Of a stretch of 64,000 nucleotides of DNA, positions 1 through 64,000 are shown one piece after another; the first letter of the stretch is position 1, and each line of letters starts with the position of its first letter. The notes below the pieces were generated by a model, which was not told the DNA's origin, did not search any database, and saw only the letters and a program-made list of their open reading frames with translations. The DNA lies in assembly GCF_051622035.1 (NCBI RefSeq), contig NC_135361.1, positions 27,397,205 to 27,461,204 of the forward strand, in the 5' to 3' direction. The translations under genes and the position numbers were made by a program. This stretch comes from Arctopsyche grandis (taxonomy: Eukaryota > Arthropoda > Insecta > Trichoptera > Hydropsychidae).

Positions 1-120
1 GTATTTCTGCAGTGCTGCTGGTCACACTGGATATTTGTGACTCCAAATCGATCTTTTCCTATCAGAGTTTGCCAATTTATCTAATTTCATTGTTGAAACG
101 GTTCCTCACCAAATTGTAAA
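1..120 (+). repeat. SINE body, head missing
   Basis: The first 120 bases match the body of a SINE family that recurs at least eight more times in the window. The shared core runs from a GACTCCAAATCGAT-type motif through TATCAGAGTTTGCCAATTTAT to GAAACGGTTCCT and AAATTG. The tRNA-like head seen in other copies is absent, because it lies outside the window or was lost. Confidence 0.7.
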
Positions 121-587
121 AACCATCCACTATAAAAACAATATATACTAGTTTAATATCATAGTTGTCACTCAATAGCATCATGGGAAAAAATAATTAA
201 AAAAAAAAGACAAACCTTACAACTTCGTTTCTGTGAAACAATACGAAAGTCTTATCAAATTCAATTTTGGAACCATATCGACAAAAAAAAATTCTCTAAG
301 AAACCCCTACGACAGACAATTTTGTAGAAATTAATCTATTGAAAGATTCAATAGATATATGTAAATACAATTTTTAAATGTATTTAAATTTATTTAAAAT
401 TTCACTTTTCATCTAAGAAATCATGAAAACTTTTATTTCACTTTTGTACAAACCCTGTGGCGCTTCACAGCTTGCATTTAAATATAATATCTAATCATGT
501 TTATTTTAATTATATTAACAAGTTGTAAATGCATACAAATACAACCGCAGCTCCTACGCACGAGCCGCCACTGTATATAATATGGTG

Positions 588-1205
588 TCACGACAAACAT
601 CCCCGGACAAAACGGCAAACGTCACAACGTCCCCGACAAAATGATAACGCGACATAATATCTACGGACAAAATCATAACGCGACTTAATGTCTACGGACA
701 AAATGATAACATGACTTAATATGACATTCATAATGTTACGTACACCGCCGAGTAAGTGCAATCGGATTAGGCCGAGTAACATCCCAAAGACCGTTATAAT
801 TGGTTTCAAGGATTATCTCCAGACTAAGTGCAATTAGGCTAAACAATGGCCACCGAATTGGCCGCTATTGGTCCCTTCTCAGAAGTGACCGATAGCGTGG
901 GACTGGGTGTCGTGGGAATACATATCCGGGTACATGCCTAAACAAAAGGGAAGTATGCCCTGAGTGACCTATCCGTTATAAGGCGGTACTTGGGCGATAT
1001 CAAGACATTCTGGACGGAGCACTGCCAGTGCGTGTATCTCCTTAATCACCAATAAATGCTGTGAAACGACTTTGGCCTTTTACGTGGATCCTCCACCCAC
1101 CCCTACGCAACAATGTGTTAAAAAACTATTTTTTAACGAAAAAAAAACGTACAAGAATTCCATAAAACTTGCGTTATCATTTTGTCGTTATGTCTGGGGA
1201 TGTTT
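588..1205. repeat. Repeat with inverted ends and degenerate 31-41 bp units, split by a solo LTR
   Basis: From 588 the sequence repeats a motif like CGGACAAAATGATAACGCGAC three to four times. After the LTR, at about 1160-1205, the reverse complement of the same motif appears next to GGGGATGTTTAG, which pairs with AAACATCCCC near 595. This looks like a palindromic or terminal-inverted-repeat element into which the LTR at 734-1112 inserted. The family is not recognised. Confidence 0.5.
734..1112 (+). mobile_element. Solo LTR, family A, copy 1
   Basis: The 379-bp segment starts TGTTACGTACAC and ends CCCCTACGCAACA. It shares most of its length with 34973-35404 and with the reverse complement of 39079-39469, including the block with GACATTCTGGACGGAGCACT and a late AATAAA. 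TG...CA ends, three similar copies and no internal coding region point to solo LTRs. I see no clean target duplication here, unlike copy 3. Confidence 0.7.
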
Positions 1206-2759
1206 AGTCTTGGAAACGTATATTATTATATAATTTCGCTATTATATAAATATGATGAAAGCTTTAAGTGACTATTCCACGCATCTCATATGTATGTCAT
1301 TTTCATAAAGCGATAAAATTTTCAATGATCACTTTGATGATTATGAAAGATCTCCTATACAAAATTTTCCTCAAAATTCTTTAAAATCATATTTATTATA
1401 TTGTCCTATCATCGTTTTGCGTACTCATAGTCAGCGGGAGTCTTCAGCTTTCGGATATCAAACCTCTTTTTTTTTTGCATCTGCTCAAGCATTCGGCATA
1501 TTCACACCACGCGATATAACACTTCACTCTCTTTTTTTTTGTCTTTTTTACTAAAATAATATTCATAGACATTGTCATTATTGCGACACACATCACTATA
1601 AATCTTTCGCGTCTAGACTAGACGCATTTGTGAATGCCGCGGTTGAGACGCTTTCAAACTTAAAAATTATTAACATTATCACTGTCCATTTATTTTTTCA
1701 TGTTTATTTCGTTTTACTATCTGTTAGTCACTTTGTTGTGTTATTTAACTTACTTTTTCCACCATTATGTTTATTTTACACCGTTTACTAACTCACTCAC
1801 CACTAACACCCAGCACGGGATTTAGCGCTTTGCATCATTGAGCTTTACCAGCAAATTGAGTCGTTCGGCAATGAAATAACATGCAGCTTCATATATGTGG
1901 TGATTGAATTCGGCGACAAATTGCCGAAAATTTTGGTTTTTTTTTTTGATTTTTTATTAAAAAGTGTATGTATGTATTTGTTCCGGGGCGGATGCTTTGA
2001 AACTATCACGTTTAACCTTTTGAGTGCTGCTAACATGACACGAATCAAATAATTCTAACCTAATCAGTGGAATATATTACTCAATTTGATTAAAATAGAT
2101 TTTTTTTCTGAATAATTTTAACCCTTCAACATACATATTTTACGTACTCAAATATTATATACATGCTTCATATATGTAGAACAAATTTTCATCTATGCAA
2201 ATATATAAAATGCATTTCAGTTTTAAAATCATTCCAGTAGATGAACCATTAAGAAAATCTAAAATCCGCGGGACGGATTTGACTAGGATAGATTGCCTGT
2301 GAAAGTTCTGGGTCTCTCTTAACATCATTTTTCATCGTCAATGGGCTACAAAATAAAACATAATCGTATATTCATAGACTTCTGAGACGATTCCAAAAAA
2401 GAAGCTTTAAAATCAAAGACATGGCTATTGAACTTTCACTCGTGGATCTCGTTCCTAAGTAGAATAACTTTCTTGGTAAGATCTGATGAAGGGTTAAATC
2501 AGATTGATGTAATTCAAGGCTCTCGAAACAAGTGTAAATTAGCTTAAATTTGGTTCTATCAGTATACTACAAATATACATATATTGGGATAGTACCCAAA
2601 AAAGTTCCGAGATTCTTGATGCGATTGATTTCAAAAATAGCAATGGCCATTTGAAAGGTTAGTTATTTGAGCTCAAAATGTTAAACCCTCCATTAGTCCT
2701 AGCCGTGGTTGGCTATGAGCACTTTTTGCTATTGTGTGTTGGTGGTTGTTGGAGGTTAG
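1206..2759. other. No gene seen upstream of the PLA2 exon
   Basis: AT-rich sequence with poly-T runs and no convincing exon. The upstream PLA2 exon carrying the signal peptide would be expected to the left of 2760, but I could not identify it here. It may lie before the window. Confidence 0.5.
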
Positions 2760-2984
2760 GAGTCCGAGGGTTGTCCGAAGCACGGTGCTGATCCCAGGCA
2801 CAAGATGGTGTGGTAAAGGCAACTCTGGTATCCAGCACAATCATCTGGGAGAGTTTGCTGCCACGGACAGATGCTGCAGGAAGCACGACAACGCGTGTCC
2901 CTTCTGGATCGAGGCCATGGAGAACAAGTACGGCATGTTCAATTGGAGACCCAACACTCTAATGCACTGTAGGTGCGACGAAAG
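2760..2984 (+). CDS. Group III secreted phospholipase A2, calcium-loop and catalytic exon
   Basis: This exon encodes the core of a secreted group III phospholipase A2, which hydrolyses the sn-2 ester of glycerophospholipids in a calcium-dependent way. Visible in order are LIPGTRWCGKGN (calcium-binding loop), LGEFAATDRCCRKHD (active site with the catalytic His-Asp pair), then KYGMFNW and HCRCDER with family cysteines. The acceptor is placed at GGTTAG/G (exon from 2760) because this keeps the residues before LIPGT; its polypyrimidine tract is weak, so the start is provisional. The donor is AAAG/GTGAGT, cutting a codon after two bases. The next coding exon, 14.3 kb away, restores the frame exactly. 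No methionine start or signal peptide is present in this exon, so an upstream exon is missing. One residue appears to be added between the Asp and the next Cys (HDNAC against the usual HDxC). Confidence 0.88.
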
Positions 2985-3639
2985 GTGAGTCCATCCCAAC
3001 AGAATCTGTAGAAATGTACCTACTAGTTGCATGGGTGGAGTATATATGCATACATATGTACATATGTGCATTGTACATGGGTAATGTCTTCAAAGACTGG
3101 AAAGTTGACAGGTAATTATTTTTTTCAATTATGTATGTATATAGTTATAGTATCCTTCGTAATGCGAGCTCTTGAAATTATATGCTACCAAAGATCACTT
3201 TTTTCCAAAGCCATTATATATTCATAAGGCGAGAAAAGTTACAAGATTGGTCGTCTTCTATTGGAATTGTTCCATAACACAATTAGATTATTTTCAAAAA
3301 TCAGCAAGAAACCACTGAAGAAATACCATTCTCAAGATACTTAATTTACTATTTCTAGTACCAGTTTTGATTGCTTTCTTAAATATGTGGTAGAAAATGA
3401 GGAGAAAAAATGCGATTTAATGAATATTTGCTCTAATTTAGTACGGATGTGTGCACAGTGGAGTAACATGAAACTATCCAATAAGAAATCATGGTGAAGA
3501 CATACAGAGAGATTTTGCACATGCAGAAAAACCGCTGGTAGGTCAAATCTCTACCGTCACGTCCCTTCGCAGACCTCACCCTCTGGAATGTTTTATCCTT
3601 GTATTGATATAGATTTTATCATAGTGGTCCATTGCCAGC

Positions 3640-3840
3640 AGTAGTTGCGTTTATGCTCAGGCTCAGTGGTTGCGTTTATGTTTAGCACCACGAAATTATT
3701 GGGTTCGATCCCAGGCTAATATTAAATACTGTTGGTTAGACATTGATATTTGTGATTCCAAATCGATGGTTTCTTATCAGAATTTGCTAATTTTATCTGA
3801 TTATAGTAGAAACGGTTCCTAAAAATTGGTAAAAAAACAT
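3640..3840 (+). repeat. tRNA-derived SINE with A- and B-box
   Basis: A tRNA-like head (GGCTCAGTGGTTGCG, an A-box-like stretch, and GGTTCGATCCC at 3702-3712, a B box) is followed by the shared body (GATTCCAAATCGATGG through GAAACGGTTCCTAAAAATTGG). This is an RNA polymerase III type SINE in the first part of the PLA2 intron. Confidence 0.75.
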
Positions 3841-3984
3841 CATGATTTTTAACAACGGGTTTCCGGAAATCCATGGAAACCATTAGGGTGACGCCACTGC
3901 ATACAATACATATCAGAGCCGGGGTTAGACATTTTACTACCCGGGATAAGATAATACACATATAATACTTTAGGGAAGACTTAA

Positions 3985-4225
3985 TCTTAATTTAATTGAG
4001 TTTAATTTAAATTTAATTGAGTTTAATTTAAATTTAATTGAGTTTAATTTAAATTTAATTGAGTTTAATTTAAATTTAATTGAGTTTAATTTAAATTTAA
4101 TTGAGTTTAATTTAAATTTAATTGAGTTTAATTTAAATTTAATTGAGTTTAATTTAAATTTAATTGAGTTTAATTTAAATTTAATTGAGTTTAATTTAAA
4201 TTTAATTGAGTATAATTTAATTTAA
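3985..4225. repeat. 21-bp tandem repeat array
   Basis: About eleven near-identical copies of the 21-bp unit AATTGAGTTTAATTTAAATTT follow one another with almost no divergence, ending in a diverged AATTGAGTATAATTT copy. Each unit contains the self-complementary AATTTAAATT. It is a minisatellite in the PLA2 intron. Confidence 0.93.
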
Positions 4226-4229
4226 AAAT

Positions 4230-5719
4230 ATGAGTTAACATATTTTAATATTACAATATCAGAAATAAATTTTTGCCCCGCAGACGAAAAAAAATTCGGA
4301 TGCTTGAGAAAGCCTGGTGAGCTCAATATGATCTCAATGGGCCACTGTTCGAAGAAGAGTATCTTCAAAAGTCACACAGTTTTTACCTGCAGACGAAAAT
4401 TGTGATTCAATATTGCAATATTGACATATTATTATTGAATTCCAATTTATTTCAAAACGTCTAAAAGGGTACGGAAATTTTGGATTTTTTACGAAAGGGA
4501 GTTCCCATGCACTCCCGTCCATTTCGAGCTCTACTACAATTTATACATAAAACTATCGCGATAAATTAAATTAGATAAAGTAAATTGTATAACAGGAGAT
4601 CGTCAAAATAGAAAGATTTCAATACGGGAAGAAAGTTTCAGCCCTAAACAGAACCTCATAAAATTTGTTCCCATAACCGAAGAAATATTGCTACGTATCA
4701 GGTTATGAACTTTTAACTATAAATCGACGATGTTGGCGTTGAGCTCCAGCAGTGCTCGTAGATGCTTTGAGATCAACAGCATCATTATTGGAATATATGT
4801 ATGTACATAGAGCCATATTTGGTCTTTGGTAGGCCAAGTCGTGACAACCAACGTACACTTGGACAAATTGCTGTTGAGTAAAATGTGCAACATTTCTTAG
4901 AGCATTTAACATAAATTTCGAATTATCATTGTTTCACATGTAGGGGCATGCACACGATACTCGCGAGGTCTTGGGGTGAAGCCAGGGGGTGTGTGGGGCT
5001 GTATAGAACAAGGGGAGTAAGGTAGGAGTCAAATCGGGGATATCTGCTCACACTTAACTGAGCCTTTTGTGTTCGTCGTCTTGGTTCGGAAGAGTCGGAG
5101 CTTCTCAAACTGTTCCAAAACGACAGGAAGCGTTTATGTACATAGTGTCATGTGCCATTTCGTCCGATCCAATTGTGCAAGTGGTATCTCTCCGATGGGT
5201 ATCTGAAGTTTGAGCATCGCGGTGGGTCAGCCAGGCGTCACTAACCTGTTTAGCGAGCGGGCCCGCGGTCCTAACCCGGAAAAAAAACCGGACCGCAGAT
5301 TATGTTCCCGGTTTTTGTCGCCGTTCGAGATTTATGACTTGCGGGAGGACAGCGCGGCAAAACTAATCCATTGTTGACTTTCAATAGAAAATTTTGATAT
5401 AGTGGAGTCAAATGTGCAAGTTGCCGGCGATAGTCGAAAATGGTAGTCAGTGGGTGAGGAGACTTGCATTGTCCTTTTGGTGTGTAAGCATTTTTTTCGA
5501 CTGAATTCAATCTAGTCGATGCATGGAAAAAATATCACACGACGTTTCTCAGCATCAGTACATTAAATAAAAAAAATCTGCTCATAAAATAGTACTTAGG
5601 TTTTTCTATAGATTCTTGGACTTGAAAATAGCTTGTATTTTTGCACTGATATTATGCACTGAATTCTAATAGATAGTGTCAGAATCATGAAGCATTTACG
5701 ACCAGTAGAACATAGCGTA
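4230..5719. other. Intronic sequence, no gene seen
   Basis: Part of the PLA2 intron. Short open frames occur on the minus strand (for example 4926-5108 and 5271-5510) but they lack splice context and family motifs. A stretch near 5220-5290 is more GC-rich than its surroundings. Confidence 0.5.
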
Positions 5720-5811
5720 AGGGCGAAATCACACAGGGAAGAACGGCACGTCGTGTGCTTGGCTCCCCGCTATGAGGGGTCTTCTACGTTTCTTCAAATA
5801 TGGGATACACC

Positions 5812-6339
5812 CAGGGCCGATTATAGGGGGGGAACGGGGGTAAAGTTCCAGAGCCCAGACTACTCGAGGGGCCTCGTGTCGAAAATCGTACCTGTTATAT
5901 CATATTTTCTAATTGAATTATTTAAATAATAATAACCAATATATTTGATTTTTGATTTTTAAATGCTTTTTATTATTACGAAATTATGTTCACAATACAT
6001 CTTATATCTATTTTAATAGCTACTGATCTACTGATCATTTTCTATTTTACAATTTAATTTAATTTGGTTAGTTATCATAGTATTATATTATTCTAATGTT
6101 AATCTACAGCATAATAGGAAAAAGAGCTCAAAAACCTATTTACAATCCTTATAAATGTTCATATAATATTAATTAAAGAGTCTCTAAAGTCGAAATACCA
6201 ATATATAGGTATTTTTCTAGTAATAGTTCTGATAAATTTTTCGCATATTAAAAATATACGTATAACACCTTTTTTTTAGTTCGTTTTAGGGCCCGAAATT
6301 ATTTTTTCTCAGGGCCCGGGATTTCTGTCGATGGCCCTG
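5812..6339. mobile_element. hAT-type MITE (CAGGGCC ends), 8-bp target duplication
   Basis: Ends are CAGGGCCGAT and ATGGCCCTG. GATACACC stands immediately outside both ends (5804-5811 and 6340-6347), a perfect 8-bp duplication typical of hAT elements. There is no transposase. Interior pieces match, in the opposite orientation, the element at 11237-12758. A jockey 3' fragment is inserted at 5945-6196. Confidence 0.88.
5945..6196 (-). mobile_element. Jockey-type non-LTR 3' fragment, 252 bp
   Basis: This matches the 3' untranslated part of the jockey element at 41302-43715, reading on the minus strand, and ends in the same AAAAATC-rich tail. ACCAATATAT flanks it on both sides (5935-5944 and 6197-6206), so it is a separate 5'-truncated insertion inside the hAT MITE. 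Confidence 0.88.
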
Positions 6340-6880
6340 GATACACCGTTATCGATCACTGTCAAGCAAGGATAAATTCAAGGATACAATTTTACCAAAA
6401 AAACTCCAGGGGGAGATTTTGGGACGGTTCGTGCTGGGCTTGCCATGAATCTCCAAGGCTCGCCACATTTTTTTCGCACGTTTAACTATCTAAAAAAACC
6501 ATGTACCACGTCCATCGCTGTGTGTTTTCGCCCTAAGCTCGAGCTAAGATAATTCAACCTAACCTAGTGTAACATGCAAACTTTCTCAAAATGTAGTATT
6601 CTGGCTCAAAAATCGCAGGGCAAAATTTTTGAATTTGAAATCTATGAACCTTTTTTGAGATGAAACATTTTAATATGAAAGAATTTGTTTGTAGTTGTAG
6701 TTGTTTCGCAGATTTTATACGCCTTGTCAATTGTTATCATTCACTAGCAGTAACATAACCTAACCTAACTAATTCTATCTCTAACAGATCTATTCTCCTG
6801 GATCGGAGATACTGCAGTATGAGAGATTTCGCAAGACTATATTAGGTTATGCTTAACTCTAATAGCACTGAGCAACATTA

Positions 6881-7250
6881 AGGGCGAAAACACACCGAGT
6901 GAGAAGTGGTACGTGATTTTTTTAGATAGTGCTAAACATCTAGTATTATTGTGTCAAAAGTGAGTATTGAAATCAATAGTCAGATATCTTCTCTGTTGGT
7001 TGTGATTTTTTATTGCTTGAAGACATCCGACTATTGATCTCAATACTCACTTTTGGCACAACGATACTAGATTTTGAGTTAAAGACTGCAAATGCCAAAA
7101 ATCTGTAAAAATTGCGCATTTTTTTAACGCTCATATCTCATAAACGAGAGAAAGAAACAAAAATCATTATCAAATTGGAATTCTATGGGTCAAATTTAAT
7201 AAAGATTGAATAGTCTCCGCTCTGTTAATTTTTTTGTTACTCAGTGTAGT
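6881..7250. repeat. MITE end plus long hairpin (6938-7072)
   Basis: An AGGGCGAAAACACACCGAG end like that at 5720 begins the stretch. From 6938 to 7072 two arms of about 55 bases pair, with ATCTAGTATTATTGTGTCAA on the left answered by TTGGCACAACGATACTAGAT on the right, around a loop of roughly 25 bases. It is a hairpin MITE, probably nested in the first repeat. No coding content. Confidence 0.65.
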
Positions 7251-10200
7251 TAATTATGGTTATGGATAGTTGGCTCTGAAACTATTATACTATTCACCTT
7301 CCAGATGCCACTTCGTATAAAGTTACTTTATTTGTTTTGTTACAACTACTTATGTACAATAACAATTAAACTACTAAAATAACGTTCTCAGATTACGTTT
7401 AAAATATAAAATATCCAATACATTTCAGTGGTGAATTCGGAAACGTATAATAAGGCATTGACTAATTTTCTTTGAAGGTACTCCCTATGAATTTTACTTT
7501 TTTTTATTTTTGGTTTTCTCAAGTCTTTTGTGCTCCTTTGGCAGTGTATCGTCTGAGGCACTCAAGAGAAGAACTTCCTCAGGACTTCCCCTCCTGTCTT
7601 TGTGAGGATCGGCATCCGTTTTCGGAAGTACATAAATCGATCACCTCAAGACGACCTACGAGCACATTTGCTTATTAAGAAAAGATAATTTCGAATATAA
7701 CATTCGACGTATACAAAACCAAATCCTGTAAATAAAAACACATAATTTACATATAAATTACTATTAGTGACGGTTGCTAAGACAAATCATAATTAAATAC
7801 TTGTATGCGATAATGATATCACTTAACATTAGGCGCTCGATAAATGTATCAATTTATATACAACTCATAAAAATTATTACTAAGGTGACCGATTATTATT
7901 TTACAGCTTTTTTTTATCGAAAACGAAGAAATTTGTGAAACTATTTTTGTTTTAAATCTTACAATAATAATACAAAATAAATATAGCACCACCTATTTAA
8001 CGCTTTCATATACACTTACAATTATATTCGTCTTAAATATTACGTATAGATGTCACTGTAAAATTATTTAAATTTGGTTCATTACTTCGATAATTATTTT
8101 TATTTCAGTTTAAAGTATGGATTTTTTACATAAAATGTACAAATTGACGTATTTTTCTAAAGGAAACAAAAAATCATATTTGAATAGTACATTTACTAGA
8201 CTTGATGCTTGCCAGCTATTTGGCAGTGTACATTAATTGTCCTGGATTGTAAAGTTCAAAAGTAAGAACCATTTGATATTTGGTGCCCAAGTGGTACTCC
8301 CATTCACCACCAATTGATAACAATGCACTTTTTTTCAATTTGCATTAGTAAATTCACTAATGTCATTAATTGGCAACAGTGAATTGCTTTAATTCAAGTG
8401 GCCAATGACTATCCACTGTAGGTTTCCCCCCTTTTAAGTTTACCAAAGTGCCAACCTTCCAGATATATATTTTTTTAATTTAACTAAATACTTCGAATAT
8501 TAACATCATCAAATTGCAGATTCAAATTCGTCAGCTATCTGGACTTTTAGAAGACAGTAAAAATCAAAGGCAGACCACATACGACTAGAATGACTAAAAT
8601 TTAATATAACATTAAATTCTTACGACAGTAGGGGGGATCGCATACCCCCTACGTCTAAGCTTTAGGGTTGAAATCGATGGTTATTCAGAGACTTTGCAAG
8701 CATTAAAAATGTATCGAGGGTAGGGGAGCAGTTGTCCTTCGAGCAGGATACAACACATAGGCGCGCTCATTGCCAAATGGAGTGAACTGACTTTGTCATA
8801 TCTCCGGCCAGTGGGAGAAGCATCACAATAGGGTAGACGAACGAGCTGGTAGTCCCTTTGTCTGCGCCAGGTCACGAATACATCATCGACACATTACCGA
8901 ACATCACAAAACACGAACGCGCACCACACAATGGCTGCCAATTCCAAAAAACCGCTTCCTTGGGCCCCAACCCAAGAATTCTTGGGTCGTTAGGAAAAAG
9001 CGTCGGGGAAGCAATCAATTCAAATTCGCGAATATCCACCCCGTCATAAATAATGGTTAAAAAATTTACATACATATTTGCAAATGTCAAAAATTCTTGG
9101 GATAGGTATCCTTAATGTAGCATGCTTAAAAGCAATTCTGTAGCCATTGGCCATATAGACTTTAAAGTTAAAAAATTGGTACTTACTGAGTACTTTTTGC
9201 CCCCTGATTTTATTGAATTATTGTCAGTTGAAATCAATTGATCGTCGATTTTCTATTCCAATCATGCCAAAGATAATTTTGTAATGATTAACTCTGTAAC
9301 TTCTGTAAGGACTCTGTAGGCTTAATGAAACCTTGTGTTCCCGTAATATTACTTTGTTCAGAACTACTCAATAGCAATATAATATTTAAGTCTAAAGCTG
9401 GCCAATTAATATATACAAAACTACAAGGCCGCGCCTACCACATGCACAAATGTGTGGAACGCACATAGGCGGCCAATATAAATGAGAGTAGAAAAAATTA
9501 TATTCCTTAAAAAATACGAAACAAGACATCGTACTTTTTAAAATGCATTTAGGTTGTCTTGTTATATGCTTGTAGATTGCTGTTGCAAGTTTCAACTTGT
9601 AACATACCCGAACTATAATTCGGGGAAATAACTGGATAGCAGGTATAGCTTCGGTCTGCATAGAGCTAGATCTTTTATGTTCTAGTATCTTTGCGACTGT
9701 CAGATGTATTTCTTCAAGGATATTGAGTATTGGTTGGTCATCGAAAAAACATGGGAATATGGGAATTGGGGTGAAAATACCATATTTTTATGAATGAACT
9801 TGAAAACGTTCAGTCTCTCTTGTCGTCTAGCCCTTTTCAGAACTAAATGTTTTGGTTTCCTGTCTGTTTTTCTGGTTAATTTTTATTGTGATTAAAAATT
9901 TCAATACTATACCCCCCCTTATAAACCCGCTTTAAAGATCAAGGAATTTGACCCTTAAAGCCCTCTACATGAGGCCACCACCCCCCCCCAACAAATACAG
10001 TCTAAGAGACCCTTTCGTCGGAGAACGAGACGGTTGTTCATGAATATCGCACAAGAACAACCGCACATCACTGTTCTAATAAAAAAAAAACCACAATGTA
10101 CATAACCAAGTACAAAATAAACAACAACGCATGAACACATAAAGCGCGCATGCGTTAGGAAATAATACCGTGCGAATGCACGCACACCTCAAGTAAACAT

Positions 10201-10660
10201 ACATGTATGCATGTTTATGCGTGCATAAACACACACACAAACACACACACACACACAATACCCCGAATTAATATGATTTATACAAATGTTGATTATATTA
10301 AAGAGGGGCCGATTTATGTTTGCCCACAGGTGCCGAACTCCTAGGCACGGCCCCGCAAACCGGACAATACTGTCGCTTATTTCCTCATCATCGTGCTATA
10401 CAAAAAAATATTACATAATATATTTCCAATTTTAAATTATTTTTCTACGCAAAGTCCGTCTTTGAAATGAAAAGTCTTTCGAACCCACCCTTTCCGTCGT
10501 GTCTTCTTTACTGTCATTCGTTAAAAAAAGTAAAACTCACATAGGTATACAACGAACGCGCCTGGAACTACCTTATGTAGTCATTTTTTTATTGAACGAT
10601 GCACTGTAAATAAATGTTTTATGAGACAGAAACTGTAAAGATAAAAAAAAAGAATATGCC
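7250..10660. other. PLA2 intron, no gene seen
   Basis: AT-rich sequence with scattered short frames on both strands (7472-7678, 8681-9090, 9392-9661). None shows a domain or a consistent splice pattern. Poly-C (9980-9990) and poly-A runs are present. Confidence 0.5.
10221..10257. repeat. (CA)n microsatellite
   Basis: Runs of alternating CA broken by a few AAACA units. The apparent cysteine-valine-rich frame on the minus strand here is a product of the repeat. Confidence 0.9.
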
Positions 10661-11040
10661 GCCGATGCGAATTTCTTCCCCTCTCCCCCTAAAATTCAAA
10701 ACCTTTCGCGGTGATCGCGAACGTCACGCACGGTGGTGCGAGCTCGTGAACGCGCTTTCCCTCACGTAACAATAATTCAAAACGGTGGAGAATTCGAAGG
10801 GGAGGAGGGTCTAACCCGCGACTTTTCTTTCGGGCCAGATCCTTTGTAAGCTGGCAGCTGAGGGAGAGGTGGTCGAGAGTGGGGTTTGGGGAGGGCTAAG
10901 CCCCCGCTAATAAGGGTCGTTAGTGGATCGAACGTGTCCGCCGGAGACCAGCTCGCCGCCAAATGCGCCCACTTTGCGGATTATTTCTAACCGCTTTGTT
11001 CTAAGCCAGTGCTCCCACCTCCCCGTCCCCATGTCACTCC
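10660..11040. other. GC-rich island inside the PLA2 intron
   Basis: About 380 bases rich in G, C and CpG (for example CGCGGTGATCGCGAACGTCA and CGTGTCCGCCGGAGACC) stand out from AT-rich surroundings. A proline- and serine-rich frame of about 60 codons lies on the minus strand at 10777-10962 but has no recognised domain. The island could be a promoter or a non-coding first exon, a recently arrived sequence, or a repeat with no other copy here. I cannot decide. Confidence 0.4.
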
Positions 11041-11236
11041 ACCCTTATATATATATATATCGCTTATAATCGAGCTGAATCGCCTTTGATTTCGAGCTTT
11101 TCGCTTATTTGCGCCGCACAAAGGCGAAATAACACAGATTTCTTTCTAAATTCACTCATGCCACAAAAGCTCACAAGTCCACCTCACAAGGACTTATCGA
11201 TACAATTATTCAGTCGTGAACATATGTACATATAGG

Positions 11237-12758
11237 CAGGGCCATCGAGAGGAATCCTGGGCCCTGGAAAAATAATTCCATACCACATGACAAACCAAAA
11301 AAAAAAATATAATAGATATATTTTTAATATGCGAAAAATCTATCAGAACCAGAGAGATGCTATAAGAATAGAGGGGCCCTTACGAATAAATAATTGTTGT
11401 CAATTTTACGCGGTACGTCTCTATAAATACGCTACATAGATGGCTGTGGTTTACCAAAACACCTTTTGTTTTGGTAAACCACATCTTTTTCTTCATCTAA
11501 AAATTTTGGAATTATTAAGCGTTATTATGTACTTCGATTTTGACTTTTTGTTTCGATTCCGATTCCGGTTCCGCTTCCGGATTTCTTCTTCAATTCCGAT
11601 GCTCGATTCCTGTTTCAGCTCCAATTCCCGTTCCCTTTTTCAGTTTCAATTTCAGATCTCTATTTCAGTACAGATTTCCGATTCCCGTTTCAGTTCCGAT
11701 TCCTGTTTCTGTTCCAATTCCCGATCCTTGTTTCAGTTCCGATTCCTGATTCTTGTTTCCGTTCCGATTGCGATTAATTATTATCAAACATAACTTCACT
11801 TTAAATCAGGTATCAATGACTCCCCGAAACTACTCAACAACACTCAAGTGTACAACACTAGTGTACAGTAATAGTGTGATAGATGGCTGTGGTTTACCAA
11901 AACATCTTGTTAAATTTTGGGTTGTGACATTTTTCGCAAATGAGCTAATGATAATATCTTTATAAGTCAAAGGAAATATGATTGTATTATAATCGTGCGG
12001 TTTATGTGCAGTTCAAATTTTATTTTTACATTTTAAATCGGCTGTACTAGATATAAATTTGTACTAGATATAAATTTGAAATAGTATTCAATCAGACAGT
12101 GGTGACGAATAGAGGGTAGGTCAGAGAAATGTAATAATAATAGAAGGGCCCTTACGAATAAATAATTGTTGACAATTTTACGCGGCACGTCTCTATAAAT
12201 ACGCTACATCGCACGGAATACAATCGGATCAATTTACTTATAAAAATGAATCCCATGTTGTTTATTGTGTGGTTTTGAATGTATTGTACAATTTTTACCG
12301 ATGCTTGCCCATCTTGCGAGTAATATAAACAAACAGATAAGTTTTTATCGGACATACGTCGAGCACCAATCGTCAAATATGACTGATGCTAAAATTATTT
12401 AGATCTGTCCGTGGACAGAATGTCACTTGACAACAAAAGAACACCTAAAGCCACTTCTATTAATATAACATTTCTCTGATCAGAACCCATAGAAAAATAC
12501 CTATATATATTAAATGATATTTTTTTAAATAACCGATTAAGAAAGTATGATATAACAGGTACGATTTCACATGGACACAAAGAATGCGCGGATTGAAAAA
12601 TAATAAACATTTAGCAATAAAGAAATATATGTATGTAGAAATATAATGTGAAATATCAATATCGATCAGTCGAACGTCCCAACACGGGGACCCTCAAGTA
12701 GTCCGGGTCCTGGAACTTTAACCCCAGCTCTCCCCCCCCCCCCCTCTCGGTGGCCCTG
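11237..12758. mobile_element. hAT-type element (CAGGGCC ends), about 1.5 kb, non-coding
   Basis: Starts CAGGGCCATCGAGAGG and ends CCTCTCGGTGGCCCTG, a 16-base inverted end with one mismatch. The flanks CATATAGG and TATATAGA match at six of eight positions, consistent with an old 8-bp duplication. Sequence near 12480-12580 is the reverse complement of part of 5812-6339, so the two are relatives. The middle holds foreign material: a CTCTATAAATACGCTACAT motif present twice, a GTGGTTTACCAAAAC hairpin at 11449-11485, and a minisatellite. No transposase frame was found. Confidence 0.7.
11545..11780. repeat. TTCCGA-type hexamer minisatellite
   Basis: Degenerate repeats of a TTCCGATTCC / GTTTCAGTTCC motif cover the stretch. 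The open frames here, rich in Phe, Arg and Ser, are periodic products of the repeat, not genes. The same repeat occurs in reverse complement at 15525-15640. Confidence 0.88.
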
Positions 12759-13373
12759 TATATAGATCTCGATGCAAATAAAAAATCAAACTTGTATGGC
12801 GTCTCTATGACATGGTTGAGTTTCGGTCACCATCCTGTGAGTTGAGACCAACTCGGGCATGTTAGTTCGTTGCTAGTTTACTTCCTTCCTGCCCGTCACA
12901 TTAAGTAGTCGTGTTTTAACAATTCCATCGTCTCACTCTATACGCCACCCAAACATGATTTTCTTTTATGAAAGATTTTGATCAATGCATTCTTTTAGCA
13001 ATGACTATGAATCAGATCTCAAAATGGATTGGAGTATACAGAAGCACAGCTCCATTTTGTGAGCTGTGCATTAAATTATCGATACTTAATCGAGACAGTA
13101 CTGTGTGGTTAAGTAAAATACGCTCAGGCAAGCATGAACAAATCTGATACATAGAAGAGGGCATTGATAGAGAAACTCGTGAGAGGAAAGATAGTAAAAG
13201 ATAATAAAAGAATGTTAAATAGCTCATGGTTAGACATGTAGACAAATACTGCAGATGGACAATGGAATTGTTTCAACAATGTTTTAACTTAATATACTTA
13301 AAATATTGCTTCTGGATATTTATATCAAACATACATGTAATGAAAATGAAAAACAATTGAAAAAATAAACATT
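12759..13373. other. Between hAT element and MADF gene, no gene seen
   Basis: Moderately AT-rich sequence. A plus-strand stretch around 13020-13200 can be read through a few stops as peptide-like sequence, but no family is recognised. The right end is probably downstream of the 3' untranslated region of the MADF gene. Confidence 0.35.
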
Positions 13374-13379
13374 TTTATT
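13374..13379 (-). terminator. Poly(A) signal of the MADF-BESS gene
   Basis: TTTATT on the plus strand reads AATAAA on the minus strand, about 135 bases past the stop codon of the MADF-BESS gene. It is the first good match downstream of the stop. Confidence 0.5.
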
Positions 13380-13513
13380 TAAAATAAAGTATTATTAAAT
13401 ATTTAAGTACATACTAAAGTAGAATTAAATCACATCTAACTCAGATCAGTCAAAATATCTAGGATATTTTAATATAAACTACGTACATATACATATACAT
13501 ATATACTTTGATC

Positions 13514-14528
13514 CTATTGAATATGCAGGAATTCATCTTCAACATTGTCCTGTAAAGTTAGGTTGCTCATTACGTGCTTCTGATCTACTACAGAAGGACT
13601 AGTGCCCGTCGAGTTTGTTTCAACGCTCTCTTCAAAACCCACAAAAGAGGTAGTCTTCAGTTGCATCTGCTGCTGTTGTTGCTGCTCCGTCTTGGCATAG
13701 GCACCCATGGCCGCTTTGAATAAGATCTGGCTGATTTTAAGCTTAGCCATGGCTAGAGAGTGAGGATCTCTCAATTGGTTCAGCTCGCTGGCCACGTACA
13801 AACCAAAAGGCAGTAAAGCGTCTTCGTTTTGGAGACTGCTTTTAACTGACTTCTTGACCACCTCGCTCATGCTGTCACTGTCTTCTATGGCTCTCTTCTT
13901 AGGACTGGTCGGATGCAATCCTTGGGCTATCTGAATGTCCATGTCTATTTCATCGCCTGGTAAATCAATACTATCTTGCTCCACCTTGATACATTGCGAC
14001 GCGTCCATTGCATTCAAAAATTGAAAGTTGTCTTGCTTTGTGTCACCCATCTATAATATAAAGTAAATATTTATGTAAAAAGTATATGCATGATAGGTAT
14101 GGTATGATTATTTGGCTAGAATACACGGATCATATGCGACGGAATCAAATATGTGACGTCACATTAGGGAACTATTTAAAATGTATTGGCAGTGTTATAT
14201 AAAATTCCGTTACCCTAACATTGGCGCTGCAGTCAGCGTTGGCCATAAGGTTGGCCATGATGTCGAAAGCGAACCATCGCGACTTGTAAATGGCGCCACA
14301 ACTTTCATAATGCTTCTCCTTGGACAGCTCCCTGTTATATTGGGAACGCAACCGATTGATTTTAGTCTCAACGTCTTCGGGAGAGCGGCCAAGTTGACAA
14401 GCTATGTCCTTGTACGCGTCCTTGCGCTTGTGTCTGTCTCGATGATCTTTCAGCGTGGTGTCCCACAAAATGGCGTGTCGCTGGTACAAATCCAGCAGCT
14501 CCAGCGCCAGACTATTCGTCCACTCCAT
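13514..14528 (-). CDS. MADF-BESS domain protein, 283 aa, two exons
   Basis: Exon 1 is 14528-14214 (105 codons) and exon 2 is 14050-13514 (178 codons plus stop). The 163-bp intron has GTAACG and TATTATAG ends and falls between codons, so it keeps the frame. Residues 8 to 96 form a MADF domain (a Myb/SANT-related DNA-binding fold): LALELLDLYQRH, LWD, AYKDIACQLG, VETKINRLRSQYNREL and KSRWFAFDIM. Residues about 182-221 (DALLPFGLYVASELNQL... ISQILFKAAM) fit a BESS protein-interaction motif. Between them lie a PKKRAIEDSD basic stretch that could be a nuclear localisation signal and an IKVE sequence that fits a SUMO acceptor. A CAG/CTG run gives six glutamines near residue 230. Such proteins are usually nuclear transcription regulators; this paralogue's targets are unknown. 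The whole gene lies antisense inside the 14.3 kb PLA2 intron. Exon 2 also begins with ATG, so an alternative start there is possible. Confidence 0.92.
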
Positions 14529-14743
14529 CTTCGATTAATCCACGAACTGACGCAGCATGTGTATGTAGGCAATTGTGTGGTGCGCGCGTGCGCGACAACG
14601 TTCAAGCGCACACGTGTGTGTGTTCGTGTACATAGTTTGGTGCGTGTGCACGCGAGACCGCACGTGACGTTGTTAGGGCTGCCACAAACGCACTTGCTCA
14701 ATACTATCCAACAGTATATGTAGTTCAATGTTGGTAGCTAATG

Positions 14744-14891
14744 GCTACGTCCACACTACCGATATCTACACCCGATATTTACGAATTTTTCCATAACCAG
14801 TTCCTAAATAGCAACCGCAGGTTGCAATATGGGAACTGGATATGGAAAATTCGAAAATATCGGGTGTAGATATCGGTAGTGTGGACGTAGC
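14744..14891. mobile_element. Palindromic MITE, 148 bp
   Basis: GCTACGTCCACACTACCGAT at the left is answered exactly by ATCGGTAGTGTGGACGTAGC at the right, and pairing continues inward for about 60 bases with few mismatches, leaving a loop of roughly 26 bases. It is a near-perfect hairpin about 215 bp upstream of the MADF-BESS start codon. Its age looks low because the arms barely differ. Confidence 0.85.
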
Positions 14892-14902
14892 AAATGAGAG
14901 GT

Positions 14903-15117
14903 CAGTGCCGGTTTTAGGGGGGGCTGGGTCGGGTGGCGTCCGAAAGTGCCAAATAAGTTAGGGCGGCAAACGATGCGCCAAAGGTGCTTTAAAATTTAAA
15001 ATTAGAGCGCCAAAAGCCATTCAAAATTTTAGATTAGAGCGCCGAAGGCGAATGTTTTTTCTAAGGGTGTTTAGAAAAAATTGCCCGAGGGCGCCATCGG
15101 GTGTAAGGCCGGCACTG
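14903..15117. mobile_element. hAT-type MITE (CAGTGCCGG ends), 215 bp
   Basis: Ends CAGTGCCGG and CCGGCACTG with TGAGAGGT duplicated perfectly at 14895-14902 and 15118-15125. The interior repeats a GAGCGCC(A/G)AA(A/G) motif and codes for nothing. This is a typical non-autonomous hAT insertion. Confidence 0.9.
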
Positions 15118-15125
15118 TGAGAGGT

Positions 15126-15280
15126 CACTGATTCGAAACCTGGTTACACCTCGATTGAATAGAATCATACATAGTATGATTTGAAGTATTTCTGTGGCAC
15201 TGCGAGTCAGATTTGGAATGTTATATTTGGCAATTTATCTGACTTGATTGTTAAAACGATTCCTCACAAATTTGATACCT
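15126..15280 (+). repeat. SINE copy (diverged)
   Basis: Contains GATTCGAAACCTGG (a B-box-like stretch) and the family body with GGCAATTTATCTGACTTGATTGTTAAAACGATTCCTCACAAATTTG in diverged form. It sits directly against the target duplication of the hAT MITE. Confidence 0.6.
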
Positions 15281-15640
15281 ACCCCAGAGAAATGTTATAT
15301 TAATAGAAGTGGCTTTAAGCGTCGTATTGTTGTCAAGTGACGATTGTCTACAGAAAATCCTAAATAATTTTAGCATCAGTCGTATTTGATGCTTGGTGCT
15401 CGACGTATGTTCGATAAAAACTTCTCCGTTTGTTTATATTACTCGCAAGATGGGCAAGCATCGGTAAAAATTGCACAATGAATTCAAAAACACACAATAA
15501 ACAACATGGGATACGTCGAAACTGAAACGGGGAATCGGAATTGAAGAAGGAATCCGGCACCGGAAGCGGAACCGAAACTGGAAACAGAACTGGAATCGGA
15601 ATCGAAATAAAAATTGCAATCAAAATCGAAGTACATAATT
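15281..15640. repeat. Mosaic repeat, inverted copy of part of 12180-12480, plus minisatellite
   Basis: Sequence with GAGAAATGTTATATTAATAG, GTTTGTTTATATTACTCGCA and AGATGGGCAAGCATCGGTAA matches the reverse complement of 12180-12480. At 15525-15640 it runs into GGAATCGGAAT-type repeats, the reverse complement of the minisatellite at 11545-11780. The two loci thus share both segments in inverted orientation. Confidence 0.75.
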
Positions 15641-16575
15641 CCAAATTATTTCTTTTTTTAAATCTCCATACTTGTCGACGCACTCGCCACATATCCACGT
15701 ATCCACAAACATACATAGCGTCTGTTTTTTTTACATATATTATGATCGTATTTTCTAGTCCTTATTATTTATCAAATTGTATTAAGATGGCTGCCCAGCA
15801 AATGTATAGCACTTTAAGTGTCTCCTGAAAAATCATAAATTTTATAATATAAAACATCTTATTTTTTTAATCAATCGGTTCCTTAGTTTGACGGTAACAA
15901 TCAATTGCATTTTTTTCATACTTTTCAATGATAAATGTTTTCGTAAACTTTACCGGACAATAACAGATCTTTGTCGTTCACATGAATTATATCCAAGTTA
16001 AAATTGTATTTTATACTACTTATTTACATATAAACGATTGTAAGATTTTATTTTGGTTTTAGTTCTCTCGCATACTATTATACGCATAAATATAATATAT
16101 TTTTCAAATAAGCTAAAAATGATGACCCTAACAATGTTGACCTCGTAGATATGTTTATGCATCAATATGTATGGATGTGTGTATGAGTGTACGTGTGCAC
16201 GCAAACGTAGCATGCGACATCTGCGTAAACATATGTGCACACTTTGCTATCCAATTTTGGAGAAAAAGATGGTGTGTACTTTTTCATGCGAGTCTATTTA
16301 ATTCAAAAGACGAATTACAATAGTCTCCCTCAATTATGTAAAGAGTCGTTCACAGGTTGAGTTATTGATTGAAATTGTTCGTATTGGGTACATATGTATA
16401 TGCGTATGTAGAACCTACAATATAAATACACATAATTGCTTCAAATTTGACCGTATATTTTCCGAACATACAAACTGTCTTCATATTATGTACAAATGTG
16501 GATGTATGTGCTCTTTTACTCAATTTCATTTAGGTACAAAAGCAATATGAAACTTCACACCGTTGGATAATTAAC
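15641..16575. other. PLA2 intron, no gene seen
   Basis: AT-rich, with TATGTATG-type short repeats near 16150-16240 and 16390-16410. No exon was found. Confidence 0.5.
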
Positions 16576-16581
16576 TATTTA

Positions 16582-16978
16582 TTTTGGTTGTGGCTATTTG
16601 CAGGTACCATGTCTGTAAATTATTGGCTATTTGCAGCTACCGTATCTGCGAATTATTGGCTATTTGCAGGTACTATATCTGCGACAGGCGCAAAGCCTTC
16701 TGCGCATGCGCGTGAACTGTATTATTAATTGTTACAAAATTATTATCATATACAACGTATAATACCTACATACAAGTTCAAGCCGCGAACTAGCTAAATG
16801 ATATAAATCTATTATAATAACGTGCGAAATTTATTTGCCTCATGTATAATGAACGATTGATTAAACAAGTTTAGCATACATTTAATGTAAGAAATTATAA
16901 TCGGATTATAAGTTCACGCGCATGCGCAGAAGGCTTTGCGCCTGTCGCAGATATACATAGTACCTGCAAATAGCCACT
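16582..16978. mobile_element. MITE with 60-bp inverted ends and a triplicated left end
   Basis: GGCTATTTGCAGGTACTATA... GCGCATGCGCGTGAACT near 16661-16723 is matched in reverse complement at about 16911-16976. The outer 35 bases of the left arm occur three times in tandem (16583-16690) with small differences. The interior (about 16740-16905) has a second, reverse-complement copy at 36035-36149 plus 37673-37770, where it is interrupted by a hAT element. Confidence 0.75.
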
Positions 16979-17302
16979 ACCGTTTATTTTAGGCAGCTTG
17001 AAAGCTACATCGTATATAAAACAGGTAAAAAATTCAAATGATATTTTCGGTAATTCATTTCAATTGGTAATTTTTGACAGCGAACAAGACTCAGGTAATA
17101 TTAAAATTATTAATAATTTCACTGTAAATATTATACTGTATATTCACAATATTAACATATCACTTATGTGCTATTATTATATTACTAATCAAATATAATA
17201 TAATTAAAATCCATAGAAAAATAAAACACTCCATCAAGATTATTGATTAGTAACAAGTAGTATTTTCTAAACATGATACTAATGAATGATTTTTTTATAT
17301 AG

Positions 17303-17495
17303 GTTCCGGACTTGTTTGAAATTGGCGGACTCGGATGTGGCCAACATGGTCGGCAGGATATTCTTCAACGTGGTTCAAACGAAATGTTTCGTCCTGAAGC
17401 CCATGAAAGTGTGTTTGGAACGATCGTGGTGGGGAAAATGCCTGAAAGTAGGTTACTCCAAACAAGCACATCTCAGAGACAATTTGCCATATTGA
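17303..17495 (+). CDS. Group III secreted phospholipase A2, C-terminal exon
   Basis: The acceptor TTTTTTATATAG/G is strong, and the first base completes the arginine codon left open by the exon ending at 2984. The joined frame reads CDER-FRTCLKLADSDVANM, then FFNVVQTKCFVLK, CLERSWWGKCLK and AHLRDNLPY before TGA. The cysteine pattern and the WWGKC segment fit the C-terminal half of the catalytic domain, so domain and exon order are as expected for a single-domain secreted enzyme. AATAAA follows 22 bases after the stop. With the upstream exon this gives about 139 residues of the mature enzyme; the amino-terminal signal peptide was not located. Confidence 0.87.
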
Positions 17496-17516
17496 TTCAT
17501 ACATGTACTTAAACTG

Positions 17517-17522
17517 AATAAA
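17517..17522 (+). terminator. Poly(A) signal of the PLA2 gene
   Basis: AATAAA starting 22 bases after the PLA2 stop codon. The short distance suggests a very short 3' untranslated region, unless later signals are used. Confidence 0.55.
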
Positions 17523-17529
17523 TCCAGTA

Positions 17530-19780
<2,251 letters not shown>

Positions 19781-19784
19781 CAGG

Positions 19785-19978
19785 AAATGATCCATTACCA
19801 ATTTTCAGGAACCGTTTCAACAATGATCAGATAAAATTTGTCAAACTCTGATAGAGAAACGATCGATTTAGAGTCACAAAACCCCCAAATCTAACCGGCA
19901 GTTTGATGACTCGAACCATCGTTCTCAGTGGTGCTAAATACATACGCTACCATTAAGCCAAACTGTTGGCATATATAC
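19785..19978 (-). repeat. SINE copy, minus orientation
   Basis: The reverse complement carries the tRNA-like head (GCTACC..TTAAGCC region on the plus strand, and a B-box relative at ACTCGAACC) and the body ending AGGAACCGTTTCAACAATGA on the plus strand. It borders a GGGCCTGATATATACATAT flank that surrounds the next element. Confidence 0.7.
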
Positions 19979-20005
19979 ATATAGGGCCTGATATATACAT
20001 ATGGG

Positions 20006-21504
20006 CAGTGGCGGACTGGCCATACAAGCGAACATGCCCGATGGCATGTGGGCCCCACTATCTGTTAGAAAATATGGGCCCTCAGTAAAATTAAATAACT
20101 TTTTAACTATTTCACGTGTGTAAAAATGTATAGGATATTGCAACTTTAGGACCTAAAGTTTGGGTATTTCAACAAAACAAATTTCTTACGATATACACAA
20201 ATAACTAATACCTGCTTTAACAGCCCAAGGATCGGTTAACTTTTTTTATTAGGCTTGAAATGTAAGTTTCAACATTTGCGTGGGACCTTTTGCCGGGCCT
20301 ATTCCAACCTCAAGATTATGTATATACCAATACCTATGTAACAACTAACTACTGAAATAAAAATGGGAATAAACAAATTTTCGTGAATAATATAAACTGA
20401 ATTGCTTAAAACAATTTTGATAGGATGATTCATCATCAACCAGCGATTTAAATTTACTTCATACTTTCAAAATAACATTTGATTATACTTCGATGATCTA
20501 GTAAGATTTAAATACACAATTTTAAACAGTTTCCGAATATAAAATCTTTTCCTAATCTAGACACATCCATGTAAATAGAAATATAGGATAGGGGCCCCCT
20601 CCCCAAAATCCCGATTTTCGATTAACATTAATTGAAAATATTATGCATTTTTTTCAGGGACGTAATTCCTCGCCTAAATTAAGGAATAGTGTGAATTTAG
20701 AAAATATTATGAATTTAATGATTAAAGAGATACTATGGATCTATGAATGCTACGTGTATTTCTTATGTATGTTACTTTTGGGTAACTAATAAAATAATCG
20801 CTGCTATGTGCTTTGAAAAAATAACAAAACAAAACTTTATCTAATGTTATTACGTACATATGTACATAGATAAAGTGACAAGACAGTCGGTAGAAATTAA
20901 GTTAATTGATAGTTTTTTGGAGAATCAGTTTGATGGTCGATTAATGTTGACTATGTAAAGATTTGTGGAAAAAAATTTTCGCCTGCGGCGCTTTTTTCTC
21001 TTTTTACATAATATTTTTTTATAATTACTTTTTCAAAAATAAACTTATTTTTTTCATATTTTATAACTCAATAAGGTAAAGAATATTTTCCATTTTTATT
21101 CCGATATAAAAAAGATTTTTTGAAAAAAAATTCAATGTGACCAATCTTTGCCTGCCCTGCCCCCCAAAGAAAAAGCTGAAATGACATCCCTGATTGTTTT
21201 CTACCGAAAGTAAAAGCCGCTTTTATGCCGCATTCTTTTATGATGCATTATATTTACCTAGGACAAGGGTTAAAACGAAATATACAATATAATTTATGGA
21301 TCTATTTTGCTTTTGCCATTTTTCTTGTACCTAAATTTGTTTATTCCCAATTTTGAAAAAAAAAAAAAAATTTCCCTTGATTTTTAGCGTGATGGAAAGC
21401 AGAAAATTTTGTTATATGGGGGGAGGGGGAAAAATTATTTTAACCCTGGGTGGGGCCCCCTTTGACTCCTGGCATGCACTGATTTCAGTCCCAGTCCGCC
21501 ACTG
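20006..21504. mobile_element. hAT-type element (CAGTGGCGGACTGG ends), copy 1
   Basis: Starts CAGTGGCGGACTGGCCATAC and ends CCCAGTCCGCCACTG. The flanks CATATGGG and TATATGGG match at seven of eight positions. It is nearly identical over most of its length to 31538-32847. A second pair of ends, CAGGGACGTAATT (20655) and GAAATGACATCCCTG (to about 21192), lies inside both copies. Frames within are short and broken; no transposase domain was recognised. Confidence 0.88.
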
Positions 21505-21588
21505 TATATGGGGCCTGATATACATATACATATAGATATATGTATACATATAGGGCCTGAAAGGATGTTTCAATTTTATCAAATAATC

Positions 21589-21591
<3 letters not shown>

Positions 21592-21672
<81 letters not shown>
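21592..21672. repeat. (TA)n microsatellite
   Basis: About 80 bases of alternating TA. The Ile-Tyr repeat peptides predicted on both strands are artefacts of this run. Confidence 0.95.
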
Positions 21673-21675
<3 letters not shown>

Positions 21676-21885
21676 CATATTTACCTTGTGATATTTAGTA
21701 TATGCTTATTATAACCAGTATTTTTCAAATAAATCTTCGAAATTTAAAAAAATAATATTAATAAATAATAAAAAAAATCTATAAATACAAATTAGATCAA
21801 ATACACCACTGGCAATACAATGTATAGAATGAAATGTAATATAAAAGAACTGAAGATTCTTATGAAAACATCATTCAAAGGCATA

Positions 21886-22617
21886 ATGATGGCAGCTATG
21901 GTAAATAGAAGCCTATTTATTCTAATATTCGTTTCTTGTGCGATGTACATTCAATGTTATAATGGTAATTATTTTCTTTTATATCAGAAAATGCTTTTAT
22001 TAATACCTTTATCTACATATTTTATTATTTCATTTTAGTTACTGATTTGGGTAATTTCCAAGTGAAAGAATTTATAAATCCAGTCAAAAGTTGCAAACAA
22101 ATCACAAAATCTGATGAGGCGTTAAAACATTGTATTATATTGAAACAAGCATTAAGCAACGTAGAAAACGCAGTCGAAAAAGATTTTGATGGTTAACTTG
22201 CAAATAATACATTCAAATTGCAAATAGTGCATTCGTTTGCAGTTGTGTATAATTAGTCTACATATTATACTAAGCAACATGCGCTGTTTTTCAGACGATC
22301 CCGAGTTTTTGAACACATCCATAAACAGAGACAAAAACTTAGCAACCTACATAAATGATGTATTTCTGGCGAAACTGTATAGACTGCGGGACTTTCTCAA
22401 TTCCAACAATTTCAATTTAGGATATCCAGGTTTTGTATTTTTAAAAAGTCATTTTCAGAAGTTGTTGACACACATTGTTCAATATCCTACAATTTCTCAT
22501 TTTGATAATGCAAATACTATTGTGTTTTCAGGTTTAATGGACAATTTTAGAATTTTCGGTATTCCTCTTTCAAAAATATGGTCTCTGATTATTCTTCTGG
22601 ATCTGTTAGAAATGTAA
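21886..22617 (+). CDS. Small secreted protein of unknown family, 150 aa, four exons
   Basis: Exons are 21886-21964, 22039-22191, 22295-22429 and 22532-22617. All introns have GT-AG ends and interrupt codons after the first base, so the frame is kept throughout. The first exon encodes a signal peptide (MMAAMVNRSLFILIFVSC...) with a likely cut near the QCYN region; an in-frame ATG at 21862 is an alternative start. The mature part is mostly helical in character, with two cysteines (KSCKQ and KHCII) about 15 residues apart and repeated Asn/Asp. The last intron is 102 bases, a multiple of three and open, so it could be retained, adding 34 residues. AATAAA lies at 22730-22735. I do not recognise the family. 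A signal peptide, short exons of equal phase and a small size suggest a secreted, possibly fast-evolving protein. The hydrophobic C-terminus is the least certain part. Confidence 0.6.
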
Positions 22618-22729
22618 AATACATATTTAAACATGGCATATCTACTGTTGTAATATTATAAATACACATTTTTCAATTTATTTTTGGATTTGTATTTCTT
22701 TTAAAATATTTCTTTGATTTATTGTGGAA

Positions 22730-22735
22730 AATAAA
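22730..22735 (+). terminator. Poly(A) signal of the small secreted gene
   Basis: AATAAA 113 bases after the proposed stop codon, in an AT-rich 3' region. Confidence 0.45.
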
Positions 22736-22792
22736 CAATTTCTTAAATAAAATTATGCTTAAATTAAATAACCATGCTCAACCATTAAAACA

Positions 22793-22859
22793 AGGGGCAT
22801 CATTTGAGGGGGCTGGGGTGGGCAGCCGCCCCCCTGGGAAACGCTGAAATGATGCCCCT
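22793..22859. mobile_element. 67-bp miniature element (AGGGGCATCATTT ends)
   Basis: AGGGGCATCATTT at the left pairs with AAATGATGCCCCT at the right. The interior is GC-rich with G and C runs. Both ends and the GCTGAAATGA stretch resemble the inner element CAGGGACGTAATT ... GCTGAAATGACGTCCCTG inside the hAT copies at 20006 and 31538, so this may be an extreme deletion derivative of the same family. No clean target duplication was found. Confidence 0.6.
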
Positions 22860-22989
22860 GATCAAAACCATTGTTTTGAAGCTGCAATGTCGTAAACTTT
22901 GTCTTTTTATTGTTTTAACTCAAGTGGCCAATAAGAATATCACAAACAATAACTAAAGTGTGTTCTTAATTTTGAATTATTTTTTCATA

Positions 22990-24028
22990 CTTTGTTTATT
23001 CAGTATAAATAGGACAATTGGTTAGCCTAGTTATACAAGTAAAAATTTAATCGAACTCAAAATTTTAAACTAATTTTATTCTTGAAATAATTTAGGCAAA
23101 AGAACATTGCGTTTATAGGGCGAGTTAAAGGTTTTGGACCGTTTCCCGGCCTATGGAAATTCAGTTGTATTTTGAAGAGGATCTTTATTACTCGATTGAT
23201 ACAGATGTATTTGTATGTACAGCGAATTAGGTAGTTGATTCGCTAGAACGAGCCAGGTCGAGTTCTTGAAGCTCACTGGCATCTGGGGACGATGCGCTGG
23301 TTTATAAAGGTGTTGCTTGAGCAACGTGTAGCTGGGCTGGTGAGATCGCGTTCTGGAAGATTCCAGCGGGGTCGAGGTCTTCATTTGTGTTCTATGTTTG
23401 ATGCGTAGTTGCGTAGCTCCTTGGGATTTCCCGTGTACTCGTGATTGCGTATCTGGAACGAGTCGAATCGCATTTATGGGTAAGCTGGACGAAGTATGCC
23501 TAACTTTCGTGTACGAGAACAGGACGCGATTATGTCATTTGTACAGATTAAGTTCGATGGGGGAAATAAGTGATATCATCGACCCAGTTTCGTATGGTAC
23601 AAGTCGTGCTATATTCCTACACGTTAAAACGGTAAACGGATTATTACGCAAATTACGTTCACGCGCATGACAATCGTTGCCACAAAAATCGCAAATAAGT
23701 AGTATGTCTGGCACTCGAGTTCTTGTTAGTCTGATATTTCACGTGGGTTAATCTCGATGGATGGAATTTTCGGGTGCCAGATGTTCCGTGATTGAGATTT
23801 TAGTGACGTGCGTGAGATCGTTTTGTGCGGAATAATTAAATATTAATAAAGCAGTGTTAATATTTGCTTATTTACAAATCGCGTCATGGACGATATTCTT
23901 ACTCTTATGTTGTAGATCGATAAGTTTGACGTTTATGATTTTGACAGTTGCTCTAGGTTGTGGGATTCTCTCACATATTATTCGTACACACAATATAGTT
24001 TACACACAATTAACGCCCGAGTTTTAAA
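22990..24028. repeat. GC-richer block, possible LTR-element remnant, upstream of the ZAD gene
   Basis: From about 23115 to 23830 base composition rises and differs from its surroundings. The segment around 23652-23730 (CACGCGCATGACAATCGTTG ... CACTCGAGTTCTTG) recurs, diverged, at the end of the window (about 63920-64000), so it is repeated DNA. On the minus strand TGGCACCCGAAAA (about 23768-23780) resembles a primer-binding site next to a CGGAACA end, which suggests an LTR boundary near 23783; this is only a suggestion. Short frames on both strands (23151-23384 minus and 23398-23670 plus) show no known domain. The ZAD gene's promoter must lie in or next to this block. Confidence 0.4.
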
Positions 24029-25886
24029 ATGTCTTCCATAGATTTTGATAAAGTATGTAGAATATGTCTCAAAAACGACGTAGAACTCCATTCAATCTTC
24101 CATCACAACGACAACGAAGACCTTTCCTTCAAAATGAACTTTTGCAGTGACACAATTATATCAATAGATGATGGATTACCAAATAAAATTTGTCGCGAAT
24201 GTGTACAACTACTAAACAATGCCTACACGTATAAGACTATGAGCGTTGAGAGTGATAAAAAATTAAGAACCATACAAATTCTGAACAAGAAAGAACCTCA
24301 TATTTCAAACAAAAATATTTCACAATGTCGAAAAATATCTAGAAAGTGCAAAAAGAAACCTTTGAAGAGCGCCACTTCTGAGATGTATCAATGCGATATA
24401 TGTTCAAAAGTTTTCGCAATGAGAAGTGGATTGATACAACACATAGCTATACACACTGATAGTAATATATTCGTATGTGAAGTAAGTAAATTGAATACAT
24501 TTTGACTTTTTTCTTATTCACTCAGATTAGAGGACATACTTTTAAACAGCACGTACAGACTTCATAATAGTCACCTATGTATGTGAGTGATCATATTTTC
24601 AGATATGCGGTAGAGGATTTAGTCGACGTGATTACTTGTCTTCTCATCTTTACACTCATACTGGGGAGAAGAAGCACGCTTGCACCAAGTGTGAGTATAG
24701 AGCGTCGCAGCGATCCTCGCTAGTCCTCCACGAACGAACTCATACAGGGCTACGTCCTTACACGTGTGAAGTATGCGGCAAGACGTACATCAGCGGCAGC
24801 AAACTCATCGATCACAAACGACAACACGACCGAGTCAAAAACCACAAAGTAAAAATATGGATATACCACACAGAAAACACAATTTGATCATAAAAATTGT
24901 TCTTAGTTAATATATAATGTTACGCACTTTGAAACCGGTACGACTTATGTCCAACTTACTACATATTTTGTTTTAGTCAACTGGGTTCATTACAAATATG
25001 ATTAAATTGTGGCTGACTATACATTTTAGAATATCATTATTCTAAGCATAAGATCCGATCCACATGAGTAATATTTTTATAACCGCAACTTCAACAGACA
25101 TTTCATACAATTTTTTGTTGTATTGGTTTAACCTTTTGCCCGCGGCAATAAATATAGTGAACAAGCCCTGTACGCGGCACCTTTTGCGCGAATTTGGCAA
25201 TCGAGTTTTCGACCTTAAATACATATTTTAACATTTACTCAAGTAATCAGATATGTTAATTAACACATAAAGTATTATTTTAAACAATAAAATACATAAT
25301 ATATCTCGTAGTTTTGGCTTAATTGTCAAATAATCATTCTTCATACAATTGAGACGAATCGTCGCCATTGTTCAACAGACGTGACGTCACATAAACGAGG
25401 TTTCAGTATGGTTCCATAAAAAACTAATTTTAACTGGTATATATTCATTTTAAGCAAATTGAACAGATGGCATTCAACTCTCAGTAATATATTTAACTAA
25501 TTTTGAACCTTAAAACAGTTGAAATAGGCGCATATAAGGCTCAAAATCCCGTGCAAAGTTCAGAAATTCGCCCAAAGCTTCCATAGAAGACGGCCGCGGG
25601 CAAACGGTTAAATATCACTCATTGGCTAGATCTTTTAAGCGCAAACTGCATATGTATCTCCAATTCTTCTTATCAAATCTAATATTTTCAGTGTGAAATC
25701 TGTTCCAAATGCTTCGCCTTCAAAACCGGCCTGGAGGAGCACATAACGGTCACACACAATGGATTGAAGAAGTTCAAATGCTCGGTGTGCAACGTCTCGT
25801 ATGGCAGAAAACGAAACCTGACACGACACCTTAAACAAAAACATCCCACTCCACTCAATTTAACAAGTGAGAAGAAAAAAAAATAA
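24029..25886 (+). CDS. ZAD domain C2H2 zinc finger protein, 297 aa, three exons
   Basis: Exons are 24029-24481, 24603-24848 and 25692-25886, all joined between codons with GT-AG introns. Residues 9 to about 75 form a ZAD, an arthropod zinc-binding dimerisation domain, with cysteines at 10, 13, 55 and 58 (VCRICLK and KICRECV). A basic linker follows, then six C2H2 fingers: YQCDICSKVF, FVCEICGRGF, HACTKCEYRA, YTCEVCGKTY, KCEICSKCF and FKCSVCNVSY, several with TGEK/TGLR-type linkers. Two splice sites fall inside fingers 2 and 5, so exon order is confirmed by the completed fingers. The protein is expected to be a nuclear, DNA-binding transcription regulator acting as a dimer; its targets cannot be predicted here. 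Intron 2 contains a piggyBac-type MITE, and a SINE begins 11 bases after the stop. The C-terminal lysine run is encoded by an A-rich stretch abutting that SINE. Confidence 0.92.
25132..25607. mobile_element. piggyBac-type MITE in ZAD intron 2, TTAA duplication
   Basis: TTAA (25128-25131) then CCTTTTGCCCGCGGC opens the element, and GCCGCGGGCAAACGG then TTAA (25608-25611) closes it. TTAA target duplication with CCNTTTGCCCGCGGC ends fits the piggyBac superfamily. At 476 bp with no frame it is non-autonomous. It makes up more than half of the 843-bp intron. Confidence 0.85.
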
Positions 25887-25896
25887 AAAAAACCAA

Positions 25897-26335
25897 CAGC
25901 ATAGCTCAGTGGCTAGCGTATAATGCTAACAACTAAGATTTGATGGATTAGACTTCGAGTCAAGAAAAGGCGTTCCCAGTTCATTATTATTTCATACGAT
26001 CTTATTATTTCGTTTCTCCTACATTTCTTCAAATATGGGATTTGCCATTATCAATAACTGTCAAGCTTATATTAATACAAGGGCAAAATATCACCGAAAA
26101 CACTCCAGGAGGTAATTTTTGGGACTGTGTGCCATAAATATGTGCTAGGCATGCTGCATTTTTAAAAGTATTTCGCATGTTTAAAAGTATCTAAAAAAAA
26201 CCTTTCTGTGTGATTTCGCCCTACTGCTGCCCAAACCTTGGATATATGTGACTCCAAGTCGATTATTTCCTATTAGAGTTTACCAATTTATATAATTTCA
26301 TTATTGAAACAGTTCCTACCAAATTGACCGGCTAT
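25897..26335 (+). repeat. SINE split by a MITE, directly after the ZAD stop codon
   Basis: The tRNA-like head (CAGCATAGCTCAGTGGCTAGCG, with a degenerate B box near GACTTCGAGTC) is at 25897-25985. The SINE body (GACTCCAAGTCGATTATTTCC ... GAAACAGTTCCTACCAAATTG) resumes at about 26228. Between them, about 26010-26222, lies a member of the AGGGCGAAA MITE family, ending TGATTTCGCCCT. Confidence 0.7.
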
Positions 26336-26379
26336 CGTCATTTATCACCATTATTTGAATTTAATTTCGATTATATAAT

Positions 26380-26936
26380 GTTAGAAGAAGAAATAAAGAA
26401 ACGTATGAAATTAAGATGGAGTGCATTTGGACGAATGAATTCGATTTTTAAATAAAAAATGTCACTTTGCCTGAAGAAAAAGATCTTCGATCAATGTGTT
26501 TTGCCAGTGATGACGTATGTATGTGAAACTTGGACATTGAACGCCAAGATGCTAAACATAGTCTAATGCACTAAAAAAAGTATGGAACGATGTATGCTCG
26601 GCATAACGATGAAAAACAGGAAGCGGAATATTTGGGTGAGAAATATGACAAGCGTAGTGGATATAGTAGATAGTGTAAAGAGATTGAAATTGCAATGGGC
26701 GAGCCACTCTAGAAGAATGGACGAAAGGTGTACAAAAGAAGTGCTAGAATGATACCCGAGAGAATGCAAAAGGGTAAAAGAAAGACCGCAGGAAAGATGG
26801 GCAGATGAAATTAGGAAAATGTGTGGGGTGAGATGGATGACAGTTGCGCAAAACAGAAACGAGTGGACGCGTGTTGGAGAGGCTTTCATCCAGCAGTGGA
26901 TGGTGAGCGGCTGTAGATGATGATGATGATATAATA
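26380..26936 (+). pseudogene. RTE-type non-LTR retrotransposon, 3' remnant
   Basis: Read through stops and frameshifts, the plus strand gives the C-terminal part of an RTE-clade reverse transcriptase protein: VLPVMTYVCETWTLN, then KKSMERCMLGI, KLQWASHSRRMDERC, YPRECKRVKERPQERWADEIRK and a GEAFIQQWMV end. It finishes with an ATGATGATGATGAT tail. The frame is broken at several points and the 5' part is missing. A second, more decayed copy is at 56570-56900. Confidence 0.8.
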
Positions 26937-26939
26937 ATG

Positions 26940-27854
26940 TTAAACATGTATATATAGTCCATATGTACAAATTTGACCATAGGTGTCGCCTTGAGGGCAA
27001 ACCCGCAATGACACCATATAAAAAACATATATAGAAAAAATTGAATTCCAACGAATGTTAACATTTCGCTGTGCTGAATACTGGCTCTGAAAGTACTTCA
27101 GATCTATTTTAGCTGAAGCTTTCGACTCATAAATTGAAGATATGTATAATAGTACGATTTCCGACACAGACGCAAGATTTATTTTAGTCATTGACGAGAC
27201 TAAATATTTATTGAAATTCAGATTGGCTGGTATTTGTTTATTTTTTTATTCTTATCTGACTTGATATACGTATACATAATTGCAATGTGTTTTTATACAA
27301 GATTAAATACACCTAATATTCATCTTATATGTGCTTTTCAATCCAACTCTACAATTCTGTAAACAATAGAACATTTTTTCAACCATATAATTTATTTTTC
27401 CCTTGAGGATTAACTCATACATATGTATTTATATTTAGTTATGAAGGATATGAACAAATTGTTTCGTTTCTTAATTATTTCCCAGTGTTCCCTACCTCTT
27501 CTGACTTTTTGAAGGATTTCAATATTAGATTTTAAGCATTCTTCTTTAAGCAGCCCACTCAATTTTGATCAACGCTTATTTACGTTGACAAAAAAATGTC
27601 GTATCTGGAAAGGTATGTATTCCTAGTGATTTCCCGTTGTTCTTTAATAGGAGAAAAAATTGACAGCACGAATATTAAGACTCGTATTATATTAATTCAT
27701 CCGAATTTTGAATCAACTCAACAACTGACTCTAATCGGCATATCTTGATGAATTAGTGCATAGAATTAATCGAGAAAGTTCCATAAACATTTTCAAATTT
27801 CATCAGGATTCATTGAATAATATACTTGTCCAAGCATTCGCTTCAGCTCGTTCG
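26940..27854. other. Intergenic, no gene seen
   Basis: AT-rich sequence between the RTE remnant and the next jockey copy. No exon, RNA gene or element end was recognised. Confidence 0.5.
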
Positions 27855-27868
27855 GGACATACCAGTTT

Positions 27869-28358
27869 TTGATTTTGATTTTAAAATGATTTTTATTATT
27901 ACAAAATTATGTTCACAATACATCTTATATCTATTTTAATAGCTACTGATCTACTGATCTATTTAACAATTTTAATTTAATTTTGTTAGTAATCATAGTA
28001 TTATATTATTCTAATGTTAATATGTACAGCGTAATAGGAAAAAGAGCTCAAAAACCCTATTTACAATTCTTATAAATGCTCATAATACATCTAATACATA
28101 ATATCAATTAAAGACTCTCTAAAGTCGATGGCCTAAAACAGATTGTGTTTAGGTAATCTGTGTTTATACCTGAAGATTATAGACATTTTGTTGTAATAAC
28201 CGAGACTCTTCATAAGTGTGTTAGTATGGTTATTAGTGATTCTGTCATAGAATCTACTGGTTAGTTTGTTAGTAATGTCTGTAACAAACGGAATATTATA
28301 AATGGCATGCAGTTTTTTCAACTTAGTATATATGGGTGTATTATAAATTATTTTTAGA
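27869..28358 (-). mobile_element. Jockey-type non-LTR copy, 490 bp, 5' truncated
   Basis: The minus strand encodes the last roughly 74 residues of the jockey protein (KIIYNTPIYTKLKKLHAIY ... RLPKHNLF) followed by the family 3' untranslated region and an AAAATC-rich tail. GGACATACCAGTTT flanks both sides (27855-27868 and 28359-28372), a 14-bp target duplication. It inserted right at the outer edge of the long inverted repeat at 28376. Confidence 0.92.
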
Positions 28359-28375
28359 GGACATACCAGTTTGTT

Positions 28376-31037
28376 CGGTGACCGGAAAGGTTGCTCGAAA
28401 GCGGTACCCACACGGGAAAATTTGGCTATTGTCGCAACCCACTATGGACAACTCGCCACTGCGATCCGCACAGAAACCGGTTTGACTTCTCGCCCGTCCC
28501 CACAAACTCTCGTACGCGCAGGTAGCAAATTTGACTGAAATACTATTGTCCCAATCGCCCATCCCCACCTATCACCATATACACACCATTGAAAGTTCAA
28601 CTGAAATACTTTTCGCACTCGCCGAAATTTTTCCCTAAGGCATACATATATGAACGCGTGAAGTTTTGTTTGTTTTCTCGTTACTAGTTTGTGTGGTTTA
28701 TAGTTAGCCGAGTATTTTTATGGTAGGATACTATAATATTAACATATGTACTTACTACTTTTTTATATTTTTTATTCGATTTTACATTCTAGTTGATTTT
28801 CAATTTTGTATTTTAAACAACAATTAGCGATGAAATTAATATCAGCCAAATATCATCGTATCCTGTCCAGTGGCTCGGATAGGATACGATGTTTTTTTTT
28901 TCAATTGCTGGTTTCATTGGTAATTTTTTTTTTTTTTGATAAAGTATGTATCGTGTTTATTAAGAAGTACATACATATGTTTATATGAATAAGGTTTGCA
29001 TTTTTGGTTTTTTATATGTGTTTTTATATGGATATATTGTATTATTATGATAACTTTCCTGATACTGTTTTTTTTCAACTTGCCGGTTTCATTTGTTATT
29101 TTTTTATTTGATAGTTCAATAAAATATGTATTGTGTTTATAACATGTATTATGTTCTATATATTTATGTTATTACAGATTATTATTTTTATTTATGTATT
29201 GAATATAATAAATTCTAGAAATAAAATTTTGTAATTTTTTTCATTTTCATTCACCTATGATAGTTTAATATTACACAATTTGTTTAATCTGCTAACTCTA
29301 TTCATACATAAACTAATAACAAATAAATTTATCACACAAGTAAGCATGAACTACGCATGTAAAAAGGGTAAGTTTTGGTATTTTAGGCGGTTTTTATTTT
29401 AATTAGCTATGTTATCAAAATACATACATATGTCCTTTATTCTTCATAATTGTTTATTATACATATCAATTCTTATACAAATCAAAATATTTTTTTTTAA
29501 TAAAGTCAAATTAATGTTTTCATTTTATATTATTATTTTTTGACATTAAAAACGTTTCAGAAAAATTAAATTTGATTGAAATACAGATTTAAAATTGGTA
29601 TTCTCCATGTTGAGGTTTGGAGCTACTTTACATCTAAATTTTCATGGCAATCGACTTTTGTTGTTTTTTTTTAGTTCTTAAAATCTAAAAATATTTATTT
29701 TTAAAATCAAATACATATTTAAATTATTTTAAAATTTTCGTCATTTCATTTTACAATTCAATCAACTGTTTTTAAAATTTCCCACGTATAATATGTACAT
29801 TGGAACAATCATTTTTATGGTTTTTGATAGAATTTGGACATTATTTTCATATATATTTAAAGGTGATGATAAGAAACTGTAAATTTTATGAAGCTCGTTT
29901 ATTTAAAAAAGCTTTTTGTTAAATTGATTCAATATTTTTTGTGTTCAAAGAAATTGAACCATTCTTTTTTGAAGAGAGGTCGCATTATTATCCTTTCTCA
30001 CAATTAAAAGTATTCTTATTTCGTGCAATAACAAAAACATATTCATTTGCTCAACCCCCTTACCTTAACTTCTCCCAAAAGAATTAAAAATATTCTCCTT
30101 CAAAAACTTTAAATCTAATTTAATTAATTATTGTTTATATTTTATTGTAAAATATAGAAATCATTATATTTTCCAAATTCACTCTCGTAATTGAGATCGA
30201 CCAAATTTTGCTTCGAAATCACCCGAGTTTATTATCATTTGCCAATAGCCCTTAAATATACTATGTACTTCAACTTTTGTTATTTCACACTATGGTAGTG
30301 TGAAAAAGCACATTCATATTTCAATTAAAATAAAGTTTGTGCATCCTTAAAGATCTGTCTTGAGATAAGCTTTTGCAAACAAAAAAAAATGGGCCGCCGT
30401 ACGATGAACGATTATCGGTCATAGCAGGTATAAAAAAAATGCACCATTGAGAAATCAACAAGAAAAAACAAAAATAATCAAATTCCAATGTAATATATTT
30501 TAATCAGTCTGGTTGCTTCCAGACACCCCAAATGCCGAGCCACTGGACAGGATACGATGATATTTGGCTGATATTAATTTCACCGCTAATTGTTGTTTAA
30601 AATACAAAATTGAAAATCAACTAGAATGTAAAATCGAATAAAAAATATAAAAAAGTAGTAAGTACATATGTTAATATTATAGTATCCTACCATAAAAATA
30701 CTCGGCTAACTATAAACCACACAAACTAGTGACGAGAAAACAAACAAAAATTCACGCGTTCATATATGTATGCCTTAGGGAAAATTTTCGGCGAGTGCGA
30801 AAAGTATTTCAGTTGAACTTTCAATGGTGTGTATATGGCGATAGGTGGGGATGGGCGATTGGGACAATAGTATTTCAGTCAAATTTGCTACCTGCGCGTA
30901 CGAGAGTTTGTGGGGACGGGCGAGAAGTCAAACCGGTTTCTGTGCGGATCGCAGTGGCGAGTTGTCCATAGTGGGTTGCGACAATAGCCAAATTTTCCCG
31001 TGTGGGTACCGCTTTCGAGCAACCTTTCCGGGAACCG
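28376..31037. mobile_element. 2.66 kb structure with two 503-bp inverted arms
   Basis: The arm 28376-28878 is matched in reverse complement by 30535-31037 with very few differences. Outer parts are GC-rich (CCGGAAAGGTTGCTCGAAAG ...), inner parts AT-rich, ending at CAGTGGCTCGG. Between them lie about 1.65 kb of AT-rich sequence without frames, including an imperfect tandem pair near 28890-28960 and 29063-29145. The inner end of the left arm runs into a short palindrome (ATCGTATCCT ... AGGATACGAT). The same 60-codon frame (starting MGMGDWDNSISVKFATCAYE) occurs in both arms because the arms are nearly identical; it has no known domain. This resembles a foldback-type or other non-autonomous element with long inverted repeats, or an inverted local duplication. 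No target duplication could be confirmed. Confidence 0.75.
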
Positions 31038-31339
31038 CTAAAACGCCATCTATTTTAAATGGGAAATCCTATGGAAACCGCATTACAATGTTGCCATAAT
31101 TACTGTTTCTGCTAATATTAAAAATATCAGGGTAAGTATACATAAATAGCGGATTGAACAAACGATTTAGAATACTTCAACTTATGCCCAATAGTTTGTA
31201 CATGAACAAACTAGTTCGTTTCGAACTGACTAGATTAATTGGTGTATGAATAAATTAGTATTTTCATGAACGAACGAAATGTACACTTGGACTGTAACAT
31301 ACATACATATTATCTACATGATTTTTGTCTTATGGAGGA

Positions 31340-31528
31340 TTTGATGGAGGAACCGTTTCAACAATGAAATCAGATAAATTGGAAAACTCTTATAAGAAAC
31401 GATCGACTTGGAATCACAAATATCCAAGTCTGACCAGCAGTATTAAATATTAGCACAGGATCGAACCCGGTAACCTCTCGCTGCTAAACATACACGTAAA
31501 CATCGAGCCATACTGCTGGCTAATATAT
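31340..31528 (-). repeat. SINE copy, minus orientation
   Basis: Plus strand shows AGGAACCGTTTCAACAATGA, then GGAATCACAAATATCCAAGTC and GATCGAACCCGG (reverse complement of a B box), ending AGCCATACTGCTGGC. Head and body are both present. Confidence 0.78.
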
Positions 31529-31537
31529 ATATGTAAG

Positions 31538-32847
31538 CAGTGGCGGACTGGCCATACAAGCGAACATGCCCGATGGCATGTGGGCCCCACTATCTGTTAG
31601 AAAATATGGGCCCTCAGTAAAATTAAATAACTTTTTAACTATTTATAGGATATTGCAACTTTGGGACCTAAAGTTTGGGTATTTCAACAAAACAAATTTC
31701 TTACGATATACACAAACAACTAATACCTGCTTTAACAGCCCAAGGATCGGTTAACTTTTTTTATTAGGCTCGAAATGTAAGTTTCAACATTTGCGTGGGC
31801 CCTTTTGCCGGGCCCATTTCCAACCTCAATATTATGTATATACCAATACCTATGTAACAACTAACTACTGAAATAAAAATGGGAATAAACAAATTTTCGT
31901 GAAAAATATAAACATAATTGCATAAAACAATTTTGATAGGACGATTCATCATCAACCAGCGATTTAAATTTACTTCATACTTTCAAAATAACATTTGATT
32001 ATACTTCGATGATATAGTAAGATTTAAATACACAATTTTAAACAGTTTCCGAATATAAAATCTATTCCTAATTTAGACACATTCATGTAAATAGAAATAT
32101 AGGATAGGGGCCCCCTCCCCAAAATCCCGATTTTCGATTAACATTCATTGAAAATATTATGCATTTTTTTCAGGGACGTAATTTGGGGTGGCCATAGGGG
32201 GGCACTCGCCCCTCTAAACTAAGGAATAGTGTGAATTTAGAAAATATTATGAATTTAATGATTAATGAGATACTACGGATCTATGAATGCTACGTTTATT
32301 TCTTATGTATGTTACTTTTGGGTAACTAATAAAATAATCGCTGCTATGTGCTTTGAAGAGAAACAAAACAAAACTTTATCTATTGTTATTACGTACATGT
32401 ACATAGATAAAGTGAAAAGACAGTTGGTAGAAATTAAGTTAATTGATAGTTTTTTGATGACTCAGTTTGATGGTCGATTAATGTTGACCATGTTAAGATT
32501 TGTGGAAAAAAATTTTCGCCTGCGGCGCTTTTTTCTCTTTACATAATATTTTTTTATAATTACTTTTTCAAAAATAAGCTTATTTTTTTCATATTTTATA
32601 ACTCAATTAGGTGTATTCAAAGAATATTTTCCATTTTTATTCCGATATAAAAAAGATTTTTTGAAAAAAAATTCAATTTGACCAATCTTTGCCTGCCCCC
32701 CCCAAGAAAAAGCTGAAATGACGTCCCTGACGTGGTGGAAAGAAGAAAATTTTGTTATATGGGGGGGGGGGGGACAAATTTTTTTAAACCTGGGGGGCCC
32801 CCCTTTGACTCCTGGCATGCACTGATTTCAGTCCCAGTCCGCCACTG
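31538..32847. mobile_element. hAT-type element (CAGTGGCGGACTGG ends), copy 2, perfect 8-bp duplication
   Basis: CAGTGGCGGACTGGCC at the left, CCAGTCCGCCACTG at the right, flanked by TATGTAAG at 31530-31537 and 32848-32855. It closely matches 20006-21504 but is about 190 bp shorter, mainly at the right. The inner pair CAGGGACGTAATTT (32171) and AAATGACGTCCCTG (to 32729) is better preserved than in copy 1. A 93-codon frame at 32265-32546 shows no transposase motif. Confidence 0.93.
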
Positions 32848-32855
32848 TATGTAAG

Positions 32856-33383
32856 TATGTACATTATGAACAAATAAACATCCTAAAGACTAATCCATTA
32901 TTCCTGTTTAAAGACTATGGTTATCTATTGAAAGTATCCTATTCTAAATATTTTAAGATAGACAATAAAAAGGGTGTCTGAAACTGTGTCAAACCACACT
33001 TTCAATAATTAATTTGCCAATTTTCCCAACATATCAATCAAATGGATACAACTTTGACCACAATAACAAATACAATGTCAAATAATTAACAAATACAATG
33101 TCATTCGTTTATTTTAAATTTCAACATGTCAAAGTTTATCATTACTATTATTTAGACGCCTGATTAAAACAATACACATAATGAGCCGATTTATTTTTGT
33201 TTTGTGATTATTCGTTAATGTTTCAATTCTTTTGTCTCGAATTAATTATATTGTTTATAAAAGGTCGTTGAATCACGCCGATTGCGGCCGGATGGCGATT
33301 CAATTAAAACTATTGTTGGCGATTTTTGCATGTTTTCGCTTATATTTAGTTAACGATACGCCTACGGAATGGACTCTAATTGC
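32856..33383. other. Intergenic, no gene seen
   Basis: Between two hAT insertions. No element ends or exons recognised. A 65-codon frame at 33232-33429 is partly inside the next element's left end and is not convincing. Confidence 0.5.
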
Positions 33384-33391
33384 ATCTAAAT

Positions 33392-34501
33392 CAGCGGTTT
33401 CCAAACTTTATGCTACTACGCCTCCCTAAAAAAAAATTTTTTTTCCGCGCCTCCCTTCATTTTATTTTTTAATAGATATAATAATATAGACACGTTTTAA
33501 ATAATAAACTTTTATTTAAAAATAATGAACACTACAATAGACAGAATAATAAAAAGGTATTGCTATAACATAAATCTATACGAACACGTATATTTATTTT
33601 TATATTAAATAACTAATTAAACTACATCTAACACATCAAAATTTAATGCGAAGGATGTTTTTGTTTATTGGCACAAAGTTTATCAAATCTTGGGGGCAAT
33701 ATGGAGAGTGCCACTCGTAATTCCTTTTCGACTATTAACCTGGCTCGATATTTGGTTTTCATTGCAGCTAGTGCCGAAAAGCCCGTTTCGCATAAATAAG
33801 ACGTTCCAAACGGTAGAAGCATTTGCATTGCTTTGCAATACAAAGATTCAAACTCTACACTAAGATTCATCCAAAATTTAATTATGGTTTCATTTTGAAA
33901 CTTTCGTTTTAGTGAGCTATCGCTTTTTCTTTTTCGATGGTTGTCAGCTCGAATTCGTCTTCTTCATTGTAGATAGTTAAATGGAATGGAGGTCTTTGAA
34001 ATAATTGGAAAAATGCAGCACTAAACCATCTATGTGGTCAGTAAAAACATTTTTACTTGCTTCAATATTGGCTGTGGGCCAGAAATCTTTGGAAAATGAA
34101 AACATATCCAACTCATTCTTTTGTAAATTTGATTTCATAACTTCAACTTTTTTATGAAAGCTTTTACTTTGTCTTTTTGAAAAAGTGGATGTATTTGTGA
34201 TCTATTTCAACCGCTCAATTTTTCAAAAATTTCAACTAAATAGGCAAGTTTAACAATAAAATATTTCGTTCGACCATAAATGTGCCTCTTCATGTTGGTT
34301 TTCTTCGAGAAAGGTTGCTAATTAAATGTGTATATAAAAATGAAAGAAAAATAAACATTCATGCATTGAATTTTTACTGTTAAGCTACGATATGAAGTTT
34401 TATTTATTTGTAGATATTATGGTATGAAAATTATTTTTTTATTAAAAAGTTTTGGTGCCTCCCCTGGCAATAGTCCGCGCCTCCCAGTTTGGAAACCGCT
34501 G
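33392..34501 (-). mobile_element. hAT element with transposase remnants (CAGCGGTTTCC ends)
   Basis: CAGCGGTTTCCAAACTTT opens and CAGTTTGGAAACCGCTG closes the element. ATCTAAAT is perfectly duplicated at 33384-33391 and 34502-34509. Length is 1110 bp, too short for a full hAT element, and decayed transposase sequence lies on the minus strand. It is an internally deleted copy. Confidence 0.93.
33643..33870 (-). pseudogene. hAT transposase C-terminal fragment
   Basis: The minus-strand frame contains LPFGTSYLCETGFSALAAMK and then TKYRARLIVEKELRVALS, the conserved C-terminal dimerisation region of BED-type hAT transposases. Upstream (33880-34320) further transposase-like peptide can be read only through stops and frame changes. 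The catalytic region is largely absent, so this copy cannot make an active enzyme. Confidence 0.88.
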
Positions 34502-34903
34502 ATCTAAATTATTGAAAAACATATGCCACCATGCGATGCGCTCGTTGAAGACCATTATTGAACGTATATCTTTCGAGCTCTCAAATATACGTGGCACCGG
34601 GCCAAGATGGAAATATTAACCGATCGTTGACCTCCCATGTTGTCGGTTCTAATTTGCATGCACTCTGGTGAATTCCTCTTGTATGGCTATGGAAGAGTAT
34701 GAAAACTTAAGCTTTCAACTCAATGATGATATCTGCAGTAATGTTTCTGCCCGGGTCGACCCGGGATAAAAATTGGTTTAAAAAAATAGAAGCTGGGGTT
34801 AGTTTCAGGGCCCGGACTACTTGAGGTGCCCCGTGTTGGTACGTTTGACGATATTGATATTTTATATACATAAAAATACATATTTATTTTTTTAATTTAT
34901 ACC

Positions 34904-34952
34904 AGGAAGGCCTAACAGGTAACCCCAATGCACCTCCCTGGCCAGAAACATT
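34904..34952. repeat. AGGAAGGC hairpin repeat, copy 1
   Basis: CCAGGAAGGCCTAACAGG ... CCTCCCTGGCCA forms an imperfect hairpin. Close relatives lie at 54229-54280 and, in reverse complement, at 49995-50050. It is a small dispersed repeat of unknown class; it could be the terminal hairpin of a larger element. Confidence 0.6.
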
Positions 34953-34972
34953 GTACATTTGATACTATGTAG

Positions 34973-35404
34973 TGTTACATATACTAAAATAAGAGGTTAG
35001 TAAAGAGCTGCCGGTTAAGTGCAATCGGATTGAGCCGAGGCGCATCCCTGACACTGTGCGACCGTTATAATTGGTTTCAAGGATTATCTGCAAACTAAGT
35101 GCAAGTAAGCTAAACGCGTAGTAGCGGCACTCGGTCGCATTCCCGTGGAGTTCTCAGAAGTGACCGATACCGTGGGGCTGAGTGTCGTGGGAATACATAT
35201 CCGAGTACGTGACCATAACAATAGGTAAACAAATCGGACGTTGAAGATGTCCTGAGGGACCTGCCCCTTATAAGACGGTACTTAGGCGATATCAAGACAT
35301 TCTGGACGGAGCACTGCCAGTGCGTGTATCTCCTTAATCACCGATAAATGCTGTGAAACGATTTTGGGCTTTTACTTGGATCCTCCACCCACCCCTACGC
35401 AACA
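34973..35404 (+). mobile_element. Solo LTR, family A, copy 2
   Basis: Starts TGTTACATATACT and ends CCCCTACGCAACA. The right two thirds closely match 734-1112, while the first 50 bases diverge. No internal region or second LTR is nearby. Confidence 0.7.
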
Positions 35405-36034
35405 CTATTATAAAGCCAGCGTATATTTCTTGTATTGGCAATTCAATAATGGAAGAAACTCTTTTAGATTCTGATGAGGATGAGACAATTGTGTGTTTGA
35501 TGATGAATGAAGAATTAAATAAAGAATGATATATTGTTTTATTTATGTAAAACTATCAGTCTTGCTAAATAGTTGAAGGTACAAAATAAAAAAATGCATA
35601 GGTAAGCAGAGCAATTGAACAATTTTCAATCTACAAAATACCCTTTTGTGCCAAAAATGGTGTTCTTGTTCAGCATATGACTTTAACTTTTAAATCCAAA
35701 TAGTCGACAACTCATTCTAAAATTTGATTGCCACCTCAGACCCAGGTTATGACCTCACCGGAGATTATGACAAAAAAATATTTATTCATATAAATTATTA
35801 TTAATAAAAAAAATCACATTTCGAAATTATATAAAATAATAATATTATTCGGTGAAAAAACTGGAGGAAAATATTTTGATCCATTTCATATCGGCAGGCA
35901 AACAACTATTTGATGGAAGGAATGATATTTTTAAGATGGCAGATATCATCATACAATTTATCGGCATCTAATTCTACATTTACATACATCTAAAAAATCT
36001 TGGTATTTCAAATTGTCGTTCTTAAATTGTGAAC
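35405..36034. other. Intergenic, no gene seen
   Basis: AT-rich. A short acidic frame near 35450-35530 (EETLLDSDEDETIVCL) reads like the N-terminus of a DDE transposase or domesticated protein, but it is too short to call. Confidence 0.4.
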
Positions 36035-36149
36035 TTATATGAATCCGATTATAATTTCTTACATTTAATGTATGCTAGACTTGTTTAATCAATCGTTCAC
36101 GAGGCAAATAAATTTCGCACGTTATTATAATAGATTTATATCATTTAGC

Positions 36150-37672
36150 CAGTGGCGTAACTACCGCGCCCGCAGACCCCGCAATGCGGGGGGGCGCCGC
36201 TAAGCGGCGCGTCTTTTTCACTAATTTTTTAATTCTGAGAATTCTCTCCTACTCTTGTACGTATATATATATATTTTTTTTTAGTTTTAAAACAATAACA
36301 TAAAATTAAATGAGGCGTGAAAACCAATAAAATTTTACAACTTTGTATTTATTTTCGAGAAAAGCATTAAAATCTCCGACCACAATTATTTCATTACAGA
36401 CCGTCATAAAAGTCAAAAGCATATCGGTTTTATAATGGGTCGACCTTTTTTTCAACATAAGTATAACGTCTTTCCATGAATAAATCATAGAACGCGACCA
36501 AAATATGTCAATTTTACAACTTTACTCATAAAATCATTGTGTTCGTTCAGACTTTTCTTCAGTTGATTTTGAACACGCTCTGGAATCGGATCGCGATTGA
36601 TTATAATTAAACTAGCTCCCGAAACGTGTTTGATCATTGTATATAAAAACTAACTCATTACTCGGGGTAAAGTGACGTGAAGTGTACCATTGTGTTATCC
36701 CTGTAGTTGAGAAATCTTTCGCGATACATATATTTTTTTAATATGAGTAGTTTTAAGAAGAAGTTCAGTGGAGCAGAATCTCGAAAGCGAAAAAATAGTC
36801 AAATCGCGAGCTCATCGAAATTGACTAAAATCCACAAATTTCTCAAAGCCTCTAGTGACATAGTGGAATTAAGTCCTCCAGCAGTTTTATCAGAAAATTA
36901 ACCTAGCTCTCCTTTGAGCAATACCGATGAAATCGAACCAGCAGTTACGGATAATACGGCGAAATTCTGTTGCAGAAATTCAATCGACTGAGCCTAGCTT
37001 TTCTTCCTCAAACATTTCTGGTGAAGTGGTCGATTCATTTATAAGGTTCCTTCTTCAAGAAAAATATCCGACTGACCGAGGACATTACACAAATGATTTT
37101 TTGATGTGGTTGGAACAAATTTATAAACTTTTCGCTGTCAGCATTAACAGGTGGGAAGTTTTTAAGGAAAATTCACCATCAGTTACTTTAAAAAGATTGA
37201 ACCCTACTCGTTGGTCTTCAAGACTTGATTCCATCAATGCACTTCGATATTCATATACAGATGTTTTAAAATGTCTTACAGAAATAATTTTAAAAAGTAA
37301 AAGAAAGGATGAACAATTAGAAGCAAAGGGACTAAAAAAGAAAATGGAAAGTTTCGAATTTATTCTCCTACTCGTGCTTTTTGATAACATTCTTCAGCCT
37401 CTCAACTTTGTAACAAAGCTCCTACAATCAAAAAACGTCGATGTTATCAGTGCTCAGTCGATGATCAAAATGCATACGACAATCTCAATCGTTTTAGGAA
37501 TACATTTGAAGAATTTGTAACGATTGCAACAAAATGGGGTTTGGAGCCAAAATTGACATCGAATCGTCAATCTTTTGATTTTACTGAAAAGAAAATAATA
37601 TGTGTATATGGGGGGGGGGGGCGCCGTAAAATATTTTGCGGGGGGGCGCCTGGAATTCACGTTACGCCACTG
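36150..37672 (+). mobile_element. hAT element with transposase remnants (CAGTGGCGTAACT ends)
   Basis: CAGTGGCGTAACTACC opens and CACGTTACGCCACTG closes the element. CATTTAGC is perfectly duplicated at 36142-36149 and 37673-37680. At 1523 bp it is internally deleted. It inserted into an older repeat whose interior is shared with the MITE at 16582-16978. G runs flank both ends inside the element. Confidence 0.94.
36743..37520 (+). pseudogene. hAT transposase, ZMYM/TTF-type, deleted and frameshifted
   Basis: The frame from 36743 (MSSFKKKFSGAESRKRK...) resembles the start of transposases related to zinc-finger MYM-type proteins and stops at 36901. A second frame, shifted by one base, runs to 37520 and contains LNPTRWSSRLDSINALRYSY and VLKCLTEI, a recognisable late part of the RNase H-like catalytic region of hAT enzymes. 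The zinc-finger and early catalytic parts between are missing. The remnants are on the plus strand of the element and cannot be functional. Confidence 0.8.
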
Positions 37673-37680
37673 CATTTAGC

Positions 37681-38576
37681 TAGTTCGCGGCTTGTACTTG
37701 TATGTAGGTATTATACGTTTTACAATATGATAATAATTTTCTAACAATTCATAATATTAACTAATTTGTATTATATTTTTTACTCACAACCTCTCTAATA
37801 TATAATTTTATTTATTTTAATAACTTTGTGGGGGATTTACTACACAACCGGAGAAATAACACTCAAACCCGTAGCCTGGATACGACTAGCTGAAACCCGG
37901 AAACTCCGGGTCAAAACCGTAGGGGTGGCAACCCTATTCTAAAATCGGAGTCGGAATATTTGTTTCAAAGTCAAGAAACAAACTGTAAAAAAATAATTAA
38001 GTATAAACATTATGCTGCTAATTTTTTTTTAAACTGTTTGAACTGGAGACGTTTCATATTTTGACATGAGTAGTGATATTTCCGTGTATTAACCTCAAAA
38101 AACTAAACTCAAATGTAAAACTAATCAATTTTTCTGGTTGACTAGGCAAACTTTTATTTTCATCTTGGAACGAGTTCATTGTCTTAGTATTGGTGAAATT
38201 CCATGTCGTCGTTGTGCTAAAATCTAGCGCCGTTTCTATTTTTAGTAGTTTTATGTATATTAATGTTTGTACATTCATAAAATTTATTACCAGAGCCCAA
38301 GTCCACACATTTAATCTCTGAGCTGAGCAGAAAGTGACTTCGCATCACAGCAAGCCAACTTTATTTACGGCTTGCCCAATTTTAGATTAGAATTTCTGAA
38401 CTCTTTAGGAATGCTACTGAAATATCTGTTATATACTGAGATAGTGTTAAAGTTATCAATACAATGCAATATACATACATAATGTATACACAATAATGAA
38501 TTACTTTCCATCATATTTACGTATGGGTAAAAACTGTCGGATCACACTGAACGGCTGGGAAGTTTGGTTATAATTA
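37681..38576. other. Repeat remainder then intergenic, no gene seen
   Basis: 37681-37770 continues the older repeat split by the hAT element. The rest is AT-rich, with a short GC-richer piece near 37850-37935. No exon recognised. Confidence 0.5.
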
Positions 38577-38769
38577 CAGTAGAACCTCGATTATCCGGAC
38601 TAATTGGGGATGAAGGTAGTCCGGATAATCGAGAAAATCACAATTGACAGGAAAATACGTGTACATTCAGTATGAATAAGTTTTATTTGTCTACATTTAC
38701 ATATATAATAACATTAAGATCAATATTAAATTACTCCTTATTAAGAAATTCAATTATGGATTCTTAGCT

Positions 38770-39066
38770 GTTTTATTTTAAGCTGCCATATCGCGAATAT
38801 TTTTCATAGAATAATGAATCAGATATTGGCTGTCCAGACGGTCGTTTTTGAATGAACCACATAAAAATACACTCTTCGACTTCTTCATTTCCTGATTTTT
38901 TCATAACCTTACGCTCTGAGCTTCCATTAAAGAATCAGTAAACTCCATATTTTTTCACTTTGTTTGTTATAACTGAGATCGTTGAAGTTCCAACACCATA
39001 TGTATTTGACAAAAAACGTCCTAAGATACCGCTTTCTAAAGCATTGATTATATCTAATTTGTCTTT
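38770..39066 (-). pseudogene. pogo/Tigger transposase N-terminal fragment
   Basis: On the minus strand, in one frame, KLDIINALESG, then YGVGTSTISVITNKVKKYG, then after a stop RKVMKKSGNEEVEECIFMWF and QKRPSGQPISDSL can be read. This is the helix-turn-helix and CENP-B-like DNA-binding portion of a Tigger transposase. The catalytic DDE part is missing, and a stop interrupts the rest. Confidence 0.78.
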
Positions 39067-39078
39067 TAATTATAATAC

Positions 39079-39469
39079 TGTTGTGTAGGGGTGGGTGGAG
39101 GATCCAAGTAAAAGGCCAAAGTCGTGTCACAGCATTTATTGGTGATTAAGGAGATACACGCACTGGCAGTGCTCCGTCCAGAATGTCTTGATATCGCATA
39201 AGTACCGCATTATAACGGGTCGGTTGCTCAAGGCATCTCCAACGTCCGGTTTGCTTGCCTATTGTTATGGTCACGTACTAGATGTCCCATGCTACCGCTG
39301 TGGGTTCTGAGAACTCTACCGGAATGCGACCCCGAGCTACCGCTACCCCCTCTAAGTGCATTCGGGGGAGATAATCCTCAAAACCAATTATAATAGTCAC
39401 ACAGTCTCTGGGATGCTACTCGGCCTAATCCGATTGCACTTACTCGGCCTAATCCGAGTGTACGTAACA
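39079..39469 (-). mobile_element. Solo LTR, family A, copy 3, 4-bp target duplication
   Basis: In reverse complement this runs from TGTTACGTACACTCGG to CCCCTACACAACA and matches 734-1112. ATAC flanks it on both sides (39075-39078 and 39470-39473). A 4-bp duplication and TG...CA ends fit Ty3/gypsy-type integration. It interrupts the pogo element and is therefore younger. Confidence 0.85.
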
Positions 39470-39694
39470 ATACGATAGGTTTTCTTTTACATATTGGTAA
39501 TATTAAAAATAAATATTTAAATAACGATCAAATTTTCAATAAACAAGCGTCCTTTGAGTATCAAATTATGAAGACAATTGACTCATTTCTCCGCCTTCTT
39601 TTCGAAATTTTATGTTATGCATTTCAAAGCAGCTAAATCATAAAAGTTGTGTTTGTTTTTGACAATCCGGATAATCGAGGTTCTACTGTATTCA

Positions 39695-40603
39695 AAGTTT
39701 CATATTTAAAAATATTTTTCAAAATGATGGAAAAGGGCCGAAATTAGATATAGCTTATGATATTTAAAAAGTACTCCATAGCTTTATTTATGAATGAAGA
39801 AAAAAAGCAAGAAAGTTCGAAATTGAAAAAATGTGTGGAAAACAATAATGAAATAATGTTCTGTCAAATTGAGATAAGTAGGAATTAAAGAAACCCATAT
39901 CTTGTAGCAGAAGTTGATTTGAAGAACAAAGAAACTGGCATTATTTTTAATAAAAAAAAAAAACTTAAACCCACTTAAAATATAAATCGTCCAATTAAAA
40001 ATTCAAATATTACAAGTTAATAAAAGTAACTGATCTGATCAAATTGAAATATGGCAGTGTGAATATTGGCTCAATTGAACTCAATTTTGACTCGAGTGGG
40101 ACTTGATCTCAATCAAAACGAGAAATCTCGATAATTACTACACATATACATATATTTATATTTATTTTTGTGTGACATGTACATATGTCGTCAAACGTTT
40201 AACCTTGGACATCTCAATGAAATTCGCCGTGTCTTTTAATTGGCCGCCATTATTCTGAAAAATTTTTGGCTCACTTCCACGATGTGCATATATGTATAAT
40301 TATATAATTTTTTAAACGGGTAAACAGGACACGTTCGATTCGTACAACACACAAACTAATTACAAAATGCATAAAATGTATTTGATATTAATTATTATTT
40401 CCGGCTTGTAAACATCTTACGTTTATCAAAAGAATAAAGCGAATTTTATATTTGGAATGCGAGTCCTAACAGTCGAAATGGACTTTTGTATATGCATCGT
40501 GGCAATGTGCAAAGTTATGCCTTTGAAACTTGACTGACTGTGTTTCAAAGAATGTGTCATACTGTATACAGTGCTTTCATCTCATATACATAGGTGTGCT
40601 TTT
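39695..40603. other. Intergenic, no gene seen
   Basis: AT-rich with poly-A stretches. No element ends or exons recognised. Confidence 0.5.
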
Positions 40604-40618
40604 CTAATTCCGCTGTGT

Positions 40619-40820
40619 TTGATTTTGATTTTTAAATGCTTTTTATTATTACGAAATTATGTTCACAATACATCTTATATCTATTTTAATAGCTACTGAT
40701 CTACTGATCATTTTCTATTTTACAATTTAATTTAATTTGGTTAGTAATCACAGTATTATATTATTCTAATGTTAATCTAAAGCATAATAGGAAAAAGAGC
40801 TCAAAAACTTATTTACAATC
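40619..40820 (-). mobile_element. Jockey-type non-LTR 3' fragment, 202 bp
   Basis: Matches the 3' untranslated region of the long copy next door. CTAATTCCGCTGTGT is duplicated exactly at 40604-40618 and 40821-40835, a 15-bp target duplication. The tail ends in AAAATCAAA-type repeats. Confidence 0.93.
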
Positions 40821-41301
40821 CTAATTCCGCTGTGTAGATTGTACATAATGTATGTGGGTATATGGCAGACGCGTCGACCAGTATGGACATTTAAAATGCG
40901 CTGCGCGGAAGCGTCATTCATCATTTCGAACGGGTGAACGGGTTGGATCGACGAGCGTTTAATGCGCGCACTCACCTTTTTCTATTAACACGCCCCTATA
41001 AATTACCTTACATTATATTTATACTACTGGTTTTATCCGGCTTCGCTCGGTATTTGTAATATAAGCCGCTTAAACATGGCTAATCTAATAGTAAACATTT
41101 TATTTAAATTTATTTCAATATTCATTTGTTTTTTTTTTATTAAATTTAACATCACGGTGTCTACCACCCAAACCTTACATACATACTTACATACAAAGTC
41201 TCTCTCGAAATTATATATTACTAGTTGTTTTACCCGGCTTCGCTCAGTATTTGTAATATAAACAGCGTAAACATGGCGAATCTAATAGTAAATATTCATT
41301 T

Positions 41302-43715
41302 TTGATTTTTTGATTTTTAAATGCTTTTTATTATTACGAAATTATGTTCACAATACATCTTATATCTATTTTAATAGCTACTGATCTACTGATCATTTTC
41401 TATTTTACAATTTTAATTTAATTTGGTTAGTAATCACAGTATTATATTATTCTAATGTTAATCTAAAGCATAATAGGAAAAAGAGCTCAAAAACCTATTT
41501 ACAATCCTTATAAATGTTCATAATACATCTAATACATAATATTAATTAAAGACTATCTAAAGTCGATGACCTAAAGCAGATTGTGTTTAGGTAATCTGTG
41601 TTTATACCTGAAGGGTATAGACATTTTGTTGTAATCACCGAGACTCTTCACAAGTGTGTTAGTATGGTTATTAGTGATTCTTTCATAGAATCTACTGGTT
41701 AGTTTGTTAGTAATGTCTGTAACAAACGGAATATTATATATAGCATGCAGTTTTTTCAGGTTAGTATATATGGGTGTATTATAAATTATTTTAAGGGATT
41801 TATTTTGTATTACTTGGAGCTTGGAAAGGTTAGTATTCGAGGCGTTATTCCATACAGGTGAAGCATAGGTTAATAATGGTAATATGAGCGCGCGATATAA
41901 TTTTATTTTATTTAGCGTTGATAAAGAACTATGGCGATTAAATATTGGATATATTGAGGATATACCCCGCATCGCCTTGCATTTCGCTGCCTCAATGTGA
42001 GGTGCCCATCTCATTCTTTTATCAAACGTTACTCCTAAATATTTTATTACTGACTGCCATTTCAGACTTTCTCCAGAGGGGATTTTCAGATCTGAACTTG
42101 GCTTATGTTTTCTAACACTAAAGAATATGGCGTCTGTTTTGGTTTGATTAATTTGAATTTTCCACTTAGTGAAGTGTTCAGTCATTGTTTTAATTGCAAA
42201 TTCAAGATTTTTAAGAATAGTGTCTGGTTTTTTGCTACTTGTGAAGCAAGCTGTATCATCTGCATATAGGGCTATGTGACAGTTTTTTGGAATAGGTATG
42301 TCATTTATATATATGGAGAACAAGAGTGGGCCAAGCAAGCTCCCCTGCGGAACGCCAGCTGCGATTATTTTTGGAGACGATAATTCATTATTTACGCTAA
42401 CCACTAGCTTTCTACGAGTTAAGTACGATTTGATGATGAGAATTAGGTAGTTTGGTATTTTGTTAATAAGGAGCTTATGAATGAGTCCATCGTGCCAAAC
42501 CGTGTCGAAGGCCTTTTCTATGTCGAGACATACCATTCCGGTACTTCTCTTCATATTAAAGTTCTTCGTCACGTGTTCAGTTAGTCTTGTTAGTTGTTGG
42601 GTCGTGGAATGTCCAGTGCGAAATCCAAATTGTTCATTTATTAATTTCTTATTTACGACTTTAAGTAAACGTGTGTAGATTATTTTTTCCAGAATTTTTG
42701 AAAGCGTGCAAAGTAAGCTAATGGGTCGATAATTGGCCGGGTTTTTTGAGCTTTTATCGGGCTTAAGTACGGGAATTACGTTGGCTGTTTTCCAGTATTC
42801 TGGGAAATACCCGGTGAGTAAACATGCGTTGAATATTTTAGATAGTGAGACTAAAGCTTTAAATGGAAGTTGTTTGATTGTGATGTTATCTATTGAATCT
42901 CGCCCAGGTGCCTTTTTATTTTTTAAATTACGTATTATATTTTGGATTTCACACGGATGCACCAATTTTATATTTTTAGTACTGTTAGTGGGAGTTTTTG
43001 TGATGATTTTAATGGACCGGTTGACTTTATTATGCGTTGGTATGTGATTGTAATGTTGTGTGAGTGTGTGATGTTTTTGGAAGGATTTTGATAATAGTTC
43101 TGCTTTGTCGCAATCACGCGTCACTGAGATTCCTGCATCATCTAATGGAGGAATCGAGTTTTTTGTCCTGCGAATCGCTTTAGCTAATTTCCATAGAGAG
43201 CCATCAACTGAGCTCAATTTTTCTAATTTTTTAGACCAAGCTTCATTTTTGATTTCTTTGATTCTAATTTTAATTTGATATGTGAGCTTATTAATTAATG
43301 TTTTCAATGCTGGATTTTTTGATGTTTGCCAAATTTTACGGAGTTTATTTTTACTTTTAATTAGATTTGCAACAAAGTCAGTTATCTCTAATTTGTGTTC
43401 AATGTATTGTGTCTTAGGTATGTGAAGGTGTTTGGATCGAGTTATTGATTCCGTTAGGTGTATTATGGAGCTGTCGATTTCGGTTTTGTTTGTGAGTGTG
43501 GTAGAAGTTAGAATGGTTTGGTCATTTATGTACGACTTGAACTCTCGCCAGTTAGCTCTCCCGTAATCCCAACTATGCTTGATGATTTCCTCGGGTTTCC
43601 CGTCGATTGAGAAGATTATCGGGAGATGATCAGACGACAGGGTTTGAAGGGCATTTGGTGTCGATATTTGCTTTTGGTGCATTTGGTGAAGGGCATTTGG
43701 TGTCGATAACTGCCC
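41302..43715 (-). mobile_element. Jockey-type non-LTR retrotransposon, 2.4 kb, 5' truncated
   Basis: AAATATTCATTT is duplicated at 41290-41301 and 43716-43727. The 3' end on the minus strand has a tail of AAAAATC-like repeats. The copy keeps a long reverse transcriptase frame but lacks the first open frame and nearly all of the endonuclease. A 27-bp stretch at the 5' edge (43688-43715) repeats sequence found a little further in (TCGACACCAAATGCCCTTCA), so the 5' junction holds a local duplication. Confidence 0.95.
41571..43682 (-). CDS. Jockey-type reverse transcriptase, 703 aa open frame
   Basis: This is the second-frame product of a jockey-clade retrotransposon, missing most of its N-terminal endonuclease; only the last endonuclease motif (SSDHLPIIFSI) remains. 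The reverse transcriptase is complete: KAPGRDSI, WKTANVIPVLKP, NYRPISLLCTLSKILEK, FGFRTGHSTTQQL, VCLDIEKAFDTVWHDGL (first catalytic Asp), GVPQGSLLGPLLF, ALYADDTACF (catalytic Asp pair) and KYLGVTFDKRM. A C-terminal region with weakly conserved sequence ends RLPKHNLL. There is no premature stop or frameshift in 703 codons, so the insertion is recent. The listed ATG is probably accidental, because the true start lay in the lost 5' part. Without the endonuclease this copy could not mobilise itself. Confidence 0.93.
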   Translation of the reverse strand: MHQKQISTPNALQTLSSDHLPIIFSIDGKPEEIIKHSWDYGRANWREFKSYINDQTILTSTTLTNKTEIDSSIIHLTESITRSKHLHIPKTQYIEHKLEITDFVANLIKSKNKLRKIWQTSKNPALKTLINKLTYQIKIRIKEIKNEAWSKKLEKLSSVDGSLWKLAKAIRRTKNSIPPLDDAGISVTRDCDKAELLSKSFQKHHTLTQHYNHIPTHNKVNRSIKIITKTPTNSTKNIKLVHPCEIQNIIRNLKNKKAPGRDSIDNITIKQLPFKALVSLSKIFNACLLTGYFPEYWKTANVIPVLKPDKSSKNPANYRPISLLCTLSKILEKIIYTRLLKVVNKKLINEQFGFRTGHSTTQQLTRLTEHVTKNFNMKRSTGMVCLDIEKAFDTVWHDGLIHKLLINKIPNYLILIIKSYLTRRKLVVSVNNELSSPKIIAAGVPQGSLLGPLLFSIYINDIPIPKNCHIALYADDTACFTSSKKPDTILKNLEFAIKTMTEHFTKWKIQINQTKTDAIFFSVRKHKPSSDLKIPSGESLKWQSVIKYLGVTFDKRMRWAPHIEAAKCKAMRGISSIYPIFNRHSSLSTLNKIKLYRALILPLLTYASPVWNNASNTNLSKLQVIQNKSLKIIYNTPIYTNLKKLHAIYNIPFVTDITNKLTSRFYERITNNHTNTLVKSLGDYNKMSIPFRYKHRLPKHNLL

Positions 43716-44035
43716 AAATATTCATTTGCTTTTTATCAAATTTATTTGAATCGAAAAAAAAATCGACTCGTCGTCGTAGAAGTTTTGACTTGTTTACGAA
43801 ATTCCAAACAAAGATATATACATACTTACATACAAATTCTCTTTCGAAATTATATATTAGACTAGTGTTTTAACCCGGCTTCGCTCGGTATTTGTAATAT
43901 AAACCGCTTAAACATGGCCAATCTATGTAATAGTAAACATTTTACGAAATTTATTTGCATAGTTTTATTTTATTTTGAACATTCATTTTTTTTTCTACGA
44001 ACCAACAATAGTTATAAAGTCTCTTTCGAAATTAT

Positions 44036-46829
44036 ATATTAGATTAGATATATAAACATATAACATAAAACTTTATTTCGATTCGTGTATCAATTCCTTT
44101 CCGAAGTCACCCGTTGAAATCAACGGGAACAGCACTAGTGTATAATAAAAAGAAACTGATATATCAGTGTGTTGATTGAATACAAAAAATAATAAAAGAC
44201 TGCAAAATTTTGTATACATAAGTATATATTTATATTTTTCATTGTTTAATCATTACAAATACAAGTAGATATTGTTCATATAAAAAAATTTGCTTAGAAT
44301 CTAAATACACAGTTATTCTTTCATTCAGTCTTATATCGTACTGCTACATTTTTTTTAGTTATATCAATTTTTTTCTTGTATGAAAACATTCATGTTTAAC
44401 GCTATTGATAAAAAAAAGTTAAACGATTGCTTCCGAGTCACAAAATAATCTGAGCAAAATTATATATATTATATATACTTATATAAATATACAATATAAT
44501 GAGTGTATGTACATGGCACAAGTGGACGATATAAAAATTAAAACTTTGACTAATTTTAATAAGAGTAAAATAAAATAAAAATAATAACAAATATACTGGC
44601 ATTTGAACAATGTAGAAATCGTCAGGAAGTAACTGTGAAATTATAATATATTAAATATGATATATATGTATAAGTATAAAATCAAATGTCACAAGTCACA
44701 AAACAACACCTGTAAATTTTCAATTTAAAATATTCCATAGTAATATATTGGATATAAAACAAAATTTTCGAATTAAAATAAATAAATTGTTTTGAATAAT
44801 TTAAAAATTGTAAATAATAACAAATCATATCAAATATATTCCTCGATAAAATCGTGTATGGTTTTATATACTATAATAGTGTAAATATAATATAATAGTG
44901 TTCCAAAATTTAATATATATACATACACATACATATAGGTTTAAAAAGATTAATACACATCACCTGTACGCAATGTCGTATAAAACATATTTTAAATTTA
45001 AAAAGAAAATCGTATACATGTACAATTATATAAAAATATATTCATATAATCATTACATTATATTATGGCACTTTATAATATTCATATTGTATAGAAATTT
45101 TGGAACACTGCACACCCCTACATTGACGATACAAATATTACATGACGAGCATTTTGCAATACCCGAATATCGCAAGCCCGTCGGAATAACGATCAGAACG
45201 ACTAATTTCCTAAAAACTTTGCATTACACATTAAACATATCACAGATGTATGCGTTTTCGTTTAAACCTTATATCAAATTCAACATTGCTATAAATTTAA
45301 ACACAACATGATATTCATCTCGCACATCAAACATACATTATTAATAATAGTAGTAAAAAAGGAACATGTTTATTATTTACAATGCTCATTTTATAATAAT
45401 AGACTTTTTTTTATATTTTTTGTCTCCCGATATATACATATATATAAAATATATTAAATCAATACACTTCTGAAAAAATGCATGTATGTATGTACACATA
45501 CAAAACTATGGCACTATGGAAATGTCATGTATAATACTTCCTCTTGTATCTCATTGTTCACTAAGGGCAAAGATGATGATATCAATTTTAAATATTGAAA
45601 TAAGGCAATAAATTAAATAGTCAGTTTGTTTCTAAATAAGCAATATTCAAGTAGTCATTGACTGAAAATATCACTTACTGATCAAATCAAGCAAAGTTGC
45701 TAACCAAATAAATACAAACCATTAAATAACAATATTGAAACATTACTTTGTATTTTATAATTAATTCCAGTAGAAAATAGTCAATTTTTTTTGTTGTTGT
45801 ATTTTTAAATACACAATAGTTTTCTTTTAAATACATAATAAAATGTTTTTCGTTTTTGTTTGCATTTGCGTGAAAAGTTTACAACTCCAGTTTTCATTTA
45901 GCACGGGACTATTTAAGTGATGAGAAATATTTGGAGCAGATTATTCGCCAACTGCGTTTTAGTTGGCTATTTCCTACTGAAATCCAAATACAAAAGTAGC
46001 TTTCATCATGTTGTTTAATTTTTGCCTCTCTATATATGTATGTAGAATAGTAATGGATGCGAATCTCGGTTTAATCTAAGATAAAAAGCGTCTACAGGAA
46101 GTGTTGATTGTGTACTGAGTGTGCATCAAAATGCATTAAATGAAACCACCCCAGGTCAGATCTTTAAAGCAAACTATCTAGGTTTCAATAACTATATATT
46201 GTTTTACAATTCCTTAGTATAGAACTATCGTCAACCTTTCTTACTTCTATTTTAGGCAACGGAACTCCAATCCGAGGTCTATTTTGCACCGTCCATTTGG
46301 CATTCTATCATAGCATCCGGTTAAGGATTTCTAGAGCAAGAATGCTATGTAGCATATGTATCCGACAATATTTCATGCTCTGTTCTTTAACTTCCGTCCA
46401 AAATTGTATAGTACATAAATATAGTCTATCTTAGCACTGTTCTATACAAAGTAATGTGTTACATTATTTTGTATATTTTTATACGTAGGCAAAACTCCAA
46501 ATATTCGAAGCAAAAATTGGCCAAAGTGCCAAAACATGCACTCTTCCTTGTTTTTTTATTTTGTTTTTTTATATTTTTTGCTTCTCCTTCTCTTTTGAAG
46601 ATCAAAAGTGTGCACAGACACAACAGTTAATTTGATCCGTGTTTAGAAACGCCTTCTTTAGAAGTTTTAAAAGCTGGTTAATTTATAAAATATTTTCAGC
46701 ATCCAGCGAGAAAATATAAGTTGTCGGGGCCGCTGAGTGGACTCGTTCTTCAAAATTTGTTTCCAATGGGCACAATTTAAAAGCCTCGGCGACACAACGC
46801 TCGTTTCACTGCTGAGGAATTGGAGACGG
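44036..46829. other. AT-rich stretch, no gene seen; may include PP1 subunit 3' UTR
   Basis: Near 44110-44150 CCCGTTGAAATCAACGGG and CACTAGT mark another piece of dispersed repeat. The rest is AT-rich with no exon. The right end (about 46640-46829) immediately follows the stop codon of the minus-strand PP1 subunit gene, so part is its 3' untranslated region, but I cannot place the poly(A) site. Confidence 0.5.
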
Positions 46830-47696
46830 TCACCAGTAAGGCACGTCGCAGGGTCCGTGCCAGGCAGCATATTCAGACCATAGTGCGGGTGGTTGATAGG
46901 CCACGCTGTTCTTAGAAGGTGCCGAAACAGCTGGAGGTGGAGATTCAGACCTGGAGACGTCTCCTCGTTTGGACACTTTGTAATTAGTACCTCCGTTACT
47001 GTCCCAATATTCTTTACCCTGGCAGCGGAAGCAGACGCAGAAGGCCAAGTAGTTCGACACAACTGGCAGTAGGACTTTGAAGCTGAACGTGTCGTAGATA
47101 CTGTAAGCACCTGCCGAAGACACCGGAACGTCTACGTATGTGCAAAAGGCATCCTCAGAAGTGACCCAATTGTCAGCAGACCACCTCACAACCACTTCCT
47201 TGTGAAAGTCCAAGTTTTTCACTTTGACTGTGCCCGTGAGGAAGCCGTCTTTGGCCTTGATGATAACGTTCTCCAAGGACACGTTATCATCGTTGATTCT
47301 GCGTCTGAAGTCTACGTAATCGGAGGCCGGCTGGGCGAAGCCCAACTCCCAGTTGGGAAGCGAAGAAGTCACCGCTGGAGTCGAGTGGAGGGACCAATGA
47401 GGTGGTACGTCTGAAGGCTCCCACATGACGCGGACTTGAGTCAAAGACAATCCCTGGTCGTCGGCAAAGACCACTCGCTTCTTGATCCGAGCTGGAGGAC
47501 TTGGGGCGTCCGGACGCAGGCAAGGCCTGGGTGTTTGAGGCACACCAGCAGCTTTGAACGGAAGACATGGAGATGAGTTCCTCGTGGGTAGCGGTCTTCT
47601 TCCGTACACACGGCAAGGATGTGTCGGGGCATATTCCATCAGGAACCCTCCTGGAGGACTGTGCCCGTAAGAGGGGAATCCGTGCGAAGCCAACAT
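46830..47696 (-). CDS. Protein phosphatase 1 regulatory subunit 3 type (glycogen-targeting), 288 aa
   Basis: The product brings the PP1 catalytic subunit to glycogen, where it promotes dephosphorylation of glycogen-metabolising enzymes. Residues 74-77 (in IKKRVVFADD) form the RVxF motif that docks PP1. Residues about 133-241 are a CBM21 carbohydrate-binding domain: VSLENVIIKAKDGFLTGTVKVKNL, VVVRWSADNW and the hallmark EYWDSNGGTNYKV. A conserved GFAQPASDYVDFRRR stretch joins them. The N-terminus is proline-rich and low complexity; the tail is serine/proline-rich and ends DVPYW. The start is the first ATG (47696); no earlier in-frame ATG exists before a stop. Coding is intronless here, but a 3' splice site at about 47962 shows a 5' non-coding exon upstream. 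Similar insect proteins include the Gbs-type glycogen-binding subunits; which paralogue this is cannot be decided from the sequence. Confidence 0.95.
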   Translation of the reverse strand: MLASHGFPSYGHSPPGGFLMEYAPTHPCRVYGRRPLPTRNSSPCLPFKAAGVPQTPRPCLRPDAPSPPARIKKRVVFADDQGLSLTQVRVMWEPSDVPPHWSLHSTPAVTSSLPNWELGFAQPASDYVDFRRRINDDNVSLENVIIKAKDGFLTGTVKVKNLDFHKEVVVRWSADNWVTSEDAFCTYVDVPVSSAGAYSIYDTFSFKVLLPVVSNYLAFCVCFRCQGKEYWDSNGGTNYKVSKRGDVSRSESPPPAVSAPSKNSVAYQPPALWSEYAAWHGPCDVPYW

Positions 47697-47962
47697 ATTT
47701 ACTAAGGCACTGTTCAATCCGCAATAAAAAGAGGAACTCTGAAGTAAATGATACGTGTTTTTGGTTTACAATTGCACTACACGACTATTATTGCTATACA
47801 CCATTATTTTTATTATCGTTCTATAATTTATACGAGTACCCGTTCGTTTATTATTTATTTTTGTACGTGTACAAAACACTTTATAATTTATTTATTTCCA
47901 TTCAGCAGATTTGATTTATAATGTTGTCGGTCGCCCAGCGATTCATCTTCTTAGTTGACAAT
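47697..47962 (-). promoter_or_regulatory. 5' untranslated exon part of the PP1 subunit gene, with a short upstream frame
   Basis: On the minus strand GTTTAATTTCAG/ATTGTC (at 47962) is a strong splice acceptor, and the sequence from there to the ATG at 47696 would be 5' untranslated. It contains a 13-codon upstream frame starting ATGAATCGCTGG, which could lower translation of the main frame. The upstream exon and promoter were not located. Confidence 0.5.
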
Positions 47963-49487
47963 CTGAAATTAAACAAAAATTTGCTGATTAGTTAAAAGAT
48001 CATCATTTCAATTTGAAGCAATAGAAGCTTCTCGATAAGCCGGAGATGCTGGATCTCACCCAAATTTCTATTTTGGAATTTAAATTCCCAAAATCTGTTT
48101 ACCAAATAGTGTACAAAGGCTTTATTTAGATACAAAGACACTACTACCCGAATCAATCCATTGTTTCATATACAAGAAGAAACAAGAACAAAGATAGATA
48201 AAGTTTTGCTTTGTAGACACGGCAAGGTAAATGAAACTAACTCAGACAATATCCAATAGAGTCCTTATTGAGAGAAGCATCTAAGACTATCAAATTTAAA
48301 ATTTAAGATCGAATTTTCTGGAGTATAGTTTGAATTCTCGACATACATATCAATGATGTTTGAGATCATTCGCAAATAGCATGTCACACCGGCATAATTA
48401 AACACAACCGGTACAAAAATATTAACAATGTAAACACACACACGAACACACACTAATCGATCATCGTTTTCATTAAACTGCAGACATTCTGCACTGTCGT
48501 GTTTGCTCAAGTCGTACGAATGTGACCTCTGGAATAACCAACACGTCGACAGTCCGTCCTAATGGAAGGTAGACAGAACGGATAAGATTGTCAGATCGAA
48601 TCGTCAAAATCCAATCGGTTGCATCTTATCATATTCGCCGAAACAACAACAACAGCACGCTGGCGTTATCGGCGCCAATGCTTACCGACGGGATTATGTC
48701 AATGCAGATAAGAGATTTCGCCGACTTCGACCCAGTTTTGGCAACCCGAGGTCGAAACAAACAGCCGAGATGCTGTTGCCGATGCGAATGAACCACAAGA
48801 CTGGAAGTTTGAAGCTCAGGGTACCTCCTGAAGGGAAGTTTATTAGAAGCAGCAAGTATGTAGGAGGCGTCTCTGACGATGAGTCGACGCCGAGTGAGCT
48901 CGTATGCCAGCGCTCTGCCACTTTTATACGACAGCAGCTGAACGAATGATCTGGCGGCACATGCAGCAGCACTAATGCTGAATAACCCCAAATAACCTTT
49001 GCCACTTTGGCGAGAACGCAAAAATAATAACAAATGCTTCATATCAGTGTGCACTCAAGTGCACACCTTTATCAGGCTCATTTAAATGCTCTCGACTGTA
49101 TTCAGGTCTTCAATGAATCAGCGAAATTGGCAAATCTTAGACTTTCATGAAAGTGAATGGCCGAAACCAAAACATTACTTTGGATGGCCTACAGCAGTTG
49201 ATCTTACACAGTAGTGAGGATTCTCGGAGACCAAAATATACATAGGACTTTCTGTAACAAGCTATGCCTTGTTTCAATCAATCTGGATCTGGATTCCAAT
49301 TGGTCGACGAGCTTTATTATGATCCTCTAACATGCGCGATATTTATTGATCAGCCAAGATGTTCTATAAGAGTACCACTAAGTTAGCTATAATTGTAGTA
49401 ACTATATTTATTTATTTATAGTTTTGGACCATTGTGGCATTACAGGAAGAACCTAATGCGTCATATATAACCAGCAGTATGTACATA
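47963..49487. other. Upstream of the PP1 subunit gene; GC-richer patch at about 48550-49060
   Basis: The patch has a minus-strand frame of 141 codons (49054-48629) without a known domain. It might be the promoter or a non-coding exon of the PP1 subunit gene, which is read from right to left, but no donor site could be tied to the acceptor at 47962. Confidence 0.35.
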
Positions 49488-49690
49488 TAACCAGCAGCGT
49501 GGACCAGTGGTTAGCATATATGCTTCTAAACATACATATTAGTCACGGGTTCGAGTCCCACTGGTTGCTGCTGGCCAGACCTTGGTTCGTGACTCCAGGT
49601 CGATCGTTTCCTATCGAAGTTTGCCAATATATCTGATTTTCATTGAAACATTGAAACGGTTCCAACAAATTGGCATCTCCTTTTCTATCT
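49488..49690 (+). repeat. SINE copy, best-preserved tRNA-like head
   Basis: GTGGACCAGTGGTTAGCATA (A-box region) and GGTTCGAGTCCC (B box, about 49548-49559) are followed by GCTGCTGGCCAGACCTTGG and the family body (GACTCCAGGTCGATCGTTTC ... GAAACGGTTCC). The copy at 59070 shares this subfamily's head. Confidence 0.82.
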
Positions 49691-49994
49691 TTCTTGCTAA
49701 TCTAAGTTATTCAGCGTCTTGGGGTTTGATTTCTCCATAGATGTCACTGTGGACGTTTCTATGAATTCGCATCGCATCATTTCTGGCAATTTTTGAGTTT
49801 TAGCATTTCGAATTTCGCCGATTCGTATAAAAATGCTGCAAATTAGTCCATAAATGTCTTACAAATTTCGAGTTTGTCATCTCGAAACTTGACGATTTAT
49901 ATATATTACATAAAAAAGCTCTATGATGTCTGTGTAAAGATGAATCTATGATGCTGTGTTAAAATTATTCTAAAAATTGTATATCGATTTTTGT

Positions 49995-50050
49995 AATTGG
50001 CCAGGAAGGCCAATTATTGGGGTTTGCTTGTTAGGCCTTCCTAGTATATA
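49995..50050. repeat. AGGAAGGC hairpin repeat, copy 2
   Basis: GGCCAGGAAGGCCAATTATT ... TTAGGCCTTCCTAG is the reverse complement of the repeats at 34904 and 54229. Confidence 0.6.
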
Positions 50051-50497
50051 CATGTATGTAAAATATACATATATCGTAGATGGCACGTGTACGTTGTTAT
50101 CACCTAAACATGATAAAAAAATATTGTGCTTAGATACCGCCATCTGTTTACATGTTTATAGAAAACTCAAAACTGCTGGAAAATGAAAATCAAGCCTAGT
50201 AAGGTGGGCAAAGCTTTTCTTGTGCCACATAAAAAAGAGTACCTAAGAATGAATCATTTTATTAATTTTGAAAATATAGAAAACATTTTTTGTTTGAAAA
50301 GAGCGGAACCAGCTGTGACGTCAACTAAGAGCTACTTATACCTAGGATATGCATTTTGTTCCCTTGGTTCATAAGTCAGTGATTGATTAGTAAAATGGTC
50401 ATTTGATCCGTTGCAAGCTTACTTATATGTATGTATGTGGGTCACGAGTCGTCATAAGGTCTTAAAAAGTGCTTGAAAGCTATTTATATAGAAAGTA

Positions 50498-51016
50498 ATG
50501 AAATGTATTAGTTTCCTGTCGGATCTTAATCATGCAAAACAACAGTGGTTGATGATCGCAAATGACGCAAATTTTCGTCAACCGTTGAATAACATCCGTC
50601 AAAATAACGAGCAGATCACTCGTAAAAGTGATTTATCACATAATCATCGACTCCAGACCGATCTCACCAGGAAAAGTAGCTCGGATTTCATCGCTCGCGT
50701 CATATTTGGCCCGAAGGATCAAAGAGTGCAATATCTCCTACAGATTCACAAAATTAAAATTAGCAAATTAATCATCCGATTCATGAATGTAAACATGCGA
50801 AATCGAAAGTATGACCGTGACTCGCATACGTATATAAACAATCACATGCGCTTTGCCAATGTCGACTATTTTTATCCTGATTTATATATAATGACGTACC
50901 AGTGGAGTACCAGGGCGATGAAAGCTGAAAAAAAATTACCAGAGCGGTTTTATATATTAGCTCTTCCATCCCGAGCTCCGGGCCCTACCAAAACTCATCT
51001 ACGGTTTAAGTTGTGA
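50498..51016 (+). CDS. Uncharacterised open frame, 172 aa
   Basis: An ATG-started frame of 172 codons in AT-rich DNA is longer than chance favours. The product is rich in Arg, Asn and His with no recognised domain, signal peptide or membrane segment. Its last 25 codons (ALPSRAPGPTKTHLRFKL) are made from the first, diverged unit of the downstream 170-bp tandem family, so at least the C-terminus is repeat-derived. It is most likely a fragment of an unknown repeat or a chance frame; a real gene is not excluded. Confidence 0.15.
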   Translation: MKCISFLSDLNHAKQQWLMIANDANFRQPLNNIRQNNEQITRKSDLSHNHRLQTDLTRKSSSDFIARVIFGPKDQRVQYLLQIHKIKISKLIIRFMNVNMRNRKYDRDSHTYINNHMRFANVDYFYPDLYIMTYQWSTRAMKAEKKLPERFYILALPSRAPGPTKTHLRFKL

Positions 51017-51019
51017 AAT

Positions 51020-52945
51020 AGTATACCAAATTTGGCGGTTCTTTGTATGAATGAAGACACTCATACAACATCGTCTGAACTTATTTATTATTTATATAAG
51101 AGCTCTACCAAAACCTGTCAAAGGTCTAAGTTCAGAATACCGTGAGAGAATATACCAAATTTGGCGGCTTTATGCATACCTGTATGTATGTATAAAAAAC
51201 TACGTTATTGCATAGCGGGAAAACACTAGCCTGGTGTAGCCCTAGCGTTTTTATATAAAAGCTTTCGATCCCGGACTCTGATCCTTTCCAAGATTCATCT
51301 AAGGTCTAAGTTAAGACACGGTGAAACAATAGACCAACTTTGGTGGTCTTGTGTTAAAAACTAGCCTTTCATACTCGCCCAGCGTCAATTAGGCGTTGTT
51401 TTTTGTATGGGAGTCCTTCAACCCCGAGCTCCGAGCACTTAAAACCCAACTAGTGTCTAAATTAGGGTGACGTGAGGCAGTATACTAAATTTGTCAGTTT
51501 TATAATGAAAACTATGCAATTACATCGCCGGAAAAACACTATCGCCCGGCGTGATCCAAGCATTTTTGTATGGCAGAGCTTCGATCCCCAGCTCCGAGCC
51601 TTTTTAAAACCCACCTAGTGTTTAAGTTAGGGTTCCTTGAGACAGTGTACTAAATTTGGCAGTTTTATATTCAAAAAATGAGCAATTACATAGCGGAAAA
51701 ACACTATCACCCGGGGTGATCTTGGCGTTTTTGTAGGGGAGCTCTTTGACCCCGAGCCATTTTAAAACCCAACTAGTGTCTAAGTTAGAGTACCGTGAGC
51801 TAGTATACCAAATTTGGCAGTTTTATATTGAAAACTAAGCAATAACATGATCCAGCGTGATCCAAGCATTTTTGTATGGGAGCTCTTCTATTCCGAGCTT
51901 CAAGCCTTTATAAAACCCACCTAGTGTCTATGTTAGGGTACTTTGATACAGTATACCGAATTTGGCAATTTTATATTGAAAAATATGCAATTAAATAACG
52001 TAAAAACAGTATTGCCCGGCGTGATCCAAGCGTTTTTGTATGGGAGATCTACGATAACGTGCCCCAAGCCTTTTTAAAACCCAACTAGTGTCTAAGTTAG
52101 GGTACTTTAAAGCGATATACCAAATTTAGCAGTTGTACATGTATATTGAAAAAACTATCAATTACATACATAACGGAAAACTGTATATCGCCCGGCGTGA
52201 CCCAAGCATTTTTGTATGGGAGATCTGCGATCCCAAGCTCCAAACCCTTTTAAAACCCAACTAGTGTCTAAGTTGGGGTACCGTGAAGTAGTACATATAC
52301 GAAATTTGTCAGTTGAATATTGAAAACTATGCAATTACATACATATAAAACTGTATATCGCCCGGCGTGACCCAAGCATTTTTGTATAGGAGATCTGCGA
52401 TCCCATGCTCCAAGTCCTTCTAAAACCCAACTAGTGTCTAAGTTGGAGTACCGTGAAGTAGTACATATACGAAATTTGTCAGTTGAATATTGAAAACTAT
52501 GCAATTACATACATATAAAACTGTATATCGCCCGGCGTGACCCAAGCATTTTTGTATAGGAGATCTGCGATCCCATGCTCCAAGTCCTTCTAAAACCCAA
52601 CTAGTGTCTAAGTTGGAGTACCGTGAAGTAGTACATATACGAAATTTGTCAGTTGAATATTGAAAACTATGCAATTACATACATATAAAACTGTATATCG
52701 CCCGGCGTGACCCAAGCATTTTTGTATAGGAGATCTGCGATCCCATGCTCCAAGTCCTTCTAAAACCCAACTAGTGTCTAAGTTAGGGTACCGTGAGGTA
52801 GTATACAAAATTTGGCAGTTTTATATTAAAAACTAAGTAATAGCATAGCGGAAAAATGCTATCGCCCAGCGTAATCAAGCATTTTTGTATGTGAGCTCTA
52901 CGATTCCGTGCTCCAAGCCTTTTTAAAACCCATCTAATGTATGTT
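51020..52945. repeat. 170-bp tandem repeat array
   Basis: Units share CCCGGCGTGA(T/C)CCAAGCATTT, then TTTGTATGGGAG, CCGAGCTC, AAAACCCAACTAGTGTCTAA and GTACCGTGA. They are diverged on the left (from about 51020) and nearly identical on the right, where 52268-52800 holds three copies exactly 170 bp apart. Frames of 78 codons repeat with the unit and are not genes. Confidence 0.93.
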
Positions 52946-54228
52946 AGTATACCGCCAAATGTGTATACATACATATATACAAATAAACATTAATTTAAAT
53001 ATATATATATATATGTACATGAATATAAAGTGCACCAGTCATCGACTTCACATGTATGCTGAAAAGTGCGAAGAATTTATCAACGAAAAAATAGCGAATA
53101 AAAACAAAAATAACTACGGTCAAGTAAAGGTTGAAGCGTCGGAAAATTACCAGCCTGCATTCGACTCGTACAGATTTGCGATAACGACAATTAGTCGATT
53201 AGGCGCGGACAGGATTGTCTACGCGAGACTTTGAGCTAATTATTACTTAACACTTGCGGTAAGTTCTGAAATATTAGAAGGTCGGATTATGGTATTTATA
53301 TGTCGCGAATTATCTGGCTCGGTATAATCGTGAAACTAAATTCGTACCGGACTGGCGTCACGCGACCACTACCGACGAATGACGCAGATGAATTTTCCAC
53401 ATTTTCGGCGAAAATCCGTGAAAATCCTTCGCCTAAATCTATGAAACGCATTCGGGCAACATCCGACTGATTGGGGATAGAGCGGAGCGGGCGAAAATCA
53501 ATTTGCTCACTATCGTGTAATTGAAGTGACATTTTGACATGTTCGTCCTCTGGAGCGCAATAATAATACATACATATATCAAAATTCAGATAAACTAATT
53601 GTGATTGTTTTCTATAAATGTTTATAAACATTGAAACTGGCTGGGAGCCTGTCATATAATGATTGTTGTTCAAACATTTTCTGCATTTTTTTTTAATTTG
53701 GTCTATACTTTTGTGCAGCTATTCTGTGTGTCTGTCTTGGATAACGCTCGCCGTACTATGTATAATAGTCCTTTCGATTCGACATACTTATGTACGTCAC
53801 AGCTAAACCACTACCAAAACGTATACAAAATATACAAATACAAAAGAAAAAACCTCTATATATACTGTTTGTTACCAATATTTCCTCTGGGCAAATAGAC
53901 CGCACTAAGGCTCTGAGCGTTTACTGCCATCAATTGAAAATTTATTTAATTCATTATTTTTTCTATTGGTGTTTTATATTGTTCATATGTAGGTAGTTTT
54001 TACCATTTTTTTTTTAATTTAATATATAATTTCGAAAGATACTTTGTAAGTTTTGTTGGTTGGAACTTCGAAAACATGTCAAAATTTCGACATGGGGACG
54101 GGGGACGGGGGTGAAGGCCCGGGGGGCGCAGGAGGCGAAGGCCCTATGAAGAAACTGTTTTGTTACTTCGTAAACAAAAAATTTTCTATGACGATTCGAT
54201 ATATTTTTATTTTATTTTTATTTTACAT
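52946..54228. other. No confident gene; two uncharacterised frames
   Basis: A plus frame at 52941-53234 and a minus frame of 125 codons at 53673-53296 lie in a slightly GC-richer patch (53050-53540). The minus frame contains DLGEGFSRIFAENVENSSAS, without recognisable domain or splice context. A TTCGAAA / GTTGGTTGGAA stretch near 54030-54070 matches part of the CCGGCTTCGCTCGG repeat family in reverse complement, followed by G-rich sequence (54090-54150). Confidence 0.35.
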
Positions 54229-54280
54229 ATATACCAGGAAGGCTTTACAGGTAAATCCCAATGCGCCTTCCTGGCCAATT
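54229..54280. repeat. AGGAAGGC hairpin repeat, copy 3
   Basis: ATACCAGGAAGGCTTTACAG ... GCGCCTTCCTGGCCAATTAC. The two AGGAAGGC / GCCTTCCT arms are separated by about 26 bases, as in the other copies. Confidence 0.65.
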
Positions 54281-54436
54281 ACAAATACAAATGCAGCATT
54301 TTTTTTATTATAAGTCGTTGAATTGCGAGACACTGAAAAAACTCGCAAATTAACGAAACATCTATGAATTGTACATCCATCATATTTCAAATAGTGGTGA
54401 CATAGTAGGTAGGAAGGAATTTTAGCCAATTTTTAT

Positions 54437-54625
54437 TTCCGGGAACCGTTTCAACAATGAAATCAGAGAAAATTGGCAAACTCTGATAGGAAACGATCAA
54501 CCTGGAGCACAAATCCAGGTCTGACCAACAGCATACTCTGAAAAATTCATTTTCATTCAGGGATAGAACCCGGCACCTTCTTGACGGTAAGCAGAAGCTT
54601 AACGTCCGAGCAATGCTGCTGGCTA
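54437..54625 (-). repeat. SINE copy, minus orientation
   Basis: GGGAACCGTTTCAACAATGA, AACTCTGATAGGAAACGATC, then GGGATAGAACCCGG (reverse B box) and GCAATGCTGCTGGCT at the head end. Confidence 0.78.
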
Positions 54626-54654
54626 TATATATTTTTTTTTTCGATTGAAATAAA

Positions 54655-54752
54655 TTTAATAAAAAAACAAATGAATATTTACTATTAGATTCGCCATCTT
54701 TAGGCTGTTTATATTACAAATACTGAGCGAAGCCGGGTAAAACAACTAGTTA
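54655..54752 (-). repeat. CCGGCTTCGCTCGG repeat, minus orientation
   Basis: AATATTTACTATTAGATTCG, TGTTTATATTACAAATACTG and AGCGAAGCCGGGTAAAACAA match the reverse complement of the units at 41023-44035. Confidence 0.75.
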
Positions 54753-54938
54753 AATATAAATATTAAATTAAATATATTCAAATATTTGCAAAAAATTCGA
54801 CCGCGTGCAGATCGAACACAGAACCTACACATTTCTTTTAATTTAATAACTTAATATGCCAACACCCATACGATGATATTTCATCGGGTACAACATTAGC
54901 GTATATTCAAATTTTAGCCCTGTATTCTATAGGTTATT

Positions 54939-55080
54939 ATTAGAGGTAGGATAGTCTCAGTGCTATCCATTGTTCCACTGTTGTAAATCCTTTGTAAAAA
55001 AGGTTCGGCAAACCTTTAACAATGCATTTACAACCTTTGACTAATACGCGGCACCTTCTGGGTCCGGTGACTAGTTATTA
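54939..55080. mobile_element. Short MITE-like repeat, about 140 bp, copy 1
   Basis: ATTAGAGGTAGGA opens and TGGGTCCGGTGACTAGTTATTA closes it. The middle GTAAAAAAGGTTCGGCAAACC and TTTAACAATG are shared almost exactly with 61041-61180. Inner AAAGGTTC...GAACC-type sequence gives it some symmetry. Family unknown. Confidence 0.7.
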
Positions 55081-56560
55081 TGTATAATACTAGTGATAGA
55101 CCCGATGTAAATTTCATCAGATGTATACATATGTATTATAAGTAAAAACTACCTATATATAAACAAAATAAAACAACAATAGAAAAGATAATTAATTGTT
55201 TAAATGAATTTTCTGCAGATGGCGCTAAATGCTCGTGGCACTATTTTTAAGAGGAAATATTGATAGCAAACAGTATACATATATACAATTTTTTCTCTTG
55301 ATTCGTTATTATATCCATACGTAATGTTGGTAGTGTTTTAACTGTGACGTATGTCGAATCGAAACGACTACTATATGAGAAGTCAAAAGCACAGTAGTGA
55401 TTTACTAATTTTATATAATGGACATTTTTGACAATAAAAGTATTTACAAACCAAATTATAAAAATAAAAAAATCAATTGACTAAAATCCAAACATGCATA
55501 CAAAAAAATGTCTTTTTTGGACAAATAAACAATAAAATAGTTTAGCCGAATTGCTCGGCGTTGCTCAGGCGCAAATAAACAATAATCGTTATGTATACGG
55601 GTTTATGTATGTTTGTAGGTAAAATATAAAAATATACGAAGTAAATATATTATAAAAATACATATACAATTTGCGAAATTTTTTTTACAACCAATAATTT
55701 ATTATTTGGGTCAGCTTATCTGTGTGAATCCATTAAAACGTATGTATATACATATGAGAGATAAATTTCGTACCTATTTAATAAAAAAATATTGATAATT
55801 GCATCAGTCTAATGCCATTAATTGTCTGATAACATTAAGTGTATTAGTCACGCATCTGTGATTTTTTTATTGTAATTTTAATTAGCGCAAAGGGTTCCAC
55901 AGATTGGACGATAATTTAGTGAGTTTTTTTTATCAAATCATTATAGTTATTAATTATTAAAAGCATATACGTATGTAATGGTGGGAAAGTGAGAAATTTT
56001 AATTGACTTGTTTGTACTCATTATTTATCACAAAAATCAATCAAAATCAGTAGAGGCTCGTCATTTTTTACTTCGATTTTTTTAATCAATTAATATACAG
56101 GTATGCAATTTAAGTTTTATCAACGGTTATATACGTTTTATCAACTGCCCAACTGTCGAGACTAATTTATCTGATAAACTGAAGGATTAACTTTTTTGAT
56201 TTCAGATAAAAAAATATGTATTATATTTATTAATAAATCGATTTCAAATTCTGCACATGATTTTACTAATCTTTCAATGTTTCTCAAAGCAATTTTTAGA
56301 TTTTTTTTATGTGAAAATATTTCACATTATCAAAATTTCATAAAAACAAACAAAAATTATCGATACAACCGATAACAATATCAGCAACTATGTGTAATGT
56401 TTTATCACATATCTTTTTATTTTAATCCGGCAATATACTTTGCGAGCAAACATGCAAAAAACACCAAAAAATTGTATTTTTTGAGCATTTGCTCACGAGG
56501 ATGTTACAAATGTATCGCCGGATTTTGATCTTCTTCATAATACTTTTTTTCATATATAGT
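55081..56560. other. AT-rich intergenic, no gene seen
   Basis: A GCTCGGCGTTGCTCAGGCGC motif near 55550-55575 resembles ends of dispersed repeats. Otherwise nothing recognised. Confidence 0.5.
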
Positions 56561-56569
56561 ATTAAGATG

Positions 56570-56900
56570 CTACACAAAGTCCAATGCACTGAAAGAAGTA
56601 TTGATTTTTTATGAAAGAAGTTGTATGCTTGGCATAAAGAGAAAAGACAGGAAACGACATTCGTGGATAAGAAGTATGACAAGGGTAGTGAATGCAGTGG
56701 ATAGAGTGAAGAGATTGAAATAGCAGTGGGCGGGCCCAGTGGCTAGAAGAATGGACGAAAGGTGGACAAAAGAAGTGCTAGAATGGTACCCGAGAGAATG
56801 CAAAAGGGTAAAAGGAAGACCGCAGGGAAGATATGTAGACGAAATTAGGAAAATTTGGTATTTTGTTGGGTGAAATGGATGAGAGTTGTGCAAAACAGAG
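56570..56900 (+). pseudogene. RTE-type non-LTR remnant, second copy
   Basis: Plus-strand peptide, read through frame changes, matches the remnant at 26380-26936: ATGGACGAAAGGTGGACAAA, GAATGGTACCCGAGAGAATG and GGTGAAATGGATGAGAGTTG blocks align. It is more decayed and lacks the tail here. Confidence 0.75.
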
Positions 56901-57614
56901 GTGAGTGGAAGTGTGTCAATTATTTTATTAAAAAAAAGACACTGACTTCCCCAGTTTGGTCCAAGGATATAAATGATACTAAAAAAAATAAAACTGAACT
57001 GAAAATTGTAAACACGCAAACTGAACGGACATTTGCAAAATTAACAAAATAGAATTTGGCATGGAAAGCGAAAATGTCGCGAAGGCGAAAGAAAATTACA
57101 ATAAATTTCAAAAATGTACCAAAAAAAATGTATGTGTGTACCACATAGAAAAATAAAAAGAAAAAAAACAACTAGAACGGTAAACCTGATTGAACTTAAA
57201 AAAAATTTAATGGTAGAAATTGAAAGTTTATCATTCAGTAAAAACTGCTAGGTTTATCGTGGCCTTATTCGATAATGGTTATTGTTTACTTTTTTTATCT
57301 AAATATGTAATTTATATCATTTTTTACACGCGAAATTCTTCAGTACGGCGCGACCCAAAGTTGATAACACGACATTCACGTGTTTGACAACGCTTACCCA
57401 TATAATTTGCAACTTAAACACTAAAATAGATTTAACACTTCAAATTTACTACTGACGAAAATATATTACGTAGGTGAAACTCAAAATAGCCATATCTCTA
57501 AATATCTACATACACATACACAAAAACAAAGATTTTATCCCACGACGGCATATTTGTTGGTTTTCAAACGTAATACATACATATGTATGTACATATAAGA
57601 AACAAAACTGTATT

Positions 57615-57705
57615 CATCATTATCATCATCATCATTTACAGCCACTCACCATCCACTGCTGGACGAAGGCTTCTCCAACACGCTTCCATTCATCTCTGTT
57701 AGTGT
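57615..57705 (-). repeat. RTE-type 3' tail, minus orientation
   Basis: ATCATCATCATCATTTACAG, CACCATCCACTGCTGGACGA and AGGCTTCTCCAACACGC are the reverse complement of the 3' end at 26860-26936. Only about 90 bp remain. Confidence 0.75.
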
Positions 57706-58492
57706 TCAATAATCTCAAAAAATATTATACATTGGAAACATTTATAGATAAAATACGTCTATTTTATTTATTTACTACTAGCTGAGCCCGGCATGCGTTG
57801 CAATGCCACAATAACGCATGCAATTCCCGTTCCCGTTTCAAGTGATGGCTGGAGCTCAGCTCGTGTCTCTTCAAAACCGTGTCGTCATAAACCAACTGGT
57901 AACGTGGTTACCAATGAACACATTTCCTTGATTACACAATGGCGCTTCAAACTTCAAAGACATTCAAACTTCAAAGATATTCAAACTTCAAAGCCATTCA
58001 ATTTTATATGTATAGATTGAGAATCTTGAGATAAATACGCCGTCGTCAGACAAAATCACTGTACAAACGGATATGTAAAATCCAATATCAAAATATTACG
58101 ACTACTCTTAAAGATAATTTATTATTTAATCTTAGATTTTTTTTAGTTGTTTTGGTTGGATACAAGATAATCTAGATTCGTCCATAGTATTATTGGTAAG
58201 ATTTTCAGAAATCTAATTCTAAAACTGTGGGCGAGAACCGGCACGTGAATAAATTCTAAATTGGTTATTCGAATCTTACTAGGCAAACGTCTAAATTATA
58301 AAAAATAATAATAAGTAATTAAAATTTGCCAAAACAAATTATAAATATGCGTATATACATATGTACGTATGTATGTATGTATTTCTGTTTACGAAATATT
58401 ATAGAAAAATTGTTCAAAGTCAAAGGTGCATAATGTGCGGTAAATAATTAATTTATCATATTTTTTTCCCATTTTTTCCTATCAAAAAAAAA

Positions 58493-58529
<37 letters not shown>

Positions 58530-59069
58530 TTAACAATAAACGAAGAACAATGGAGTGATTGGTGAACAATGTCAAGAGATATATACGAAAGGTTAACTAA
58601 ATAACTGGTACAACCTATCGTTGACACAAATATTATAAATAATGAAGACAATAAAAAGCATGTAAAAATAAAAATGACTGTGTGAAGCAACTAAAAAAAT
58701 ATTAAATTAAAAAAAAATTTGGCCAAAATCAACACACCTCCATTCATAGAAAATTCTAGATTCTAGAATACTATGTCGATATAAAATGGGATCGCAGCCA
58801 AAAACGCAAATTTCTGATAATTCCACCAGTGGCACTTATCATTAAAATAGAAATAAAAGTAATAAAATCAATGTTTATTCCCACCATAAACTTCAGCTTA
58901 GGTAAATACGCAGCGTTAAAGAATAATTATTCGAAATTGTACGTCTTTATGATTTTTACAACATAATGAAATATCTTGGGTCAACAACGAACTAATGATT
59001 AACCTATCACACAATAATATATGTAAAAAGGATGTGTACGACAAATACCTATATATGTAGATTTCAACT
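57706..59069. other. No gene seen; (TA)n at about 58496-58526
   Basis: A GAGCCCGGCATGCGTTGCAATG stretch near 57783 looks like the edge of a dispersed insect repeat. A short TA run lies at 58496-58526. No exon recognised. Confidence 0.5.
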
Positions 59070-59255
59070 AGCGGCGTGGACTAGTGGTTAGCATATTATG
59101 CTTTCGAGCAGAGTGGTCACGGGCTCGAGACCCACTAGAGTCCCGCTGCTGGCCAGACCTTGGTTTACGACTCCAGGTCGATCGTTTCTTATCAGAGATT
59201 GCCAATTTTTCAGATTTTCATTGAAACGGTTCCTGTAAAATTGGCATCTCTTTTC
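59070..59255 (+). repeat. SINE copy
   Basis: GCGGCGTGGACTAGTGGTTA head, GGGCTCGAGACCC in the B-box position, then CTGCTGGCCAGACCTTGG and the body GACTCCAGGTCGATCGTTTC ... GAAACGGTTCCTG. It is closest to the copy at 49488. Confidence 0.82.
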
Positions 59256-61040
59256 CTATCTCTCAAGTTATTCAGTGTCTTGAGGTTTGCCAATTTGATT
59301 ATAAAATTCTGCAAAAATTTCTACATAGATATCACTGTGAACGTTTGTATGAATTCGCATCGTATAAAATTCTTATGTTTATTGATTATATTGTATTTGT
59401 TTAAGTGCACTCGTAGCTTTGGACCGATCTGTTAAGGCGAGTGTTCATGTTTTATGAAAATAAAATAATAATTATATAATTATTAAAATTTCGCGCGATA
59501 TAAGAATGCAGGAGATCGCGTTGTGACCACTGAAGAAGACAGTGATCATTTGTACGGCCGGGCGAGTGTGCGGGGATGGAATGAGTGGACAGCACGGGGG
59601 GGTGTACATGCTGAAATCGTTAGCGAAAATAGCCTTGGGTATGCTGCATGTATTCATTATTTCCCAAAAACAACCGTTGAAATATCAACGGGCACAACAC
59701 TTGCAATAAAAAATAATTTTCCTAAAAATATTTACCAAATGCAAAAAAAAACTTATATAATACTCTTGTGCTTGATCAAAATTTGGTATATACTTGTTTG
59801 ATTTCATTGAAAAGAAAAAAATTGCCGCCATTTTAATAACAGAAACCGACAATTCAAATGATTATATGATAAACAAATAGACACATATAAAAAAGAATTC
59901 AAATTAATTATAGGTAGAAACAAAACATCAGTTGCATCATTTGTGTACTACGTAAAATTTCCTCAGTCGACATTTATACATTTATCAAATTTGCACTTAT
60001 ATATGCAAATCTTGTTTAATAATATTTTCAGAAATAATATCTCCATTAATATGGCAATTATGTTGATATAATTGCATGCTTTGATAACCTGGACACGGTA
60101 TCAAAAGTTCATTGATCAATTCCAATCACTCAGACTAAACATGATCTTTGTAGGAAATATTTTGGAACTCAAGAACTTGCCCCATTCAATCAGTAAGCAA
60201 ACTGGTCAAATACTTATGTATGACTAGACTTGGGCTAGTTGTGGTGGCAATTGCTAATAACAATAGACCGTTACATCAGTGTTCAAAGCAAGAGAGCGAA
60301 AAAGCTTGTAAAAAATGTATTTTCTAAGAAATAAACAATAGTGCCCCGATCCCTAGCTAAAGTGTACTTATTACTAGACTTAGACGTTGGCTTGGTGCTT
60401 TTTAAATAACAACATACCATTCCATTAATGTACACAGCAAGTGAACGAAAAATAGTGGTTGACAATAGTGAACTATTTTTTTTTTTTTGCGAAAAGCATC
60501 GTCCCAACGCCGATCTTTGCTTATGACCTATGTATGTATGTACATATGTATGTATGTATGTGTCAAATAAACATATGTACATAAGTATACTAATAAAATA
60601 TTTCTGAAAACAACAAGCACGTGGTTTCAATCATAGGTTATATAAAAGTGCTCAAATCAAAACTGATCACGTGGATATCATGTGAAAACATTTAGTTCAA
60701 GCACTTCTTGTTTACAAACAATCGTGTATTTCAACAGTCGTTTACCTAATCACAGTTGACTTTTATTTGTATTTATTTTCTATTCGAATGGAAAGTAAAG
60801 AATTCGTTTCGTCCATTTATCTCATTCAAGAGTGAAAAGAAGAAGTAAAAGTAGATATATTGAACCTTCACAATGATCCAGCATAACTAATGGAACCTTT
60901 TGGAACCTATTGTGTGACTGACAATATGTTGAGAATTATATCCGGTGGGTTACAGCTAGAATATATTTACAGTTGGTAAACAATTGATAAAGAGGTCGTG
61001 GATTCAAAAACATGCAAAAATTACTACATCCAATACTATA
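59256..61040. other. No gene seen
   Basis: 59256-59420 continues sequence shared with 49690-49760 downstream of the SINE (TTATTCAGTGTCTTGAGG, ACTGTGAACGTTT), so the repeated unit may be longer than the SINE body. CCGTTGAAATATCAACGGGC near 59675 matches the motif at 44120. Nothing else recognised. Confidence 0.5.
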
Positions 61041-61180
61041 ATTAGAGGTAGGACCGGAAGCGCGCCGTCTATTGTTCCATTATTGTAAATGCTTTGTAAA
61101 AAAGGTTCGGCAAACCTTTAACAATGGATTTACAACATGTGAACAATAAACAGCGCGCTCTGGGTCCGCTCTTTAATTAT
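61041..61180. mobile_element. Short MITE-like repeat, about 140 bp, copy 2
   Basis: Same family as 54939-55080: ATTAGAGGTAGGACCGGAAG at the left, GTAAAAAAGGTTCGGCAAACC in the middle and CTCTGGGTCCGCTCTTTAAT at the right. Confidence 0.7.
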
Positions 61181-61267
61181 AATCCAGAAGATTTCTAAGA
61201 TTTTCCGGAAAACCTTTTGTTCAAAAATTCAAATATTCCGTTTTAAATGTCTTCATAAATAAAGCAG

Positions 61268-61429
61268 TGTTTCACCGTTATCGATCACTGTCAAGTAAGG
61301 ATAAAATATCACCGAAAACACTCCAGGGGCTGATTTTTGGACTGTGTACCATGTATTAAGTATGGACTAGAGTTGAAAATTATCTAAAAAAAACACGTAC
61401 CATGTACCACTCAAGTGTGTTTTCGCCCT
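61268..61429. mobile_element. AGGGCGAAA-family MITE, right part
   Basis: CACCGTTATCGATCACTGTC, ACTCCAGGGGCTGATTTTTGG and the end TGTGTTTTCGCCCT match the right part of 5720-6534. The left end is not visible. Confidence 0.7.
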
Positions 61430-61797
61430 AAAGCCCCATCAATTATCATTCGCAAAATAAATTTGCTACTAATTATGAACTTGTACGCATATACATATGT
61501 ACAGGAGAGTCTGTAGAAACCGGTAATAGACTTCGGCGCCCGGGTTCTATTTCCCAGGAAAGGGGGTTGATTACTACTTTCGTACAAAGCTAGAGATCAA
61601 GAAGAAAAGGTTGACTATAGAAATTGACAATGGTGAACCCATTTTTTGTCCAAATAGAAACCGACCGCCTATCCTTATTTGGTAGTCACCGGAACGTTGA
61701 AGGGAAGGCGAGGGAGAAGGCGGTCTCCCAAGAGATAATCAGACCAAATCAAATAACTGAAAGGATCGTCCCTTAATGCTGCCTTCAACTTGGCATA

Positions 61798-62377
61798 GAA
61801 CCAAGAGTAGTGGAGTCAAATTCCAGATGACATCAATGACCACGACGCTCAACATTGAGCAAAAGAGGAAGAAGAAATGCACATAGAATTTTTTTGGTGT
61901 AAATCCGTTGTTATGGAAATTGGATGAGACCATTTTACTTTCTATCCTCTCTGGACGCTAACAGAAAACCACTGGAAAAAAGCTTTCCAAACAATGTTTC
62001 ATTACATAGCAAATAGTAAACGTGCTGCATATATGCAAAACAGTAGGGAACACTCTACCAGAGAACCAAGAGGAGTGAAGTCAAATTCCAGGTGACATCA
62101 ATGACCACGACGCTCAACATAGAGCAAAAGAGGAAGAAGATATAACAAAAGAGGAAGAAGATATAACATATAACATATTAATTTTTTCAGTGTAAATCCG
62201 TTGATAAGGAAATTGGATGACACCACTTTACTTTCTATCCTCTCTGGAAGGTAACAGAAAACCACTGGAAGGTAACAGAAAACCACTGGAAAAAACCTTT
62301 CCAAACAACGTTTCATTACATAGCAAACAGTAAACGTGCTGCATATATGCAAAACAGTAGGGGAACACTCTACCAGA
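61798..62377. repeat. Tandem duplication, two units of about 265 and 315 bp
   Basis: GAACCAAGAG(T/G)AGTG(G/A)AGTCAAATTCCA opens both units and GGAACACTCTACCAGAG closes both. The second unit is longer because two short pieces are themselves doubled (AAAAGAGGAAGAAGATATAAC and GGTAACAGAAAACCACTGG). Frames on the minus strand follow the repeat and show no domain. Confidence 0.9.
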
Positions 62378-63900
62378 GTGTTCCATTCAAAAGTAAGCTC
62401 CAAGACAATTTTGGCTCAAATTTGAATAACCTCTGAAACGGTCAGACACGTGCAAGAAGTCGTGGGTGGTCAAGTGGGTGCATTGCAATGGCTTTCACCA
62501 CTGCAGGGCTGGTCGTGGGTGGGTGGGTTGGATAGTGTACAAACCAGTTCCTCACCCGGTTGCACTTGCCTCCAATAGACATTCCACTACGGTTCTATAC
62601 ATAGCTCCAAAGCAGACCGCGGCCAAACCCTACGCCTAGGGACAGCTATCGGTTCGATCGAACCGTGTCATCCGGTACCCAGATCGTATTGGACACGATC
62701 ATAAAACTTCTTCTCTGCAATGTTCATAACGAATCCAGTCGCACTTGTCAAATCGGTTGCTGATATGTGTACCTAATCAGAGGTGTTGAGCAACTTTTGT
62801 TATTGGTTGCCAAATTAGCGTTTAGCAATTCCAACCGGTAAATCACCAATCATGTGATGTCGAGATTTGCAAATAAATCAATCTTTTGCAGTTGTGTTTA
62901 TTTTTAGACTTGTGAAATTTTAACGAATCGACATAGCCTTCTGTTGATGATTAAACGCTTATCCTTCGTATTCATCTCTGAAATAGTAGAAGGAAGGTTA
63001 CATTTATATCAGTATTCTGCACTATAAACATATTTTCAATGCGATTACACACTGGCGTGAAAGAAAACGTAGAAACACTTATTAGGAAGCAGATAGCAAC
63101 AGGTTCAAAATTTACATATGTATATTGCATAACACTAGAAAAACAGTTGCAAAAACTACTTTTTATAAACTTTGCAATTCGATATACATATGTATATAAA
63201 ACTATAAAAACTTGTTTTTATAGTTTTAAAATATGTACATATGTATGTCTGTCATATATGTACATATGTACATAGGGTAGATAAAACTTAGTTACCCAAT
63301 CGAAACATATGCATTTATGTACGTAATACTATTATGAAAGTAGGAAATTATCGTTTTCTCTACATAAGTTCTAAGGCAAATATACGCTCATAGACAATCT
63401 GGGCCACCAGAAGGACGGGAATTTTTGAGCCGCTAGTTTAATCAGCCTAATTTTCATTATTATAAGTTTGAAAATGAACGAATGAGGAATCATCAGAATA
63501 TTCAATTTCTTTTTTAAAGTTATTTATATAATCTGCCCCATAGGCGAATCCAAGGGGGCACCATGGGAAGGGTAGGGAAGGAGCGCTAAGAGAATTTAAT
63601 TTGATATATGTACATATATACATATGTACATACATGAGTTTTAACATTTCGAAATACTCATTTTAATTTTCAAAAATGTATCTTTACAAAAAAAAATCCT
63701 CACAATTTATGACCCAGTGCTTTTTAAAAAAAAATTTAATCCACTAGTAATCTGTCCAATCTTGAAACAGTCCCATACATTTATCAGACCAAATATTATA
63801 TTTTCATTAAATATTCTATTAGCATTATGGAAAAAAATCATCGAAACTAACCGTATTTCAATAAAATTCAAGTAAAATAAATTTAGTACGTGACTAAATA
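62378..63900. other. No gene seen; GC-richer patch at about 62430-62780
   Basis: The patch contains GGTTCGATCGAACC (a 14-base palindrome near 62651) and CpG-rich stretches. It could be regulatory for a gene beyond the window. ACATATGTACATA-type short repeats occupy 63100-63270 and 63600-63640. Confidence 0.4.
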
Positions 63901-63914
63901 GCTAGGATTATTTC

Positions 63915-64000
63915 GCACATTGCGATCGCGCACACGACAAACGTTGCCACGAAAATCGTGAATACGGAATATTTGCCACTCGAGTTCTCGCTAGAATGAC
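63915..64000. repeat. Dispersed repeat fragment shared with 23650-23740
   Basis: GCGATCGCGCACACGACAAACG ... CACTCGAGTTCTCGCTAG resembles, at roughly three quarters identity by eye, the block at 23650-23740. It runs off the window edge. Confidence 0.5.

Follow-up and report, generated by a model that had tools for sequence, protein, structure and literature searches.

The inverted-repeat element at positions 28377-31036 (2660 bp) of the window, by which we mean the whole stretch of 64,000 nucleotides analysed here, is almost certainly a non-autonomous member of a Mutator-like (MULE) family of DNA transposons, characterised by a FLYWCH-MULE transposase and by long terminal inverted repeats. Its place is on contig C7 in an assembly of 475.7 Mb and 189 contigs. 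Its two arms (28376-28878 and 30535-31037), described in the initial annotation as near-identical inverted arms of 503 bp, are indeed reverse complements of one another, with 98.6% identity over 503 bp and without gaps, which is far above chance since the next-longest inverted pair within the same 3.8 kb measures merely 30 bp at 70%. Aligning the arm starts and flanks of other copies sets one element end at GGTGACCGG... and the opposite end at ...CCGGGAACC, so that the arms as first annotated hold good while the element itself spans 28377-31036 and not 28376-31037. Within these bounds the left terminal inverted repeat (28377-28878, plus strand) begins with the tip GGTGACC and the right one (30535-31036, minus strand) with the tip GGTTCCC; they differ at 7 of 502 aligned positions, two of which are the tip dinucleotide. 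The sequence between the arms proved to be as AT-rich and frameless as had been claimed for a core of about 1.65 kb (1656 bp; GC 0.209 at 29001-30000; no coding frame longer than 84 codons from stop to stop). The reported GC richness of the outer arm halves can be seen by eye in the sequence, the small palindrome at the inner edge is present as well (28848-28868 with 28877-28897, 86%), and TRF lists no tandem array within the arms.

The window element belongs to a multi-copy family. One arm has at least 47 matches in the 475.7-Mb source genome (40 of 81 candidates scored), and a search with the core (28890-30520) returned at least 67 match rows, the window itself included (40 of 314 candidates scored). 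Among the matches listed, the only full-length ones to the core besides the window are on C3 (97%; locus L028) and C13 (95%; locus L009), and the core is matched in part at many further places. With these arm matches and the two further full-length core matches a single-copy structure, which would have spoken against a transposon, is ruled out. In 13 further paired copies the ends are the same as in the window element, apart from a one-base difference at a tip of L015. The flanks were read for 14 of the 18 tip pairs found in the genome (those at C2:30215023, C10:2305898, C12:24117774 and C13:28918503 were left out), and in 10 of these 14 paired copies they form a perfect 9-bp target duplication, in one more a duplication with 8 of 9 positions alike, and in three, namely the window copy, L012 and L018, none; as a control, 182 mismatched flank pairings reach at most 6 of 9. 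The earlier expectation of a transposon with many copies, shared ends and a constant duplication length is thus supported at the level of the family, with a length of 9 bp.

The identity of the family is indicated by its long copy L009 (6835 bp), whose arms measure 804 bp at 98.9% identity. Its minus strand encodes a 336-residue protein, P0001, with a MULE transposase domain (PF10551; 2.7e-11; score 44.2 bits, cut-off 27.6) and a FLYWCH domain (PF04500; 8.2e-09) in the same frame. Because of these two domains we assign the family, on sequence grounds, to the Mutator superfamily of DNA transposons. Terminal inverted repeats of Mutator elements are often longer than 100 bp and their target duplications measure 8-10 bp; the family shows both features (arms of 503 bp in the window, 804 bp in L009), although the window copy does not have the duplication. 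Likewise, a FLYWCH zinc finger in frame with the MULE domain, as in P0001, defines the Phantom or FLYWCH-type (Tm1-like) class of MULEs. A reservation concerns present activity: the L009 transposase frame is in two pieces, the second of which follows in another frame and is without a Pfam match, so that the transposase gene looks interrupted in that copy. By analogy with the superfamily, transposase supplied from a longer copy would bind both tips, excise the element and insert it with a 9-bp duplication.

P0001 has 121 matches in the genome, few of them close. The loci L048-L058 represent further MULE lineages, with 32 to 36% identity to P0001; open frames of 487 to 494 codons are present at 9 of these 11 loci, in one case with a stop inside the match. 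A diverged relative at L062:4258-6849 is about 87% identical to L009; its GGTTCCC-type arm is only about 78 bp long and is followed by sequence resembling a transposase start, and in a search for its second end no matching arm was found. Finally, FLYWCH-like matches cluster at C11:1200759-1308616, where one frame runs to 1515 codons; the cluster may represent a host gene of the type of mod(mdg4). Taken together with the zf-AD zinc-finger exon of the window (24014-24505), these matches make an insect host probable.

Two quite different readings of the structure have to be weighed against this assignment. That the inverted arms stem from an error of assembly, or from an ordinary segmental duplication in inverted orientation, would agree with the lack of a target duplication at the window copy, and is nevertheless scarcely credible, as the same ends and arms occur in 13 other copies elsewhere and 2.66 kb would be short relative to long reads; we reject both an artefact and a single copy on the strength of copy number and shared ends. 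A Foldback or Galileo-type element with long inverted repeats, that is, a member of the P superfamily or of FB, would account for long arms, variable interiors and some copies devoid of target duplications. Yet the domains found are MULE and FLYWCH, the duplications are of 9 bp as compared to 7 bp in Galileo according to the available part of that report (PMC3573991), and the arms of the window copy hold no TRF array. Membership in this group is therefore very improbable, and was rejected in view of a MULE domain and 9-bp duplications in place of a P-type transposase and 7 bp. The initial term "foldback-type" is apt for the shape of the element and fails for its superfamily, which PF10551 in the family marks as Mutator.

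The window copy can be read as such a longer element shortened by an internal deletion. Its core and arms are colinear with L009 and L028: positions 513-2655 of the element align in reverse with positions 2109-6 of L009 at 95.5%, and with L028 at 97.2%, and the left 502 bp correspond to the outer part of the L009 repeat. The core proper (28889-30534, minus strand) is part of a longer segment that aligns, in reverse orientation, with the side of L009 and L028 that appears not to code. The length of 503 bp first given for the arms is true of this copy; compared with the 804-bp arms of its 6835-bp relative it is a truncated length, the left repeat being cut at its inner edge, whereas beyond the right repeat the likeness to the long L009 repeat continues inward to about 30218. 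Between the left repeat and the core lie 10 nt (28879-28888, plus strand) that are outside both matches, that differ from L009 and L028, and that together with their neighbours mirror the adjacent arm at 14 of 15 positions as an inverted pair; we read them as filler at the deletion junction. Most simply, to judge by these alignments, a single internal deletion would have taken out the side with the transposase, shortened one arm from some 800 to 503 bp and been repaired with a brief snap-back filler. Such an event would explain at once why the arm is 503 bp long, why the core lacks long frames and where the small palindrome comes from. Against filler as the source of the palindrome one may set the pentamer GATAC, which is all that L009 and L028 share with the window near the junction.

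But why would the window copy have no target duplication when most of its relatives do? The 9-mers at the position of the duplication, AGTTTGTTC on the left (28368-28376) and GCTAAAACG on the right (31037-31045), have 1 of 9 positions in common. Possible causes are ectopic recombination and a subsequent change in the flank, and for Galileo copies without matching duplications the authors infer ectopic recombination (PMC3573991, as far as the accessible part of the paper goes). The whole genome was searched, allowing at most 2 mismatches, for a GGTTCCC tip next to AGTTTGTTC, as expected of one reciprocal product; this gave 7 matches, all with 2 mismatches, as against 5 in the reversed control, and a recombinant origin of the window copy thus gains no support from it. 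One of the seven, C11:7277429-7277446, has a GGTGACC-like tip beside an exact AGTTTGTTC; it may be due to chance, it is absent from the tip census described below, and a simple recombination model predicts the other tip. A 5'-truncated LINE tail (27869-28358, minus strand), which over 500 bp shares 92.8% identity with the LINE at 41.3-41.8 kb, sits between two copies of GGACATACCAGTTT and comes within 19 bp of the MULE end. It is a separate insertion outside the element and does not explain the absent duplication of the window copy.

The two tips of an element are consistently unlike. A genome-wide census in which the two bases of the dinucleotide were left free found 56 tips, 27 with GA, 28 with TC and one with TT, and none in a reversed control. 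Convergent tips less than 10 kb apart form 18 pairs, and all 18 are heterotypic, combining GGTGACC with GGTTCCC (once with GGTTTCC); 20 of the 56 tips are unpaired. In the alignment of the arms, all 12 pairs differ at columns 4 and 5, and 6 of the 12 at column 11. The first 50 columns contain 37 within-pair differences in 600 comparisons, 24 of them in columns 4 and 5 and 6 in column 11; leaving these three columns out, 7 differences in 564 remain, which resembles the later blocks of 50 columns (0 to 6 each), so that only columns 4, 5 and 11 stand out and not the whole outer arm. The tip dinucleotides may stay unlike either because the transposase needs one of each or because conversion stops short of the end.

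Apart from their tips the arms of one copy are more alike than arms of different copies. Arm statistics were taken from 12 pairs, or from the 10 pairs in which each arm has at least 390 bp; in the latter, mean divergence within a copy is 1.0% (0.4 to 2.0%) as compared to 3.0% between copies, and random re-pairing, which ignores subfamily structure, gave a value as low in 0 of 10000 trials. If the arms were alike merely because the copies are young, without any homogenisation, the low divergence within copies would be expected, as would the observation that the outer arm, columns 4, 5 and 11 aside, is no more divergent than the other blocks. We nevertheless regard this explanation as improbable, since gaps that separate subfamilies are found in both arms of a copy (one of 14 bp in 5 pairs, one of 32 bp in 4), which requires a past transfer between arms and says nothing of a present one; a 9-bp gap of L016 that lies in one arm only is a counter-case. 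Homogenisation of the arms by recombination or conversion would account for the shared indels. A process confined to the single copy is however not the whole of it: the nearest relative of an arm is often found in another copy and not in its own partner, so that exchange between copies or shared subfamily descent explains part of the likeness. The initial annotation had left the choice between a recent event and ongoing homogenisation, and our results favour homogenisation; that it goes on now does not follow from them.

The interior is found in both orientations relative to the tips. With the sequence just inside the L009 repeats as orientation markers, 14 of 25 mapped loci could be classified, 4 with the arrangement of L009 (L009, L010, L024 and L027) and 10 with the opposite one (the window copy, L011-L017, L025 and L028). 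The 11 loci not classifiable are L018-L023, L026 and L059-L062; at L020, L023 and L062 interior pieces are present and a second tip of the form searched for was not found. In a tree of 9 copies (the RU tree; the LU tree was set aside for its long branches to L025 and L027) the sister pairs L009/L011 (support 0.80) and L010/L012 (support 0.95) are opposite in orientation, which if the tree is right requires at least two changes of orientation, and L011 differs from L009 at both inner junctions. This suggests that the arms recombine and flip the interior, and a crossover between the two arms of one copy, which would invert what lies between them, is the simplest cause of the two orientations. 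One might alternatively suppose that the interior stays as it is and the short tips are exchanged, by conversion or by recombination between copies. A change of only a few base pairs would then suffice, and chimeric elements that arose by exchange are described for Galileo in the part of the report at hand (PMC3573991); yet both tips of one copy would have to swap, and homotypic pairs number 0 of 18, which leaves tip exchange an unlikely, if serious, explanation. Going one step beyond inversion as such, the arms may constitute an inversion switch, in which the interior including the transposase gene flips repeatedly between permanently different tips, and in which the need for one tip of each kind keeps the dinucleotide from being homogenised. 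We put this forward tentatively, as plausible if just short of probable. In the literature searched, which comprised parts of open-licence papers, we met no description of interior flipping in MULEs, although the words "inversion of the internal" occur in one further paper (PMC2213677).

Many of these traits have been described before. Judged by the available parts of the reports, Tm1 and Galileo are close precedents for the family described here. Tm1, a Mutator/Foldback family of root-knot nematodes, likewise has a Phantom-like MULE transposase, long arms, mostly 9-bp duplications, some copies without a duplication, and 7-bp motifs at the two tips that are unlike in the majority of copies (24 of 39 and 20 of 22), and unlike tips occur also in other MULEs according to the same paper (PMC3169594). 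In contrast, the Tm1 arms as described there contain tandem units of about 14 bp and have a mean identity of 93.15% (PMC3169594), whereas the window arms hold no TRF array, arms in our family differ by 0.4 to 2.0% within a copy (10 full pairs), and the tips read GGTGACC and GGTTCCC. Galileo, a P-superfamily element of Drosophila, shares the long and changeable arms, the exchange between copies and chimeric copies without matching duplications, and differs in the superfamily of its transposase and in its 7-bp duplications (PMC3573991). Muta1 of Aedes aegypti is, as far as its report was accessible, an insect MULE as well, with 8-9-bp duplications and many shortened derivatives with truncated arms, and is set apart by arms of 145 bp, by 12-bp subterminal repeats and by an activity demonstrated in yeast (PMC5225508). 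In its accessible part a survey of arthropod MULEs from 2026 distinguishes twelve clades, in which arms range from 13 to 1193 bp and whole elements from 1.4 to 10.0 kb; these ranges include the values found here, the arms in the survey being typically 20-95 bp long (PMC13359780). Unlike tips, long arms and deletion derivatives each have precedents in these sources, then, and the window element itself is an ordinary one. The family as a whole provides a natural record of change in long-armed DNA transposons, with arms that are alike, fixed unlike tips, interiors lying either way and deletions joined by filler. In combining heterotypic tips in 18 of 18 pairs with both orientations of the interior, it would also make a need of the MULE transposase for two unlike ends testable.

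The remainder of the window contains further repeats and probable host sequences. A LINE whose open frame extends over 716 codons and which has a reverse transcriptase domain occupies 41571-43721, and a tandem array of about 9 copies of a unit of about 170 bp lies at 51400-52940. Two frames are probably exons of host genes, one at 46830-47765 with a CBM_21 carbohydrate-binding module and one at 24014-24505 with a zf-AD zinc-finger domain.
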